64,000 nt of DNA from Bacteriovoracaceae bacterium (lineage in GTDB: Bacteria > Bdellovibrionota > Bacteriovoracia > Bacteriovoracales > Bacteriovoracaceae), in NCBI GenBank assembly GCA_028101965.1, contig JAOHMI010000001.1, positions 1-64,000 of the forward strand, read 5' to 3'. A program made the translations under genes and the position numbers. Numbering within the stretch: the stretch's first letter is position 1; every line of letters begins with the position of its first letter. Shown here piece after piece: positions 1 through 64,000 of this stretch. The notes under the pieces were generated by a model that saw nothing but the letters and a program-made list of their open reading frames with translations, ran no database searches and was not told the origin of the DNA.

Positions 1-1
1 T

Positions 2-3000
2 CAATCTGAGTTAACAAAATATCGTCTTGCTTATGCTGGGAACTTATTTAGTTTTGGGCGAAATAATAATTCAAGATATGCATTAGAAAAATATTTAGAT
101 CACATTGAAAAAGATATTGATATTCTTAAAAATGTTGATCCGACCTATGAAGATCAGTTTAACCACCTCATGTCTCTAAGGCCCACTCATTTATCAAATG
201 ATAAGTTAGCAGATTTTATCGAATTAGTATCAGTACTAATGGAAGATCAAAATAGCAACTTGTTTAAAGAGACAGCGGCAAATACTGGTCTTGGAGGAAA
301 TGAATTGGCCAAACAATGGAAAAGTTATGGTCTTAAAAAATCAGATGCCCATACTGCCAATTTATTAAATGAACTACAAGTAAGAGATCCAAACTCAGAT
401 GCAGCAAGATTGTCTTTATCAAAAGAGTACTCTCGTGATTTTCGAAAAAGAAAAGAATTAAGACATCAAGATTTAAGATTTTTCTCACAACTACAAAACA
501 AAATTTGGCAAGGAAAGGACCGCAAAGGAGCTGGGTTAAGTTACTCCTCTCACAAGCACTTAGACTTCAATGGTGATAAAAAAATTAGTTTTGATGAAGT
601 GGATAACGATTTTAAAAACAAGTTTGAGAGTTTAATCAAGCAAAGTCAGTATTGTGACTCAGATATACTCTCTGAAGATTGCTTTGGAACAATTATTGAT
701 AAACCCACCCTACTTAATGAAGATGTTATAAAATTATTAGAGATAAAAGCAGGTGAGTTTAATTTTTCTCGTGGAAAAGTTACGGCCAAAGGTGGGCAAG
801 TAGAAGTTCGAAAAGACTTTCATCGTTGGAAAGGAATCAAAGCTAGCTGTTTTAAAAGTTTTGAGGATGATCATTTGCCAACAATTGATTTTAGTAATCT
901 TCCACAGACAGAAGAGTATTTCTTGATATATAAAGAGGAAGGTTTCGATAAAGAAGAAATTAGAAAAAAATATAATGGCCGAGGGTCGAAGTTTAGAAAA
1001 ACGAAACGAGAAGAAGCTTCTGCATATTTAGAGGAGCAAGGATTCGAATACCTTCATGTGACAAATGAATTAATACTTGGTGGTGAAACTAGAGTTTATA
1101 CTGATTTTGGTAATTCTACAGACCGAGAAGAGTCCAGGCGAACAATAATGGATAGTGGAAAACTAAATGTTCCGATCGAAAGTGCGAAAAATTTTGCTCT
1201 AGTTAGTCGATATGGGAACAAGCCTGTATTCTTTGATGAGTGTGGAAAGAAAACAAAGAACCCATCGATTAAAAACCCTCTTTCATCAATGCATGATTAC
1301 TATGAAAATGTTGAGTCCATGAGTGAAAGTCTAAGGATTGCAGAAGAAGCAATAAATAGTAATAAAGTTAATGCTCAAATTATTTCTGAAAATCCGGATT
1401 TGATTCAAAATGATAAAGTTCAAGAGATCATTGTCCATAATCATAACTTAGCGGAAACTGAAATTGAGAAAGCTAGGAGAACAGAAGCAGCAGCTCAAGT
1501 TGCTAGGCATGAATACAATAATGCAATGGAAACAGTAGAAGGGAGAGAGGTCTTAAATGAATCTGGAGAAGAACCATTAGATGGTTCAAAAGTTGACGAT
1601 CTTTCACGTCAAAAAATTAGAATAGATGATGAAATAAGTGCAAGCGAAGCTTATGTGCAGCAGATTGAAGATCAAATATCGAGCAGTAGTAGCGATATTA
1701 CAGGGCCGGCAGTTTTAACAAAAAAGGATAATGGAAGTATTATTTTTGAAGATGATAGTGGAAGCCATGAAATCACAACAGGAAAACCAAAGGTTTCTTA
1801 TTCCTCAGTTGGTTCAAGTGGAGAAAACTTATCTCTTGGGTTTGAGTTAGGACAACCAGGAGTACAAGACTCATTCGGAATGTATAAGATTGATACCAGT
1901 CAATTTGATGATTACATTGTTCAAGATGGTCATGGACAATTATTCAATGTTGAAAATATTAAAAAGTGGGAAGATGAAATAAATGGAATGTCGACAAATG
2001 AAGAACGTATTCATAAGTTTTATACAACAAATTTATCACAGACTAAAAGATGTAAATCTAGGACGTATTCAATCGTTAATAAAAAAGAAGGAACACTTAC
2101 TGTTTACAGCATTTTAGATGGTTCTATTTTAAAGCAAATTCCAATACTAACTGGAAAGAAAGATGGTGATACAAAATTAACCTGGGATGACCCAAAAAGG
2201 TTTAAAACAAATGAGTCTACCACACCCGCAGGTAACTTTACGGTTAAACCAAATAGGGGTGAGCAAAGATATTTAGGATCAAATTATAAAGATTATAACT
2301 ATAATTTATTACCTCTTGTGGATGATAAGGGAAACGAAGGAATCTTTGCGCTTCATCAAGCTCCAGTAAATTCGAGAAGTCGCTATAATGCTTTAAATAA
2401 CGGAGGAAATTCAAGAATGACTAACGGGTGTATCAATGTCACTGAAAATCATTTTCATGAAATTGAAAGCATAATCCCGGGGTGTAAAATTCATATTCTT
2501 CCTGATGAATTTGGAGGAAAGTTTGTGGCTAAAGATGGAGTTTTGAAATTTCATTATTCTGGGCGTGCAGAAGGGTACGAACCTAAAAAGTATAATATAA
2601 CTCCTGCAAATAAAGGAAAAAGTAATACTGCAATTCATATTAATACTTCGAGTGGTTTCTTTCTGCCCTTAGAAGAAGATGTAGCAATGGTTCTTGAAAC
2701 TCAAAAACCTAAATTAAGGGAGTTATATAACTTGTCTGATGCTCTCTATAATGAGTTAGCACATTTGACAATGGCGACAATGGAGCTTGAGTGTGAATCG
2801 GGAGCAGGAGCAAGGAAGTATACTGCAAAGATGCTATTGAGTGCAGATCCAAAAGGGGATGGAGAGTTAATGTTAAGGACTTTCAAAGCATTGTGGCGTT
2901 GGGACCGAAGTGAATTTTCTAAAAGACTTTCGAGAGGGTGTGGGCAAAATAAGTTTGTACCAGAGAAAATTGAAGCTGCCTATGGCATCAAGAAAACTGG

Positions 3001-4456
3001 TTATAACCATATGGTTACGGCCCTAGTAACCTTTGGCGCGATAGCTGAAATGGAAGATGAGCTAAAAGCAATTGAAGATAACTGGCGAAGAGAACAACCT
3101 GATTGTCATTTATTAAACTACCGGCCAAGAGTGAATCTTATTCGTTTTTTATATCGAGGTGGAAGTGGAGCTAGAAAATTAAGAGCTTGTGATATTAATA
3201 CTGAGACAAGTCCTACTTTAGGAGCTGTAAGTAATGCAAGAAGTGGATATAGCGTTTTTGCTCACTTAGAAGGTAATTTTAGCGTTGAAAATGCGGGACG
3301 TGGGCAAGACACACGATTAGGTTTATATGATCAACAAGGAATACAAGTCATCCCTCATAATTATGTTAAGATTGCGAAAAGTCCTCCAGGGAAAGGTTAT
3401 AGTACTTCGAGGCAAAATGTTTATGATGGTTTTATGGAAAATGGTCTGTGCGAACGAATTATATCAACAAGAACCAGAACCGGTTATGATAATAAGGTCA
3501 TTGCAAAAGGAATGAATATTGATGGTAATTGTATTCTTGATCCAGCCGAGGTGGAAAAAAAATTAGTGAGGTTCTATGGGATACAGTATGAATCTATTGG
3601 GATTAAAGTGAGGAAAAAGTTAGAAGAGCCAACTACTGTTACAAGGATCCCTCAATCTCAGGCACGCGTTTTTAAAGATGATTTTGGTGAGGTTGATTTT
3701 GTAGTGTATAAAGAAAACTGCTATAAGGTTGACGATAATTTCAATGTTCTAAAGAAAGGTTTTTCATATATCAATGAATGTTTTTTCTCAACGAGTGATC
3801 TTAGTAATTATTTAGATAATCGTGCAGCGGTATCAATCGCTCTCTATCAAGATTTTACTGGAAGTGATCTACCACCTGAGGTTGTTCCTAAATATGGTTT
3901 GGAGGGATGGAATAATAGATTATTAAATGAAAATGACGGAGAAGATATACTAAACCAGCCAACAATTATTCCTGGTAGACAAGTGGTAAAGGATCGACTG
4001 GAACCCAAAAAAGCAATTTCCCAGTTAAAATATATTGTTGTACATCATACTGCTGATATTGAAGGAGTCGAGCTTAACCCTGAAACCTTACTGAAATCAC
4101 AAATATCAGGGAGAGGATACGGTGATGTGGCGTACAATTACATTATTGATGATTATGAAACTAGCAACGGTAAATTTAAAACCTATGAAGGAAGAAGTTT
4201 AAAAATAAAAGCAGCAGGTGTTAATACTGGAAATCCTAATCCAGATATAAGTTATAATGAAGAGGGTATTCATATTGTTTTAATCGGGAATTTTAATCAA
4301 AGGGCACCCTCGGCGGCAGCATTATCTGAGTTAAAAAGAATGATCAAACATCTTACGGAGGAATATGGAATTCCTCAATCGAATGTAATCAAGCATAGGA
4401 GTGTTGATAGTACAGATTGCCCAGGTAACCATTTTCCTAGTTTGAACTCTCTTTAG
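2..4456 (+). CDS. Giant peptidoglycan-processing protein (YkuD L,D-transpeptidase-like plus amidase_2), 5' end outside window
   Basis: The frame is open back to base 2, so the gene begins upstream of the window and at least 1,484 codons are present; the internal ATG at 170 is probably not the start. A canonical EF-hand loop (DFNGDKKISFDE) lies near 561-596. An L,D-transpeptidase (YkuD) region follows, with TPAGNF near 2227, a His codon at 2354 (FALHQAP) and the presumed nucleophile Cys at 2429 in NGCINV. A helical segment near 2690-3180 is unrecognised. A second DxDxN-like loop sits near 3515. The C-terminus is an N-acetylmuramoyl-L-alanine amidase (amidase_2/PGRP) with zinc ligands His (HHT, 4043-4048), His (KHR, 4394) and Cys (DCPG, 4418). 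Family knowledge implies it cross-links or exchanges peptides and cuts stem peptides from glycan. That both activities work in one chain is inference. Confidence 0.85.
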   Translation, partial: QSELTKYRLAYAGNLFSFGRNNNSRYALEKYLDHIEKDIDILKNVDPTYEDQFNHLMSLRPTHLSNDKLADFIELVSVLMEDQNSNLFKETAANTGLGGNELAKQWKSYGLKKSDAHTANLLNELQVRDPNSDAARLSLSKEYSRDFRKRKELRHQDLRFFSQLQNKIWQGKDRKGAGLSYSSHKHLDFNGDKKISFDEVDNDFKNKFESLIKQSQYCDSDILSEDCFGTIIDKPTLLNEDVIKLLEIKAGEFNFSRGKVTAKGGQVEVRKDFHRWKGIKASCFKSFEDDHLPTIDFSNLPQTEEYFLIYKEEGFDKEEIRKKYNGRGSKFRKTKREEASAYLEEQGFEYLHVTNELILGGETRVYTDFGNSTDREESRRTIMDSGKLNVPIESAKNFALVSRYGNKPVFFDECGKKTKNPSIKNPLSSMHDYYENVESMSESLRIAEEAINSNKVNAQIISENPDLIQNDKVQEIIVHNHNLAETEIEKARRTEAAAQVARHEYNNAMETVEGREVLNESGEEPLDGSKVDDLSRQKIRIDDEISASEAYVQQIEDQISSSSSDITGPAVLTKKDNGSIIFEDDSGSHEITTGKPKVSYSSVGSSGENLSLGFELGQPGVQDSFGMYKIDTSQFDDYIVQDGHGQLFNVENIKKWEDEINGMSTNEERIHKFYTTNLSQTKRCKSRTYSIVNKKEGTLTVYSILDGSILKQIPILTGKKDGDTKLTWDDPKRFKTNESTTPAGNFTVKPNRGEQRYLGSNYKDYNYNLLPLVDDKGNEGIFALHQAPVNSRSRYNALNNGGNSRMTNGCINVTENHFHEIESIIPGCKIHILPDEFGGKFVAKDGVLKFHYSGRAEGYEPKKYNITPANKGKSNTAIHINTSSGFFLPLEEDVAMVLETQKPKLRELYNLSDALYNELAHLTMATMELECESGAGARKYTAKMLLSADPKGDGELMLRTFKALWRWDRSEFSKRLSRGCGQNKFVPEKIEAAYGIKKTGYNHMVTALVTFGAIAEMEDELKAIEDNWRREQPDCHLLNYRPRVNLIRFLYRGGSGARKLRACDINTETSPTLGAVSNARSGYSVFAHLEGNFSVENAGRGQDTRLGLYDQQGIQVIPHNYVKIAKSPPGKGYSTSRQNVYDGFMENGLCERIISTRTRTGYDNKVIAKGMNIDGNCILDPAEVEKKLVRFYGIQYESIGIKVRKKLEEPTTVTRIPQSQARVFKDDFGEVDFVVYKENCYKVDDNFNVLKKGFSYINECFFSTSDLSNYLDNRAAVSIALYQDFTGSDLPPEVVPKYGLEGWNNRLLNENDGEDILNQPTIIPGRQVVKDRLEPKKAISQLKYIVVHHTADIEGVELNPETLLKSQISGRGYGDVAYNYIIDDYETSNGKFKTYEGRSLKIKAAGVNTGNPNPDISYNEEGIHIVLIGNFNQRAPSAAALSELKRMIKHLTEEYGIPQSNVIKHRSVDSTDCPGNHFPSLNSL

Positions 4457-4549
4457 CACACCTACTTGACTTCCACCGTCGGGCTTTCTTAAGTTTAATT
4501 ATTATTTTTATTTCAACCTAAAAGAATTTTTTTCCTAGCCGATAAGTTA

Positions 4550-4576
4550 TTGAGAATTCCTGTATCATTTTATTAT
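4550..4576 (+). promoter_or_regulatory. Possible sigma-70 promoter for LysM lipoprotein
   Basis: TTGAGA at 4550-4555 and TATTAT at 4571-4576 resemble -35 and -10 boxes, though the 15-bp spacer is short; an alternative -10 (TATACG, 4574-4579) gives 18 bp. The site lies 33 bp before the start codon in an otherwise empty gap. Confidence 0.35.
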
Positions 4577-4608
4577 ACGGGTAAAAGATTTATTTTAAGG
4601 AGTCTTTG

Positions 4609-5280
4609 ATGAAATTATTGCTCTGTTTATTGTTATTGTCTCTAGCAATGGTGAGTTGCTCAGGGAACAAGAAGTCGCAAGACGTAGATGAAAACCCTGC
4701 CGGTATTGATCTTTCTGATTCAGAAGGTGAAGAAGGATTTGACGATGACTCAGATGATCCTCTCTTAGCAGAAGAGGATGAAGGCTTAGATGAAGGTGGA
4801 GATGAGCTTGCAGATGCTGGAGATGATCTAGCTGAAGATCCTATGATGGATGAGCCGGTACCAAGTGCACCAATGGTTGACACCTCAGGTGGCGGTCAAG
4901 GCGAAAACTTCTATACTGTGCAAAGAAATGAAACTTTGATGCTCATTGCATTTAAATTGTTTGGTGATTACGAAAAGTGGAGAGAGTTAGCTCGCTGGAA
5001 CTCTGGCCAACTTAATGGATCCACCAATATTTCAGTGGGAATGCAATTAAAGTATATGCGGAGCGGACCTGAGTTCGTTTGGAATCCAGAAGGAAATCCT
5101 TATTTAATTAAAAGAGGGGAAACTTTAGGAATCATTTCTGATAATGTTTATCAAACTCCAAGGCATTGGAGAGATATATGGCAAAATAATAAGCCGCTAA
5201 TCAAAGATCCAAATGTGATTTTTGCAGGATTTACTATTTATACGCCAATTCTCGACGGACGTGGAGTGGCCAATAATTAA
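4609..5280 (+). CDS. Lipoprotein with two LysM domains
   Basis: The 223-residue protein starts at ATG 4609, chosen because AAGGAG (4597-4602) is 6 nt away; a TTG at 4606 is too close. A lipoprotein signal peptide ends in the lipobox LAMVSC. Residues about 25-85 form a very acidic Asp/Glu-rich linker, followed by two LysM modules: the first begins NFYTVQRNETLMLIA, the second NPYLIKRGETLGIIS. LysM binds N-acetylglucosamine-containing glycan, so the protein probably tethers to peptidoglycan in the periplasm. It follows the giant peptidoglycan enzyme by about 150 bp with its own possible promoter. No catalytic domain is visible. Confidence 0.9.
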   Translation: MKLLLCLLLLSLAMVSCSGNKKSQDVDENPAGIDLSDSEGEEGFDDDSDDPLLAEEDEGLDEGGDELADAGDDLAEDPMMDEPVPSAPMVDTSGGGQGENFYTVQRNETLMLIAFKLFGDYEKWRELARWNSGQLNGSTNISVGMQLKYMRSGPEFVWNPEGNPYLIKRGETLGIISDNVYQTPRHWRDIWQNNKPLIKDPNVIFAGFTIYTPILDGRGVANN

Positions 5281-5303
5281 TAAATTGAGCTAAAGTAATT
5301 TTA

Positions 5304-6128
5304 ATGAAGAGCAATTTCAATATAATGGGGCAGCTAGTTTGCCCCCTTTTTTTTTCCTTTTTCCTTATGTCTTCTTGTTCAATCACCAGGACCGAGAAGA
5401 CCTTACAAGAAAGTGATGGCGTTGATATCGATTACAATAAACCAAAGTACTCGGAGTTGGATTATGTTGACCATTTTTCTTCTTTTAACTCATCATATGT
5501 AAAATCCAAGCAAATTAAAGAAGTTCGATTGAGAAGCTCTCACCAAGAATATTTGGAATCGCTTATCCAGTCAGTCTCTAATAACAACGAACTCTTTTTT
5601 CAATCCTTGGGCAGCGAGAAAATTGAAATAACAGTTATTGAAGATTCACGACCCTTTCACTTCTCCCTTCCAAAAAATAAGATATTTCTTTCTAGTGGGC
5701 TTTTGGCTAAGTTTATTAGTCATGAAGCTGTTTTAATCTGTTTGCTTGCCTATGAGATGATCCGTATTGAAAAGAACGTCTATAATAGGAATACGATCAT
5801 CCCTCTGGGATATTTAAGCACGGAAAGAATTCTTTCTCTTACTCGAATTAGCATTCAGGACAAGTTGACGGTCCATAAATGGGCTTATTATTTATTAAAA
5901 AGGGCTGACTTAAATGCTCAAATGTATTTATCTTGGATTCAAATTCAAAACCGTAACGGATCTGAATTTAAGTTAATGTACCCGGATGCTGAGGCCATTT
6001 CCCGAGAGGAAACCTTGTTTAAAGCATTTTTGATTTCGCATTCAAATAAAATTGGTAATATAAAAGAACAATTAAACTCTAAAAAGTTTTATAATTTAAT
6101 AACCTATCTTAAAACGAGGTTCTATTAA
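5304..6128 (+). CDS. Lipoprotein resembling a degenerate M48 metallopeptidase
   Basis: This 274-residue protein has an N-terminal hydrophobic segment ending FLMSSC, a loose lipobox. The middle region looks like the M48 fold: KNKIFLSSGLL corresponds to the strand and helix preceding the zinc helix, and EAVLICLLAYEMIRIE sits where HExxH would be. The zinc motif is absent (LAYEMIR), so peptidase activity is unlikely. It is 2 nt from the downstream kinase gene, suggesting co-transcription with the amino-sugar salvage genes. Assignment rests on fold-level pattern recognition only; it could be an unrelated helical lipoprotein. Confidence 0.7.
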   Translation: MKSNFNIMGQLVCPLFFSFFLMSSCSITRTEKTLQESDGVDIDYNKPKYSELDYVDHFSSFNSSYVKSKQIKEVRLRSSHQEYLESLIQSVSNNNELFFQSLGSEKIEITVIEDSRPFHFSLPKNKIFLSSGLLAKFISHEAVLICLLAYEMIRIEKNVYNRNTIIPLGYLSTERILSLTRISIQDKLTVHKWAYYLLKRADLNAQMYLSWIQIQNRNGSEFKLMYPDAEAISREETLFKAFLISHSNKIGNIKEQLNSKKFYNLITYLKTRFY

Positions 6129-6130
6129 GC

Positions 6131-7156
6131 ATGAAACTAGAAGTTTCGGAAAGACTCTTTGTTGAGCAATTATTTTTTAACTCCATGGAAAAGCTGGATA
6201 TTCCTTCCACTAAGCTTAAGTCTATTGAGCGCTTAACGGGAGATGCTTCTACCAGGCGGTATTATCGAGCTAAATATAATGGAAGCTCCTTTGTGATCTG
6301 TTTAGATCAGCCCTCTAAAGATAAAACTGAAAATGATTTTGTGACGCTTCAATCATTTCTTCATGAAAATAAAGTTAGCGTCCCGCAAATCTTTGATAGG
6401 GATTTGCCTAAAGGTTATTTATTAGAAGAAGATCTTGGAGATCAAACGCTGTTAAAAGAATTAGGTGCGGTTGATTCAATACAATCAGAATATAACTTGT
6501 ATAAACCGGCCATTGATGAATTAGTTAAATTTGCTTCTTTGCCTAAAACAAAAGACTTAATTCCGGCTTGTCTTGATCGATATTTTGATAAGGAAAAATA
6601 TCAATTTGAAATTGATTTTTCCTTAAAATATTTCTTTAAGCTTTTTTTAGAAATTGAAGATGAGGCAATCGAGAAAACGAATAAACTTTTTTCGCCCATT
6701 ATAGATACTATCTCCCAGGGCCCTTTCATTGTGACTCATCGAGATTATCATTCAAGAAACCTTATGTTGTCTGACTCTGGGCATAAGGTGATCGATTTTC
6801 AGGATGCTCGCTTGGGCATTGCTCAATATGATCTAACTAGTCTTCTTGAAGATTGCTACTATTTTATTAATCCACAAAATAAAGAAAAACTTATTGCTGA
6901 CTATTACTCTGCTTTAAAGAATGAGTTGCCAGAAATAGCAGCTGAAGAATCATTTGCCCGCACATATGATTACATGGCAATCGAGCGCTTATTTAAGGCA
7001 ATTGGCAGCTTTTCCTATATTTATCACCACCGAAAAGATGTTCGCTACTTGAAATATATTGGCTTTGCCATGGAGAAAATAAAAAAAATCTCCTTTAAGC
7101 ACACTGAACTAAAAGATTTTCGTAAAAACCTCTTTTCCCTCTACTATGAGTATTAA
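6131..7156 (+). CDS. amgK: N-acetylmuramate/N-acetylglucosamine kinase, AmgK-like
   Basis: This 341-residue protein belongs to the aminoglycoside phosphotransferase fold, COG3178 type. Visible motifs are DASTRRYYR near residue 38, LLEEDLGD near 97, the catalytic loop THRDYHSRNLM near 200 and the metal-binding DFQDAR shortly after. In Pseudomonas, AmgK phosphorylates the anomeric carbon of MurNAc or GlcNAc, feeding the MurU step of cell-wall recycling. The next gene overlaps by 11 nt and is a nucleotidyltransferase of the MurU type, which strongly supports this role over aminoglycoside resistance. The product is cytoplasmic. Substrate preference cannot be read from sequence. Confidence 0.88.
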   Translation: MKLEVSERLFVEQLFFNSMEKLDIPSTKLKSIERLTGDASTRRYYRAKYNGSSFVICLDQPSKDKTENDFVTLQSFLHENKVSVPQIFDRDLPKGYLLEEDLGDQTLLKELGAVDSIQSEYNLYKPAIDELVKFASLPKTKDLIPACLDRYFDKEKYQFEIDFSLKYFFKLFLEIEDEAIEKTNKLFSPIIDTISQGPFIVTHRDYHSRNLMLSDSGHKVIDFQDARLGIAQYDLTSLLEDCYYFINPQNKEKLIADYYSALKNELPEIAAEESFARTYDYMAIERLFKAIGSFSYIYHHRKDVRYLKYIGFAMEKIKKISFKHTELKDFRKNLFSLYYEY

Positions 7157-8093
7157 TAAAGTTTTTATATTAGCAGCAGGACTAGGCTCTCGAATGGGAA
7201 GCTTAGGAAAGTCCTTACCTAAGGTTTTATGGCCAATCTTTGAACGACCTATGTTGGATTTAGAAATTGAGTTTTGGAAAGATCGAGGTGGGGAAGAATT
7301 TTACATTAACCTTCATCATCAAGTAGAGAAAATTCAATCTCAGAGCTTCTTGCACAATAGTAAAATTCATTTGCTACTTGAACCCGAGCTACTGGGAGTT
7401 GGTGGTGCAATCTATAATTTGAAAAGAAACTTTATCGATATGGATAAGATTATTCTTTCCACCTCCGATCAGTTTTTTCACTTAGAGATTGAAGAGGTGA
7501 GAAAAGATGGGGAAAACTTAGAAAATTATTCTGTTTTTCTTTATTCTATTCCGACACAAAAATGGCAAAAACATAATGGTATAAAGGTTAATAAAGAAGA
7601 TGAACTTTGCGATATTCTAGCTCCTGAAGCCATTGAAGATACTGTTTATCCTACTTACTCAGGACTATCCCTTTTAGATGTCAATTCTCTCGAAAATAAA
7701 AATGGACCACAGTCATTCTTTGGAACCATCGCTAATTATCGAGAAAAGAAGATCAAAGTGAAACCAATCGATCAATTCTATTGGGATTTTGGAACTTTTG
7801 ATCGTTACGTGAATCATACAGAAAAAATATGGGAAATATTGATTAAAGAAGAAAGTGCAGCAGAATCCTTTGTTAATTTTTTAGTCCAAAAAGGGGCGGT
7901 TAATTTAAGTCAAGTTCAAGGTACTGGGTACAATAGCGAAAACTATTCAATATATTCCATAGGACAAGGTTTTATCATTGGAATCGGAATGAATCAAAGT
8001 CATTTAATTGAATGTCTGGCGGAATTGAAAATTGAGCCCTCTATTTCACGGGGGGTAGTTTTTTCTGGGGCATTTCATGCACAATCAAGCTAG
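7146..8093 (+). CDS. murU: Sugar-1-phosphate nucleotidyltransferase, MurU-like
   Basis: This 315-residue protein opens with the nucleotidyltransferase signature AAGLGSRMGSLGKSLPK, followed by GVGGAIYNL near residue 95 and STSDQFF near 108. MurU converts MurNAc-1-phosphate to UDP-MurNAc, bypassing de novo synthesis. It starts 11 nt inside amgK (ATG 7146), implying translational coupling. It is longer than Pseudomonas MurU (about 225 residues), with a C-terminal extension of unclear role. Its last 53 nt overlap a convergent ferredoxin gene. Another NDP-sugar pyrophosphorylase specificity is possible, but the AmgK partner favours MurU. Confidence 0.85.
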   Translation: MSINKVFILAAGLGSRMGSLGKSLPKVLWPIFERPMLDLEIEFWKDRGGEEFYINLHHQVEKIQSQSFLHNSKIHLLLEPELLGVGGAIYNLKRNFIDMDKIILSTSDQFFHLEIEEVRKDGENLENYSVFLYSIPTQKWQKHNGIKVNKEDELCDILAPEAIEDTVYPTYSGLSLLDVNSLENKNGPQSFFGTIANYREKKIKVKPIDQFYWDFGTFDRYVNHTEKIWEILIKEESAAESFVNFLVQKGAVNLSQVQGTGYNSENYSIYSIGQGFIIGIGMNQSHLIECLAELKIEPSISRGVVFSGAFHAQSS

Positions 8094-8277
8094 TTTCTTT
8101 AATACAGTCCACTGGACAAATCTGAATACATAAATTACACATCGTGCAAGAAAAATTATCAATGGAATAGAGCGTTCCATCCGTAAAAATACTATTTTCA
8201 GGACAAATCAGACGGCAGGCATCACAAGAGACACAGGTGGGACGTATTTCAAGAATCGCTTCTTCGATTTTGCTCAT
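8041..8277 (-). CDS. Small 2x[4Fe-4S] ferredoxin
   Basis: This 78-residue protein has two complete cluster motifs: CVSCDACRLICP near residues 15-26 and CTMCNLCIQICP near 44-55. It should be a soluble bacterial-type ferredoxin carrying electrons in the cytoplasm. Its 3' end overlaps the 3' end of murU by 53 nt on the opposite strand, and both stop codons are clear. The ATG at 8277 has only a weak ribosome binding site. No redox partner is adjacent. Confidence 0.9.
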   Translation of the reverse strand: MSKIEEAILEIRPTCVSCDACRLICPENSIFTDGTLYSIDNFSCTMCNLCIQICPVDCIKETSLIVHEMPQKKLPPVK

Positions 8278-8332
8278 AGGAAAACTATATCATCTCTGTT
8301 AAAATTTGCTTTTATAGGGAAGGAATAAAACA

Positions 8333-9079
8333 TTGATTAATAGGTATCTATCCACAACTGTTTTTAGGAAAAGCTCAACGGTATACAAGCTAATTTTAGT
8401 CAGTCTTTTTATGCCTTTATATTTTCATATTTTATTGTCGTTATTTTTTGAGCATAGTGCTCTTTCAGAACAGTTATTTATTGAAACATTTGAAAATCAT
8501 AAAACTTATTTAGCTCTTTCATTGGTTTCTTTATTTACCATTTACCGGTATTCAAAATATTCACGTCTGTTTTACATGATTTATCTTATTTATCCATTCG
8601 CCATTCTTAGTTTTCTTCTCTTCACTCGGTTTGATAATATCATCTTAATAGGACTCTTTTTTTATTTGGTCACTGCCTATCAGTTTTATTACACCTTAGT
8701 CGAAGAATTAAACCGAAGTTTCGCTAATAGCTTTCGTGAAAAAATCCCCTATCTCAACGGTCAGATAAAGCGGTTTAATATCAATCTTAATTCGGCACAA
8801 TTTGAGGTTAAGGGAAGTTTAACTAATTGGTCGAGTGATTCTATTTTTGTTGAGCTCGACTCTCAGGTTCCATTGAGAAAGCTAAAGAAAAACAAAAACT
8901 TACAAATAGAAATTGATTATCAAGGTCAAAAATTTAATGCTTTTGCAAAATTGGTTTCTTATAATAAGGACGGAAAAGGGGCTGGGTTTGTTATTACGAA
9001 TGAACCAACTCTTTTTTCATATTCAGATTTAATAACTATTTTAAATAATCATAAAATTGTTCCTCGAGGTTTAGTATGA
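8333..9079 (+). CDS. Membrane protein with C-terminal PilZ-like domain
   Basis: This 248-residue protein starts at TTG 8333, supported by AGGGAAGGA ending 8 nt upstream; no in-frame ATG sits in a better place. Residues 15-125 hold about four transmembrane segments. Residues about 130-235 look like a PilZ barrel: SLTNWSSDSIFVEL occupies the place of the (D/N)xSxxG strand. The N-terminal RxxxR motif that contacts c-di-GMP is not evident, so binding is doubtful. The next gene overlaps by 4 nt (ATGA), indicating an operon. Confidence 0.75.
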   Translation: MINRYLSTTVFRKSSTVYKLILVSLFMPLYFHILLSLFFEHSALSEQLFIETFENHKTYLALSLVSLFTIYRYSKYSRLFYMIYLIYPFAILSFLLFTRFDNIILIGLFFYLVTAYQFYYTLVEELNRSFANSFREKIPYLNGQIKRFNINLNSAQFEVKGSLTNWSSDSIFVELDSQVPLRKLKKNKNLQIEIDYQGQKFNAFAKLVSYNKDGKGAGFVITNEPTLFSYSDLITILNNHKIVPRGLV

Positions 9080-9534
9080 AATTAAATTTAATTATTCTTT
9101 CTATCTTTTTGACTCTCATTGCATGTGTAGAGGAAAAGGAGACTCCTGAAAAGACCCTTTCTATTTACTTGAAAGAGAGAACTAGCTCACAGGTTGATCT
9201 TGAATTTTATCAATCCTACACAGCAGGAAAGATGTTGGCTTCAGTGGAAGCTTTAAATGAAGAAGAGTTTAATGAATATTCTCGGCCGATCGATGTGAAG
9301 AAGAAGAAATTTAAAATAATGAAAAAGAACTGCATAGAGGAGGATAATTCTTGCTTCCTGACTTATATAATCAGTTATGATACCCCAACGGAGAAACCGG
9401 AAACAAGTGCCCAGGTTAAAAAAATTGCCGAGATGAAGAAAATCGAAAATTCGTGGAAAATAGTAGAAGTAGTAAACGTTAAAACGTTTTACGAAAATAA
9501 GGAGTCTATTGATATAACTCCTGAATCTAACTAG
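9076..9534 (+). CDS. Putative lipoprotein, function unknown
   Basis: This 152-residue protein begins with a short signal peptide and a lipobox-like LTLIAC, followed by a Glu/Lys-rich mature part. It overlaps the PilZ-like membrane gene by 4 nt, so the two are probably translated together. The mature region (about 130 residues, predicted mixed alpha/beta with a central CIEEDNSCF pair of cysteines) resembles small NTF2-like lipoproteins only in general shape. No enzyme motif is visible. Confidence 0.75.
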   Translation: MKLNLIILSIFLTLIACVEEKETPEKTLSIYLKERTSSQVDLEFYQSYTAGKMLASVEALNEEEFNEYSRPIDVKKKKFKIMKKNCIEEDNSCFLTYIISYDTPTEKPETSAQVKKIAEMKKIENSWKIVEVVNVKTFYENKESIDITPESN

Positions 9535-9588
9535 ATCTTAGTTTCGGTTCCTCATCGTTTCAAGGTCGCAGGCATTAGGGTGATGACC

Positions 9589-9972
9589 ATGAATTACGAT
9601 GATTCGAATATATTAACTTTTTTAGTGGATGAGACTTTGAGGAATTCCTCCAATGAAACTAGTTTAGTACCACTAATTTTTTCTTATAATCAAGAATTAA
9701 AAAGTTATCGCTTCACGGATGCCACTGATCGAGAGCGCTATCTCGATCTCCCAATGAATTTTTTAAAATTTTCTCAACTCATGGAAAAGCAATTTATTCA
9801 GCTCTCCATCGAATCAAGAGATGATAGGGATTTCTTATTGATTTTAAAAGATTATTTTTCACTTCATGATGAAATTAGAGACTTAAAGATTGTTCATCAT
9901 CAAACAAAAGAGAATCACTTCGTCGTTAAGTGTGAGTACCTTGATCAGTCACAAGATACTCAGGCAGCTTAA
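9589..9972 (+). CDS. Conserved-looking cytoplasmic protein, unknown
   Basis: This protein of about 127 residues has no signal peptide or membrane segment. I chose ATG 9589 because AGGG at 9577-9580 lies 8 nt upstream; GTG 9580 and ATG 9583 are in-frame alternatives. It is acidic, mostly helical by composition, with a His-containing segment (KIVHHQTKENHF) near the C-terminus. It follows the lipoprotein gene by about 50 nt on the same strand. I do not recognise a family. Confidence 0.6.
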   Translation: MNYDDSNILTFLVDETLRNSSNETSLVPLIFSYNQELKSYRFTDATDRERYLDLPMNFLKFSQLMEKQFIQLSIESRDDRDFLLILKDYFSLHDEIRDLKIVHHQTKENHFVVKCEYLDQSQDTQAA

Positions 9973-9989
9973 TTATATTTGTCTAATTT

Positions 9990-10337
9990 TTATTTTTGGA
10001 AATTACTTACTGTTACACAGATAGAGAATCTATTTACCATCTTTGTTTTTCTTCCAACTTTTTTCTTAACTTCATAGGAAGTTATAACTGGTTGAGAAAC
10101 AAAGTTAATTTTTTCAACTTTATAGAATCCAGTTTTTATGGTTGGATTGTTCTCTGTTTCAGGGACAGTTGGTTCCCGGTCGATATAAATTGTATTTGCA
10201 AAAGCATCCAATTCTGAATTAAGCAACAATTTTGCTTTTGTAATGCTATTAGCCTCTTTACAAACTATTCCAGATCGCTCATTTGCAAAAATTGAAAATG
10301 AACTCATAATTAAAAGTGATGCGAATAGTATCTTCAT
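9990..10337 (-). CDS. Small secreted protein, unknown
   Basis: The start is ATG 10337, preceded by a GGGGG-rich ribosome binding site (10342-10346). The roughly 115-residue product begins with a signal peptide cleaved near IFANE, leaving about 95 residues with two cysteines (IVCKEAN and FSICVTV) that could form a disulfide. It converges on the upstream plus-strand gene with an 18-nt gap. No family is recognised. Confidence 0.75.
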   Translation of the reverse strand: MKILFASLLIMSSFSIFANERSGIVCKEANSITKAKLLLNSELDAFANTIYIDREPTVPETENNPTIKTGFYKVEKINFVSQPVITSYEVKKKVGRKTKMVNRFSICVTVSNFQK

Positions 10338-10483
10338 TGTTACCCCCAAAGTGTATTTGAGACTTTTTTATTTAATTTGGGAGTGAATGTATTTAGGAAA
10401 TTGGAATTTTGAATAAATTATCTAATTAAAAAACCGTAGAGATCAATAAAACAGAGAATTTGGGTATTAGGTAATGAGAGGAT

Positions 10484-10512
10484 TCCAAGCACAACAGTTT
10501 GCTGTGCTTGGA
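10484..10512. terminator. Perfect 10-bp stem-loop
   Basis: TCCAAGCACA at 10484-10493 and TGTGCTTGGA at 10503-10512 are perfect reverse complements around a 9-nt loop. It lies just beyond the 3' end of the minus-strand TIM-barrel gene. The T-tract is weak on either strand, so it is terminator-like rather than a certain intrinsic terminator. Confidence 0.6.
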
Positions 10513-10539
10513 TTTATACTTTTAAATACATAATTTTGT

Positions 10540-11379
10540 TTACTGAAGTGTTCCGAAAAATTCTTTTAACATAACCGCATCTTTTTCTAGGTTTGGACTG
10601 TTACAGATTACATATCCTTTACAGCTTTTATCCTTAAGCGCTTTTAAAAGATCTCTCCAATTAAATTTTGATTGATCAAGGTTGAGGTGCTTTAAATCGC
10701 CTTTAGAGTTGCTACTAATTCCTGAAATATGAATGTGCATTTCATCCAGGGCCGCTCTTCCTAGCTCTCTTTCAACACGAGTAAGTGTTTCCATGAATCC
10801 ATCATAGTCATTAACTTCACCAGTTCTGGCAAAGAGGTGACTAAAATCAAGGCATGGCTTACAGCTCATAACAGACTTGGTTAAGCTAATTAATTCTTCG
10901 AGTGACCCAAACTGGCTGGTTTTTCCAGTAAGTTCCGGACGAAGTTCGATTTCAATATCAAGGCGAGATAATCTCTCTTCAATAACATTCATGCTTTTTT
11001 CAACAAGATCGAAAACATCATAGGGTGAGTCTTTCATGTAGAAAGCAGCGTGGAAGGTCATGGACTCAGCTCCACAGAGGTCAGATATCTTAGCTGTTTG
11101 AATAATTCTTTCTACTGAAGAATCAATTTTATCTTGTTCACGTGCATTTAGATTGATGTAATAAGGACCGTGACTGGTCAAAGGAACATTTAATTCATAA
11201 CTAACTTTTCTTAAAGCCGAGGAAACTTCCTCTTTCATTCTTACTCCATGCGCAAATTCAAGCTGCATGCAGTCAAGTCCTAGCTCGTGAATTTTTTGAA
11301 CTCCATCCACAGGACTATTTTTCCTTTGCGTCGCGTTTGGTACTCCGGCAGTACCGAAAAGTAGTGTATCAAAACTCAT
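10540..11379 (-). CDS. Endonuclease IV-like TIM-barrel protein lacking one metal ligand
   Basis: This 279-residue protein has the AP endonuclease IV/xylose isomerase-like fold. Nearly all metal ligands of E. coli Nfo have counterparts: His70 (SHGPYY), His110 (TFHAAF), Glu145 or Glu149 (ELRPEL), Asp178 and His181 (CLDFSHLF), His in MHIHISG near 215-217, Asp228 and His231 (GDLKHL). The last ligand, Glu261 in Nfo (usually ESP or ETP here), is Asn260 in VICNSP. The family cuts DNA at abasic sites using three zinc ions; loss of this Glu may weaken or alter activity. AGGAGAG sits 5 nt before ATG 11379. The gene stands alone. Confidence 0.85.
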   Translation of the reverse strand: MSFDTLLFGTAGVPNATQRKNSPVDGVQKIHELGLDCMQLEFAHGVRMKEEVSSALRKVSYELNVPLTSHGPYYINLNAREQDKIDSSVERIIQTAKISDLCGAESMTFHAAFYMKDSPYDVFDLVEKSMNVIEERLSRLDIEIELRPELTGKTSQFGSLEELISLTKSVMSCKPCLDFSHLFARTGEVNDYDGFMETLTRVERELGRAALDEMHIHISGISSNSKGDLKHLNLDQSKFNWRDLLKALKDKSCKGYVICNSPNLEKDAVMLKEFFGTLQ

Positions 11380-11873
11380 ATTCTCTCCTAAAACTAAATT
11401 AGCTAAAAAAATGCTCTCTATATTTTTTTATTCTCTATGTAAAATTTTTTACCCCATAGATAACCATTAAACACATGGGTTATCAAATTTTAGTTTGCTA
11501 TAGCTTTGCTATATCCAAATAACCGGCGAGATAATTTCTTCTTCCTATTCAAGGTTGAATAGTGGAAGGCTTTTAGAGGAGATTGAATTTAAGAAGGTGC
11601 ACACCATTGTTGACTTAGAAATGGCAGTGTTAAAATTCAAATATAAATGTTGATTAAAGTGATTGAAATGAATTTGCCCCTTAAATTCTTTCAGAAATTG
11701 CCCCTAGTAAAAGTTTGCTTTTTAATCTACTTTCGTAGATCAACGCCCCAAGCCAGACTCTTATAGCTTTTCAAAGCTGAGGCGTCATCAAAAAGCGGGC
11801 GATCCAGTAAAAATTATGTATTATATTAATATTACGGTTTTATTTAGTTAGAAATCAGTAGAGGTGATTGATT
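11380..11873. other. Intergenic region with several small inverted and direct repeats
   Basis: No convincing gene. It holds GATAACC/GGTTATC (11459-11465 and 11478-11484), a perfect TATAGC-ttt-GCTATA hairpin (11499-11513), two direct copies of GAAWTTGCCCCT (11670-11681 and 11694-11705) 24 bp apart, an ATCTAC/GTAGAT hairpin near 11728 and an AGCTTT/AAAGCT hairpin near 11766. These could be operators or RNA structure upstream of the pseudo-HtpX/kinase operon. Confidence 0.5.
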
Positions 11874-12587
11874 TTGCAAAAATTAATTTTTATATTTCTT
11901 TATTTCGTAAATTTCTTATTTTTAGATCTCTTTTTACTGATATTCTTACCAACTGATTATTATTTTATGGTGGTTTCGATCACTATGTTCGTTGCATTCC
12001 TAGTTTTATACTTTTCCGCACACATTGTTCTGATTTCTCTTGGTGCGCGTCATGCTCAAGAGCATGATCATATCCACTTTTATACTCATTTAAAGAACCA
12101 ATGTTTTTTTTATGGATTAGATGTACCCGAAATTTACTTTTATTCATCTTCAAGTGAAAAAATAAACAAATGGCTATCATCTTTAAGTTACGATTTTGTT
12201 TTAATTAACCGGAATACATTAAATGCGGCCAATGATTATGAGAGAGAAAAAGTTTTAGACAAATTAATTCAAGAAAAAATGAATGACCGAACTTGGTTAA
12301 AAACATCCGTTGATTCTTTATTGATTTTATTCCTTCACTTAATTTCTTTTTTCAGCAATTTAGTTTCATTTCGAAATAATAATATTCGCAATGCGGTCTT
12401 TTTTGCTGGATTACTCTTTTTTATTCCTTTTTTCTTTTCTTATTATTTAATATTAATGGACTCGAACAAGTTAAAGGATCAACTGAATATTTTTGCAAGA
12501 CTTAAATATTTTGCGAATAAGCAGTCGGAGAAAGTAGATGATCCAAAGGTACTACTTTTGGATGCGATCTTAGTTGAAGAAATTTAA
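11874..12587 (+). CDS. HtpX-like membrane protein without the zinc motif
   Basis: The start is probably TTG 11874, 7 nt after GAGGTG (11861-11866); TTG 11868 is an alternative. The protein has two N-terminal transmembrane segments, a soluble loop and two more segments, the HtpX (M48B) layout. PEIYFYSSSSEKINKWLSS matches the strand containing the conserved Asn, and YDFVLINRNTL the next strand, but HExxH is replaced by LIQEK. It is therefore probably a non-catalytic relative. It abuts the CHASE2 kinase gene with no gap, so it may be a sensor accessory. Confidence 0.7.
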   Translation: MQKLIFIFLYFVNFLFLDLFLLIFLPTDYYFMVVSITMFVAFLVLYFSAHIVLISLGARHAQEHDHIHFYTHLKNQCFFYGLDVPEIYFYSSSSEKINKWLSSLSYDFVLINRNTLNAANDYEREKVLDKLIQEKMNDRTWLKTSVDSLLILFLHLISFFSNLVSFRNNNIRNAVFFAGLLFFIPFFFSYYLILMDSNKLKDQLNIFARLKYFANKQSEKVDDPKVLLLDAILVEEI

Positions 12588-14483
12588 ATGAACTTATCTA
12601 AATTTAAAATTCTTAATTCATTGAAGAAAATTGAATATTCCAATTTATATCCACTGTTTTTCACACTGATATTTATTTTAATCCTGCTTCAATACAGCTT
12701 TCATAGCTTAGACGCCATTTTTTACGATTTATGGGTAAGAAATGATGTTGGAATACAAGAGGATAGTGAAGTTGTTCTCATTTTGATGGATGAAGAAACG
12801 GATCAGTTTTTAGGAGAAATTTATCCCTATAGTTATGCAACTCACGTAAAGTTTATTCAGAAGCTGGTTGCAGACGAACCCGGAATCGTAAGTTTTATTA
12901 CCCCATTATCTGAACCGGATAACGAGATTGAACAAAAATACTTGAATGAATTCAAGAGCTACCTAGTAAAATACGTTGAGGAGGGAGGCTATTATCGCTT
13001 CGGAACCAATGCGGATATTTGGGGGGAACAGTTACCAACGCTAGACTTAAAAGATTTAGGTCATTCTCTGGCCCTGGTGAATGTGGATAATGTTTCATTT
13101 GCTCGGGATGATGTCAGTCGTAGGGCCATATTGAATATATCTGGCGAGGACACCCTTCATTTGGTTCTTTCAAATGTTTATAAAAGGAAAATCGGTGAAA
13201 AGGAAAAAATCGCCACTGCCTATAATGGAGCTTATTATAATAAAGATGCAGATGCTACTTTTACTCTCTTCCGCTATAGTAGCTCTACCACAGAGTTTGA
13301 TACTGCCATGAAGACTATTCCTTACCACAGAGTCATGGTAGGTAATTTTCCCTCTGGATACTTTAAAGATAAAATTGTTTTAATAGGGCCGAAGTATTTC
13401 TCTAATTCTGATGATTTTGTGAAAACTCCTTTTAATAAAAGGGATGAAACCAGCTCTAAACTAATTGTTCATGGAAATATTATTGATTCTCTGATTAAAA
13501 ATAAATCAGTTTTCCAAGTACCTAAAATTGTTTCTGATTTAATTTCCATTTTTGTAGCGATCTTTCTAAGCTTTATTATTTCTCGTGTTCAACCAACCAG
13601 AGGATTACTCTTCACTGTTGGACTCATGTTTTCAATTTTGGTTTTATCCTATTTGTTATTCATAACTTTTGGTTATTGGATTAAATTAAGTCATATTATC
13701 CTTTCTATCTTTGTGGTTTATTATATATGGGTTCCCTTTAGGGCCATCGCTGAATATCAAACGAGGTATGCGATTCAAGAAGAATCAAAACTGATTAAAA
13801 AAGTTGATAATTTAAAACAAAACTTTATTTCGCTTATGAGCCATGATTTAAAAACCCCCGTAGCGAAAATCGCCGGGATTGCAGACCTGCTCAAAGTGCA
13901 ATTTAATAATACATCTGAGCAAAAAAATCTGATTGATTCAATTATCCTTTCCACAAAAGAATTAAATAATTTTATCACCTCAATCCTGGATCTGACCAAA
14001 ATTGAGTCAAGAAACCTAAATCTCAAAAAAGAAAACCGAGATGTGAATCAGTTTGTTGAAGCAACTGTTAAGAAATATCAATTCGAAATTCAGCAAAAAA
14101 ATATTCATATAGATTCAGAGCTTTCTCCGATTTATCCCATTTCCGTAGATGTTAACTTAATAAACAGGGTGATTTCTAATATTGTGGAAAATGCCATAAA
14201 ATATACTCCTGAAGGAAGCAAAATTGAGATTAAAACCTGGGATGATCAAGACTGGGTGTACATTTCAATTAAAGATAATGGGCCTGGGATAGATCAAGAC
14301 AACTTAGAGCATATTTTTGAGAAATTCTATCGTGTCAAAAATGATCTTTCTCATACGGTCAAAGGTTCTGGTTTAGGATTGTATTTAGTTAAGTATTTTG
14401 TGGAGTTACATGAGGGACAAATCATAGCTGACTCAATTGTAGGCGAAGGGACAAATTTTACAATTCAGCTGCCAAATCGTTGA
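12588..14483 (+). CDS. CHASE2-domain sensor histidine kinase
   Basis: This 631-residue protein has an N-terminal membrane segment, an extracytoplasmic CHASE2 domain (about 45-305, with LDAIFYDLWVRN and VLILMDEETD), and about three closely spaced transmembrane helices (310-385). HisKA (SLMSHDLKTPVAKI, His near residue 418) follows. The HATPase domain shows NIVENAIKYTP, DNGPGID, FEKFYR and GSGLGLYL. CHASE2 senses unknown periplasmic signals. The next gene is an NtrC-type response regulator about 100 nt downstream, its probable partner. All catalytic boxes are intact. Confidence 0.93.
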   Translation: MNLSKFKILNSLKKIEYSNLYPLFFTLIFILILLQYSFHSLDAIFYDLWVRNDVGIQEDSEVVLILMDEETDQFLGEIYPYSYATHVKFIQKLVADEPGIVSFITPLSEPDNEIEQKYLNEFKSYLVKYVEEGGYYRFGTNADIWGEQLPTLDLKDLGHSLALVNVDNVSFARDDVSRRAILNISGEDTLHLVLSNVYKRKIGEKEKIATAYNGAYYNKDADATFTLFRYSSSTTEFDTAMKTIPYHRVMVGNFPSGYFKDKIVLIGPKYFSNSDDFVKTPFNKRDETSSKLIVHGNIIDSLIKNKSVFQVPKIVSDLISIFVAIFLSFIISRVQPTRGLLFTVGLMFSILVLSYLLFITFGYWIKLSHIILSIFVVYYIWVPFRAIAEYQTRYAIQEESKLIKKVDNLKQNFISLMSHDLKTPVAKIAGIADLLKVQFNNTSEQKNLIDSIILSTKELNNFITSILDLTKIESRNLNLKKENRDVNQFVEATVKKYQFEIQQKNIHIDSELSPIYPISVDVNLINRVISNIVENAIKYTPEGSKIEIKTWDDQDWVYISIKDNGPGIDQDNLEHIFEKFYRVKNDLSHTVKGSGLGLYLVKYFVELHEGQIIADSIVGEGTNFTIQLPNR

Positions 14484-14580
14484 AATTAATGGTAGGATTT
14501 AGTCATGCGCACCAGATGGAGTTGGTCGAACGAGGATGAATTCAAAACATCAATATCTTTGATGAGACCAGGAGTTTAAA

Positions 14581-16091
14581 ATGCATAAAGTTTTAGTCGT
14601 CGATGATGATTTAGTTTTACAACAATCGGTTCAAAAAGCTTTAGAGTTTCATCACTTTAATGTGGATGTTGCCAATAACGGTAAAGAAGCTGTTAATGCT
14701 ATTTATCGGGATAAGTACGATCTAGTTGTGATGGATGTGAACATGCCAGAAATGGATGGGATCACGGCCCTCACCGAAATAAAAAAAACATGACCCTTCA
14801 ATTATTGTCATTATCCTTACTGCTTATTCAAATGTAACGGATGCGGTAAAAGCGGTAAAAGAGGGAGCTTATAACTATCTTGAAAAACCAATCTCAGGTG
14901 AAGCCCTAACAGCTTTAATTAAGCGAGCCCTAAAAGCAAAATCGCTTGTTGAAACAACAGCTTTTTCTGCACCGACACTTTCTTTGGGAAGTAGTGATGA
15001 TGATAAATTTGTCGGTGAATCCAATGCTATGAAGAAAGTCTTCAGTGTTATTTCGAAGCTAGCGAAAGTTTCTACCCCAGTTTTGATTCGAGGAGAGTCG
15101 GGAACAGGTAAAGAGTTGGTTGCTAAAGCGATTCATTATAACGGTCCCCGTAAGGATGAGAAGTTTGTTACTATAAACTGTGGGGCTATTCCGGAAAATT
15201 TAATTGAATCAGAATTATTCGGCCATGAGAAGGGTGCCTTTACTGGTGCGACAGAGCGTAAATTAGGTAAATTTCAATATGCTTCTGGGGGAACTTTATT
15301 TCTAGATGAAATTGGAGATATTTCTCAAGCCATGCAGGTTAAACTTTTAAGAGTTCTGCAAGAAAAACAATTTACTCCGATAGGATCAAATCGTGTCGTT
15401 AATGTTGATGTGCGAATTATCGCAGCTTCACATAAACCATTTGAAGAAATGATTAAAGAGGGAACATTCAGAGAAGATTTATTTTATCGTCTCAATGTTT
15501 TGCCCGTTTATTTACCTCCTTTAAGAGAGAGAAAATCAGATCTTCCCCATTTGATTGGTTATTATATTGATTACTTTAACTCTGTTCATAATTTAGAAAT
15601 AAAAAAACTTAATGAAGAAGCTACTAAGCTATTAGAGAACTACGATTGGCCAGGAAATATTCGTGAGCTTCGAAATGTTATCGAACATTGCTTTATCATG
15701 GAAAGCTCAGAGGTTATTTCACTCGATTCATTTCCGTCAAATATTACTCATAAAGCTCAGCCTTCAGAGTCTGATGATCCAATTAAAGAAGAATCTCAAA
15801 TTGACTTTAAAGGAATTCAAAATTCAGTTTTAGATCAAACAGATAGTTCTGAAGATGAAAAATCTGATCGTGAGTATAACTTTACTTACGGTGAGATGAA
15901 TGAGGGTAAAATTAAACTTGATTTTCAAGTTACCAAAGATCGATTTGAAAAAAGAATTTATTACTCAGGCTTTAGTGGTGAATAAAGGTAAAATTAATCA
16001 AACCGCTTTGAATGCTAATATCCCTAAAAAAACATTATTACGAAAGATAGAAAAATATAATATTAATCCAAAAGAGTATTATGCAAGATAA
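14581..16091 (+). pseudogene. NtrC-family sigma-54 response regulator interrupted by two 1-bp frameshifts
   Basis: Three reading-frame pieces make one regulator of about 500 residues. Piece one (14581-14793) is the receiver N-half with VVDDD and the phospho-acceptor in VVMDVNMPEMDG. It stops at 14791 after an A8 run (14781-14788); removing one A restores the receiver C-half (ILTAYS, LEKP). The AAA+ domain has GESGTGKE, GAFTGA and GGTLFLDEI, and runs to a second break at an A6 run (15948-15953). Removing one A gives the Fis-type helix-turn-helix ending at 16091. ATG 14581 follows AGGAG. The kinase upstream and lspA (11-nt overlap) are intact. It may be a true pseudogene, slippage-decoded or an assembly error. 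Confidence 0.85.
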
Positions 16092-16653
16092 ACAAGTAAC
16101 TGCGAGTGGAAGATTTTGGACCATGGCGATTTTAATCGCGGTCTTAATTTTGGTGGATCAATTTTCCAAAGGATATTTTCAATCGAACTATGCTTTAGGT
16201 GAATCACGGCCAGTTATTGAAGGGCTATTTAATTTTACCTATGCTCAAAATACGGGTGCCGCCTTTGGCATGGGTCAAGAGTATCATAAATATGTCCGGT
16301 ATTTTATGTTCCTGTTTATTCCTACAGGTGCTGTTTTGTGGTTGTTCTACCTACTCTTCACTTCCCTGAGAGGGCCATATATTCGGGTTTTGGCTTATTC
16401 TCTCATTATTGCCGGAGCTATCGGAAATTTAATCGATCGCTATGCTTTAGGCTACGTTGTGGATTTCTTTCATTTTTATCATAAAGATTGGCATTTTGCC
16501 GTCTTCAATGTTGCGGACTCATGCATTACCGTTGCCGCATTTTTATTGGGAATTGATTTTTTAATTAATCCTCATCCCAATAAAAAAAATAAAGATGGGA
16601 AAAATAAAGCAGAGAAGAACGATGTTAAAAAAAATCAACCCTCAGCTTCATAA
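16081..16653 (+). CDS. lspA: Lipoprotein signal peptidase (signal peptidase II)
   Basis: This 190-residue, four-helix inner-membrane protein shows LspA motifs in order: DQFSK, NTGAAFG, AGAIGNLIDR (first catalytic Asp) and FNVADS (second catalytic Asp). It removes the signal peptide from diacylglyceryl-prolipoproteins, of which many are encoded nearby. A Lys/Asn-rich C-terminal tail of about 25 residues extends past the family core. It begins 11 nt inside the response-regulator reading frame and is followed after 12 nt by an Lgt-family gene, so lipoprotein maturation genes are linked to a two-component system here. Confidence 0.96.
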   Translation: MQDKQVTASGRFWTMAILIAVLILVDQFSKGYFQSNYALGESRPVIEGLFNFTYAQNTGAAFGMGQEYHKYVRYFMFLFIPTGAVLWLFYLLFTSLRGPYIRVLAYSLIIAGAIGNLIDRYALGYVVDFFHFYHKDWHFAVFNVADSCITVAAFLLGIDFLINPHPNKKNKDGKNKAEKNDVKKNQPSAS

Positions 16654-16665
16654 GCAGAATTAATC

Positions 16666-17379
16666 TTGCTTCCTTATTTTAAATTAGGTGATTCATTTAT
16701 CCTTTACTCTTATCCAATTATGTTGGGTATGGCTTTATTTGCTTCAAAGCATGCCTTCGAAAAAATGTTGAATACTTATGAAATTAATTTACCTCAATTA
16801 AGAAAGAATATTTTGATTTTTTCATTAATTTCATCCTGTTTTGTGGGGGCAAAGATTCTTTTTATTTTATCTCAAAATGCTGTGCCCATGGAAAAGCTAA
16901 CTCTTAATCCTAGTTTTTGGTTAGGGGGAGGGTTAGTTTATTACGGAGCTCCAATTCTCTCATTTTTTATCATTTTATTTTTTAGTAAAGTATTTAAGAT
17001 AAAGTTCAATAAGTTACTAGCTGCTTTTCTCATGGCCATAAGTATTGGGCACGCCTTTGGAAGAATAGGTTGTTTTTTAGCAGGATGTTGCTTTGGAGAT
17101 TTATTTCATCTTCCGGTGCAGATGATTGAGTCGGTCTATTTATTCGGACTTTTTATTGTTCTGACAAAGTATTTTCTAAAACATCCAAATAAAATTATTT
17201 TCATCTATTTTTTGTTTTATCCTATTTTTCGGTTTTTGATTGAGTTTGTTCGGCAAGACCCGATTCGTGGTGAGGTTTTTAATTTATCTACTTCTCAGTT
17301 TTTGTCCCTATTGATTATTTTTCTTTTATTAACTTATGTTAAAATTTTTACAAGGCATCTTGATCGAGATCAATCTTAG
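16666..17379 (+). CDS. Lgt-family prolipoprotein diacylglyceryl transferase (short form)
   Basis: This 237-residue polytopic membrane protein carries the Lgt hallmark GRIGCFLAGCCFG, a GGGLVYYGAP segment corresponding to the family's GGL-GG region, and FRFLIEFVRQDPIRG near the C-terminus. Lgt attaches diacylglycerol to the lipobox cysteine before LspA acts, and lspA lies immediately upstream. The protein is shorter than E. coli Lgt (about 290 residues), as in the GCF-type subfamily seen in other bacteria. The start TTG 16666 has a poor ribosome binding site. It could be the main Lgt or a specialised paralogue. Confidence 0.85.
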   Translation: MLPYFKLGDSFILYSYPIMLGMALFASKHAFEKMLNTYEINLPQLRKNILIFSLISSCFVGAKILFILSQNAVPMEKLTLNPSFWLGGGLVYYGAPILSFFIILFFSKVFKIKFNKLLAAFLMAISIGHAFGRIGCFLAGCCFGDLFHLPVQMIESVYLFGLFIVLTKYFLKHPNKIIFIYFLFYPIFRFLIEFVRQDPIRGEVFNLSTSQFLSLLIIFLLLTYVKIFTRHLDRDQS

Positions 17380-17399
17380 AATATTATAACTTAAAATTT

Positions 17400-17432
17400 A
17401 AATTAATGGTCCCTACGCCCTATCATTAATTT
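17400..17432. terminator. 9-bp inverted repeat after Lgt-family gene
   Basis: AAATTAATG (17400-17408) and CATTAATTT (17424-17432) are perfect reverse complements around a 15-nt loop, 20 nt past the stop codon. The stem is AT-only apart from one pair, so termination strength is uncertain. Confidence 0.4.
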
Positions 17433-17482
17433 CATTCAAAATAAAATAACTACTTTATTTGTACAAAATAGGAGCTGCATTC

Positions 17483-18352
17483 ATGCAAAAATTTAACTTA
17501 TTTTTTTCTTTCCTATTAATTTCTTCATTTAATATTTTTTCTCAAGATTTATTAGGAACTCTAAATGTTAAAAAAGCTGGGTATAATGATATTGCTATTG
17601 AAGTTCATAGCGGGAAGAAAGAAGAAGGAGTTATACCAGGAGGAGCTGTCTATTCTTATGAAAATAGAGCTTTAAAAATTTATAGAGCAGATTCAAAAAA
17701 TAAGACTCAAGTAGTTTTATCTGTAAAAGATTTAAAGGGAATTCATTCTCTCTTAGCCAATGAAGGAGCTCTTGTTGGTGGAATCACGATTGCTACGATT
17801 GTTTGGTCTTCACGTTGGGCCGCTCAAGCTCGAATTCATCCTGCTGCATCTTCCCGATCATATAACTTTTTTGGGATAAATATTCCACGGCCAACTTATT
17901 TTAATCTTGGACGATTTGGTATGACATATACATGGGGAGTGAATAATACTGCATGGAACGCTGTCATTTGTGTCGCCTCATGTGCTTTGGAATACTTTGT
18001 TGATGATACTGTGGCTACTGTTTTCACTGAAATTGATTCAGAACAAGAGGTATTTGGTTTTAGTGAACTTTTAGAAAATTATACTTCAGAAGATGTATTT
18101 ACTTATGGGATAAAATTTGGTGAATGGATAAACCCTCTTCCTGAAATCAACAAGGCTGCAGTTTTAGGTAATTTAATTGATAATATTTTAAAAGCAAATT
18201 TCGATAATCCAAATCAAGTGAATACTATTAATGTTGACGGCCCTGCCTTGAGTGGATCACTTGAAAACTTTGGAATTGATAATGACCGTTACACTGTTTT
18301 GGATGAGTTAATTAATGAAGTAGAGCGGTTTGGCTATGAATATATAAAATAA
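17483..18352 (+). CDS. Secreted protein, unknown
   Basis: ATG 17483 is chosen because AGGAGC (17470-17475) is 7 nt upstream and a clean signal peptide follows (ending NIFSQ); the in-frame TTG 17459 is unlikely. The 289-residue protein has a mildly hydrophobic, Gly/Ala-rich stretch near residues 95-175, suggesting membrane association, and a final acidic segment. The early region (VHSGKKEEGVIPGGAVYSYE) looks like a beta-rich domain. I recognise no family. Confidence 0.75.
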   Translation: MQKFNLFFSFLLISSFNIFSQDLLGTLNVKKAGYNDIAIEVHSGKKEEGVIPGGAVYSYENRALKIYRADSKNKTQVVLSVKDLKGIHSLLANEGALVGGITIATIVWSSRWAAQARIHPAASSRSYNFFGINIPRPTYFNLGRFGMTYTWGVNNTAWNAVICVASCALEYFVDDTVATVFTEIDSEQEVFGFSELLENYTSEDVFTYGIKFGEWINPLPEINKAAVLGNLIDNILKANFDNPNQVNTINVDGPALSGSLENFGIDNDRYTVLDELINEVERFGYEYIK

Positions 18353-18674
18353 TGTTGAAATTATACTAAATGAGATTTCATCACTCCTAGTATATCTTCC
18401 TAAGTCATCGAAAATTTCACTGATAGTCTCGTTTTTTTCAATTTTTATTTGTAATAAAAATGATTTATAAAAAATGAGTATTTCGAGTTGATTGTAATAT
18501 TTAGCATATTTATGTGTTAGAAGCGAGAAGCAAGGGGGACATTTTATAGACTCATTATGGACTTTAAGAATTTCTAACTTTAACTTCATGAAAAAATTAG
18601 TTTTTTTTAAGTAATCTATTCAAAGATGTTTTATTTTTGATACTACTCGAGCTTAAATTTATCGAGGAATTTAA
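18353..18674. other. Intergenic, nothing convincing
   Basis: About 320 AT-rich bases. A 93-codon minus-strand frame (18308-18589) exists but has no ribosome binding site and overlaps the preceding gene; I see no RNA structure or repeat. Confidence 0.5.
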
Positions 18675-19136
18675 ATGCAAAATATAAGATACATCCTAGT
18701 TTGCTTACTCTTTACTCATTTAAGTATTTTTGCTCAAGAAAATAACTCTAACCCAGAAAGAAAAAAAGACGATAGTGATTACCAAGAAAATTATGATGGC
18801 AAATTAGCAGAGGAATCAAAAAAGTACGAAAAGATGTTTCGTAGTGATATGATTCGTCTAACTGCACTGGGAACATTAACTAAATTTATTAAAAAATTTG
18901 AACAAGCAGATAGGGCTAAAGTTGGTGATCTTGAATTATTCTTTTTAGAGTCCACTAAAGAGGAACGAGTTGCTTTAGTTAAAGAAATCGAAAATCTTAA
19001 GGATGTTCAAATGGGTGTAGCTGGAGGTAAAGCTCCTTTTGAATTCGGAACATTACAAGAAATTAAACAAGCAAAAGAAAACGATGAAAAAGTAAGCACT
19101 ATTGGTTTTTATTCTTCAAAAAAGAAGACTGGTTAA
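18675..19136 (+). CDS. Secreted protein, possibly the N-terminal part of a longer gene
   Basis: The protein starts at ATG 18675 with GAGGA upstream and a signal peptide ending SIFAQ. The mature part is charged and helical (EESKKYEKMFRSDMIRL, FIKKFEQADRAK). It stops at 19136, shortly after an A6 run at 19118-19123. Deleting one A joins the frame directly to the next gene (SSKRRLVNYLNF), the same one-base excess seen in other broken genes of this window. It may therefore be the first third of a single protein of about 456 residues. Confidence 0.7.
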   Translation: MQNIRYILVCLLFTHLSIFAQENNSNPERKKDDSDYQENYDGKLAEESKKYEKMFRSDMIRLTALGTLTKFIKKFEQADRAKVGDLELFFLESTKEERVALVKEIENLKDVQMGVAGGKAPFEFGTLQEIKQAKENDEKVSTIGFYSSKKKTG

Positions 19137-20046
19137 TTATTTAAATTTTCTTCTGTTTTGTTCAGAGCATAACTTAGATGCGAGTGAAACATTTAGGAAA
19201 AAATCAGAATTATTTCACAACGGTGGATTGAGGATTGGGTTAATACCTTTTGCCCGAAAATCCGATATTATAAAAATCTCATCTTGGAAGCATGTTATTT
19301 ATAATGAAATAATTGCTAAATTTAAAAAGGATATCGAAGATAAATTAACGAAAGCAAAAGAAGTTTTTGAAGAAGTTGAAGGGAGTCTTTTTGTTGATGA
19401 AGAAGTTCTCGAAGAAGATTCAATCAAAATTTTATTTTTGGTCAATACATGTGGGTGGTCAGAACAAAATGTAACTCTTAAAGATAATAAAAAATCCGTT
19501 TCTTATGAAGACTATGCATTAATGCATATGAAAGTAATACCTCAATATCTTGAAGGTGAGCCTGAAATATCCATTGGCTATGTTCATAGTGGTATTTATG
19601 GCTATAATCCAAAATTATATTCCCAAAATGAATTCACCTCTTATTTAAAGCCAATGAAATCATTTAAAGATTTAGAGAATAGTATATATAATTCTCCTGG
19701 AACTGTTAAAGATACTTGTTCAACGGAAACGATGAGTGGTGTGCTTAAGCATTTGAAGTCCAACGGAATAGAGTATGATTTTATTTTCTTCTTTACGGAT
19801 GGATACGGTAATAACAGTACGGATCAAAGTGCCGTAAGCAATCATTTCCCAAATACTCGGTTTATTTTTAAGGCCATGAACCCATCTGCGGGTAGCTGGG
19901 CAGGTTATCGTGACTCAGTTCCCAGAGAGGGTAAAGATATAATTTTAAACACTGAGTACTATTCTCCAAGATATCAAGAGTACTTTGATAGTAAGAAAGC
20001 CATGATGACCTTTGAGAAGATGATTGAAGAGATAGATAAATTATAA
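19102..20046 (+). CDS. von Willebrand A-like protein, start uncertain
   Basis: The frame from TTG 19102 gives 314 residues but has no ribosome binding site and overlaps the upstream gene by 35 nt. IKILFLVNTCGWS followed later by DFIFFFTDGYGNNSTD resembles the first and fourth strands of a vWA (Rossmann-like) domain; the classic DxSxS metal site is not evident. If the A6 run at 19118-19123 carries an extra base, this is the C-terminal portion of the preceding secreted protein. If separate, residues LVNYLNFLLFC could serve as a signal peptide after QKRR. Confidence 0.65.
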   Translation: MVFILQKRRLVNYLNFLLFCSEHNLDASETFRKKSELFHNGGLRIGLIPFARKSDIIKISSWKHVIYNEIIAKFKKDIEDKLTKAKEVFEEVEGSLFVDEEVLEEDSIKILFLVNTCGWSEQNVTLKDNKKSVSYEDYALMHMKVIPQYLEGEPEISIGYVHSGIYGYNPKLYSQNEFTSYLKPMKSFKDLENSIYNSPGTVKDTCSTETMSGVLKHLKSNGIEYDFIFFFTDGYGNNSTDQSAVSNHFPNTRFIFKAMNPSAGSWAGYRDSVPREGKDIILNTEYYSPRYQEYFDSKKAMMTFEKMIEEIDKL

Positions 20047-20183
20047 TTTTCTTGATTGTTTGACTCTGATTCATTTGCTCACAATCTGTGATCGCTATTA
20101 CCTCCCACCTTATTGTAAAATATCTCTATTTGCAGAAAAATTAAATAATCAATCTGAAGTTTAAATTTTTCTAAGGAGGGAAA

Positions 20184-20711
20184 ATGAAAAGAATCTTAAT
20201 GCTAATAATTGTTAGTCTGTGCTTTGTGTCTTGTATGGAGCTTGAGTCTCCTCTTTGCCAAAAAAATAATCGAGTGGATATCAAATTACCTAAAAAATTG
20301 ACCATAAATTTGTTTGATGAGGAATTTAATTTAAATCAAAATGAGATTAATTTGAAAAGACTTGAAAAAGGTGTTTATCAATCAGGTGAAGCAGGAATTA
20401 TGGAAGTCTGCAAAGTCGCAGGGAAAACGATTCTTCAGTCAGAGACAGAATTTGGTACTTATAAAATATTTAGTTATAGCATTGGTGAAAACACTGTCTC
20501 ATTCCCGGATTATATTATTCAAAAGGAAATCTTAGATGCCGCTGGAATTTCTTATCAAATTATTGAACGTAAAGAGCCTACGAAGGGCATTGCCAAAAAG
20601 ATTAACATTGGCGTTGATGAGGGAGTAAAGGTTATGTTGGTCGAAGAGTTACCCAAAAAGTTAATATCCGATTTAATTACTCTGTCTCCAACTATGTCTT
20701 TTTCTTATTAA
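20184..20711 (+). CDS. Putative lipoprotein, unknown
   Basis: This 175-residue protein has a strong ribosome binding site (AAGGAGGG) before ATG 20184. Its signal peptide ends with CFVSC, a good lipobox. The mature protein contains a second pair of cysteines (SPLCQKN, MEVCKVAG) and short repeated beta-like segments. It is followed by an intrinsic terminator, so it forms a single-gene unit or the end of one. No family recognised. Confidence 0.78.
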   Translation: MKRILMLIIVSLCFVSCMELESPLCQKNNRVDIKLPKKLTINLFDEEFNLNQNEINLKRLEKGVYQSGEAGIMEVCKVAGKTILQSETEFGTYKIFSYSIGENTVSFPDYIIQKEILDAAGISYQIIERKEPTKGIAKKINIGVDEGVKVMLVEELPKKLISDLITLSPTMSFSY

Positions 20712-20719
20712 ATTAAATA

Positions 20720-20752
20720 AGGGCCGCAAATTTGAGGCCCTGTTTATTTTTT
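20720..20752 (+). terminator. Rho-independent terminator
   Basis: GGGCC (20721-20725) pairs with GGCCC (20736-20740) around a 10-nt loop, followed by TGTTTATTTTTT. It lies 9 nt after the lipoprotein stop codon and 15 nt before the next gene's start. Confidence 0.75.
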
Positions 20753-20767
20753 GAGATACTACTTCGC

Positions 20768-21601
20768 ATGGAAACTATTGTGGAAAAAGAACGGAATCAG
20801 AATCCCAATATTATCGATTATTTAGATTATAAAGCTTATCTAAAGGATAAGTTTTTCTACTTAAGTTCAGTCAATAAAAAGAAAAGCATTCGATGGTTTG
20901 CAAAGAAAGCAGGAATTAATTCACCTCAGCTAATTTCCATGGTGATCAATGGAAAAAGAAAACTATCTAAAGAAATGGCATCATCTATTTCTTATGCCAT
21001 TGAGCTGACGGATGACGAAGAGGAGTACTTACTTCTCTTGATCGATCTTCAGGATTCTAGAATTGGAGATCATCGTGAGGAAATTTTACAAAGAATCCGA
21101 TCACAGTTTCATGGCGGTTTATTTCAAAACTTAAATAGAGATGATCTTGAGTACCTGGCAAAATGGTATTATCCAGTAGTTCGTGAGTCCATCGGACTCC
21201 CTCAAGAAAATAAAATTGGCGATTATCTCGGCCTTACTTATGATGAAGTAAAAGAGGCCTATGACTTTTTGCTTAAAATTGGCCTAGCTAAAAAAGTTGG
21301 TAATAAAATTGAAAAAGGTGATCAAAGCGTATGGTTTAAAGATGGAATTTCACCCTTGGCCTTAATGAAATATCACTTTGAAATGATTTCTCGATCCTTG
21401 GATGAATTAAAAGTTAAAAAAGAAGAGCAGCATTTTGAAACCTTAACTGTCTCGATACCTAAAAAAAATATACCAGATTTAAAGAAAAAAATTCATCGCT
21501 TTATGTGCGAAATAGATACTTGGCTAGAAGAAACCACAGCTCAAGATCAAATTATTCAATTAAATGTAAACTTCACCTCATGGCTTCAGGATAAAAAATG
21601 A
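20768..21601 (+). CDS. TIGR02147-family (DUF4423) transcriptional regulator
   Basis: I place the start at ATG 20768 (METIVEKERNQNP), giving 277 residues; an upstream in-frame TTG (20732) lies inside the terminator. NIIDYLDYKAYLKDKF opens the family's signature, followed by an XRE-like helix-turn-helix (WFAKKAGINSPQLISMVING) and the long helical DUF4423 region. The family is known mostly from Fibrobacter and Bdellovibrionota-type genomes, where it typically precedes secreted-protein genes. Here it overlaps the next gene by 4 nt (ATGA), so it probably controls that operon. Confidence 0.9.
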   Translation: METIVEKERNQNPNIIDYLDYKAYLKDKFFYLSSVNKKKSIRWFAKKAGINSPQLISMVINGKRKLSKEMASSISYAIELTDDEEEYLLLLIDLQDSRIGDHREEILQRIRSQFHGGLFQNLNRDDLEYLAKWYYPVVRESIGLPQENKIGDYLGLTYDEVKEAYDFLLKIGLAKKVGNKIEKGDQSVWFKDGISPLALMKYHFEMISRSLDELKVKKEEQHFETLTVSIPKKNIPDLKKKIHRFMCEIDTWLEETTAQDQIIQLNVNFTSWLQDKK

Positions 21602-22866
21602 AATTAATTTCTCTCTTGATTTTCTCAATGCTCTTAATCGACAGCTATGCCGGTTCAGGAGCTGGCTCACCTTTTGTACAGAAATTAGCTTCATTTGACT
21701 ATCAAATGGCTTTTCCTGGGTTCTGGAAAGTTTCGAACCAAGATGCAAAAGGAGAAGAAGGACTATTTAAAAAGTGGTTGGCCACGAATGAACCTATCGT
21801 TGGGAGAGCGGATAAAAGTGGATTGAAAATTGAGTTTCTGGAGAAGTTTCCTGTCAATTCCTTTTCGGATCTTTACAAAGTGATAAAAAAACGACATCCA
21901 AAATATGAGTTCAGCTCTTCCTCTAATGTACAAATCTCTGGTTGGACTTCAGAGTTAATCAAAGTAGGAGAGATTTATAAAAATTGGGAATATTATTATA
22001 TTGCACCTCAAAAGGTAGTGAGAATTTCCACATCGCGTAAAAAGGTTGGTTTTGGTGTATCTCATGTGGAAATATTACTTAATTCTATTAGAAAAATATC
22101 CCTTGGTGTTCAAATTCAAGAAGCTAAATTTATTAATCTAACAAGCCCAAAGTCACCCCCTAATTCAGGGGACAAAGTATGTTATGAATTAATTTTTGAT
22201 TATCCAAAAGAGTTGCAAACAGAAAGTATTATTTCTTCTTTTTCACTTCATTATGAAAAAGAAAATTATAACCTCCCCATAAACAAAAAAATTCTTAAGC
22301 AAAGATCTTATGAAGTTAAAACAGGAAAACATCAGATTTGTTTTAAGATTATACCTAGCATGGATAAGAAAGATCACTTCATTAATTCTTTAGACATAGA
22401 GCTAGATGGTGATTTGAGTTATGAAACATGCACTTATGAGAATAGAAAATTAATTTGTGAGGGTAATTCAATAGAGTTAATCATTCCTGAGTCCATTGTG
22501 AGTAAAGTTGATAAAAAAGGACCTGTCGTAAATAAATTTACCTTCGATTCTTCGAAAAAAATATTAGCTATTCTCGCAATTGACCCAAGTGATATTCATC
22601 AAATCCAAATTTTTGCTGTTATTGATGATGGTTTTGAACAAGAGAGAGTTGCGGTTATCTTTTCTGATGAAATCAATAATGGTGAAGTGAAGTATTCATT
22701 AAAAAGAAATGTTCCTCCTGCAACCATTGTCAGCTCAGTTTATTTTACAGACAAATCGGGAAATACGTCTGTCTTGATTCGTAATACAGATTCGGATCTC
22801 TACTATTCTTTTAAGCAAGTAGGGAGTAAACCAATTAAAACAAAAATTCCCATCATAGGATTATAA
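21598..22866 (+). CDS. Secreted protein encoded with the TIGR02147 regulator
   Basis: The 422-residue protein has a signal peptide ending DSYAGSGAG. The N-terminal half (to about residue 165) includes FPGFWKVSNQDAKGEEG and resembles a compact alpha/beta domain. The C-terminal half is beta-rich, with DKKGPVVNKFTFD and YFTDKSGNTS like Ig-type folds. It is translationally coupled to the regulator upstream and separated by 1 nt from the lipoprotein downstream. Function unknown; a periplasmic or surface role is inferred. Confidence 0.8.
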   Translation: MKLISLLIFSMLLIDSYAGSGAGSPFVQKLASFDYQMAFPGFWKVSNQDAKGEEGLFKKWLATNEPIVGRADKSGLKIEFLEKFPVNSFSDLYKVIKKRHPKYEFSSSSNVQISGWTSELIKVGEIYKNWEYYYIAPQKVVRISTSRKKVGFGVSHVEILLNSIRKISLGVQIQEAKFINLTSPKSPPNSGDKVCYELIFDYPKELQTESIISSFSLHYEKENYNLPINKKILKQRSYEVKTGKHQICFKIIPSMDKKDHFINSLDIELDGDLSYETCTYENRKLICEGNSIELIIPESIVSKVDKKGPVVNKFTFDSSKKILAILAIDPSDIHQIQIFAVIDDGFEQERVAVIFSDEINNGEVKYSLKRNVPPATIVSSVYFTDKSGNTSVLIRNTDSDLYYSFKQVGSKPIKTKIPIIGL

Positions 22867-22867
22867 G

Positions 22868-23482
22868 ATGAAAATATTATTAATAACATTGATCATAATT
22901 TTAAATGTTAGTTGTGAACAAAAATTTAGAAATTCTTTGTGCCCAAGTTATCTAAAAAATATACCTGAGAAGTTTATCGGTACTTATAAAATTAATATTC
23001 AAGACATTGGAGACTCTGATTTCAAACGAACAGGGGGTGATGAGACATTTATCCATATTACAAAGCTAACTGTTTTATCTTCTCACATTCCGCAAAATGT
23101 TTCAGTCACAGAGATGAAAATGAATTTTTGTGAAATAAATGGTTATTTAATTCAGGAAAGCGTGGATGCAGCGGGATTTTATTCGTATTCCATGATTAAA
23201 AATCATCCAGATGGTTTATATTTTACTCCGTTAGTTCTCAAAGGAAATACTGATTTACATTTTAGACATGTTCCAGATGTAAAGTTTTGGGAAGATGGCG
23301 AGTGGAGTTCAGGATCTGTTATTGTATTAGGTAATAAGCAAATTGTGGATAATCAAAAAATTAACTCAAAAGAAGTTTTTTCCAATTTAATATCATCTTC
23401 TATGATTGTTTTTTATCAAAGAGTTAAACCTTCTCTTTTGAATGAAAAAATTTCTTGGAAGTCGATCTATCGATTTAAGTAA
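22868..23482 (+). CDS. Putative lipoprotein, end of TIGR02147 operon
   Basis: This 204-residue protein starts 1 nt after the preceding stop. Its signal peptide ends ILNVSC, a lipobox. The mature part contains FIGTYKINIQDIGDSDF and a two-cysteine N-terminal segment, beta-rich overall and vaguely lipocalin-like in spacing, but no family can be named. It is the last gene of the three-gene unit that begins with the TIGR02147 regulator. Confidence 0.78.
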   Translation: MKILLITLIIILNVSCEQKFRNSLCPSYLKNIPEKFIGTYKINIQDIGDSDFKRTGGDETFIHITKLTVLSSHIPQNVSVTEMKMNFCEINGYLIQESVDAAGFYSYSMIKNHPDGLYFTPLVLKGNTDLHFRHVPDVKFWEDGEWSSGSVIVLGNKQIVDNQKINSKEVFSNLISSSMIVFYQRVKPSLLNEKISWKSIYRFK

Positions 23483-23542
23483 TGTTTAATAGATGATCAA
23501 GATTACTTATGATGCATGAGAAAAAATTAAATTTCTTTGAAT

Positions 23543-23980
23543 TTAGGAGACCGACTCTTTATTAAGGTCATCATTTGATTCTTCACTAGAACTCTCTGTT
23601 TCACTTTCCTCAATTTTTGGTAACTCAACTGATTCCACATCAACATAAAGTTCAGATTTCAACGTTTCATTACCCCAAGCTAAATAAGCATCATCGTGAT
23701 TATACATAGTAATCGTTTCCCAAGGGCAATCAAAGGAACAGTTTTGGCATCCAATGCATCTCTGAAGATCGATTTCCACTGTCTGTTGAAAGACTGGGTT
23801 ATCTGGATTAGGTCCAGAAACTAATTCGATCGAATCAACGGGACATCCGGCAATACAAACTTCACAACCAGTGCATCCTGATTGATGAACCACTGCAAGT
23901 AATTTGGGTGGTCTTTTCCCCTTACGAGGTTCTTTTTGTCTGGCGGTATGTTTTGGATCTGGTACTTTTATTTTGCTCAT
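23543..23980 (-). CDS. 2x[4Fe-4S] ferredoxin with charged tails
   Basis: This 145-residue protein has a basic N-terminal tail (RQKEPRKGKRPPKLL), then two cluster motifs, CTGCEVCIAGCP and CIGCQNCSFDCP, and an acidic Glu/Ser-rich C-terminal tail of about 35 residues. It is a cytoplasmic electron carrier. It is divergent from icmF, with about 180 bp between the starts. A link to cobalamin reduction is plausible, because adenosyltransferase needs cob(I)alamin, but this is inference from location. Confidence 0.9.
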   Translation of the reverse strand: MSKIKVPDPKHTARQKEPRKGKRPPKLLAVVHQSGCTGCEVCIAGCPVDSIELVSGPNPDNPVFQQTVEIDLQRCIGCQNCSFDCPWETITMYNHDDAYLAWGNETLKSELYVDVESVELPKIEESETESSSEESNDDLNKESVS

Positions 23981-24067
23981 ATTTCGGTAACTTTTTTTCA
24001 GTTTAACGTTAATTTTGCCTTATTAATCGGCTTCTTACAGAGACAATTTTACAAATTTCTAGTAAAA

Positions 24068-24096
24068 TTCTCACTTATACTGTTACGTGCTATATT
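24068..24096 (+). promoter_or_regulatory. Possible promoter for icmF
   Basis: TTCTCA (24068-24073) and TATATT (24091-24096) are 17 bp apart, 63 bp before the icmF start. The -10 box matches 5 of 6 consensus bases and the -35 box 4 of 6. Confidence 0.35.
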
Positions 24097-24158
24097 ACAT
24101 CAAATATTGGTGATTTTGAATCTTTTATTTTATTTGCGCCAGATCTAAGGAGCTTAGA

Positions 24159-27100
24159 GTGGAAAAATCTACAGGTCAGCAGAAAGTAAGGTTTGTTACA
24201 GCGGCTAGCCTCTTCGACGGACATGATGTTTCGATCAATATCATGAGAAGAATTTTACAATCCATGGGTGTTGAGGTGATTCATTTGGGTCACAACCGCT
24301 CAGTGCGAGATGTGGTCAGAGCGGCTATATGTGAGGACGCTCATGCCGTGGCCGTAAGTTCATATCAAGGTGGACACAACGAGTATTTTGCTTATTTACG
24401 TGAACTTTTAGATGAGTTTGGCGGTCAGCACATAAAAATCTTTGGTGGTGGCGGCGGAGTTATTACTCTAAAAGAAATTGAAGCACTCCACGCCAAGGGT
24501 GTCACTCGAATATATCATCCTAAAGACGGAATGAGCCTTGGTTTAGAGGGAATTGTTGAAGATATGGTGGAAAAAAGCCAATATAATACCCTTAAATATT
24601 TAGAGCAAAAAGAATTAGATAAAAAACCTTTAACCATAAACCAAATTGCTCAAGTGATAACTTACATTGAGGATAAAGGTGAATTACCAGCAAAGTTTCA
24701 TCAAATTAAGCATGAAAATAAGCTCCCTGTTTTAGGAATTACCGGAACAGGTGGTGCAGGGAAATCTTCTTTAATTGATGAACTTCTCATTCGATTTAAT
24801 ACTTTTTATAAAAACTTAAAAATAGCATTAGTTTCAGTGGACCCAACTAAGAAAAAAACCACAGGAGCCCTTTTAGGCGATCGAATTCGCTTAAACTCTA
24901 GCCAATTTGATCAATTCTATATTCGGTCGCTGGCCACAAGAAACTCCGCTAATGAATTAAGCCCGCAAATACAAAACGTGGTTAACTTTTTGCAGACTCA
25001 AGACTTTGATCTTATTTTGGTGGAGTCCTCGGGAATTGGACAAGCCTCTGATGCCATTAATGATGTTTGCGATGAAAGCATATATGTAATGACTCCAGAG
25101 TTTGGTGCGGCAACACAACTTGAAAAAATTGAAATGCTAGATTGGGCTTCATTTATTGTTATTAATAAATTTGAAAAAGCGAAAGGCCCTGATGCATATC
25201 GCGATGTGGTTAAGCAATATTCACGAAATCATAAAATTTTTAATCATTCTCCCGATGAACTGCGTGCTCAAGTACCAGTATATGGTACGTGTGCCTCTAA
25301 ATTTAATGATACGGGTGTGAATAAGTTATTTTATGATATTGCTAGTAAGATTAGTTTAAATATTACTGATCAATTAGACGGTATACCAAAAGCGAAAGCT
25401 TCTGAAAAAACGGATTCATTAATTTCAGGTTCTCGAATAAATTATCTGCAAAACATAGCCGATGCTGTCCGAAATTATAATGATGAAACAGAAAAGAACT
25501 ATCGTTTAATTTCAGATTTAGAGTCTCTAACCCAAGCAAAAATTTTGTTAAAAGAAAAGATTGATACTCAAAATGAAATTGAAAAAAAGATTCAGAACCT
25601 CAAAGAAAATGTGGATGATAAAATTTTTTCGGATATTGATCAGCTAAAGAAAACCATCGATCAGTATGAAAAAAATAAATTTTCTTATCAAGTTAGAGGA
25701 AAAGACATAAAGGTAGATGCAAAATTTACATCTCTATCAGGACTTAATATTCCTCGGATAGGGACACCGAAAACTTCTAGTTCAGCTGCACTTTATAAAT
25801 TCATGCGTAAGTCAAACCTTCCTGGAAATTTTCCTTATGCGGGTGGAGTTTTTCCATTTAAACGAAAGGATGAGGATCCTAAACGAATGTTTGCCGGAGA
25901 AGGTGGACCCACTGATACAAATAAAAGATTTCATTTTTTATCTAAAGATGAAAAATCAAAAAGGTTGTCCACCGCTTTTGATTCAGTAACACTTTATGGA
26001 CAAGACCCTGATCATCGGCCTGATATTTATGGAAAAGTGGGTGAGTCAGGGGTATCTATAGCTACCCTAAGTGATATGCAAAAACTTTTTGATGGGTTTG
26101 ACTTAACCTCTCCTTCAACTTCTGTTTCAATGACAATTAATGGACCAGCTCCGATTATTTTGGCCATGTTTATGAACGCAGCAATTAATCAAAATCTCAA
26201 AGAGGATGATCGAGATGATATTGAGAAATGCATTGAAATTATGCGGCATGTGCGAGGGACAGTTCAAGCGGATATTTTAAAAGAAGATCAAGCTCAGAAC
26301 ACTTGTATTTTTTCACTTGAGTTTGCCTTGAAGTTAATGGGGGACGTGCAAGAGTTCTTTTCAAGTAATAAAATTTTTAATTATTATACGGTTTCAATTT
26401 CTGGTTATCATATAGCTGAAGCGGGAGCGAATCCTATTTCTCAAACAGCTTTTACACTTTCTAATGGTTTTACTTATGTTGAGTATTATCTAAAAAGAAA
26501 AATACCTATTGATGATTTTGCTCAGAACCTTTCTTTCTTTTTTAGTAATGGTTTAGACCCTGAATATTCAGTTATCGGACGAGTGGCTCGAAAGATCTGG
26601 GCCATCGCAATACGAGATTATTATGGTGGAAGTCAGAAATCTCAAAAATTAAAGTATCATATACAAACTTCAGGACGCTCTCTTCATGCTCAAGAAATGG
26701 CCTTCAATGATATTAGAACAACCTTGCAGGCTTATTTGGCAATTAGTGATGCATGTAACTCACTTCACACTAATGCTTACGATGAAGCCATTACAACTCC
26801 TACTGAAGAATCCGTTCGCCGAGCTATGGCCATTCAGTTAATTATAAATAGAGAGTTTGGTTTAAATAAAGTTGATAACCCCATGCAAGGATCCTATATA
26901 TTGGAAGAGCTGGCGGATTTAGTTGAAGAAGCAATCTTGATTGAATTTGAGAATATCTCGCGCCGTGGAGGAGTTCTGGGTGCCATGGAGAATATGTATC
27001 AGAGAGGAAAGATTCAAGAGGAGTCTTTATATTACGAAACATTAAAAGACTCAGGTGATCTACCAATTATAGGTGTGAATAGCTATATTCCAGACAATAT

Positions 27101-27356
27101 TGAAGAGCAACTTAATGAAGAAATAAATCTAATCCGAAGTTCGACTGATCAAAAAGAAAAGCAGATTGAAAATCTTAATGACTTTCAAAAAGACGCGGGA
27201 ACGCAATCAGAAGCAGCAATTGAAAGACTTAAAAAAGTAGCTTTAAACAACGAAAATATTTTTCAAGAACTTTTGTACACCACTCGTTATTGTTCTCTTG
27301 GACAGATTAGTAATACATTATTTGAAATTGGTGGAGAGTATCGTCGTTCAATGTAG
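24159..27356 (+). CDS. icmF: Fused isobutyryl-CoA mutase (B12-dependent)
   Basis: GTG 24159 follows AAGGAGC at 5 nt. The 1,065-residue protein has the IcmF order: a B12-binding domain (FDGHDVSINI, His as lower cobalt ligand, and HLGHNRS), a MeaI-type G-protein chaperone (Walker A GTGGAGKS near residue 200, VDPTKKKTTGALLGDR, ESSGIGQ, NKFE near 334), a coiled linker, and the mutase TIM barrel (FAGEGGPTDTNKRFHFL, SVSMTINGPAP, and QTSGRSLHAQE). It interconverts isobutyryl-CoA and n-butyryl-CoA in the cytoplasm and repairs itself by GTP-driven cofactor exchange. The adenosyltransferase gene follows after 29 nt. All domains are intact. Confidence 0.95.
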   Translation: MEKSTGQQKVRFVTAASLFDGHDVSINIMRRILQSMGVEVIHLGHNRSVRDVVRAAICEDAHAVAVSSYQGGHNEYFAYLRELLDEFGGQHIKIFGGGGGVITLKEIEALHAKGVTRIYHPKDGMSLGLEGIVEDMVEKSQYNTLKYLEQKELDKKPLTINQIAQVITYIEDKGELPAKFHQIKHENKLPVLGITGTGGAGKSSLIDELLIRFNTFYKNLKIALVSVDPTKKKTTGALLGDRIRLNSSQFDQFYIRSLATRNSANELSPQIQNVVNFLQTQDFDLILVESSGIGQASDAINDVCDESIYVMTPEFGAATQLEKIEMLDWASFIVINKFEKAKGPDAYRDVVKQYSRNHKIFNHSPDELRAQVPVYGTCASKFNDTGVNKLFYDIASKISLNITDQLDGIPKAKASEKTDSLISGSRINYLQNIADAVRNYNDETEKNYRLISDLESLTQAKILLKEKIDTQNEIEKKIQNLKENVDDKIFSDIDQLKKTIDQYEKNKFSYQVRGKDIKVDAKFTSLSGLNIPRIGTPKTSSSAALYKFMRKSNLPGNFPYAGGVFPFKRKDEDPKRMFAGEGGPTDTNKRFHFLSKDEKSKRLSTAFDSVTLYGQDPDHRPDIYGKVGESGVSIATLSDMQKLFDGFDLTSPSTSVSMTINGPAPIILAMFMNAAINQNLKEDDRDDIEKCIEIMRHVRGTVQADILKEDQAQNTCIFSLEFALKLMGDVQEFFSSNKIFNYYTVSISGYHIAEAGANPISQTAFTLSNGFTYVEYYLKRKIPIDDFAQNLSFFFSNGLDPEYSVIGRVARKIWAIAIRDYYGGSQKSQKLKYHIQTSGRSLHAQEMAFNDIRTTLQAYLAISDACNSLHTNAYDEAITTPTEESVRRAMAIQLIINREFGLNKVDNPMQGSYILEELADLVEEAILIEFENISRRGGVLGAMENMYQRGKIQEESLYYETLKDSGDLPIIGVNSYIPDNIEEQLNEEINLIRSSTDQKEKQIENLNDFQKDAGTQSEAAIERLKKVALNNENIFQELLYTTRYCSLGQISNTLFEIGGEYRRSM

Positions 27357-27385
27357 TTTGGTTAAAATAAGCATAAGGTGAGTGA

Positions 27386-27946
27386 ATGAAAATATATACA
27401 AAAACTGGGGACAAGGGAACTACATCACTTTTAGGAGGGGATCGAGTTGAAAAACATCATCCCTTAATTGATTTGTATGGTGAAGTTGATGAGCTTAATT
27501 GTTTTATTTCTCAATTAATTGCGATTGTGGATGAAAATAAAAATTTTACCTTTGATACTTCATTTTTAAGAAAAATTCAGACTGAAAACTTTATTATTTC
27601 CTCTTTGGTTTCTTGTCCAAAGAGTAAATGGGAAGCTTTCAAATTAAAGCAGCATGATATTTCAATGACCACTTCTTTGGAAGAGAGTATTGATGAAATG
27701 GAAGCATCCTTAACTGAATTAAAGAATTTTATTGCCCCAGGAGTTTCTCTTGAAGCTTCTTTAACTCATATTTTGCGAACTAAAACGAGAAAAATTGAAC
27801 GAAAAATGACAGTTGTTTTTATAGATGATGAGGACTTTAAGTTGGTTTTAAAGTTTTATAATCGCCTCTCTGATTATTTTTTTACCTTAGCTCGCACTTT
27901 TGATCATTTGTTAAAGAAAAAAGAAATCATTATTAACTTGTCTTGA
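27386..27946 (+). CDS. pduO: Cob(I)alamin adenosyltransferase, PduO type
   Basis: This 186-residue protein begins YTKTGDKGTTSLLGGDRV, the ATP-binding signature of PduO/MMAB enzymes, followed by YGEVDELNCFISQL. The C-terminal catalytic segment LRTKTRKIERKM corresponds to the family's RxxxRxxER. It converts cob(I)alamin to adenosylcobalamin and hands it to client mutases; icmF lies 29 nt upstream, an expected partner. The usual PGG before the catalytic helix is APGVS here, a modest change. Confidence 0.93.
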   Translation: MKIYTKTGDKGTTSLLGGDRVEKHHPLIDLYGEVDELNCFISQLIAIVDENKNFTFDTSFLRKIQTENFIISSLVSCPKSKWEAFKLKQHDISMTTSLEESIDEMEASLTELKNFIAPGVSLEASLTHILRTKTRKIERKMTVVFIDDEDFKLVLKFYNRLSDYFFTLARTFDHLLKKKEIIINLS

Positions 27947-27966
27947 TAAGAAACGCTATGATTCAA

Positions 27967-27991
27967 GGTTAATAGCAAATAAGTATTAACC
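27967..27991. terminator. 8-bp inverted repeat between convergent genes
   Basis: GGTTAATA (27967-27974) and TATTAACC (27984-27991) flank a 9-nt loop between the adenosyltransferase gene and the convergent minus-strand gene. It is suited to two-way termination, though the tracts after it are not T-rich. Confidence 0.45.
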
Positions 27992-28021
27992 AAGATCATA
28001 ACGTGTCTTAAAATATTCTCT

Positions 28022-28459
28022 TTATTTAAAGTTACATTGTCCTTTTTTTACTAACTTTTTAAATTGTCTTGCAGCAATTTTACCATTTTTATAACTAGAA
28101 AATGTCTTATTTCGATCGAAATAATTTCTGACAACATTATAATTAGGGTTAGAGTTAATCAAGGCACAGTTTTTATAGTGAACGCCTTCAGCACCAAAAC
28201 TTTGAGGGAAAGTATAACCAAGTTTTTCTTCATTAAAGTTCTTGGAAGGACTATCGTGATTGTAGGAAACTTGAGGAATACCTTCTGTAATTATGTCTCC
28301 ATTTACCACACCTGGTAGAGGTAGAATAATTTTAGTACAAACAATTGTCTTTGCCACGAGATGCTTGGGAGTCATTTTATTAACTTGCTTCTGGGATTTA
28401 AAACAGGCGAGAGTCATTGTTGATAAAGTCATAAGTGAGATGATAAAAATTTTTTTCAT
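28022..28459 (-). CDS. Small secreted protein, unknown
   Basis: This 145-residue protein has a signal peptide (MKKIFIISLMTLSTMTLA) followed directly by Cys, so lipid attachment is possible although the lipobox is not standard. The mature part is basic, with cysteines near the middle and at the C-terminus (QCNFK). It converges on the B12 operon. No family recognised. Confidence 0.72.
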   Translation of the reverse strand: MKKIFIISLMTLSTMTLACFKSQKQVNKMTPKHLVAKTIVCTKIILPLPGVVNGDIITEGIPQVSYNHDSPSKNFNEEKLGYTFPQSFGAEGVHYKNCALINSNPNYNVVRNYFDRNKTFSSYKNGKIAARQFKKLVKKGQCNFK

Positions 28460-28881
28460 ACGGTTCCTTTTTGGGAAGGTTATCTTTAGCCAAACTCACT
28501 AGCGTCAAAATAAATTGGATGGAAGCAAAATTTTAGAAATTACATAATATTTTGTCAGAAGGTTATTAACCGGGCGACTATAATGGTGAAAATTGAAATT
28601 TCTAGTATTTATCAATTTTAACTTTTAATCATTTCGACAACTTAGATGCTATCACCACTATTGTCACCCGGTTAGTTAAGGTCAGTATTTATAAGTTTTA
28701 TAATGAAAGGAAAATATTTATAGTTTTTTTTGATTAAAATAATGAATGAATTGGAATCTTTGATTTATTTAATTAAAAGGCATAAGTAAATTTTATAATC
28801 TATTCGAATATTGATTACTTGATTGTAATAATAATATTAAGAATCTGATGAACATGCTTCACATCTCGCTCTTAACTTCAT
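28460..28881. other. Intergenic region containing a MITE-like inverted repeat
   Basis: No gene is seen in about 420 AT-rich bases. The only notable structure is the long imperfect inverted repeat at 28568-28673, listed separately. Confidence 0.6.
28554..28685. repeat. Small inverted-repeat element flanked by GTCAG
   Basis: Arms at 28568-28589 and 28652-28673 (22 nt each) are reverse complements at 19 of 22 positions, both beginning at AACCGGG, around a 62-nt loop. The 5-nt direct repeat GTCAG occurs at 28554-28558 and 28681-28685. This is the layout of a non-autonomous transposon (MITE) with target duplication, or of a long-hairpin RNA. Confidence 0.5.
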
Positions 28882-29673
28882 TTATTTCTTTCTAGGGTCA
28901 TCTCGGTTTTTCTTAATCATACCCTCTCCAATACTTTCTACGAGAAAATTATGATTTGCATAGTTAAAGACAAACATGGTGAAAAATCCAGCAGCGGTCA
29001 TGGGAAAAAATCTTTTATCAAAAAGAATCATCACATTGAGTCCGGTTAATTCATTAATTAATTCTTTGGTATTATCGTAGTCCACAAAAACACCAATTAT
29101 ATAGGGTATAAAGAAGGTACAGAAGGCAAAAAAGTAATTCAAAATTGTGATTTCTTTCCTCTCTTCCGAAGTCCATTTACTTTTATCACTTCTGGCCAAA
29201 CTACGAGATAGACCGGTACGCCTCCAATCTTTTCTTTTTTTAAGTTCAGATAAACCCATTTTTTTTTCTTTACGTAAATTTGCTTCAGTTGTACTTTCGA
29301 GGGATAATCTCTTGCCTTTGACTTGGGTATGCTCCGGCACTAAAATATTAAACATACTTTGATCAAGATCTGCGGCATTCATTTTGATATAGGTATGGCC
29401 AATTTTAATTGAATCGCCGATGTAAACTCGGCAATGACCCGTTTTTTCACCATTGACATACATTCCATTTTTACTATCTAAGTCTTCAACAAAAATTTCA
29501 TTAGATTTTCGAAAAATCCTAATGTGAAATCTAGAAATAAGATCATCATGGACGATAATACTTGAATCACTCGAGCGACCTAAAATAAGTGGTTCTTTTT
29601 TCAAAACAAAATATTTTTTTTCATTGTTTTGATAAGTCATGATGAATGGAATTTTGATTATTTTTCCTTCCAC
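28882..29673 (-). CDS. FHA-domain membrane protein
   Basis: This 263-residue protein has an N-terminal forkhead-associated domain with LILGRSSDSSIIVHDDLISR and LDSKNGMYVNG, the residues that bind phosphothreonine. A basic linker (KKRKDWRRTGLSRSLARS) follows, then about two transmembrane helices near residues 180-240 and a charged tail. The FHA domain would face the cytoplasm. Its start lies 16 nt inside the glutaredoxin gene, so the two are probably coupled. No Ser/Thr kinase is seen in the window. Confidence 0.88.
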   Translation of the reverse strand: MEGKIIKIPFIMTYQNNEKKYFVLKKEPLILGRSSDSSIIVHDDLISRFHIRIFRKSNEIFVEDLDSKNGMYVNGEKTGHCRVYIGDSIKIGHTYIKMNAADLDQSMFNILVPEHTQVKGKRLSLESTTEANLRKEKKMGLSELKKRKDWRRTGLSRSLARSDKSKWTSEERKEITILNYFFAFCTFFIPYIIGVFVDYDNTKELINELTGLNVMILFDKRFFPMTAAGFFTMFVFNYANHNFLVESIGEGMIKKNRDDPRKK

Positions 29674-30305
29674 AGATCCTCGTGATAATTAAAATTAGTT
29701 AGTTTTTTTATATTTTGTAAGTAGTCGTGAATTTTATTGCTGAATTGAAATTCAGGTACAACATAGAGGCCCCAGAGGTGACTCGCAATAAGAATATCTC
29801 TTAGGGAAAATGACTGACTTTGAAAATATGGCGTCAATTCATATTCTAATTTACTTAATTTAGGTTTTAGATTGCCAATAAATTTTTCAGATTTTTTTAT
29901 AAGCTGGTTAAATGGACCTCTTTTAACTTCTTTTTTCTTTTGAAAGTAGAGTCGTGAACTATCATTAAACTCTTTTGTATAAATCCACTGAGGCATAGCC
30001 AAGTTATGAATATCTTTTCCCAAATCATTAAGTAAGGTTTCCAATTGTAAGTATGTTTTTTCGGAAGTAACGAATTTAGTTTCTAATCTATTATCCTGAT
30101 CAATCAGTTCAATAATATCGAGACTTTCATTTAGTACTTTTTTATTACTTGATAGAATTGGGAGCATTTTTTTTCCGGCAAGCTTTACCGGAGTAGTTTC
30201 ATCATCATATCTCAATACAATCGATTCATAGGGAATTCTTAAATATCCTAAAGCCATCCTCACCCTGATGCAAAAAGGGCAGTGCACATAATGGTATAAT
30301 TTCAT
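29658..30305 (-). CDS. grxB: Glutaredoxin 2
   Basis: Starting at ATG 30305 (MKLYHYVHCPFC), the protein is about 215 residues, the length of E. coli Grx2; an in-frame GTG at 30320 is less likely. The thioredoxin-fold half shows the active site HCPFC, the cis-Pro segment KMLPIL and ESLDIIE, matching Grx2. The C-terminal half is the helical GST-like domain. It reduces disulfides using glutathione in the cytoplasm. It is followed by the FHA gene. Confidence 0.88.
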   Translation of the reverse strand: MKLYHYVHCPFCIRVRMALGYLRIPYESIVLRYDDETTPVKLAGKKMLPILSSNKKVLNESLDIIELIDQDNRLETKFVTSEKTYLQLETLLNDLGKDIHNLAMPQWIYTKEFNDSSRLYFQKKKEVKRGPFNQLIKKSEKFIGNLKPKLSKLEYELTPYFQSQSFSLRDILIASHLWGLYVVPEFQFSNKIHDYLQNIKKLTNFNYHEDLWKEK

Positions 30306-30470
30306 ATATCTATTATACACCTAAAATGTGTTTTAAATAACTAGAATCAAACTTAATAACTTAGTCAGCTAGTTTAAGTTGTATAGTTGATTCTGTTCCT
30401 CTAAAAACAGCAAATTATTCCTGGAAAAAAACAGTTCAAACTTATGCATATTTGAACGATAATATACCTT

Positions 30471-31439
30471 ATGTCAGAACAATCCGCAGATGATTATGTC
30501 CCAGTAAGATTGAAAACTTTACGAAAGGGCGAACCAGTTATTTTCTCAATCTACATCTTGCTTAAGCAGAGAGGTAAGTTTATTCACTATATTCGTGAGG
30601 GTGACGAGTTCGAAGCTGAAAGATACGACCGTTTAAAAGAAATGAAGATTAAGCAACTTTTTATAAGTAGTGCTGACGAAGACAAGTATCAGGCTTACAT
30701 TGATAAAAAATTAGACTCAGCTATCAATGACGATAAAATGAGTACCACAGAAAGAGCCGAAATTATTACTCAGGTTACTTCTGAGGCAATTGAGCATCTT
30801 AGAGTTGACCCAACATCTGAAAAAGCTTTTGCCGAGATTGATCGAGCTGGAAAATCGATGGTTGAAGTAATTAAGAAAAGACCAGAAGTTCTCAAATCAC
30901 TTTTTAATTCTGAAAATGATGATGATATTACGCTAACGAGTGCTATTAATACTTGTACACTTTGTATCCGGATTGGACGCCTCTTAGGCTTTGATGATGG
31001 TCTTTTGGAGACTATGGGGACAGGCGCATTACTACGGGATATTGCAGTTCAAAGTTTTGAAGAAAAAGATAAAGCTTTATTTACAAAACCATATGCCGAT
31101 TTCACAGATGCAGATTGGGAAGTCTATAAGACCCATCCAGAAACATCAGTAGGTATGTTAAGCAAAGTAGAAACGGAAAATATAACTTCTATGGTAATTA
31201 GTATTGTTCGAAATCATGAAGAGAAACCTAACGGCAAGGGCTTTCCAACGGGAACTAATCAGTTAACCATTCAAGATTCTCTCGTCTCACTAGTCAGTAC
31301 TTACGATCGAAATGTTACTTGCCTCGGCATGGCCGCAAGAGACTCTATTATCGAGATCTTACGAGATGGAGCCTATGAAAAGAAGCATGTTAATATGCTG
31401 CAGCAGGTTCTCTTCAGTATTGGGGCAATTAAAAATTAA
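30471..31439 (+). CDS. Degenerate HD-GYP-type protein
   Basis: This 322-residue protein is cytoplasmic. Residues about 1-75 form a small domain (VPVRLKTLRKGEPV) often found before HD-GYP domains in this group. Residues about 140-315 align with HD-GYP: ALLRDIAV replaces ALLHDIGK, HPETSVGML keeps one His, and HEEKPNGKGFP replaces HHExxDGxGYP. Several metal ligands are therefore missing, so c-di-GMP hydrolysis is unlikely and a binding or scaffold role is more probable. It is the first of two such proteins in the window. Confidence 0.8.
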   Translation: MSEQSADDYVPVRLKTLRKGEPVIFSIYILLKQRGKFIHYIREGDEFEAERYDRLKEMKIKQLFISSADEDKYQAYIDKKLDSAINDDKMSTTERAEIITQVTSEAIEHLRVDPTSEKAFAEIDRAGKSMVEVIKKRPEVLKSLFNSENDDDITLTSAINTCTLCIRIGRLLGFDDGLLETMGTGALLRDIAVQSFEEKDKALFTKPYADFTDADWEVYKTHPETSVGMLSKVETENITSMVISIVRNHEEKPNGKGFPTGTNQLTIQDSLVSLVSTYDRNVTCLGMAARDSIIEILRDGAYEKKHVNMLQQVLFSIGAIKN

Positions 31440-31528
31440 ATTGTCGTAAAATCTATAATGATTTCTTTATCCTATTGAAATTTTGTCTTAGTTGTTTTAG
31501 GTTATGGTCAGTGAATCTAACACCTTAC

Positions 31529-31605
31529 GCAGCCGTAGCTTAGCTGGATAGAGCACCTGACTACGAATCAGGAGGTCGTACGTTCGAATCGTACCGGTTG
31601 CGCCA
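31529..31605 (+). tRNA. tRNA-Arg (anticodon ACG)
   Basis: The 77-nt sequence folds as a cloverleaf: acceptor GCAGCCG pairs with CGGTTGC (one G-T pair), anticodon arm CCTGACTACGAATCAGG with anticodon ACG, TPsiC loop GTTCGAATC, discriminator G and encoded CCA. The ACG anticodon requires A34-to-inosine editing by TadA, whose gene is at 39344. Confidence 0.95.
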
Positions 31606-31913
31606 CTTTCTCTTGATCTTTTACTTAATCATTTTGATCGTCTCAGCGACTCCGTTTCAGTCGTGTACAAATGTACACTCCTTGATTCCGCATCCTGCTC
31701 CATCAAAGCTTTTGCTTACGGCTCCTCAGGCTCCTGCCTTCGAAGTCATCGTCGCTTGTTCCTCACAAAAGCATTAAACAAATTACCTGTGTAAAATCGA
31801 ATTGGTATCTTTTTTATAATAGAGAACTCAGACAAATATTCAGAATATTTTAAATTGCTGCGAAATAGTTTTTATAAACGGACTCAGAATGTTTAAAAGT
31901 GTTTTTATATGAT
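31606..31913. other. Post-tRNA structured region
   Basis: About 300 bases without a gene, much more GC-rich at 31640-31760 than its surroundings. It contains CGACT/AGTCG, the palindrome GTGTACAAATGTACAC (31663-31678), a twofold GGCTCCT, and a long-range GCTTTTG/CAAAAGC pair (31708-31714, 31766-31772). TACAAATGTACACTCCTT resembles a segment after the tRNA-Ser gene. Confidence 0.5.
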
Positions 31914-32672
31914 CTAGTGACCAGTTCCTTTTTTAAGTGATTCTATTGGAATGATGACGGTAGCTCCAACTTTCGGATTTAATCCAAAATTGTTCATAGC
32001 TGATTGTGGTGTCGCGGTAAAGAAATTTTCATTATTAAGCTTAAAGTCGCGTAACACCAATGAACAAGAAATATCGTTTTTAAAGGTAACGTTGAGAATT
32101 GTTTCATTTGGAGCGAACAGACCAACATTAATTTTTCTGGTAAAGGATAGGGATTTTATTAAAGACCCGCTCATATCAAAATATTGTATGGTAACTTTGT
32201 GGTTTGTGTGAATGTTCTGACTTTCAAGATAACTTGAGCTTAATGGAAATTTCATACCAACTGGATCATTACCTTGAAGGCCGATTGAGTAGTATGCGGT
32301 GACTAATGATTTTATATATTCAATATTAAAGTATCTGTCCTTATGGATGTTGAGACTTGCGCTGACACCATAACCTCCTTTTGCTCCCACACCTATTTTC
32401 GAATAATTTGAGTTAGGATTAACTTGAGTATCTAGCTGAGCTTCTACATTAACAAAACCGCTAAGTGAAAAATTATCGAATTTTAAATTTAATTGATCGA
32501 GGTTTTTACCATTTATACTTAATCCTGGTCTTGCAATAAAATTACTACAAGTTGCTGTTCCATCATTGAATAATATTGATGTGTTTTGATTTGTTAGCTC
32601 TGTATTTAATTGAAGTTGAGCAGATGCTTCAATTGATATGAAAAATATTAAAATAACTTTTAAAATTTTCAC
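31914..32672 (-). CDS. Secreted protein, unknown, coupled to lytic transglycosylase
   Basis: GTG 32672 overlaps the upstream stop codon by 4 nt (GTGA), implying coupling. The 252-residue protein has a signal peptide ending EASAQ and a beta-rich mature part (LKFDNFSLSGFVNVEAQLD, GAKGGYGVSASLNI) that could form a small barrel or sandwich. Two cysteines (ATCSNFI, ISCSLVL) may bond. It could be a periplasmic or outer-membrane partner of the transglycosylase; no family recognised. Confidence 0.75.
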   Translation of the reverse strand: MKILKVILIFFISIEASAQLQLNTELTNQNTSILFNDGTATCSNFIARPGLSINGKNLDQLNLKFDNFSLSGFVNVEAQLDTQVNPNSNYSKIGVGAKGGYGVSASLNIHKDRYFNIEYIKSLVTAYYSIGLQGNDPVGMKFPLSSSYLESQNIHTNHKVTIQYFDMSGSLIKSLSFTRKINVGLFAPNETILNVTFKNDISCSLVLRDFKLNNENFFTATPQSAMNNFGLNPKVGATVIIPIESLKKGTGH

Positions 32673-33346
32673 GAATCGCTTTGCTTAAGCTTTGTTTTTT
32701 TGATGTTCTTATAAAAGGCTAAGTAGTGTTGCATGACTTTACCAATATAGACCTTAGGCTTCTCTTTTTTTCTTATTTTCTTTTGTACATTTCCTGGCCC
32801 CATATTATAGGCAGCAATGTAGTATCGGCCATCTTCTTTGAATTTTTCTCTTAATAAATGAATATAATAGGCTCCGAGGGCGATATTTATTTGTGGCTTA
32901 AAGTAATCCTCAGCTTTTTTTATTTCTAATTTATTTAGTTTGGCTAGCCATCGAGCTGTTTTAGGCATTAATTGCATTAAGCCAATTTCCTTAGCGCCAC
33001 CTTTTGCCATAACTCTAAAAGAACTTTCCGTATTAATAACTGCCATAAGGAAAAAGGGATCGAATTCATAGAGACCAGCGGCATCGAGTAAAGCTTTATG
33101 GGTCTCCTCAAAAAATTGTTCTTGTTTTTTTCCGAGACGTTTTCGTAAGGTTTGCTCAAAAAGATGTAAAAACTTTTTATTTGTTCCGCGATAGCGAGTT
33201 AGACCTGATTTTAAATAATACTTTTTCCCCATTATCTCCATTGAATGGGCAGCGCGAATAGTTTTACGTTTTTGCAGACTATGATCTAAATAGTTTGAGC
33301 TAAAAGCAGAGCTTGCTAAAAATATGATAAAAAATAAACTTCTCAT
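32669..33346 (-). CDS. Soluble lytic transglycosylase (SLT domain)
   Basis: The 225-residue protein has a signal peptide (MRSLFFIIFLASSAFS), then a goose-lysozyme/SLT fold. INTESSF holds the catalytic Glu, followed by GLMQLMPKTA and YYIAAYNMGPG, all hallmarks of the MltC/MltE/Slt70 group. It cleaves the MurNAc-GlcNAc bond with formation of 1,6-anhydroMurNAc in the periplasm. The next gene overlaps by 4 nt. The first 60 residues are basic and of unknown role. Confidence 0.92.
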   Translation of the reverse strand: MRSLFFIIFLASSAFSSNYLDHSLQKRKTIRAAHSMEIMGKKYYLKSGLTRYRGTNKKFLHLFEQTLRKRLGKKQEQFFEETHKALLDAAGLYEFDPFFLMAVINTESSFRVMAKGGAKEIGLMQLMPKTARWLAKLNKLEIKKAEDYFKPQINIALGAYYIHLLREKFKEDGRYYIAAYNMGPGNVQKKIRKKEKPKVYIGKVMQHYLAFYKNIKKTKLKQSDS

Positions 33347-33470
33347 CCAAATATTTAATGAGAATATGGTGCCAGTTTCTTTTCTGTAAAAAGGAGCTTA
33401 ACTAATTAATATTATGTGGGTTTTTATTTGTGGCCGTTTAAAGGATAGTGAGATGTCTGGTTTTTAGACA

Positions 33471-35784
33471 TTATTTGATACCCCAACGTTCATAGATTTC
33501 GTTTTCTCTAAAGTAGTCTCGATAGACACAGGCTTTCTCTTTCATGGATTTATTTATGAGGTCATTAGAAATTGGTTGGGTCGATGGCCCATTTTTAAAA
33601 TAACTTTTTAGTTTCATGTCCATGCAATATGAACGAGGAATTTTTTTATGCCATTGAGGAGCAGCTAATAATCCAAAACATAGCTCAGCACGAGATCGAC
33701 GAAAATATTCTTTGTCATCTAAATGAGCTTTTTTCTCACTTTTCATTAGTGCTTCTAAAGATTTCTTAATATTTTTGTGAAAGAGGCTAACAAATTGAGA
33801 GAGATTTGTTTGTGTGATTGGCTTTCCTCTCATGATGTCTGATTGAACTCTGTTGAGTGAATTTGATCCAGTTACAAAGGAGAATACATCAGTAAAACGA
33901 TCCGCGGCTAAAAGGTTATAATAAATATTCTTATTCTTTGTATCCTTTGAGTTTTTAATTTTTTCAAACAACATGACTCTTGTAAGGACTTCTAGTCTGT
34001 TCTGAATAATACTCGTTCCAAATTCTAGTTTTGAAGTTTCATAAATTTTGGCCAGAGTCTTTTGAGCGGCTTCATCGGCATATTGATCACATGTTTTTAC
34101 TGGTTTATCATTTGCTTTGTCTTCTTCAGACTCGTGAGGTTTATTGGCAGTACTTTCTTCGCACTTATGTTTTTTGTGGTCTTTCATTTCAATTAAAAGT
34201 TTATCGATTGATTTTGAAATTTTGACTAAACCATTGAGTGTACTTTTATGGACTTGATTGAAGGCACCTTTCTGAATAGAACCAATAGGATTATCTTTTA
34301 GGTATTTAATAATTTTCTCTAAGGCTTCTTTTGGGTTTATTTTTAAATCAGTAGAGATTGGATCAAATGCTTGTGAAATTATATTAATGGCATCAGGCTG
34401 AAGCCGGATGGAAAGCAAAGTGTTTACATCATTTCTAGCTCGAGTAATCCAATTGTCTAGTTGTGTTTTTATTAGATCATAGTTTGGAGTATATGTTTCC
34501 CCATTTCTCGGCCATTGGCTAAAAGGATCAAATTGTGAAAATTGTATAATTGATCCATTGGCCCGTGGTACTTCGGCCTCTGTGATTCCTAATAAATAAT
34601 AAGGAGCATAGCAAGCTCCATAAATTCGGTGAAGTGGGTTCGTTATGTTGGGTTCTCCACATTCACTTGATTGCGAAATATCAATAACAATACCTCTTAA
34701 AATATTCCATCTATCTCGAATATCTTTAGTTTTATTATACTGCTCACGAAACTCAATTAAGATTGCATTGTAACGAATATCACTAGAACGAATGGAAGCT
34801 TCTCGGAAAATTACTTGTCTCTGCCGATCAGCGTCTGAACTGGTTGCCGCTCTAACCCCGGCCCTGATTTTATTTAACCAATCTAGGTATGCTGGAATTT
34901 CATATTGTAAAAGATTGAGCTCTGATAATTCTTCTACTAGGCTATCATTATATTTAAGGTTTATTTTTTCTTGTACAATTGATTGAGCATCATCCATGGT
35001 ACACCATCGGTTGGCCAAAGTGTGCAAACCACATTTTAAACCTTCCAGCATGAGAGTACTTTGTCCTAATCTTCTTATTTTTCGATAATATTTAGTCTTT
35101 CGAACAGAATCGAGAATATCAGTAATCAGATCTGTACTAGCACTTACGGCCATGGAAAGGAGTGGGTTCGAAATAGTTGCGGCTGATCCAATTGATCCGG
35201 AGAGATTAGCAATGCTGCTCATTATGGACGGGTTGTTCTGCAGACAAAGTTGATTAGTAAGAAGAGAAGAGGTGATATTGTTGGTTGAATAAATGACTTC
35301 TTGAAATAAAAGCTGCTGCTTTTGATAAATTTCATTATTGTAACTATTCTCAGCTCCTAACAATCGAGCTCTTTCTAATTGAAGGCCTTCTAGAACTCCA
35401 TTGTAATGTGCAATTTGAGTTGGATCATTTGTTCCTGCTAAATAGGTTAATAAGAGTTGCTCTTGATAGTTAATTTCTGATACTTGGACATTATTTTGAG
35501 ATAATCCATTGATGTCATTTATTCTGTTTGAAAGATGGGAGAGTCCGTTTATTGAACCAGAAATAGATTGACAGTCAGGATCATCTGCAATGTCTCTCAG
35601 CAGACTAATAAGATTTAAAGTATCGTTTAAAGCAGCGCGGGTCCAACTTCCTTGCTCTTGGCATGAAGAAGAAAAGACTTCAAAAAATCAGTTGTCCAGG
35701 ATAGTTTTTAGCCGTAGTTACAGAAGTTAATGATGTGAAAATAAAGCTTAAAATGAATAATTTGCACTGGAGTTTATTAATCAA
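33471..35784 (-). CDS. Large secreted protein, reading frame interrupted by one extra base near its 5' end
   Basis: From TTG 35784 a signal peptide (ending SVTTAKNYPGQ) is encoded and then stops at 35688. The main frame is open from there to 33471 but has no start with a ribosome binding site. An A6 run on the plus strand (35682-35687, T6 in the gene) joins the two if one base is removed, giving about 770 residues. The mature protein is helical, with several cysteines, a hydrophobic stretch (IANLSGSIGSAATISNPLL) and a Glu/Lys-rich segment near CEESTANKPHESEEDK. No enzyme family is recognised. It may be intact if the extra base is an artefact. Confidence 0.72.
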
Positions 35785-36018
35785 ACATTCCATCCCGATA
35801 GAGTTTACGACTATTTTGGTTAAACGAAATTGCACGGGTAGTGTAAATACAGATGTAAAAATTATAACGCATAATCTGTCTCAAAAAGGAATGAGTCGCA
35901 GTGCGCTGTTCTTAAGTTAATTTCTCACCTAAAGGTGAATATTGCACCCTTCCAAAATTAAAATGATTTTAATTTATAATTTAAGTAACTAATAACAGTA
36001 TAAAAGTGAGTTGAGTGG

Positions 36019-37395
36019 GTGCTTCAAAACTACCGCAGTTCCACATCTAGGAAAGAAATTCTAAAGATCCTTAAAGATTCGTCAAATGCGAATACCAGCA
36101 TTTTATGGCAAGCCTTTCCAGATCATCGAACCATATATGAAATTAATGAAATAGAGACTGATTTTCCCAATGGTGTGATTAAAGTGAGTTTAAATCAAAC
36201 GGAAGAGCCAATTAACGAGTCCGTGCCAGCTTATATTAAACTTAGTCATCGTGAAACTATTTTTAAAGGGAAAGTCTTAAGTTATTCTGGCGAATCGATC
36301 ACAATGTCTATCCCAGATGAGATTAAAACCACTGAACTTAGAGAGTATCCTCGATTTAATTTTATTTCTGATGCAGAAAAATACGTTGTTGTAGGTGTGG
36401 TAACCGATTTTATGAGAAATGCAACTCAATCTCTTAAGGTTAAATTATTTGATATATCTACCAATGGCTTTGGCGCAGTGATTTCAGAAGGGAACAAGAA
36501 GTTCTTCTATCAAGGTGCCTATGTTTATTTAGAAATGATGGATAGCCTTAAAGTCGACCCGAAACGGTTAGGGGAAGTGGTCTATCTTGAAACTATGACT
36601 TTTCGAAATGCTGGCAAACAGCAAAAAGGTTTTAAAGTAGGGATTAAACTTATTCAGCCCTTAACCAATAATTTTCTTTCTTTTTATGTAGAAGGAGTGG
36701 AACCAGCGAATAGTAAAACTCCAGGAGTTGAAAATTTAAAACGTATTGTTTTTGATGATGAACTTTCAAAACAAATCGAAGAAGTCATAAGTAAAACTGT
36801 ATCCCGATTAAAGCATAATTTATCCTTTAAAAAGGTTTTGCAATCTATTCATATTAGTCGTGATCCAGAAAGATATTATCTAGAGCACGTTGAAGCTCTT
36901 TCAAGAGTAGTTTGCTCTTTAGCAAAATTATTAAATTGGGTTTCAGATGTTACTTTAGAAAAGCTAGTTTATGTTTGTTATATTCACGATATTGCCTTTG
37001 TTAATCATCCTCATTTAGCAAAAATAAAATCGATGGAAGACTTTAAAGAGATTGAAAAAGATTTACCTCATGAAGAGCGTGAGATCTTTATGCGAGCACC
37101 GCAAATTTCATTGGAATTTTGGCAAGCTGATAAATTTGGTCCTGCAGATTGTGATAAAATTTTAATTCAACAAATGGAGCGCCCAGATAAGACTGGTTTT
37201 CCAAAAGGTGTTGGTTCAAGTAAAATTTCTCCACTGGCAGCATTGTTTATAGTCAGTCATGATTTTGTAGATTATGTTTACGAAAATGATGATTGGTCAC
37301 TACCTCTCTATATTGAAGAATGTCGAGGGCGTCTGCAAGGTGGTTACTTTTCAAAAATCATCGAGTCTCTTAAGATTATTCAATTTAAAATATAA
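36019..37395 (+). CDS. PilZ-like plus degenerate HD-GYP-type protein
   Basis: The 458-residue protein starts at GTG 36019, the first possible start after in-frame stops. Residues about 80-230 contain a PilZ-like region (ELREYPRFNF, then LFDISTNGFGAVI, which fits the DxSxxG strand). Residues about 255-455 align with HD-GYP: IHDIAF keeps HD, but HP becomes AP and HHExxDGxGYP becomes QMERPDKTGFP. c-di-GMP may bind the PilZ part while hydrolysis is improbable. Its 3' end overlaps the convergent PAP2 gene by 16 nt. Confidence 0.82.
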   Translation: MLQNYRSSTSRKEILKILKDSSNANTSILWQAFPDHRTIYEINEIETDFPNGVIKVSLNQTEEPINESVPAYIKLSHRETIFKGKVLSYSGESITMSIPDEIKTTELREYPRFNFISDAEKYVVVGVVTDFMRNATQSLKVKLFDISTNGFGAVISEGNKKFFYQGAYVYLEMMDSLKVDPKRLGEVVYLETMTFRNAGKQQKGFKVGIKLIQPLTNNFLSFYVEGVEPANSKTPGVENLKRIVFDDELSKQIEEVISKTVSRLKHNLSFKKVLQSIHISRDPERYYLEHVEALSRVVCSLAKLLNWVSDVTLEKLVYVCYIHDIAFVNHPHLAKIKSMEDFKEIEKDLPHEEREIFMRAPQISLEFWQADKFGPADCDKILIQQMERPDKTGFPKGVGSSKISPLAALFIVSHDFVDYVYENDDWSLPLYIEECRGRLQGGYFSKIIESLKIIQFKI

Positions 37396-37973
37396 TCTTC
37401 TTTTAATTTCTTAAAAAATTTAGTTTTGGATAAAAGAAAAGCTATCAACAAGCCAAAAAATAAACCGGCTATAATATCTGTTGGATAGTGTTTGGCCAAA
37501 TAGATTCTGGAAAATGAAATTAGAAATGGTATGGATAATAATCCTAACTTCATGATTGTCTTTAGTTGTAAGAGAAAGAGGAGAAGAAAAGCAATTCCGA
37601 AAGAATTGGAAGCGTGTGAGCTAAAAAAACCATACATTCCGCCACATCGGACAATTTTATTGCGATTGAGTTGAGGACGAAGAGTTTTTTCCTTACATGG
37701 ACGAAGTCTTTTAATATTTGGTTTTGCAATATTGCCGCTAATAAAATCTGTTAGAGCAAAACATATAATTATTAAGGTCATTGTTCTTTTGAAAATTGAG
37801 GGATCTATTTTTAAATAACCTCGAATTGTTAATATTACAAAAACAGACAACCAGAAATAGGTCGAAGAGATGATAATCATCGGCCAATCGAGGAAACTTG
37901 GGGCCAAAGAGTTAATAAGTTTCAATAGAGTGACATCAATAGAATATAATTTTGATAAAACTATTTCGAGCAT
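37380..37973 (-). CDS. PAP2-superfamily membrane phosphatase
   Basis: This 197-residue polytopic membrane protein has the acid phosphatase motifs KPNIKRLRP, SSHAS (in place of PSGH) and SRIYLAKHYPTDIIAG. Family members dephosphorylate undecaprenyl pyrophosphate, phosphatidylglycerol phosphate or lipid A. It is divergent from the GT39-type transferase gene with only 25 nt between start codons, so the two may share regulation and lipid-linked substrates; this is inference. Confidence 0.92.
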   Translation of the reverse strand: MLEIVLSKLYSIDVTLLKLINSLAPSFLDWPMIIISSTYFWLSVFVILTIRGYLKIDPSIFKRTMTLIIICFALTDFISGNIAKPNIKRLRPCKEKTLRPQLNRNKIVRCGGMYGFFSSHASNSFGIAFLLLFLLQLKTIMKLGLLSIPFLISFSRIYLAKHYPTDIIAGLFFGLLIAFLLSKTKFFKKLKEDYILN

Positions 37974-37998
37974 AAATTTATAATGATAAAATAGTTGA

Positions 37999-39342
37999 AT
38001 GATGACAATAAAAAAGACTTTTTTTCAACCTCAAGTATTTTTATGGGGTTTTATTCTATTGAATCTAGTCACAATTGCCTTTATGCCTATTAGTCATGAT
38101 GAAGCTTATTATACTCTTTATGCAAATAATTTAGATTGGGGCTTCTACGACCATCCACCATTAGTTGGCCTTTTTATCAAATTTGGACAAATTTTTGGTG
38201 ATCACGCTTTTTTCTTGCGTTTATTCTTTTTTCTGTGCCAAACAGGACTTATACTATTAATTTCAAAATTTAATAAAAATTTATTTTGGCTCAGTCTTTC
38301 TACTTTGTTTGTTCATAGCGGTTTTCTAGCCATACCAGATTCCTTACTCTTGGTTTTCACTTTTGCTTATTTTTTTCTATTGCAAAAATTTATTTTCACT
38401 AAAGGGAAGGGAAATCTGAAGTATTCACTTCTCTTAGCACTGACTATTGGCTTAGGCCTCTTAGGGAAATATCATTTATTTTTAGCTGTCATTTTTACTT
38501 TTGTAGCGTATCCAAAGTTACTGCTACGTAAAGAGACACTCCTGGTGACAATTTTAAGTTTTATTATCTTTTTACCACATTTCAAATGGATGATTGATCA
38601 TGATTATATCACTTGGAAATTTCATCTCTTTGGAAGGCAAAATGCTGTTCGTGGAGTTGATAATTTTACTAGTTTGATTGGTTCTTATATCGCTCTCGGA
38701 GGACTCGTTCTTTCAATTCCTCTTTTTTATTTTGTAATTAAAATAAAACCCAAAGATCAATTTGATAAAATTTTAAAACTTTGTTTTTTAGGTCAGGCTG
38801 GTTTTTTTCTGCTTTTGAGTTTTCGCAATTCAATTGAGGGAAATTGGCTTCTTACCATGGTAGTACCTGGGCTTATTATAATTAGCAGACCAGATCATTT
38901 GAAAATAAATGTGGAAAAGTGGAAAAATTATTTTTTGATAAATTTTTTAATTCTTTTTATTCTTCGAATTATGTTTCTGATGCCCATCAGAAGTTATCCC
39001 ATTCCCCGTTTGGCAGAGCTGTTTCAATGGGAGAACCTTTCTGTTCAAATTCAAGATATTTGTGAAGATCAACCAATTTACGCAAATTCTTATCAAGTTG
39101 CCGCAAAATTAACTTATTATTTAAAAAAAGAAATTCCAGCCTTACACCTTTTTGGTCGTAAATCTCACTATACACTCTTAGAGGAGAATAAAAAGTTTTC
39201 TCATCCGCAAGAAGAGTTTTGTTTTGTTTCCAATTTTAAGATACCAAATGCTATAAAAATAAGGACAGTCTTTGAGGGAAAATTATATATTGACCCAAAA
39301 TACAAGAGCCCAAAAGCAAGACCCATAAGAAGTGGATGGTAA
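37999..39342 (+). CDS. GT39/ArnT-like polyprenyl-phosphate glycosyltransferase
   Basis: This 447-residue protein has about ten transmembrane helices. The first periplasmic loop contains SHDEAYYTLYANNLDWGFYD, with the conserved Asp-Glu after helix 1 and YDHPPL that mark the PMT_2/ArnT family. Such enzymes move a sugar from undecaprenyl phosphate to lipid A, protein or another acceptor on the periplasmic side. ATG 37999 and 38002 are both possible starts. It is divergent from PAP2 and followed by tadA after 1 nt. The acceptor cannot be told. Confidence 0.85.
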   Translation: MMTIKKTFFQPQVFLWGFILLNLVTIAFMPISHDEAYYTLYANNLDWGFYDHPPLVGLFIKFGQIFGDHAFFLRLFFFLCQTGLILLISKFNKNLFWLSLSTLFVHSGFLAIPDSLLLVFTFAYFFLLQKFIFTKGKGNLKYSLLLALTIGLGLLGKYHLFLAVIFTFVAYPKLLLRKETLLVTILSFIIFLPHFKWMIDHDYITWKFHLFGRQNAVRGVDNFTSLIGSYIALGGLVLSIPLFYFVIKIKPKDQFDKILKLCFLGQAGFFLLLSFRNSIEGNWLLTMVVPGLIIISRPDHLKINVEKWKNYFLINFLILFILRIMFLMPIRSYPIPRLAELFQWENLSVQIQDICEDQPIYANSYQVAAKLTYYLKKEIPALHLFGRKSHYTLLEENKKFSHPQEEFCFVSNFKIPNAIKIRTVFEGKLYIDPKYKSPKARPIRSGW

Positions 39343-39343
39343 A

Positions 39344-39835
39344 ATGATAGATTATATTAAAATTAAAGATTATAGTTGGTTGATGGATGAGGCTTACTCT
39401 CTGGCCATCGATGCTCAAAGTAAAGGTGAAGTTCCAGTTGGGGCCGTAATTGTAAATGAGCAAGGTTCAGTTATTTCCAAAGCCTATAATTTAAAAGAAG
39501 AAAACCATAACCCCTGCCATCATGCGGAAATATTAGCAATCGGGGCCGCGGCTAAAAAACAAAAGAATTGGCGACTGACTAATCATGAGTTAGTGGTGAC
39601 CCTTGAGCCATGCCCCATGTGCTTTAATGCCGCACTTCAAGCTAGAATTAAGCGAATAGTTTTTGCTGCTTATGATTATAAGGGGGGAGCGATATCCCTT
39701 GGCTATAATTTCCACTTAGATGAGCGGTTAAATCACAAAATAGAAGTGATTGGAGGGATGGATCACTTTAAAAATTCAAAGCTTTTAAGTGATTTTTTTC
39801 GGGCTAGGCGATCCCAATACAAAGAGATTAACTAG
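39344..39835 (+). CDS. tadA: tRNA-specific adenosine deaminase
   Basis: ATG 39344 follows the upstream stop by 1 nt, giving 163 residues; an in-frame GTG 39332 is possible. The zinc deaminase motifs are intact: HAEILAI (zinc His and catalytic Glu) and EPCPMC (two zinc Cys). GEVPVGAV and RARRSQYKEIN are typical of TadA. It converts A34 to inosine in tRNA-Arg(ACG); that tRNA gene lies at 31529. It is an essential enzyme in most bacteria. Confidence 0.95.
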   Translation: MIDYIKIKDYSWLMDEAYSLAIDAQSKGEVPVGAVIVNEQGSVISKAYNLKEENHNPCHHAEILAIGAAAKKQKNWRLTNHELVVTLEPCPMCFNAALQARIKRIVFAAYDYKGGAISLGYNFHLDERLNHKIEVIGGMDHFKNSKLLSDFFRARRSQYKEIN

Positions 39836-40003
39836 AAAAAATATTTATCTAATGCATATTCAAAAATGAAATATTACCAAAATGATTAACCTATGTGGAA
39901 AGTAAACACTGAATAAATTTCAACGGAACTGCCCTCAAAGAATATTTCCTATAACATTTTTTCATCACACCTCTTATTAAATGTTCAACCTCGGAGAGAA
40001 GTT

Positions 40004-41230
40004 TTGAAAATTCTATTGTCTTTTATCATGTTATTATTATTGTTGGCTCAAGCAAATGCACAAGAATTTAAGTTAATTGATTTTAATAAGAAACCATCAT
40101 CATTTTATACCTTTTCCAGGCCGTTAACATATGAGGAAGAACAAGATTTAGTATTTAAGCAAAAAATCACTAGAGCCTTTTTTAATATGATTCAATCGGT
40201 TGAGTTTGAAACAACCATCAGATCTGTTCAGGATGACCAGGGCGAAAAAAATGCCTCAATCATGCCTGGAGTTGCCATAACCGGAAGTTTATTTAAAGGT
40301 TATTATCAATTTGAAAATTGGGAAGAGTTACCAATGATTTTACTTCCCTATGAAGTAAAAGTTCAAGCGGACGGAAGAACTCACATAAGCTTAGGTTTTG
40401 CGGATGCTTTTATGATAAATAAAAAGAAAAATCATATTCCTTTTGGTATTGATATCTTAAAGCTCGAGTATGATAAAGATTATACTTACGACTCAGAAGA
40501 AGAATTAGTTTTAAATTACATTAAACCACAAATAAATATTAATTTTTTAAGACAAGAAAACAAAGTCCTTATATTTCATGGTTCAGCGAGTGTGGGAAAG
40601 TACCTTCATAAAGCCATCAGAGGAACTGAACTTAAGGGCCTTGATGGTAGTGACAGGGCGAAAAGTTCTCGTTTAACCGCTGGATTTGCCTATCATTCGA
40701 AAAAGCTCAGTTTAGGTTTTAAGGTAAGTTTTAATCGCGCCATTATTGAAGATCATTGGACTGAAGATTTAGAGCAACGACAACAAGATGATATTGCTCA
40801 TAATGAATACTTTGATGGTATTTGGAATGACTTAGTTCAAGATTGGAGGGATGAGAAGGATCAATGGGAAGATGATAATCAAATTCCAGGTGATCTAACT
40901 GATAGCTCCTATATAGACTTAAGTGGAAATGAGTTGCCTGCATATCCGGCTCAGTTTTATTATACGAATACAAAAAATTATCAAATGAAGACCGAAATCA
41001 GGAGTTTTGAATCAAATGTCTTTGCACGCTATAAGTTAATGTCGCTTAAAGGACCTCGAGGTCCGATGGAGTTGTATCTAGAAGGAAATTATAATCAAAC
41101 TATCTTTCGAGAAATAATTAGTACTCCAGCAGGAGGAGCTGGCTATACAAGAGTTCTCGACAGCGATCTTTTCAACTCAGATTTTAGAAATGGCACCTTG
41201 GTCAATTTTAGCGCGAAATTAGTTTTCTAA
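40004..41230 (+). CDS. Putative outer-membrane beta-barrel protein
   Basis: TTG 40004 follows GGAGAG by about 8 nt. The 408-residue protein has a signal peptide ending QANAQ, alternating amphipathic strands (KVQADGRTHISLGFADAF, SRLTAGFAYHSKKLSLGFKV) and a C-terminal Phe in FSAKLVF, the outer-membrane insertion signal. A long acidic Trp/Asp/Glu-rich loop near residues 245-305 is probably surface exposed. No channel or transporter family is recognised. Confidence 0.78.
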   Translation: MKILLSFIMLLLLLAQANAQEFKLIDFNKKPSSFYTFSRPLTYEEEQDLVFKQKITRAFFNMIQSVEFETTIRSVQDDQGEKNASIMPGVAITGSLFKGYYQFENWEELPMILLPYEVKVQADGRTHISLGFADAFMINKKKNHIPFGIDILKLEYDKDYTYDSEEELVLNYIKPQININFLRQENKVLIFHGSASVGKYLHKAIRGTELKGLDGSDRAKSSRLTAGFAYHSKKLSLGFKVSFNRAIIEDHWTEDLEQRQQDDIAHNEYFDGIWNDLVQDWRDEKDQWEDDNQIPGDLTDSSYIDLSGNELPAYPAQFYYTNTKNYQMKTEIRSFESNVFARYKLMSLKGPRGPMELYLEGNYNQTIFREIISTPAGGAGYTRVLDSDLFNSDFRNGTLVNFSAKLVF

Positions 41231-41345
41231 CGGATTTTTAGCAATTTAAATAAAAATTCGAAAAGTTACTGGATATTAACTACAATTACCTAAAATTACG
41301 TCTTTTCAGAAATTAAATAATCTGTTATTTTGCTTCTTTCTATGC

Positions 41346-41435
41346 GGAGGATTGGCCGAGTGGTCGAAGGCGCACGCTTGGAAAGCGTGTAACGGGGCAA
41401 CTCGTTCGAGGGTTCGAATCCCTTGTCCTCCGCCA
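41346..41435 (+). tRNA. tRNA-Ser (anticodon GGA)
   Basis: The 90-nt cloverleaf has acceptor GGAGGAT pairing with GTCCTCC (one G-T pair), the anticodon loop CTTGGAAAG with anticodon GGA, a long class II variable arm (AACGGGGCAACTCGTT), TPsiC arm GGTTCGAATCC and encoded CCA. Its 3' part is repeated downstream at 41729 and 43206, marking a probable integration site. Confidence 0.96.
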
Positions 41436-41557
41436 TTCAAATAAAAACCCTTCATCTACGTCGTCATCACTACACCTCAAGCTTAGTCACTTACTAATGT
41501 ATGCTCCTTCGCTTTCGTTTGCTCTTCCTAGAGAATGAAGGGTTTTTAATTGAATGG
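41433..41557 (+). terminator. Long stem-loop directly after tRNA-Ser
   Basis: Arms at 41433-41455 and 41535-41557 (23 nt each) are reverse complements at 22 of 23 positions around a 79-nt loop. The inner stem ends CCCTTCAT/ATGAAGGG followed by TTTTTAATT, so it can act as an intrinsic terminator with an unusually long loop. The first arm begins with the tRNA's own CCA. Confidence 0.65.
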
Positions 41558-41570
41558 TTTGGGTTTAACT

Positions 41571-41751
41571 AGGGATTCGAATCGAAGTGAAAGGCATGCT
41601 GAGTGAGCTGGGAAGACAATCGCTCTTGCTCATGTCTTCATTCGTAGGTCCTTGTACATCATTCGAGCGACAGTGAGCGAAGGAGAGCCAACGCAATGAA
41701 TGAGCATGATGCGACTGAATGTAGTGGGCGAATCCCTTGTCCTCGGTCATT
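41571..41751. repeat. Second tRNA-like tail with inverted AGGGATTCG
   Basis: AGGGATTCG (41571-41579) and CGAATCCCT (41729-41737) are perfect reverse complements enclosing 149 nt of GC-richer DNA. The right copy is part of the imperfect tRNA-Ser 3'-end duplication. The interior contains GCGAAGGAG, the complement of CTCCTTCGC in the tRNA-Ser hairpin loop, so it looks like an inverted, diverged copy of the post-tRNA element. Confidence 0.5.
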
Positions 41752-41863
41752 GTTAATTAAATATTTGTTATTATTGAGCTTTTTAATATTTATTCGCTTC
41801 AAGCTAACATCTTTTAATATCTAGATACTTTATCAATTGTTTGTCGATTATTTTAATTTTTTT

Positions 41864-42327
41864 CTACTTATAATCTTTTTGAACTTTGTCCTCACAGAAC
41901 ATATTGGTTATAAGAAAATCATTTTGATTATCTGAAAAATTACTTATCACATCTATTCCATTAAAGTTTTCGTAGAAATCAAAATCTACAAGAAAAATTT
42001 TATTATTTTTGTCTTTTATCCTTGAAATCTGATCAAAATTATTTTTGAGAATTTTTGGATCGATATATTTAAGTAAAAACTCTATATTAAGAATATCGAT
42101 TTATCATCATCAACTACAATAATTTCATTTGTTTCATGTATGATCTTAATTTTGTTTTCAACTTTGAACTCAGCGAGGGGTATTGATATAATAGAGGAAG
42201 CTTCGTTTATAAAATTTTTGTCAAGACTTAAGTCCCCTCCCCATTTTTGGAGTGTAGATTTTGAATGAAAAAAGCCTAAACCATTATCTTTTTCTTTTCC
42301 AGAAGAGAAGTTCTTTTCAAAACTCTT
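41864..42327 (-). pseudogene. Remnant of histidine kinase ATPase end plus receiver-like segment
   Basis: Read on the minus strand from 42327, NFSSGKEKDNGLGFFSFK is an HATPase G2 box region, and after removing one A from an A5 run near 42243 it continues WGGDLSLDKNFINEASSIIS. Next comes IIVVDDDKSI, a receiver start; a 2-bp (AT) excess there restores LNIEFLLKYIDP and FLVDFDFYENFNGIDVI, ending at 41864. The N-terminal part is missing: a stop and a sequence junction lie at about 42328-42331. It is clearly a decayed hybrid-kinase-like gene inside the island. Confidence 0.65.
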
Positions 42328-42331
42328 TTAA

Positions 42332-42442
42332 AAAGATAAAGATATGTATGGAAAACAAATTGAAGATATTTATATAAAGAAAAATGAAACTTCATTGATT
42401 TTAAACTATGATAATGAAATTTATGAGGATGACATAGATTAG
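42332..42442 (+). pseudogene. 3' fragment of a truncated gene, abutting the glyoxalase-like gene
   Basis: An open stretch of about 36 codons (MYGKQIEDIYIKKNETSLIL at 42344 onward) ends with TAG directly before the next ATG. No ribosome binding site precedes it, and it begins at the same junction where the minus-strand kinase remnant breaks off. It is probably the tail of a deleted upstream operon gene; a tiny real gene cannot be excluded. Confidence 0.4.
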
Positions 42443-43054
42443 ATGGGGAATTTATTTTTAGATCATATCGTTATTGGAGCAAACTATACTTTTATAAAGG
42501 AAGTTTTTGAAAAACTAAATTTGGTTCCCAGTCCATATAAAGTTCAAGAAAAAATGAATACTAAGAACTATATTTTGGTATTAAGAGATAATTGTTATGT
42601 TGAGTTTCTTTGTATTAATGATGAACATAAAGAATCTTTCTTGAGCAATATGAAAAGGCCAAAATTACTAAGCATTATGGTTGGTACTTCAGACATAAAT
42701 TCAAGTTTGAAATTGTTTAATAAGTTTAATTTAGCCTATTCTGAATACCAGCTTCTTGAAAATAAATATAGAGATCTTTTTCATAAGTGGAAATTATCAA
42801 AGTATCCTATAATAAATAAAAATATTAATCAGACTAGGCCACATTTAATTGAATGGATAGATGGAAAACATCCTTCACTATTAAATCCTAAAAGTTCTCT
42901 AACAATTGATATATCAATTAATTCAAAGGCCAAAGAAGAACTAGATCTTTACTTCAATCAAATTGATAATGTAATAGTTAAAAGTAGCATTGAAGAAGAG
43001 AGTGTTAATATCGAATTAAAGAATGACTCTGGTTTTAAGTTTGTACTTATTTAG
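42443..43054 (+). CDS. Glyoxalase-like (VOC superfamily) protein
   Basis: This 203-residue cytoplasmic protein begins FLDHIVIGANYTFIKEVFE, the first beta-alpha unit of a VOC/glyoxalase-like fold with the usual metal-binding His, then NTKNYILVLRDNCYVEFLCI, where Glu is a second potential ligand. RPHLIEWIDGKHPS supplies further candidates in the second module. This matches the glyoxalase-like type 3 domain family, whose substrates are mostly unknown. It is the only intact gene of the tRNA-Ser island and may be cargo. Confidence 0.78.
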   Translation: MGNLFLDHIVIGANYTFIKEVFEKLNLVPSPYKVQEKMNTKNYILVLRDNCYVEFLCINDEHKESFLSNMKRPKLLSIMVGTSDINSSLKLFNKFNLAYSEYQLLENKYRDLFHKWKLSKYPIINKNINQTRPHLIEWIDGKHPSLLNPKSSLTIDISINSKAKEELDLYFNQIDNVIVKSSIEEESVNIELKNDSGFKFVLI

Positions 43055-43205
43055 TAATTCTTGTTCGTATCTTGTTCGCATCAAACATGAAATAACATGA
43101 AATATTATGAAATATTATGAATTATGAAGTGATGAAATATTAGCTAAGCGTCTAGAATTAAAATAAAAGTCAATGATGCTCAATCGTTAGAATAGCACTC
43201 TTTTA
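43055..43205. repeat. Short tandem repeats near the right att-like copy
   Basis: CTTGTTCG occurs twice at 43069-43087, then variants of ATGAAATATT are repeated about five times (43086-43141). This stretch lies 65 nt before the perfect tRNA-Ser 3'-end copy at 43206. Confidence 0.55.
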
Positions 43206-43316
43206 AATCCCTTGTCCTCCGCCATTTTTATAAATTGGATCTACAAATTGAATGACATATTATAATTCAATCAAAAAGCAGATCCATCAATTAGTTATTT
43301 GTTATAAGTAATAAAT

Positions 43317-43605
43317 CTATCTTTGTTTTTGCTTTGAATTTTTACTTTGGTAATCGTTTACATCCTCTAAAAGTAAATCATGTAAACTATCAATATCATC
43401 ATTTTCACCAGGGGGTAAGCTTACTAAAAAAGTCATCACATGTAGACACATCCACGGCCATACAATCTTCACCAAAGTCTCCCGTGTAATCGACTCCTTC
43501 GATGCAACCACCCTGCTGAGATCCATTACAAAAATAAATTGTATCTGCATTCACTGTAAATAAAGTTGTTAAAGCAATCATTAATGTAATAATTTTAATA
43601 GTCAT
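43317..43605 (-). CDS. Small secreted Cys-rich protein with a probable 1-bp frameshift
   Basis: ATG 43605 follows GGAGGA at 6 nt and encodes a signal peptide (ending FTVNA) and a mature part with YFCNGSQQGGC and EDCMAVDVSTCDD. The frame stops at 43405. An A6 run on the plus strand (43426-43431) separates it from an acidic extension in another frame (SLPPGENDDIDSLHDLL). Removing one base yields a 95-residue protein ending at 43317. The nearby G5 run could also be the site. No family recognised. Confidence 0.6.
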
Positions 43606-44204
43606 ATAATTCCTCCGCGAATTAAAATTTTTGTTTCCTCTTTAATGATTATAATTTATGTCAGAATTAAAATTTTTTTTAAATCAATTTAATTTTAAAA
43701 CCACCTGAAATAATTAAAAAAGGTTAAAATAAAATAAAAATTGAGATTTTATATTTGCCTAATAGCTATGGGAACTGTGTTGGTCGATACTGTTTTTATA
43801 ATAATCTTAATAATTTAATGAGCTCCATATTTCCAGGAACTAATAGAGAGTAGTAGTGATCGAATTTGTATAAGTCGATCGATCAAAATTTAATTAATTA
43901 GCATTTGTTCTTAGCCCCCATTTGAATTCTACACCTCTCAACTGGAGGTATTACAGAAAGTAAGAAGATACCAGAACGATAGTTAGCCAGTTTATAAAGT
44001 ATTGAATCGAAGATGTATTTTATTATAGGGAATTTTATGATTAGTAATGGCATAATTTTTATAAGTTTTAGTTAGCTAGTGATACAAAGTATTGATAGTA
44101 TTGTATTAGAACTGATGTAAACTTTTCCTCACATCTATTAAACTTTGAGAATTCACTTAATCTTCTTTCAATCGAAATTTAAACTCTTAAATAGGATTCT
44201 CAAA
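43606..44204. other. Intergenic, AT-rich, with one imperfect direct repeat
   Basis: No gene is seen. AGTTAGCCAGT at 43981 and AGTTAGCTAGT at 44070 are each followed within 5 nt by AAAGTATTGA, so a stretch of about 25 nt is repeated with an 89-nt period, roughly 110-200 bp before the next gene. A role as operator is possible but unproven. Confidence 0.5.
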
Positions 44205-45047
44205 ATGTTTAATCAAAGAATTTTTCCTCTCTTGTTTTTAGCTATGTTTATTTTTATGACTCCCGTAAAATCTGACACCGTCCAAGAAAAGTATTCGATA
44301 TTTGAAGATTATGAGGGAAATATCCTGTTAATTAAGAAGACACCAGATAATGATCCTCCTACTATTCTAAAAAACTTTCTAAGAAAATTTGATCGTAACT
44401 GGAGCTACAATAATCCAATTGCAACAAAAGATGGAAATATCCAAGCTGGCTTTGGGTTTAGCTTTGGCTACTCATCGATCCCTGATGATTTTTTTCAAAC
44501 AACTTATAATGGAGAGACTGGTTACTTTGGTGAAGTTTATGATAATTCCGAAACAGTTTTTCGCAATAATGGCTTATTGATGTCAATCAATTTGGAAGTG
44601 CGTTTTTTACATCGCTTGAAAGTAGGAACTGACCTGGACTTTCATATGAGAAAGGAAGGAGATGACGATGGTTCAATCATCATAAATAATGGTGTTTGGA
44701 ATCCAATCGGAGATCGGGTTTCAACTATATCTAATCAAGGGGATACTTTGGGAGAGCTATTGACTCAAAGTTATACTTTGTATTCTGAGTTTGATGTCAT
44801 TGCAATTCCCGCTAAAAAAATTAACCTACTTCTTTCTCCTGGAGTCTTTTATAAAAATTTTGGAACGTCTCATTACGTAGGAATTCTTCCAGTTCAAGAC
44901 GATGATCGTAATGATTATGGAATCAGGCTTAGTTTAACTCCTACCGAAACGGGTTATGATAAACAAAACTCGATATTGCCTCTTCGTATAAGTCTAGATA
45001 TTGGATTTAATGGTTCTAAATCTCTTAAGCTGGGTTTTCTTTTTTAG
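44205..45047 (+). CDS. Putative outer-membrane protein
   Basis: ATG 44205 gives a clean signal peptide (MFNQRIFPLLFLAMF, cleaved near VKSDT) and has AGGA 9 nt upstream; the in-frame ATG at 44145 adds a poor N-terminus. The 280-residue protein contains alternating beta strands (IQAGFGFSFGYSSI, LLMSINLEVRFLHRLKVG, INLLLSPGVFYKNF) and ends LKLGFLF with a C-terminal Phe, consistent with an outer-membrane barrel of about 10-12 strands. Function unknown. Confidence 0.78.
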   Translation: MFNQRIFPLLFLAMFIFMTPVKSDTVQEKYSIFEDYEGNILLIKKTPDNDPPTILKNFLRKFDRNWSYNNPIATKDGNIQAGFGFSFGYSSIPDDFFQTTYNGETGYFGEVYDNSETVFRNNGLLMSINLEVRFLHRLKVGTDLDFHMRKEGDDDGSIIINNGVWNPIGDRVSTISNQGDTLGELLTQSYTLYSEFDVIAIPAKKINLLLSPGVFYKNFGTSHYVGILPVQDDDRNDYGIRLSLTPTETGYDKQNSILPLRISLDIGFNGSKSLKLGFLF

Positions 45048-45080
45048 CAGGAGTTTTTAATTTTTATTCTTAAAAATAAG

Positions 45081-45413
45081 TTAAAGAACTAAGTTTGAGC
45101 CAATACCATTTTTAGAGCAAAGAATTGCAGCAAATTTCCCCTTCACAGTGGGGCTATTATAATAGCATTTAATCAAATCACTGGCTTCTTCACTTGTTTT
45201 CACTCCTGAGCATAATACCGTGGCAAATTTTGCATCATCGGGTCCATCCTTATAGCACTTAATCACAGCATTTTTTTCTTTGAGTGTCTTGACCCCATTG
45301 CAAAGAATTGAAGCATATTTTCCAAGATGAGATCCTTTTTTGTAGCAGTCAAATAAATGCTCGTTTGCAAAGGAAGTGTTGAAAATAAATGCAATTATTA
45401 TAAAGAATTTCAT
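45081..45413 (-). CDS. Small secreted protein made of three Cys-containing repeats
   Basis: ATG 45413 follows GAGGA. A signal peptide (ending TSFAN) precedes three repeats of about 30 residues, each with the pattern CYxxG/S, then K(Y/F)A and (S/T/A)(I/V)LC about 15 residues on: CYKKGSHLGKYASILC, CYKDGPDDAKFATVLC and CYYNSPTVKGKFAAILC. Each repeat could form a helical hairpin closed by one disulfide. It is periplasmic or exported. I do not recognise a named family. Confidence 0.8.
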   Translation of the reverse strand: MKFFIIIAFIFNTSFANEHLFDCYKKGSHLGKYASILCNGVKTLKEKNAVIKCYKDGPDDAKFATVLCSGVKTSEEASDLIKCYYNSPTVKGKFAAILCSKNGIGSNLVL

Positions 45414-45535
45414 GTGGTTCCTCTTCAAAATTTTATGGATAATTAATTTTGAAGAGTATTTTTATAATTGTAAATAGCTAATTGTTTTTGAAGTTCTCTT
45501 TATCATTCTGACAATTATTGTGTTATTAACCATGT

Positions 45536-46921
45536 ATGAATAAAAGTTTTGAAAATTTAGAACTAAGAGATGAGTTAAAGAAGACCTTATCAGATTTGGA
45601 GTTCACGGAAATGACAGAGATTCAATCTTTGGCCATTCCTGTCATTCTTGAAGGTCAAGATATTACTGCTATTGCTAAAACAGGCAGTGGTAAAACATTA
45701 GTTTTTGGTCTTGGTATCCTTAACTCCTTAGATTCCACAAATCTAACCTTAAGTTCACTCGTTATTTGTCCAACCAGAGAACTCGCTGATCAGGTCGCCT
45801 CTGAAATAAGAAAATTTGCTAGATTAATTAAAAATACAAAAGTAATTACGATTTGTGGTGGAACATCTCAGATTCATCAAGAGAAATCTCTCGAATATGG
45901 AAGTCAAATTATCGTGGGAACACCAGGAAGATTATTAAAGTTGATTAAAGAGAAAAAGATCTCTTTAAAGGGGATAAAGAATTTTATTCTTGATGAAGCG
46001 GATAAAATGCTGGATATGGGCTTCATCGAAGATATAATGGAAATTGAGAAATTTACCCCAAGAGATAAGCAATCATTATTTTTCTCTGCTACTTTTCCAG
46101 AGAGAATCCAAGAATTAAGTTCCTCCATTCAGAATAACTCTAAGTTTATTAAAACGAAGCAAGAAGAATCTGAAATATTAATATCAGAAAAATTTATAGA
46201 ACTTCTCTCTCACAAGGATAAGGAATCTTCGTTAATTAAACTTCTAGCAGAGTATAAACCCCAAAGATTTATAATTTTCTGTAGAACAAAAATAATAACG
46301 GATAAAGTAAATAACTTGTTAAATGATCACGGAATTATTTCCGAATCTATGCATGGGGACCTAGATCAAAATGAAAGAAATGTTGTTTTAAGGATGTTCG
46401 ATAATCAAAGTTTGTCATCACTTGTCGCAACAGATGTTGCGGCCAGAGGGCTAGACATTGGTGGTCTTGATGCAATTATAAACTTTGATTTGCCAAGCAA
46501 AAAAGAAGAATACATTCATCGGATAGGTCGAACAGGAAGGGCTGGAAATAAAGGTTTGGCCTTTAGTTTCTTTATTGATAAGCAAAGAAAACTAGTTGAT
46601 GAGTTTTGTGAAAATAGATTCGAATTAGAAAGAAGCGATTTCATAGATGTAATGGATCTGAATGAAGAACAGGAATACAATCTTCTGCCACCGATGTGTA
46701 CTTTATATATTAGCCGTGGAAAAAAAGATAAGTTAAGACCCGGTGATATTTTAGGTGCAATCATTGGTGAAACAGGTATCACCGATAAATCAATTGGTAA
46801 AATTAATATTTTAAATATTATCAGCTATGTTGCAATTGAAAGATCTAAAGCGGATTTAGTTATCGATAATATGAAGAATAAAAAGATTAAGAAAAAAAAT
46901 ATTAAAATTGGATTTGCATAA
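45536..46921 (+). CDS. dbpA: DEAD-box RNA helicase, DbpA type
   Basis: This 461-residue protein shows the helicase motifs in order: Q motif (FTEMTEIQSLAIP), I (AKTGSGKT), Ia (PTRELA), II (LDEADKML), III (FSATFP), V (ATDVAARGLDIGG) and VI (HRIGRTGRAG). The C-terminal 75 residues (CTLYISRGKKDKLRPGDILG) match the DbpA RNA-binding domain, which targets helix 92 of 23S rRNA during 50S subunit assembly. The next gene, an S4-domain protein, overlaps by 1 nt. Confidence 0.93.
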   Translation: MNKSFENLELRDELKKTLSDLEFTEMTEIQSLAIPVILEGQDITAIAKTGSGKTLVFGLGILNSLDSTNLTLSSLVICPTRELADQVASEIRKFARLIKNTKVITICGGTSQIHQEKSLEYGSQIIVGTPGRLLKLIKEKKISLKGIKNFILDEADKMLDMGFIEDIMEIEKFTPRDKQSLFFSATFPERIQELSSSIQNNSKFIKTKQEESEILISEKFIELLSHKDKESSLIKLLAEYKPQRFIIFCRTKIITDKVNNLLNDHGIISESMHGDLDQNERNVVLRMFDNQSLSSLVATDVAARGLDIGGLDAIINFDLPSKKEEYIHRIGRTGRAGNKGLAFSFFIDKQRKLVDEFCENRFELERSDFIDVMDLNEEQEYNLLPPMCTLYISRGKKDKLRPGDILGAIIGETGITDKSIGKINILNIISYVAIERSKADLVIDNMKNKKIKKKNIKIGFA

Positions 46922-47130
46922 TGAATGAATTTAAACTCAAAGAAAACGAATTTATTAAATTATGTGATCTACTCAAAAAAGTATCTTGGTGTAGCACTGG
47001 AGGCCATGCCAAACTTGTTATTGATGAAGGACAAGTCAAAGTTAATGACGAAGTAGAATTGCGAAAACGATATAAATTAAAATTGGGTGACGTGGTTGAG
47101 TTTGAAAATCAATTTATTAAAATAACCTAA
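46921..47130 (+). CDS. S4-domain RNA-binding protein, YbcJ type
   Basis: This 69-residue protein is a single S4 domain: FIKLCDLLKKVSWCSTGGHA, KLVIDEGQVKVNDEVELRKR and KLKLGDVVEF match the YbcJ/YaaA group of stand-alone S4 proteins. It probably binds rRNA. It starts on the last base of the dbpA stop codon, so the two are co-translated, consistent with ribosome assembly work. Confidence 0.9.
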   Translation: MNEFKLKENEFIKLCDLLKKVSWCSTGGHAKLVIDEGQVKVNDEVELRKRYKLKLGDVVEFENQFIKIT

Positions 47131-47407
47131 TATATTGAGTTTACAATAGCTAGCTTGTAGTATGACAACTTTTGGTACCAACTTGTTGGAAATTTCTTTA
47201 AATCCACTTAATTTTGAATCAGAGGTAAATTATTGATAAATAGTCGATTGCATTTATTTTGAGTCACATTTCTTATCATCTCTAGAATAACTCCCATGTA
47301 AGTATTTGAATTTTAGCTTTATCTAAGTTTTATAATTTTTTTGTTTTAATTCTTTTTTTTGAGACTTCAAAATAGATATAACACAAACACTTTTTGGAGG
47401 AGTTTTA

Positions 47408-47860
47408 ATGAAAGTTCAAATAAAAATATTTTTAGTATTAGGGGCAACTATCTTTAATGCACAGTTTACACATGGAAAAGGTCCTGCTCAAAAGTTACTA
47501 AAAGATGAAAGTATCGTTATAGCATGTCCTTATGCAAACGAATTTGCTCAAGGTGATTCGATCAGCCTTATAAATAAAACAAAATATCTTAAAAATAATT
47601 CTCAATCTACACCACTTGATGAAGTACCAATTACTCAAGATGGTCAGATATTTCAATCATCCATAAACTATAAACAAGTTGATCATATTGAATCAGATGT
47701 AACAACCGTAACCACAATGTCTCAGGGCAACTGTGTTTATAGCTATAATTCTGAATTTCAAGGAAATCTCTATACACAATTACCCTCAGGCATGACCTGC
47801 TTAGCAGGAATTTATGATACCGAGGATGCTCAAGATGTAGTTGGATTTCGATGTTTCTAA
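47408..47860 (+). CDS. Secreted protein, unknown
   Basis: ATG 47408 follows GGAGGAG. The 150-residue protein has a signal peptide (cleaved near FTHGK) and four cysteines (IACPY, GNCVYSY, MTCLAG, FRCF) likely forming two disulfides. It is beta-rich. The 17 nt around its start (AGGAGTTTTAATGAAAG) are identical to those of the next gene, suggesting a duplicated or commonly regulated leader. No family recognised. Confidence 0.75.
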   Translation: MKVQIKIFLVLGATIFNAQFTHGKGPAQKLLKDESIVIACPYANEFAQGDSISLINKTKYLKNNSQSTPLDEVPITQDGQIFQSSINYKQVDHIESDVTTVTTMSQGNCVYSYNSEFQGNLYTQLPSGMTCLAGIYDTEDAQDVVGFRCF

Positions 47861-47898
47861 TATATTTAGTGTAATTTAAATTTGAGAAAGGAGTTTTA

Positions 47899-48159
47899 AT
47901 GAAAGCGATTTTATTCTTAATATGTATGGCTTTTTCCACTTATAGTTTTTCTATTAATTGGTGTATCGAAGAATCAAATAATATGTACCAAGATTGTATT
48001 AATGGAGATGAAAATTTTAATGACTTTGAATATTGTGGAGATATGGCAAATTCTTATTTAGGAGTTTGTGTGTCAAGCTTTGTTACTGCTGAAGAATTAA
48101 GTGTGGGTTCTTTTTCTTCTGATGGGAGTTCTAACCGTGAGATTAAGCATAATAAATAG
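47899..48159 (+). CDS. Small secreted Cys-containing protein
   Basis: This 86-residue protein has a signal peptide ending STYSFS, then four cysteines (NWCIEE, QDCING, EYCGD, GVCVSS) spaced about 12 residues apart, and a Ser-rich polar tail. It has the same 17-nt start context as the preceding secreted gene, 38 nt upstream. No family recognised; disulfide-stabilised helices are likely. Confidence 0.75.
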   Translation: MKAILFLICMAFSTYSFSINWCIEESNNMYQDCINGDENFNDFEYCGDMANSYLGVCVSSFVTAEELSVGSFSSDGSSNREIKHNK

Positions 48160-48230
48160 CTCTTAATTCTTTAAGAACAAAAACCATGTTAATAGGTAGA
48201 AATTATCTTATTTTATGTTAATGTTCGAGT

Positions 48231-49052
48231 ATGAACTATCCAAAACAAATCTTAATGGTGAAACCAAATAATTTTCGAATTGATTATGTGATTAATAAGC
48301 ATATGAATAAAGAAGCAAAGGTTGATATCAATAAAGCATTATTCCAATGGGGAGAAGTTAAAAATACTTATGAGTCATTAGGTTTTAAGGTGATAGAAAT
48401 GCTTGATCAGCCTGAATACCCTGATATGGTTTTTTGTGCTAATACTCTATTCACTTATCCTGATGGTATGCTCTTATCCCAGATGAAACATGAAGAACGA
48501 AGGGGCGAAGTTGATATTATTAGTTCTCAGTTAAATCGAAAAAATAAAACCAAAATTACTAAGAATTTTGAGGCGATGGGTGACCTTCTATGGTGTTATC
48601 AAACAGAAGAGCTTTTTGGTGGGTACGGATTTCGAACCAGTGAAGAAACTTATGATCAAATTGAAGAGATTCTCAATTATAAAATAATTAGGCTTCATCT
48701 TATCAATGATAATTATTATCACCTTGATACATGCCTCTCTATAATAAATGAAAAAACTGCTCTTATTGTGGAAAGTGCTTTTGATAAGATTGGACTGGAA
48801 ATTCTTCGGAGCAAATTTTCGCAGCTTATTTATGTCGATGAGAATGAAGCGTTGAAGTACTTGGCCTGTAATGCTCATTGTCCGGATGGAATGAATGTAT
48901 TAGTCGAGTCGCGTGCGATTAAACTTAGGGCTAAGCTTGATCGACTTGGTTTTAAAACTATTGGATTGGAGACAGGAGATTTTTTGAAGTCAGGGGGATC
49001 TATTTTTTGCATGAAAAACCAAGGTTGGTTTTATGATAGTGATGATAATTAA
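48231..49052 (+). CDS. Amidinotransferase/dimethylarginine dimethylaminohydrolase-family enzyme
   Basis: This 273-residue protein has the guanidine-modifying (pentein) fold. PDMVFCANTLF contributes the substrate-binding Asp, YYHLDTCLSII the catalytic His, and SGGSIFCMKNQ the nucleophilic Cys near the C-terminus. Relatives include DDAH, arginine deiminase and ornithine-related amidinotransferases, which hydrolyse or transfer amidino groups from arginine derivatives in the cytoplasm. Which substrate is used here cannot be told. No neighbouring arginine-pathway gene helps. Confidence 0.87.
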   Translation: MNYPKQILMVKPNNFRIDYVINKHMNKEAKVDINKALFQWGEVKNTYESLGFKVIEMLDQPEYPDMVFCANTLFTYPDGMLLSQMKHEERRGEVDIISSQLNRKNKTKITKNFEAMGDLLWCYQTEELFGGYGFRTSEETYDQIEEILNYKIIRLHLINDNYYHLDTCLSIINEKTALIVESAFDKIGLEILRSKFSQLIYVDENEALKYLACNAHCPDGMNVLVESRAIKLRAKLDRLGFKTIGLETGDFLKSGGSIFCMKNQGWFYDSDDN

Positions 49053-49225
49053 TCGATTAATTTTGAGTTCTATTTGCCTATAATTGTATATTGTGTAGCT
49101 TTTTTCTGAAAGTTAAGGCATGAAGTCTACAGGTATGATTTTACTTTTTAACAATTTTGAAATTTACTCTTAAACCAATCATTCAGTCATCTATTTTTTT
49201 TTAAGTTTTTGATATATATAAAACA

Positions 49226-49816
49226 TTAGACCCCTCCTCCTGGTTTTTCAGAAATAGGGCCAATTACTTTTGGTAGTATCGGACAGTTCTTTTGGATAAT
49301 TGAAATTGAGTTTATTAATTCAGAGTGATAAATAGCTTCTTCTTCATAATAATTTTCTCGAATATAAATATTATTTGATAAAAACTCATTTCCGCCGACA
49401 AATGCCTCATAAGTAATGTCATCCTCAATGAAAACACAATTCATTTTCAAGCTAATTTGTTTTGTAGTTGTACTAGAAGTAAGTCCAATTACATTTGAAG
49501 TGCACCCAAGTGTCCAAAAAATAAAATTACTGGAGCGAACTTGAAAAGAAGGCTCGCTTGAATCTAAAAAAATGAATTTATCATTGAGATATTCACCATC
49601 AAAGACTTTTATCTCGTTAAATACGGTAATTTCATTATTAATCTCTCTATTATAATCGACAATCATTTGTGTTTTCTCACATCGTAAATCATATTCATTC
49701 TGATGATCATAAACTATAAGGGAGTCGGATAATACTGTTATTGTCCGGTCTACTAAATCTTGAGCAAAAATGAAGTTAAAGCTAGATAAAATTAAACATA
49801 TAGAACAAATTCTCAT
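49226..49816 (-). CDS. Secreted protein, unknown
   Basis: The 196-residue protein has a signal peptide ending FNFIFAQ. The mature part is beta-rich, with LVYDHQNEYDL-like alternation and cysteines in DLRCEK, LGCTSN, KMNCVF and KNCPIL, consistent with two disulfides. It ends KPGGGV. The stop is followed by AT-rich DNA. No family recognised. Confidence 0.72.
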   Translation of the reverse strand: MRICSICLILSSFNFIFAQDLVDRTITVLSDSLIVYDHQNEYDLRCEKTQMIVDYNREINNEITVFNEIKVFDGEYLNDKFIFLDSSEPSFQVRSSNFIFWTLGCTSNVIGLTSSTTTKQISLKMNCVFIEDDITYEAFVGGNEFLSNNIYIRENYYEEEAIYHSELINSISIIQKNCPILPKVIGPISEKPGGGV

Positions 49817-50053
49817 CTAAAGTGTCCCTTTTCCTTTATTAGAATTCATTTTAAATGAGATTAAACTTTTTAAAGAATTTAAAGAGGAGATTTAGATTAA
49901 GTCTTTAATTTGATTAGGCATCTTTATTTATTTCTATCTTTTAATAGCCTACTAAAGATTAAATTATTTAGAATGAGGCAATACTTTATCGTAAATACAG
50001 CGACTTAATGGAGTAGGTGATTCCATTTTGATTGATTAATTCTTTTTAAATAA

Positions 50054-53038
50054 TTAATGATTTAACAAGTTTTGTATCACGCCTAGATCATTTCCTGATT
50101 TTGGATCATCAAATATAACAAAATTCTTTCTTTCATTATCAATTGAAATATCAAAAAAGAAATAGCCAGTGGTGTTTATATTTTCTGAGAGGTCATTATA
50201 GCAAATAACTTGAGGATCCCTTGAGCCATCGAAGAGAAAGTTATTTCCTTCATTATCATTGATGGCATGAAGTAAGGGGATGTTTGGAGCAGACATGCAA
50301 GTCTCAGCATTATTATGAAAAACACCCGCTGGGTTATTTAATTCGTTATCGAATATATCATTTTCTGATTCTAGCTCTATGGGAACTTTGGTAGTATTCG
50401 GTGCCACTTCAATAATGGTTATATCATCAACTTCACCATCAAAACTTGATGGATTAATGCCAGTTAATGTATTGGATGATCCAGCAATTATATTTTCACT
50501 GTAATCGCCATCGGCATTAACCGTCTGACCATTTGTTCCTTGTAAATACATTCTAAAAGATCCTCCAACATAATTTGAAACCGTATAAGAGACAAGATAT
50601 TCTCTTTGGTCTTCTACAACTCCGATTTTATAAGTTAGCCCAGTGGAAGCTCCTCCTGAATAAAATCCTCCTGCAACGGAAGAGGATCCATCTGGGGTCC
50701 AACCCGTGGTGGTAGTGAAGTCGCCATTTATTAGGACATCACTTGCCAAGACATAGCTTCCATCAGATTCAGTAAAGCCATTAATTAAATTGAAATGATA
50801 ATTATTTTGAGTTGATCCCCAGGCACTTGATAGTAAAAAATCTTGCATAACTCCATGATTACCATTGCCGGAAATATCAAAAATATTGACTCCAGCACCT
50901 TCCGCCATAGGGTAGTGAAGTAAAAGGTTATCGGTAATATTAGTGCCTTCATAAATGGATGTGACTTCTGTGGATGTTAATAAATCTGAATATATTCTAA
51001 AATCTGCAAGGCATCCGTGAAATATATCTGATCCAGCTTGGCGATAACCAATGTAATATGAAGAAGTTAAGTCAACAGCAACTTCTGGTGAAAAATCACT
51101 CGAAGATTGAAATTCACCATTTGAATAAATATCTGCATTTCCATCTCGATCATAGGTAATCGTTAAGTGTTCCCAAGTACCGATAGATTGAGTAAAGCCA
51201 GAAAGATTATAGTTCGAACCAGAAATTTTAATTCTTGGAGCACTTCCATTTCTTAGAATAATTAACCTTGTTGAACTTAGTGTTGTGGAGTTTAAAATAT
51301 TATCCTGTGTTCCCAAGGATAGTGGATTGACCCAAAAGGATATAGAAAAATCGCTGGTTCCAATTGGCAGAGAAGGAGTAAGAATTGAATCATCAACACC
51401 ATCAAAGCAAAGAGTATTTGAATTAACCATATTAAAATTATTATTAACTCTTCCTGTATAACTTAGATCAACATCAAGAACATCTTTATTCGAGTTTGTC
51501 TCACTCATTGGGATGATTAATTGAGCAGGCGGGTTCGCATTAATTAAATTAACTGAGCCAGCACTATCAAGATTAATATCATCTGGATGCAGTTTCCACC
51601 AATGACTTGGGGTTGTGGTTGTCTCTAGCCCAGAACTATATTGAGTTATCTCATTGGTTGATAGAAGAGTGTTATTATAAAATCTTATATCCCAAATCAT
51701 ACCTTCGAAACTACTGATCGCTCCTGTTGTTGCAGCTCCGATTATTACATCAGGAGTGTGACTTGCAGATGCCATCGGTATAGAAACAGACCCTAGGTCA
51801 TTTCCATTTAAATATAAATTTCCAGTTGAAGTATTATAATTATAAACCCAAACAAATTTTTGAACTTCACCTAAAATTAGGATGTCTGAGTAAGTATCCA
51901 GCCCCCCTGATGATCCCGTATTTATGGAAATATCATCAGTACTCCATGTGATCCTAACTTGTTCAGCATTTCCGTCTTCGCGCAAGCGTATAACGGTAGC
52001 ACCTCCTGCTTGATTAACGAGAGCAATTTGAGACCAAGCTAATGAGAAAGTATCACCTCGATTTATTGTATCAACCACATTATATAAATTATCATTATTA
52101 AAAAAATGAAGGTAATTGGAGTATCCATTTTGATTGGCATCAGAATATATAACTTCATTGTTTTCCTCATGGAATGTGGAGAGAGTTGCATTTATAATTA
52201 TACCATGATTTTCTTTCATACTTGAATCAAAAGAAACTTCACCATCTCCTTCTTCGGTTTTTAAATAGAGTGTGTAATTTTCTTTTTGACTTGGATCAGA
52301 GAATAATGAACTAATTTCACTTGAACTTAAGGCCGATGCATGAACTCTAATATCCCAAATTTTTCCATCATAGAAGTTGGCTGATAAATCGTTATAGGCA
52401 GCAATGTAATCAAAATCAAAATTGCTATTGTTCGTTTGGGTTGAGGATGGAGCAATTCCATCAAGGTAAATAGAGACAACTCCACTTTCCCTGGTGATCA
52501 CAATAAATTGGGTTGTTCCCGTAGCAAAAGTGTGACCATGGGTGATGGTTACGGAATTGCTATTAAAGACAGTGGTGATATCAGTTGCTGAATCAATCAT
52601 GATATAATTATCAGTGGTGCTATCCTCTCCAAATAAGACAAGATTGGTTAAGGAATCGGGGTTTATCCAAAAACTTATGGTGAAGTCTGTGGTAAGAGAT
52701 ACTTGCTCTTTTAGATCGATGTAATCATCCGTCCCGTCAAAGTTATAATTTTTTCCAGCAAAGGTATTGCGATCGTACCCACTTTGATCAGTGATTGAAG
52801 TTTTTGTTAAGGATGTGTTTATTAATAATCCTTGAAAGCCATCGAGAGATGCCAGTGATTCAAGCAAAGTATTGTCGCTACTATCAGGTAAATTATTATT
52901 CGCACCAGGATAAGCACTCGAAGCTGTCGTTGGATCAACGCTTACTCTTCCTTTTTTTCCTTTATTTATTCCACATGAATAATGAAATAAAAAAAGAAAA
53001 AATATTAAAAATATTTTTGATATTTTGTTATTTACCAT
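50054..53038 (-). CDS. Giant surface lipoprotein with three or four LamG-like domains
   Basis: ATG 53038 gives a lipoprotein signal peptide ending FHYSC; the frame is open further upstream to 53224 but that part lacks sense. The mature protein of about 975 residues contains concanavalin/LamG_3 modules, each with FDGxDDxI and xFSISFWxNPxSL strands: YNFDGTDDYIDLKEQVSL, a middle module (RGDTFSLAWSQI), and LCFDGVDDSILTPSLPIG, with a fourth start at HYPMAEGAGVNIFDISG. LamG_3 modules bind glycans or proteins. It is anchored in the outer membrane by inference and probably exposed for adhesion. Confidence 0.88.
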   Translation of the reverse strand: MVNNKISKIFLIFFLFLFHYSCGINKGKKGRVSVDPTTASSAYPGANNNLPDSSDNTLLESLASLDGFQGLLINTSLTKTSITDQSGYDRNTFAGKNYNFDGTDDYIDLKEQVSLTTDFTISFWINPDSLTNLVLFGEDSTTDNYIMIDSATDITTVFNSNSVTITHGHTFATGTTQFIVITRESGVVSIYLDGIAPSSTQTNNSNFDFDYIAAYNDLSANFYDGKIWDIRVHASALSSSEISSLFSDPSQKENYTLYLKTEEGDGEVSFDSSMKENHGIIINATLSTFHEENNEVIYSDANQNGYSNYLHFFNNDNLYNVVDTINRGDTFSLAWSQIALVNQAGGATVIRLREDGNAEQVRITWSTDDISINTGSSGGLDTYSDILILGEVQKFVWVYNYNTSTGNLYLNGNDLGSVSIPMASASHTPDVIIGAATTGAISSFEGMIWDIRFYNNTLLSTNEITQYSSGLETTTTPSHWWKLHPDDINLDSAGSVNLINANPPAQLIIPMSETNSNKDVLDVDLSYTGRVNNNFNMVNSNTLCFDGVDDSILTPSLPIGTSDFSISFWVNPLSLGTQDNILNSTTLSSTRLIILRNGSAPRIKISGSNYNLSGFTQSIGTWEHLTITYDRDGNADIYSNGEFQSSSDFSPEVAVDLTSSYYIGYRQAGSDIFHGCLADFRIYSDLLTSTEVTSIYEGTNITDNLLLHYPMAEGAGVNIFDISGNGNHGVMQDFLLSSAWGSTQNNYHFNLINGFTESDGSYVLASDVLINGDFTTTTGWTPDGSSSVAGGFYSGGASTGLTYKIGVVEDQREYLVSYTVSNYVGGSFRMYLQGTNGQTVNADGDYSENIIAGSSNTLTGINPSSFDGEVDDITIIEVAPNTTKVPIELESENDIFDNELNNPAGVFHNNAETCMSAPNIPLLHAINDNEGNNFLFDGSRDPQVICYNDLSENINTTGYFFFDISIDNERKNFVIFDDPKSGNDLGVIQNLLNH

Positions 53039-53303
53039 TGCAAAACTTCTTACTTGAGTAAGTGCACCTCCATCTGTTTCTTTTCGGCTATTTAGGAGGT
53101 GAAATTGGAGTCGAAATGGTAGACGGCAAAAACTTCGAAAGGCCATGGATTCTATTTGATCTAGCATCGCGAAGATATAGAACATCTGGCATAACTGTTT
53201 ATAATCAAGTTTCGAGGTACTCAAGTTATATTTTAATAAAACCTAACTGTAATTCTCGGGTTATTTTACGAGTTTTCTAAATGACTATATAGGGAGTTAT
53301 AAA

Positions 53304-53831
53304 TTAAAAATTTGAATCTTCAGATCCATCAGGGTCATGATTATTATCGCCTTCACATAAATTCTTGCACGAAATTTTTCCGGCCTTAATTAATTTCAAG
53401 GCGGCAGCGGAAACATCACTTCCGATAAGATAATCATGATGGTCATCATGTCCATGACTGTAATGTGCTGAAAGGGCATTCTTAGAAATAATAATTAATC
53501 GCTGATTATCCGGATTTCCAGGAGGGAAATGGCATAGAGCTATTTTATTTTTAGGGAGAAGATAATCATCTAAATTAGCTTCTTCTAACTCTTGATCACA
53601 ATAGATATCTACTTCATAATCAGAATTATCATCACTTGAATTATTATCTGAGTCTTGTTCACTTGAGGGGGTGTCATAAATTTGATTGAACACGATTTCA
53701 TCTTCTTTTGAAGACTCCGAGGATAAATTATCCTGGGTAGAGGCAATTTCTCGAACGTGTGTTTCATTCTCAGAATTCTCGATTTTCTTGCATGAAATAA
53801 AAACGAGACTAATCAGAACTAATAATTTCAT
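53304..53831 (-). CDS. Lipoprotein with CHxPPGNP metal-site-like motif
   Basis: This 175-residue protein has a lipobox (FISC) and a long acidic Ser/Asp/Glu linker. A compact C-terminal domain has CHFPPGNPDNQ, followed by SAHYSHGHDDHHD and two more Cys (ISCKNLC). The CHxPPGNP..aHxxHGD arrangement recurs in surface proteins of Bacteroidetes and myxobacteria and could bind a metal, but I know of no named function. It lies between two giant lipoprotein genes on the same strand. Confidence 0.8.
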   Translation of the reverse strand: MKLLVLISLVFISCKKIENSENETHVREIASTQDNLSSESSKEDEIVFNQIYDTPSSEQDSDNNSSDDNSDYEVDIYCDQELEEANLDDYLLPKNKIALCHFPPGNPDNQRLIIISKNALSAHYSHGHDDHHDYLIGSDVSAAALKLIKAGKISCKNLCEGDNNHDPDGSEDSNF

Positions 53832-54007
53832 TACTTCTCCAAATTGTGAATCTTTACTAATTTAAATAGTATAATTGCATATGAAAATTTAAATAATTTA
53901 TTATATTTATTCGTATCTTATTAGTGGTTTACCCTACTCAATACTGGAGAATCTTTGCCTTTTTTAAGTGCCAAAAAATATTATTTATGAATAATAAGAA
54001 TTACGTA

Positions 54008-57000
54008 TTAATTTTTAAAACCTTGAAGATTAGAAGAATTAGCATAAGTTCCATCATCTGCGTCCAGTGTACACTCATCTAATCCAGATGGATTTTTCCA
54101 TTTATACTTCACATCCACTGTACAACTTTCTCCATTTAACAATGTGGTGCCATCGCAATTGTCTGCTGTAATGACAAATTTACCTTGTGCGCCAGTTAAG
54201 CCAATATTTAATGTACCTGTTGTAGCTCCAGTATTATTTGTCAGTGTAAATGTATGAGTCGTATCATTTCCTGGTGACCCATAATCATGAAACGTTGGAT
54301 CCCAGTCTAGACTTCCATGATTAATGGTAATCCCAGATGTATCCGGAGCTGTAAAAGTCAGATTTGAATTATTTCCAGCATCATCTTGAATTGTTCCACT
54401 AATATTTAAATCAAGAGGAGAAGTTAAAGTGATTCCATCAGCATCGTTATCAGATGAGCCAACTGAATATCTAAAGATTATGGCGGAGCTACCTGAACCT
54501 GATAGGTAGTCGGCATAGACTGTTCCAGAGTCGAATGATATTTCCAATCTTGGTGAGTTAGTGATGGTAACATTTTCATCAAAGTTCACAGTGAAATCTA
54601 AAGTTTCGCTTGTTACATAATCACCATTACCAGGAGCAACCACTGAGGAAATACTTGGAGTTGTTTCATCTAATTGAAAAGCTGGCCCTGTCGCCAATGT
54701 TGAAACATTACCTGCCTCATCATGGGCCCTTGATGAAATATAATAATTGGTGGACTCACTTAATGATAATCCCGTGAAAATTTTGGAAAGTGTGAGGGCA
54801 TTGTCAGTCCAAGTGACAATATCAGATCCACCGGCCGTTGTTCCTAAAGCGACTTCATAGCGATCCACTCCATTTGTATCTGTTGATGCACTCCAAGTTG
54901 CATTTGGAGAGGATGTAGAGTCATTGGTCAAAATGGAATTAGTTAACGATCCTGGTGTTGTGGGAGAGGTATTATCGATAAGTGCATTAACCGAAGTGAC
55001 AACTGACTCATTCTCAGAGTCGTCTTTAGCCTGAACATGGATATAATAAGTTCCATCACCAGCTGATTGAGAATCCGTTGTTGTGACCCCATAAGGTTCG
55101 GTAGTAAAGGTGTGAGTTGCACTAGTATTAATTGCATAACGATAGGTACAACTTCCAGCATCGCATCCCCAGCTCCATGTTTTGGATTGAGTTGGATTTA
55201 AGTCATTACTTAATCCAGTTACATTTACTGTGACTAAATTAAAGGTGATTCCAGAAGTGTCTGGAGGAGTAAAAGTCAGTTGCGCATCATTGCCCGCTTG
55301 ATCTTTAATGCTTCCAGAAATGTTTAAATCAAGAGGTGATATCAATTCAACTCCATTACTATCCACATCGCTACCATTTATAGAATATCTAAAAGTTATA
55401 TTAGAGCTACCATTTCCAGAGAAAAAGTTCGCATTGATAGTTCCAGATGTTAAGTTAATTTGCAGCTGAGGGGTATTGGTAATAAAAACGGTTTCATCAA
55501 AGTGAACCACAAAGTCCACAATTTGAGATGTTGTATAATCACCATTACTAGGTAGAGTGAATGAAGTGATTGTTGGGGCTGACTCGTCAACAATAAATGC
55601 TGAACCAGTTCTCACAAAAGAAATATTACCAGCTTGATCGTGTGCTCTGACTGAGATATAGTAATTTGTTGCCTCGCTGAGAGATAAGTCGGAAAAAGTT
55701 TTTGAAAGAGTGAGAGCATTATCAGTCCAAGATACGATCTCACTTCCACCTACCGTTGTCCCTAAAGCTACTTCATAGTGATCAACTCCGTTTGTATCGT
55801 TTGAAGCATTCCAAGTAGAGTTAGGGGAAGTGGTTGAATCAGCATGAAGAGTTGAATAGGATAGTGCTCCCGGTATCGTTGGTGAAGTATTATCCAAAAC
55901 AGTACTAACTGAAGTTACAGCAGATGTATTTTCGAATTGATCTTTTGCTTGCACGTGAATGTAATAAGTATTACTTCCAGATAACTGAGAGTCGGTAGTT
56001 GTCGTATCATAAGGTTCTGTAGTGAAAGAATGAGTTGGGCTAGTATTAATCACATAGCGATAGGTACAGGTACCAGCATCGCACCCCCAAGTCCATGTCT
56101 TAGCTTGAGACGGATTAGTATCATTACTTAAGCCAGTTACTAATACGACAACAGCATTAACTGTAATTCCTGATGTGTCTGGAGGAGTAAAATTTAAAGC
56201 TGCATTGTTGGAGGCATCATCTTTTATGGTTCCAGAAATATTTAAATCCAGAGGAGAGACTAATTCAATCCCGTTACTATCAACATTTGGTGCTGTTACT
56301 GTATAGCGAAAGGTAATATTGGCAGTTCCCGATCCAGAAAAGTAATCTGCGTAAACAGTTCCAGAGGTTAAGGTAATTTCTAGTTGAGGAGAATTAGTGA
56401 TCGTAACATTCTCATTAAAGTTAAGGATAAAGTCTAAATTATTTGTGGTGGTGTAGTTTCCGTTTGCTGGAAGATTAAATGAGAGAATACTTGGAGCAGT
56501 TTCATCTAGTTGAAAAGCGGAACCAGTGGCCACTGCGGATGTGTTTCCTGCTTGATCATGAGCCCGTACTGAAATATAGTAATTAGTTGATTCAATTAGC
56601 GATAGACCGGAAAAAGTTTTTGAGAGAACCAGATTATTATCAACCCAGGGAACCACTTCACTTCCTCCAGCACTCGTTCCTAGAGTAACTTCATAGTGAT
56701 CAATCCCATTAGTATCAGTAGAAGCAGTCCATGTTGCCTCTGGTGCCGATACTGAAAGAATAGTCCAATCATCATAGGCAAGAGAGCCAGGCGTCGTAGG
56801 AGCACTATTATCTAGAAGAGCACTGACTGAAGTTACAGATGATTCATTCCCATAATCATCTTTTGCTTGTACGTGAATATAGTAGGTACCATCACCTGTG
56901 GACTGTGAATCCATAGTGGTTGAATCGTAGGGTTCAGATGTAAATGTGTGAGAAGAAGTTGTGTTTATGACATATCGGTATGTACAGTTAGTAGCATCAC

Positions 57001-59053
57001 AAACCCAACTCCATGCTTTAGATTGAGTAGGAACTAAGTCGTTACTTAATCCGGTTACATTGACTGGGAAGACATTGACAGTAATTGCGCTTCCATCGGG
57101 TGGGGTAAATGTTAGATTAGAATTATTTCCAGCATTATCCTTAATCGTTCCACTTGTGTTTAGATTGATTGGAGATGTGATTGTAATGCCATTGTTGTCA
57201 AAATCGCTTTCGACTACAGTATAGCGAAAAGTGATAATCGAAGAGCCACTTCCTGAAAGATAATCTGCATACACGCTACCACTTGAAAAGTTCAATTGAA
57301 TGCGCGGTATATTTTCAATAACTACATTCTCATCAAAATAGACCGTGATATCCATGGTGTTAGTATCAGTGTAGTTTCCTGGGCTGGGGGCATCCACTGA
57401 AGTGACATTAGGTGAATTTCCATCATAAAGAAAGACAGGACCAGTTATCACATTGCTTTCATTCCCCGCCTCATCAATAGCTTTAACAGAAATATAGTAA
57501 TTGGTAGCTCCCACGAGAGACAGTGAAGTAAAAATTTTATTCAAGTTAAGTAAGTTACTTTCCCAGTTCACAACTTCATGTCCACCGATCGTGGTTCCAA
57601 GAGCAACTTCATAATGATTTACTCCATTACTGTCACTTGAATTGCTCCAATTTGCAGTTGGAGAACTCGACGATAAGTTGGTGTAGCTACTATAAGTTAA
57701 TGAACTAGGATCAGTTGGAGAAGTATTATCAATAATTGCACTAACTGATAAGATAGCACTTTCATTTCCATAGGAATCTTTAGCTTGAACGTGAAGGTAG
57801 AAAGTATTATCACCTGTTAGTTGAGAATCCGTGGTAGTTGCTCCATAAGGTTCTGCACTAAAGGCATGTGTTGAGCTTGTGTTAATAATATGACGATAAG
57901 TACATCCATCGCCATCACATGACCAAACCCAAGTTTTAGTTTTCTTTGAAGTTGTATCATTTGCAATTCCGGTCACAGAAAGAGTACCGCTTACTTGCCA
58001 ACTAGAAGAAGTTATTACATTTGATTCATTCCCAGCATCATCAATGGCTTTTAGACTTGTGTAATAATCTGTGCCAAAAAGTAAACTCAATCCCGTTGCC
58101 TGATAGCTGGTGACTAGATCAATATTGGTCCAGTCTAATTTATCAGTTCCTCCTTCTGTGGTTCCAATAGCAAGTTCATAATGGGACAATCCGCAAGCAT
58201 CACTTGAAGCATTATAGGTTAAAATAGATGATGTGGCATTTGTTGGACTCCCAGATAGACTTAAATTAGTTGGATCGGTAGGATTAGTTATGTCGGGGGA
58301 ACAACCATTAGTGGCTGTCCAATTGCTACTAATGACACTAGATTCATTTCCAGCATTGTCTACGGCCTTAACAAAAACATTATAACTTTGATTATCAGTA
58401 AGACTAAGGCCGGAAATTTCATTTCCTGTTTGATGTTCAGTAAAGGGAACGATGACATTTGATCCAGTATCTTCAATTTGTACTTGGTGGCCTGCAAGCC
58501 CTGATTCATTATCATTTCCTAAAAGGTAAGTTATAGTTGGAGTCTCATTTAGGTTTTGAGGGATGGATCCTAATACAAGGCTGCTAGGAGGATCTGGATT
58601 AATATCATCATGTATAATGTTTGCAGTTAAGCATGATGATATTGAACCATTAGATTTTTTAAGTTTTGTTGAAAATGAATTTAAGTTGTTTGTGGAAGTT
58701 AATGTTACTGAGAATATTGATTCAAAACTTTCCCATGTTACTTCGCCAGAACAGTCTGAATTATTATACTTTTGCATCTCTACTACGTTGGAACATGAAA
58801 TTAAAACATTGTTTATTAGTTGATTGGTATAATCCCCATTCTCAAAAGAAATTGAACAAGTAGCAAATGGATCTATTGGAGTTGTGGTTGAAGATTCTGT
58901 TGGGGCCGGTGCTGGGTCCTTTAATTTAATCAGGCGACTTTTTTTGCCATCATTTAAGACTCCCTGTTTTCCACAGGAAACAAGAATAAGCACGCTAATA
59001 AAAACGAATACCAGATTAATAAATTTAGGTTTTAATCTTTCAATTTTAAACAT
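54008..59053 (-). CDS. Giant repeat lipoprotein with FN3/Ig-like modules
   Basis: Starting at ATG 59053 the protein has 1,681 residues, with a lipobox (LILVSC). After two FN3-like modules come four tandem units of 306 residues, each with an FN3-like part (DTNGVDHYEVALGTT, TNYYISVRAHDQAGN), an Ig-like part (LDFxVxFxENVxITN, SGTIKDDAxNN) and a Cys-containing part (WGCDAGTCTYRYVINTS). The C-terminus resembles an ASPM/SPD-2/Hydin (choice-of-anchor D) module (GESCTVDVKY). It is probably an outer-membrane-anchored stalk or adhesin. Equivalent codons repeat at an exact 918-bp interval. Confidence 0.88.
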   Translation of the reverse strand: MFKIERLKPKFINLVFVFISVLILVSCGKQGVLNDGKKSRLIKLKDPAPAPTESSTTTPIDPFATCSISFENGDYTNQLINNVLISCSNVVEMQKYNNSDCSGEVTWESFESIFSVTLTSTNNLNSFSTKLKKSNGSISSCLTANIIHDDINPDPPSSLVLGSIPQNLNETPTITYLLGNDNESGLAGHQVQIEDTGSNVIVPFTEHQTGNEISGLSLTDNQSYNVFVKAVDNAGNESSVISSNWTATNGCSPDITNPTDPTNLSLSGSPTNATSSILTYNASSDACGLSHYELAIGTTEGGTDKLDWTNIDLVTSYQATGLSLLFGTDYYTSLKAIDDAGNESNVITSSSWQVSGTLSVTGIANDTTSKKTKTWVWSCDGDGCTYRHIINTSSTHAFSAEPYGATTTDSQLTGDNTFYLHVQAKDSYGNESAILSVSAIIDNTSPTDPSSLTYSSYTNLSSSSPTANWSNSSDSNGVNHYEVALGTTIGGHEVVNWESNLLNLNKIFTSLSLVGATNYYISVKAIDEAGNESNVITGPVFLYDGNSPNVTSVDAPSPGNYTDTNTMDITVYFDENVVIENIPRIQLNFSSGSVYADYLSGSGSSIITFRYTVVESDFDNNGITITSPINLNTSGTIKDNAGNNSNLTFTPPDGSAITVNVFPVNVTGLSNDLVPTQSKAWSWVCDATNCTYRYVINTTSSHTFTSEPYDSTTMDSQSTGDGTYYIHVQAKDDYGNESSVTSVSALLDNSAPTTPGSLAYDDWTILSVSAPEATWTASTDTNGIDHYEVTLGTSAGGSEVVPWVDNNLVLSKTFSGLSLIESTNYYISVRAHDQAGNTSAVATGSAFQLDETAPSILSFNLPANGNYTTTNNLDFILNFNENVTITNSPQLEITLTSGTVYADYFSGSGTANITFRYTVTAPNVDSNGIELVSPLDLNISGTIKDDASNNAALNFTPPDTSGITVNAVVVLVTGLSNDTNPSQAKTWTWGCDAGTCTYRYVINTSPTHSFTTEPYDTTTTDSQLSGSNTYYIHVQAKDQFENTSAVTSVSTVLDNTSPTIPGALSYSTLHADSTTSPNSTWNASNDTNGVDHYEVALGTTVGGSEIVSWTDNALTLSKTFSDLSLSEATNYYISVRAHDQAGNISFVRTGSAFIVDESAPTITSFTLPSNGDYTTSQIVDFVVHFDETVFITNTPQLQINLTSGTINANFFSGNGSSNITFRYSINGSDVDSNGVELISPLDLNISGSIKDQAGNDAQLTFTPPDTSGITFNLVTVNVTGLSNDLNPTQSKTWSWGCDAGSCTYRYAINTSATHTFTTEPYGVTTTDSQSAGDGTYYIHVQAKDDSENESVVTSVNALIDNTSPTTPGSLTNSILTNDSTSSPNATWSASTDTNGVDRYEVALGTTAGGSDIVTWTDNALTLSKIFTGLSLSESTNYYISSRAHDEAGNVSTLATGPAFQLDETTPSISSVVAPGNGDYVTSETLDFTVNFDENVTITNSPRLEISFDSGTVYADYLSGSGSSAIIFRYSVGSSDNDADGITLTSPLDLNISGTIQDDAGNNSNLTFTAPDTSGITINHGSLDWDPTFHDYGSPGNDTTHTFTLTNNTGATTGTLNIGLTGAQGKFVITADNCDGTTLLNGESCTVDVKYKWKNPSGLDECTLDADDGTYANSSNLQGFKN
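54300..57970 (-). repeat. Four tandem 918-bp coding repeats
   Basis: The codons for the conserved Trp in the FN3-like part fall at 54893, 55811, 56729 and 57647, exactly 918 bp apart three times. Sequence identity between units is partial at the DNA level, so the copies have diverged by substitution without net length change. Confidence 0.8.
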
Positions 59054-59479
59054 ACTACCAACGTACAAATGTATAATGTTCTACTCAGCTATTATTATAC
59101 ACCTGTCTTTCTAATAACTTATCGGAATAGTGGATTAAAAAGATTAGTTAATTTTGATATGTAACTTACTAAAATTATAAGGAATATTTTCGGTCTTAAA
59201 ACTGGAATTTTAGGGGCTAAAAACAGAAGAATTATGAATTCTATTATTGCAACGATAAATTGGCGATGGCCTTAGGTGAGCACATGAACCGAGTAGATAA
59301 ATTAGAACGGTTACTCTGCTAAAAGGATTTATAATTTAAATAATTTTTTATTTAATCTCTGCTCTCCAAGTTCATATATTTAATGAGTGAGAGCGTAATG
59401 CATTTATTTGAAACACTTAAAAAGATTAAAGTCATTTTAAAAATTGAACTTATATGATTAATGAAGGATTCTAAAATTC
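59054..59479. other. Intergenic, no convincing gene
   Basis: About 425 AT-rich bases between divergent genes. A short frame (59266-59322) encoding MNRVDKLERLLC and then a stop resembles the first residues of YafY/WYL-type regulators and may be a gene remnant. No strong promoter or repeat is seen. Confidence 0.4.
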
Positions 59480-60715
59480 ATGAAAAACTTTGATATTATT
59501 GTCTTCGGAGCAACTGGGTTTACCGGCCAGGAAATTGCTAAATATTTGTATAATACAGTTTCAGCTCAAGATTCTTCATTAAGATTAGCAATCGCAGGAA
59601 GAAACAAAGAAAAGTTAATTAAAATTAAAGAAATGATCATTGATGAATGTGACGATAAAGATGTTTCTATAATTCTGGCTGATACAAAAAACAAAAGTAG
59701 TTTGTCAGAAATGGCAAAGCAATCTAGGTTACTTATTAATTGTGTCGGTCCATTTAGGTTTCATGGGATAGATGTTGTTGAGGCATGTTCAATTAATGGC
59801 TGTCACTATCTGGATATTTCAGGTGAACCTCAATTTATTGAATTATGCCATTTAAAATATCACGATGAAGCTAAGAAAAATAAAACACTCATTATTCCAG
59901 CTAGTGGATATGATTCAATTCCCGCTGATGTTGGAGTTCAATTCATTATTCAAGAAGCAAAAAAACAAAACAAGGAACTTATTTCCATTGAAAGCTTTAT
60001 GAGATTTATTGGAGAAGAGGAAGGGTTCAAAGCCCATTTCACTACCTATGAGTCAGCTGTTCATGGGTTTGCTAATTGGAATAAATTAAGTGAGTTAAGG
60101 GGAGATCTTAAAAAGAAGAGATGGCCAACCAAAGTAAAATGGACCGACCCATCATTTTCTATTAAAAAATATCCATTTTATGAATTAAGAGAAAAGTCAT
60201 GGTGTTTTTTATTTCCGGCTGCTGATTCCGCTGTGGTCAGAAGCACTCAAAAATCTCTTTCAACAATTAATAAGGATCTTACTCAACCCAAGTATGCAGC
60301 ATATTATAGTTTCATTAAACCCATATCAGTTTTTATAGGACTATTTACTGGATTTATGTTTTTAGCTCTTACGAAAAGTTCACTTGGGCGCTCTATTTTG
60401 CTAAAGTATCCAAGATTTTTTAGTGCAGGGGTAATAACAAAGTCCGGACCAACCAAAAAGCAACTATCAAAAACAAGTTTTCGCATTAATTTTTTTGGAA
60501 GATTTAATGGAGGGGCGATTCAAACTCGTATCTCTGGCCCAGAGCCAGGTTATGTTGCGACCCCCATAATGATTGTTCAGGCCGCCTTTTATTTATTAAA
60601 TCATGAGAAAAATATTGAAAACTTTGGTGTTTTTACTCCAGGGGTAATTTTAAAAGATGAAAAGTATATTTCTCAACTGAGAAAATGTGGAATAACTTTT
60701 GAAGTTATTAATTAA
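59480..60715 (+). CDS. SCCPDH-family saccharopine dehydrogenase-like oxidoreductase
   Basis: This 411-residue protein opens with a Rossmann motif (VFGATGFTGQEIAKYL), then INCVGPFRFHG and GCHYLDISGE, the signature of the saccharopine dehydrogenase-like (SCCPDH) group that includes mycobacterial trans-acting enoyl reductases. ASGYDSIPADVG is also typical. A hydrophobic stretch near residues 280-300 suggests membrane contact. It probably reduces a lipid or polyketide-like substrate with NADPH; the actual substrate is unknown. It stands alone. Confidence 0.87.
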   Translation: MKNFDIIVFGATGFTGQEIAKYLYNTVSAQDSSLRLAIAGRNKEKLIKIKEMIIDECDDKDVSIILADTKNKSSLSEMAKQSRLLINCVGPFRFHGIDVVEACSINGCHYLDISGEPQFIELCHLKYHDEAKKNKTLIIPASGYDSIPADVGVQFIIQEAKKQNKELISIESFMRFIGEEEGFKAHFTTYESAVHGFANWNKLSELRGDLKKKRWPTKVKWTDPSFSIKKYPFYELREKSWCFLFPAADSAVVRSTQKSLSTINKDLTQPKYAAYYSFIKPISVFIGLFTGFMFLALTKSSLGRSILLKYPRFFSAGVITKSGPTKKQLSKTSFRINFFGRFNGGAIQTRISGPEPGYVATPIMIVQAAFYLLNHEKNIENFGVFTPGVILKDEKYISQLRKCGITFEVIN

Positions 60716-60743
60716 AAATTAAAGTTTTATTTATTTTCGATTT

Positions 60744-60920
60744 CTATAACAACTCTATTCCATCTTTGAGAGGAATATCGCCCAACATTAATTGGCCAAT
60801 ATTTGCGGACCCAAAAGGAAATTCATTGAAAAATTAAGCAAACTTTTTTAAGTTTGGATCGAATTCATATTGAATAGTTTCTTTTTTGATACAAGATTTC
60901 TTATCTCTCAAGTTAACACA
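60744..60920 (-). pseudogene. Possible remnant of a secreted-protein gene
   Basis: On the minus strand the frame reads CVNLRDKKSCIKKETIQY, EFDPNLKKFA, then an in-frame TAA at 60834-60836, then GQLMLGDIPLKDGIELL up to a stop at 60744. The composition looks coding and the frame continues past the stop, suggesting a decayed gene tail. There is no start or ribosome binding site. The rest of the 60716-61047 gap is empty. Confidence 0.3.
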
Positions 60921-61047
60921 ATAGGATTACAATTTTACAACTTATAAGTAAAATTAATTTTCTTAATGATCCAGATTGATTCCTTGAATATAGAGTTTTG
61001 GAGAAAGGCTTTAATTAAAAGCTGTAATTCTAAACCGGGGTAATAAA

Positions 61048-61689
61048 ATGAAACAACTTAATTACGTAACTCTAGTTATATTTGCATTTTTTAACTTTAA
61101 TTTTGCTTGGTCTAATGATGCTGATGAATTAAAAAAAATCGCAAGTGACCAAAATATTGAAAATTTAAAAAATTTGGGAAATTATTGTAAAACACTTAAG
61201 AAATGTAAAAGAGACCATTTTTTTAATATAAAAAAAATAAAAGATGATATTTTACTTGCTAAAAATTATTTAAAAGAAAAAGGAAGCTCTAACTCAAGCT
61301 TTATCGCTTCTGATGTTATAAATAAGTTTAAAGATCTAGGGTCATATAACTCAAAAGTTGAAATGGGAATAGATAATGCAATCTATTATTTTGGCTTTAA
61401 TTATTCTTCAATAAAAGAGGCAGTTACTTTGAGTATATATCGTGGCTGGAGAAATTCGCACTACAGTCCTAATCGAATGGTTACTTATCCTAAAATTACA
61501 GTTAATGACTTGTCCCCAAATGCCAATGGGGGATTTAAGCTTAATCTTGGCTCAACGGAATATAATTTTAACAAACATGAGTTTGTTGTAAACTTTTATA
61601 AAGATAAAATGGTTCTAATCGCAGAAAGAAATAGTCATCCGGATACGGCTGAGGATAATTATGATAATTCAATAGTTATTCCTGAATAA
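61048..61689 (+). CDS. Secreted protein, unknown
   Basis: This 213-residue protein has a signal peptide ending FNFAWSN and is preceded by GGGGTAA. The first half is Lys/Asn-rich and helical with one cysteine pair (NYCKTLKKCKR). The second half is beta-rich (FKLNLGSTEYNF, EFVVNFYKDKMVLIAE). A near-perfect stem-loop lies about 95 nt after the stop. No family recognised. Confidence 0.75.
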   Translation: MKQLNYVTLVIFAFFNFNFAWSNDADELKKIASDQNIENLKNLGNYCKTLKKCKRDHFFNIKKIKDDILLAKNYLKEKGSSNSSFIASDVINKFKDLGSYNSKVEMGIDNAIYYFGFNYSSIKEAVTLSIYRGWRNSHYSPNRMVTYPKITVNDLSPNANGGFKLNLGSTEYNFNKHEFVVNFYKDKMVLIAERNSHPDTAEDNYDNSIVIPE

Positions 61690-61783
61690 GTTATGGATAA
61701 TTAGGTTATTTTACTTAGGATCTAATTGATAATTCGAGTGGAATAGATCAAGCTAAAAAAGTGAATAAAATTCTTATAAAGAA

Positions 61784-61833
61784 AAGAAAATCGTTAATTA
61801 TATTAAACTGTAAAAGTAATTAACGATTTTCTT
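61784..61833. terminator. Perfect 17-bp inverted repeat
   Basis: Arms at 61784-61800 and 61817-61833 are perfect reverse complements (outer ends AAGAAAATCG and CGATTTTCTT) around a 16-nt loop. The T-rich outer side suits termination of the preceding secreted-protein gene. Confidence 0.6.
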
Positions 61834-62099
61834 CATTAATTATATTTTACAAGTCTGGATATCTTTTTTCTCCTATTATAGGGCCATAGTAATTGTCATT
61901 AATAAAAGAAGTGTTGTAATTTGTCTCATTTCCCCCTCCCGGAAGTAAAATAAAACCTTCTTATAGAAAAAGATATTACGCTTATTGTGGTTCAAAAGAA
62001 ATTTCAGAAAATAGTGAATATCTTTATGGGAGCACATTTGATTTCAGAGAATTTGATTAAATAATCTTTGCCTCGTCCCTGAAGCAAATAATTAATTTT
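61834..62099. pseudogene. Region of gene fragments
   Basis: On the minus strand 61960-61847 encodes a plausible C-terminus (LLPGGGNETNYNTSFINDN, then a stop), with a TAA immediately upstream. On the plus strand, a frame ending at 62060 reads YYAYCGSKEISENSEYLYG and then a stop. Neither has a start. Both look like tails of lost secreted-protein genes. Confidence 0.3.
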
Positions 62100-62669
62100 T
62101 TATTGCTTAACTAAATCAAGAATTTTTTGATTTTGCGTTTTTTCACAACTAAAGCTGACTGCAGTAAAAGAATCAGTAACATTTAACTTGTTTTCTTCTG
62201 CTTCAACTTTGTATAGCTCATATTTATCACCTTCTGCTGTATTACTGGCAATTGGTTTGTCTCCGCTGCAATCAACTTCGAGATTGGCCATATTAGCATC
62301 AGTTTGCGCATCAACACCTTCTTGAACACCTAATATTTTTTGAAGTTTAATTGAGGCATTAGTCAATTCAGCAATATTGTGTGAAGAATTGTACTTGAAT
62401 AGATTTTCTGATGTTACTTCGCCATTTTGATCCACATATTGAACGAAATAAGCTCTATCTCCTTGATTGATGGAGTAGCTTAGTCCATCGACTTTGAAGC
62501 TAGTGATAACAGTTGATTTGATTCTTACTTCAGCAGGAATATCTTCTTGCGAATCATCAGTACGTGTACAGTTTGAATAAATTGTTGGCTCTAAATCACG
62601 ACAAGTATTTGAATATACTGAGCTGAATGAGACTAGTGAGAGGAGGAGTGCTGTTCTTGTAATTTTCAT
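62100..62669 (-). CDS. Secreted protein, unknown
   Basis: The 189-residue protein has a signal peptide ending FSSVYSNT. The mature protein has four cysteines (NTCRDL, SNCTRT, EVDCSGD, FSCEKT), likely two disulfides, and is acidic. ITSFKVDGLSYSINQGDRAY and YFVQYVDQNGEV are beta-like. The region upstream holds a TGAAACA/TGTTTCA hairpin. No family recognised. Confidence 0.75.
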   Translation of the reverse strand: MKITRTALLLSLVSFSSVYSNTCRDLEPTIYSNCTRTDDSQEDIPAEVRIKSTVITSFKVDGLSYSINQGDRAYFVQYVDQNGEVTSENLFKYNSSHNIAELTNASIKLQKILGVQEGVDAQTDANMANLEVDCSGDKPIASNTAEGDKYELYKVEAEENKLNVTDSFTAVSFSCEKTQNQKILDLVKQ

Positions 62670-63032
62670 GTATTTAACCTTTGTTAAGTTCCTTGGCGTG
62701 GTCTTATTTTTGAATTGATTTTTTTTAAACAGTGAAAGTAAAATTTATAGAAAACTAATGTTGACACAGTTTCGTTCGAAGACTTTGAAACAGTTTTGTT
62801 TCATAGTTATAAGTTTGGTTATTAACCTCGATCATTAAGTAGACTTTTTGTCAGGATAAGTGGCTTTATGCAATCGATTTGTTTTTCATCTAAACTTTTT
62901 GATATAGATTGAATTGTTTTAACTATTTCTATTTTTGCCAACTTTTATCAAAAAATATTACAAAAATTTAAGATTAAAAACACAAAGCTTATTTATTGAG
63001 TATGTTAGCTTTTTAACCAAAATATATAAATT
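62670..63032. other. Divergent intergenic region with a small hairpin
   Basis: No gene is seen. TTGACA at 62761-62766 could be a -35 box, but no good -10 box is at the right distance. TGAAACA and TGTTTCA (62786-62803) form a 7-bp stem with a 4-nt loop, a possible operator between the two divergent secreted-protein genes. Confidence 0.4.
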
Positions 63033-63665
63033 ATGATTAAATTTAAAATTATTTTACTTTCATTATATCTTTTGTCTTTTAGCTTTAAACTATCAGCTAT
63101 GGATGAAGTTCAAATTGAGCAGATTCATGTTAATTCCCTTAAATTTACTTATAAACAGGCATCAAAAATTCTCTTAAGTTGTTATGGAGAATTGCCCGTT
63201 AAAAAATACTTTACCTCTTTGGATAAAGTTAAGTTATACAAAGAGCATAAAAATGAGCAAAAGAGCTATGAAGCCTATTTTTATTTAAGCAATATGAAAA
63301 AGAAGGGCCCATTTTTTATCAGTTTTAATTCTAAGGGTGATATTGTATGCGATCATGCCCAATCTATTTTTGCTCCAAAAGGGAAAGAGATTATAAATGT
63401 GAAATTTGAAAGTAGCGATTGGGTTGGCTCTTACTTAAAAGAACTTTTAGGCTGCTGGTGGCGAAAAAATAGAATTAAAGAAACTAGTGTAATTAGAAGA
63501 ATTGATCACTTTCGCTATGACCTAATACCCAATGCAGAGACTCTAGTAAAATTAAAATTCTTTTTTTATGATCCCAAAAACCTTAATGAGCTTGACGGGA
63601 CTGCAACTCTAAGCGCGAATCGTGATAGTAGTATTTCATGTGATATTTCTGATGGGGAAAATTAA
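63033..63665 (+). CDS. Secreted protein, unknown
   Basis: The 210-residue protein begins MIKFKIILLSLYLLSFSF with cleavage likely at KLSAMD. The mature part has cysteines in LLSCYGE, IVCDHA, LLGCWW and ISCDIS, so two disulfides are possible, and beta-like strands (YEAYFYLSNM, GPFFISFNSKGDI). There is no clear ribosome binding site upstream of the ATG. No family recognised. Confidence 0.7.
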   Translation: MIKFKIILLSLYLLSFSFKLSAMDEVQIEQIHVNSLKFTYKQASKILLSCYGELPVKKYFTSLDKVKLYKEHKNEQKSYEAYFYLSNMKKKGPFFISFNSKGDIVCDHAQSIFAPKGKEIINVKFESSDWVGSYLKELLGCWWRKNRIKETSVIRRIDHFRYDLIPNAETLVKLKFFFYDPKNLNELDGTATLSANRDSSISCDISDGEN

Positions 63666-63843
63666 ACTTTCATTTATCCACTAAAATTGAATATTAAAAG
63701 TTTAAAATATTTATTTAATTAAATTTTTTTATCTATAAAACTAATTATCGATTCAAAGATTCAAATTGATATCCTTTTTAATAATGTTTTATAATAAGTT
63801 AAAATACAAATAATACAATACCGTATTAATCGGAGAAACTGAT

Positions 63844-64000
63844 ATGGACAAATCTATATTGAGCCACTTTTATCAATTTGAAAAAGCAAATTCGAATCGC
63901 CCCTTTTTAAAACAACCACTCAAAGGAAAGCCAAGCGTAATTTTAAGTTGGAGTGAAGCAGCCAAAGAGGCAAGGATTTTGGCGAATAAAATAAAATCTC
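63844..64000 (+). CDS. AMP-dependent acyl-CoA synthetase, N-terminus only (runs off window)
   Basis: ATG 63844 follows GGAGAAACTGAT. The 52 visible codons read SHFYQFEKANSNRPFLKQP, then LSWSEAAKEARILANKI, which match the N-terminal region of long-chain fatty-acid CoA ligases (FPFLxQP and TWxEAxxxAxxxAxxL). Such enzymes activate fatty acids with ATP and CoA. The catalytic motifs lie outside the window, so the call rests on this segment alone. Confidence 0.65.
   Translation, partial: MDKSILSHFYQFEKANSNRPFLKQPLKGKPSVILSWSEAAKEARILANKIKS

Follow-up and report, generated by a model that had tools for sequence, protein, structure and literature searches.

A probable array of rtT-like, tRNA-tracking folded units with a small accessory insert behind tRNA-Ser(GGA) of a Bacteriovoracaceae bacterium

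We propose, with a probability of roughly three in four, that the DNA directly downstream of tRNA-Ser(GGA) in a Bacteriovoracaceae bacterium is an array of rtT-like units which track their local tRNA, and that this array is interrupted by a small accessory insert. The stretch that we analysed, called the window hereafter, comprises positions 1 to 64,000 of contig JAOHMI010000001.1 of assembly GCA_028101965.1. One period of the array consists of R (the 3' end of the tRNA), A (a spacer, often with a terminator-like hairpin), R' (an inverted T-arm), a core B and a further R. The R'-B-R units form a well-supported class, for which we demonstrate the anatomy, the covariation, the fit of R and R' to the upstream tRNA, the occurrence behind many types of tRNA and the existence of E. 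coli alleles that differ by one period. The units resemble the little-understood rtT RNA of E. coli, that is, a known architecture which is found here in another phylum.

The features of the locus are collected in Table 1. A preliminary description of this DNA had reported that the 3' end of tRNA-Ser recurs downstream, perfectly at the distal copy and imperfectly at the middle one, and its coordinates proved right. The sequence AATCCCTTGTCCTCCGCCATT occurs exactly at 41417-41437 and at 43206-43226 and with two mismatches at 41731-41751; there is no fourth place in the window at up to three mismatches, and 100 shuffled windows yielded no match at all, which places the recurrence far above chance and led us to reject a chance origin of the R copies. 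In the source genome (an assembly that is 66.6% complete, with the window as contig C1), a 19-nt form of R at up to two mismatches is found at four places, three of which belong to the tRNA-Ser(GGA) locus. What we do not retain is the interpretation of the three copies as attachment (att) sites of two tandem insertions. Copy 2 closes a folded unit that is conserved and recurs downstream of tRNAs for 16 amino acids. Such units are mostly free of cargo, are laid out like the rtT repeats of E. coli and, in the 71 cases compared in 11 genomes, never lie within 2 kb of an integrase match. Only the step from 41731 to 43206 still looks like an insertion.

Table 1. Features of the tRNA-Ser(GGA) locus, in window coordinates
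Feature	Position	Strand	Basis and remarks
tRNA-Ser(GGA)	41346-41435	+	ARAGORN call; Rfam tRNA 52.4 bits
R, first repeat of the array (last ~20 nt of tRNA-Ser(GGA))	from 41415; common to copy 3 over 41417-41437	+	
Spacer A, long hairpin starting at CCA, with terminator-like T run	41433-41557	+	arms 41433-41455 / 41535-41557, 96% complementary
R', inverted copy of the tRNA-Ser(GGA) T-arm	41570-41581	+	11/12 match
rtT-like folded unit R'-B-R	41570-41749	+	covariance model R1, 70.2 bits; outside the training set
R copy 2, closing the unit	41729-41751	+	first 16 nt exact, 2 mismatches among the last 7
Possible histidine-kinase remnant (weak), 80-aa open stretch	42088-42327	-	HATPase_c E=0.2, 12.5 bits (cut-off 26.4)
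32-codon open frame, fragment or small gene	42344-42442	+	no Pfam match
Glyoxalase-like gene, intact, accessory	42443-43054	+	Glyoxalase_3 E=7.1e-8
R copy 3	43206-43226	+	exact over 21 nt; no unit before it
Weak hairpin 3' of R copy 3, where a tRNA spacer hairpin would lie	43236-43286	+	fold of 43195-43330, -14.4 kcal/mol

In the alignment, the window unit is longer than most units and carries an additional stretch within its second hairpin. A 61-codon open frame runs antisense to it on the minus strand (41565-41750); annotation may mistake frames of this kind, derived from tRNA-end repeats, for genes of small proteins.

The first ~300 nt 3' of tRNA-Ser(GGA) are a dispersed repeat, which the preliminary description had missed. 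When the source genome was queried with 41436-42340, the same repeat was also found behind its tRNA-Asp (as two tandem units), its tRNA-Ser(GCT) and its tRNA-Trp, and these copies terminate in the 3' end of their own local tRNA, not in that of tRNA-Ser(GGA). Sixty tRNAs of three genomes were surveyed with up to two mismatches allowed within 3 kb; several of them lay near contig ends, and some tRNAs of these genomes were not included. The last 18 nt of the tRNA itself recurred downstream in 6/18, 4/21 and 4/21 tRNAs; in the control, the ends of other tRNAs fell within 600 nt in 18 of 2962 pairs. Some units look old, judging by the tRNA-Phe units of the source genome and of a second genome (G014), whose flanks appear alike by eye on both sides. 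At one locus of the source genome (L133, contig C101, ~2600-4060), an ISL3-type transposase gene separates tRNA-His from its unit, and the copy of the tRNA end hence lies 1.6 kb from the tRNA, a plain IS insertion. Behind a minus-strand tRNA-Asp of genome G061 (L087), a shorter additional R copy is situated ~170 nt past the unit; it has its own terminator-like hairpin but lacks an associated unit.

Moreover, the units are spread over several families of the Bdellovibrionota. Under strict filters, 46 of 240 phylum genomes had matches to the covariance model R1 and 194 had none. A core-motif scan of genome contigs returned four records, titled Bdellovibrionota, Bdellovibrio, Bacteriovoracaceae and Oligoflexia, and nothing was found when viral contigs were scanned with core motifs, a negative that says little because the first core pattern recovered just 1 of 217 loci. 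The tracking of the local tRNA was assessed on 75 distinct units, obtained from 80 matches after exclusion of L218-L221 and one repeated sequence; they represent the best-scoring units of each genome plus 20 chosen stretches and are not a random sample. An upstream tRNA on the same strand is present in 65/75 units, and four of the ten units that have none also have less than 200 nt in front of them. Among 50 units outside the training set, R differs from the local tRNA by 0-1 mismatches of 18 in 35, compared with 1 of 4054 pairs in a control with swapped tRNAs, which takes in all 65 units, training ones included. R' has at most three mismatches of 12 in 46/50 of the out-of-sample units against 1403/4054 swapped pairs, and at most one in 21/50 against 120/4054. 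The fit of R is incomplete in other out-of-sample units (at least two mismatches in 15/50, at least eight in 8/50), and in several units (L174, L179, L182, L080 and L249) R has decayed, yet R' still matches the tRNA with 0-2 mismatches. In the training units, R is exact in 12 of 15, with 4, 10 and 10 mismatches in the remaining three. The tRNAs upstream of the 50 units carry 25 anticodons for 16 amino acids. By a loose test applied without a control, a terminator-like hairpin precedes 42/62 units, and transcription of these units would thus require read-through or a promoter of their own.

The fold is closed by pairing between R' and the portion of the distal R that corresponds to the T-arm. 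Our structure, built on 15 aligned units, has 31 pairs in five helices, the first of which is R' with R. In this alignment, where scoring favours the structure because it was drawn up on the same 15 units, paired cells make up 87.1% compared with 69.5% after shuffling, cells changed on both sides number 92 compared with 29.5, and covariation reaches 0.490 compared with 0.182, with 0 of 500 shuffles as high on the three measures. Sliding of the pairing partners lowers covariation in the same alignment to 0.109 or less, and for 53 distinct model-fitted units it is 0.581 against 0.170. The paired columns contain 118 G-T against 27 A-C combinations, a surplus which comes in part from one mostly G-U pair and which speaks for an RNA that is read in the direction of the tRNA. 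That the site is kept by its fold rather than its sequence is borne out by the covariation of R'/R and of the inner helices, as an RNA would likewise predict. From these base-pair changes and from the E. coli case we infer that the units are of RNA nature; by analogy with E. coli, transcriptional read-through probably yields a transcript of the unit, which would then be trimmed to a small RNA ending in a tRNA-like tail.

The repeats at E. coli tyrT have a long history. In the tyrT-tyrV rtT/RttR repeats (Rfam RF00391, RtT), an R' that departs from tRNA-Tyr at 2-3 of 12 positions is followed by a core and an exact R of 18 nt, and the Rfam RtT model covers the tyrT/tyrV unit. E. coli rtT thus shares with our units the place behind a tRNA, the R'-core-R layout and the tandem periods, but its core sequence and helices are unlike theirs, and, unlike E. 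coli rtT, the Bdellovibrionota units follow tRNAs of 16 amino acids. In addition, E. coli proK (tRNA-Pro), also in K-12, is followed by a unit whose R equals proK's own end. Two of six strains compared at proK lack exactly one period, from tRNA end to tRNA end and including the terminator, and the two shorter alleles keep a truncated unit that leads into a REP-like repeat. Since the proK alleles differ by a whole period, such arrays appear to grow and shrink as tandem repeats. Places like the proK unit (at least 80% covered) are present in 2659/5426 genomes, and places like the tyrV unit number 1 to 14 per genome, with a median of 3, in the 4695 matching genomes. The rtT-type unit behind proK of K-12 (L265) carries no annotation in its record, and records of other strains call theirs RtT. 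In an E. coli plasmid record (pMY504-2, L263), an RtT unit lies in a chromosomal-looking stretch together with two tRNA-Tyr genes and an IS4-type transposase.

We also considered whether the units are members of the Rfam RtT model and rejected this, as the model reaches neither the window nor the units of the phylum. In the window it gave no match at the gathering threshold and none at E values up to 5, and in 230 phylum genomes it gave none above the cut-off of 45 bits. The sole match in these 230 genomes, below the cut-off at 28.2 bits (per-genome E 0.002), lies on the minus strand of L264 (1501-1656) directly behind tRNA-Ser(TGA), with R matching at 18/18; it may represent a second, more rtT-like type of unit in the Bdellovibrionota. 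By eye, units in L084, L086, L088 and L089 resemble the L264 type. Applied to the E. coli units, R1 finds the right place but scores only 7.8-13.2 bits, the tyrT spacer unit giving 13.2 bits. Since RtT misses our units and R1 is weak on those of E. coli, common descent with rtT is not proved. Published work (PMC4986893, PMC2965389, PMC2267715) reports rtT from E. coli tyrT and, via an Rfam match, from Pasteurellaceae, states that it modulates the stringent response, and places relatives near the tRNA-Asn / tRNA-Lys genes of Actinobacillus.

When cores are compared with R' and R excluded, the nearest neighbour (n=62) lies in the same genome behind another tRNA in 34 cases, behind a tRNA of the same isotype elsewhere in 5 and in neither setting in 23. 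Mean core identity is 0.715 for the same genome and another tRNA (104 pairs), 0.633 for the same isotype elsewhere (117 pairs) and 0.624 for neither (1663 pairs), and in one genome (G194) the cores behind tRNA-Ser(CGA) and tRNA-Ser(GCT) are 99% identical. The idea that units travel with integrases was rejected, or at least weakened, by a distance test in 11 genomes, G046 standing outside both the sample of 240 genomes and this test. There, 58 integrase matches were compared with 71 of the 74 unit matches; none lay within 2 kb of a unit and the nearest was 2.7 kb away, start to start, with many contigs so short that distances were often not measurable. Six integrases in G000, G014 and G046 adjoin and face the 3' ends of tRNAs that have no R copy in the downstream sequence searched. 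On contig C9 of the source genome (L134), a tyrosine integrase gene (2346-2843) faces the 3' end of a tRNA-Cys (2967-3044, minus strand), a candidate for an ordinary tRNA-integrated island.

The part of the preliminary description that saw foreign DNA at this locus stands for the stretch between R copies 2 and 3. These copies of the tRNA end enclose accessory DNA, and the glyoxalase-like protein encoded there has a counterpart in 0 of 94 other genomes of the family. Regarding the gene content, the glyoxalase-like gene is intact as described, but the minus-strand kinase remnant is weak, its HATPase_c match falling below the cut-off. The segment had correctly been said to lack an integrase, as C1 has no PF00589 match at E 1e-5, and the search of the whole genome that had been suggested does return PF00589 matches, which lie on C9, C132 and C144 of the source genome and not on C1. 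Relatives carrying the same 1.8 kb with ordinary vertical divergence, which had been named as the observation that would count against an island, were not found: 12 of 12 tRNA-Ser(GGA) loci of relatives, namely the plus-strand calls in L002-L020, for which the correspondence of downstream genes was not established, have no R copy within 1.5 kb.

Cargo between R copies is found in three genera, in the window, at L083 and at L084. In another genus (G046), the unit at the same tRNA is followed by R copies that enclose a different gene, which is absent from seven other genomes tested; upstream of the tRNA, the window and G046 have the same deaminase gene (52% identity). In a further genome of another genus (G038, L083), a HEPN/MNT-like pair (NTase_sub_bind and NTP_transf_2, 3283-4028) and a beta-propeller lipoprotein are situated between two complete units at tRNA-His; for cargo outside the window PADLOC gave weak candidates, including this pair. 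A survey that began with 20 loci, two of them without a tRNA, found no R copy past 480 nt at up to one mismatch in 18 further unit loci with a tRNA (14 with ~15 kb and 4 with less than 5 kb downstream), and we therefore regard cargo as the exception. An insertion at the terminal R of the unit fits the order seen, namely tRNA, unit, R, cargo, R, whereas an insertion at the tRNA itself would push the unit away from the tRNA and does not fit it.

We believe that, with the R within the tRNA as the first repeat of the array, exchange or slippage among R copies may add or remove periods. A change by whole periods would then keep R equal to the tRNA end, and pairing would keep R' in step with R. Cores may also be copied among the tRNA loci of one genome and adopt the local R. 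In the window, ~1.45 kb of accessory DNA probably entered at the terminal R of the unit and would have left R copies on both sides, most likely through site-specific recombination by an integrase that may act in trans or may since have been lost. This mechanism of entry is the least certain part of our verdict.

An alternative that is possible, and in our view rather doubtful, is that the array once had two periods and that ordinary recombination put foreign DNA in place of the second period's body, sparing only its last R. Tandem periods do exist behind tRNA-Asp of the source genome and in E. coli, and the cargo at L083 lies between two complete units; however, inspection by eye shows no remnant of a second spacer or core where the cargo begins or ends, and these borders coincide with the R copies. 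We consider it unlikely that the locus is a decayed or cis-mobilised island at tRNA-Ser in which all three copies are att sites of two tandem insertions. Islands integrated into tRNA genes by tyrosine integrases are alike in that direct repeats of a tRNA 3' end flank accessory genes, and the accessory DNA enclosed by an exact 21-nt repeat, as well as the integrases facing tRNA 3' ends in the source genome (C9, beside tRNA-Cys) and in related genomes, agree with such an origin. In the window, by contrast, the contig has no integrase and the tRNA-proximal repeat belongs to a folded unit, which is seen behind many tRNAs without cargo; integrases do not lie near units, many contigs being short, and an island inserted at the tRNA would split the unit from the tRNA, yet the unit adjoins it.

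The least probable of the readings that we weighed is that R'-B-R is a folded, attC-like attachment site at which a tyrosine recombinase swaps cassettes behind any tRNA. The attC sites of integrons have inverted ends kept by structure, and integron cassettes and our units are alike in having inverted ends kept by their fold and occasional gene cargo between repeated sites. An R'/R pair kept by pairing and not by sequence, cargo between R copies in three genera and cores common to several tRNAs of one genome would all be in line with such cassettes, but the G-T surplus over A-C and the conserved G-U pair point to RNA, the 18 further loci without a distal R copy do not fit, and integrases, searched as the general PF00589 family, are not close. 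Unlike integron cassettes, the units show no linked recombinase, rare cargo and signs of selection at the level of RNA. It also seems to us highly improbable that the whole phylum carries tRNA-anchored folded cassettes, in which one machinery recognises R'-B-R by its fold and inserts, copies and exchanges units, sometimes with cargo, behind any tRNA, each copy adopting the local tRNA end; R would then have two roles, as the tail of an RNA that mimics tRNA and as a reserve target that protects the tRNA gene against elements that integrate.

Finally, our searches of open-licence papers showed no account of units like these in the Bdellovibrionota, and none that presents tRNA tracking as general. 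If two dozen anticodons of another phylum are followed by this architecture, and both of its arms track the local tRNA, a duplicated tRNA end need not be an att scar, which is a caution for island finders that take tRNA-end repeats as proof of integration. Moreover, if the architecture is so widespread, a general role in tRNA transcripts or in the upkeep of tRNA genes becomes testable.
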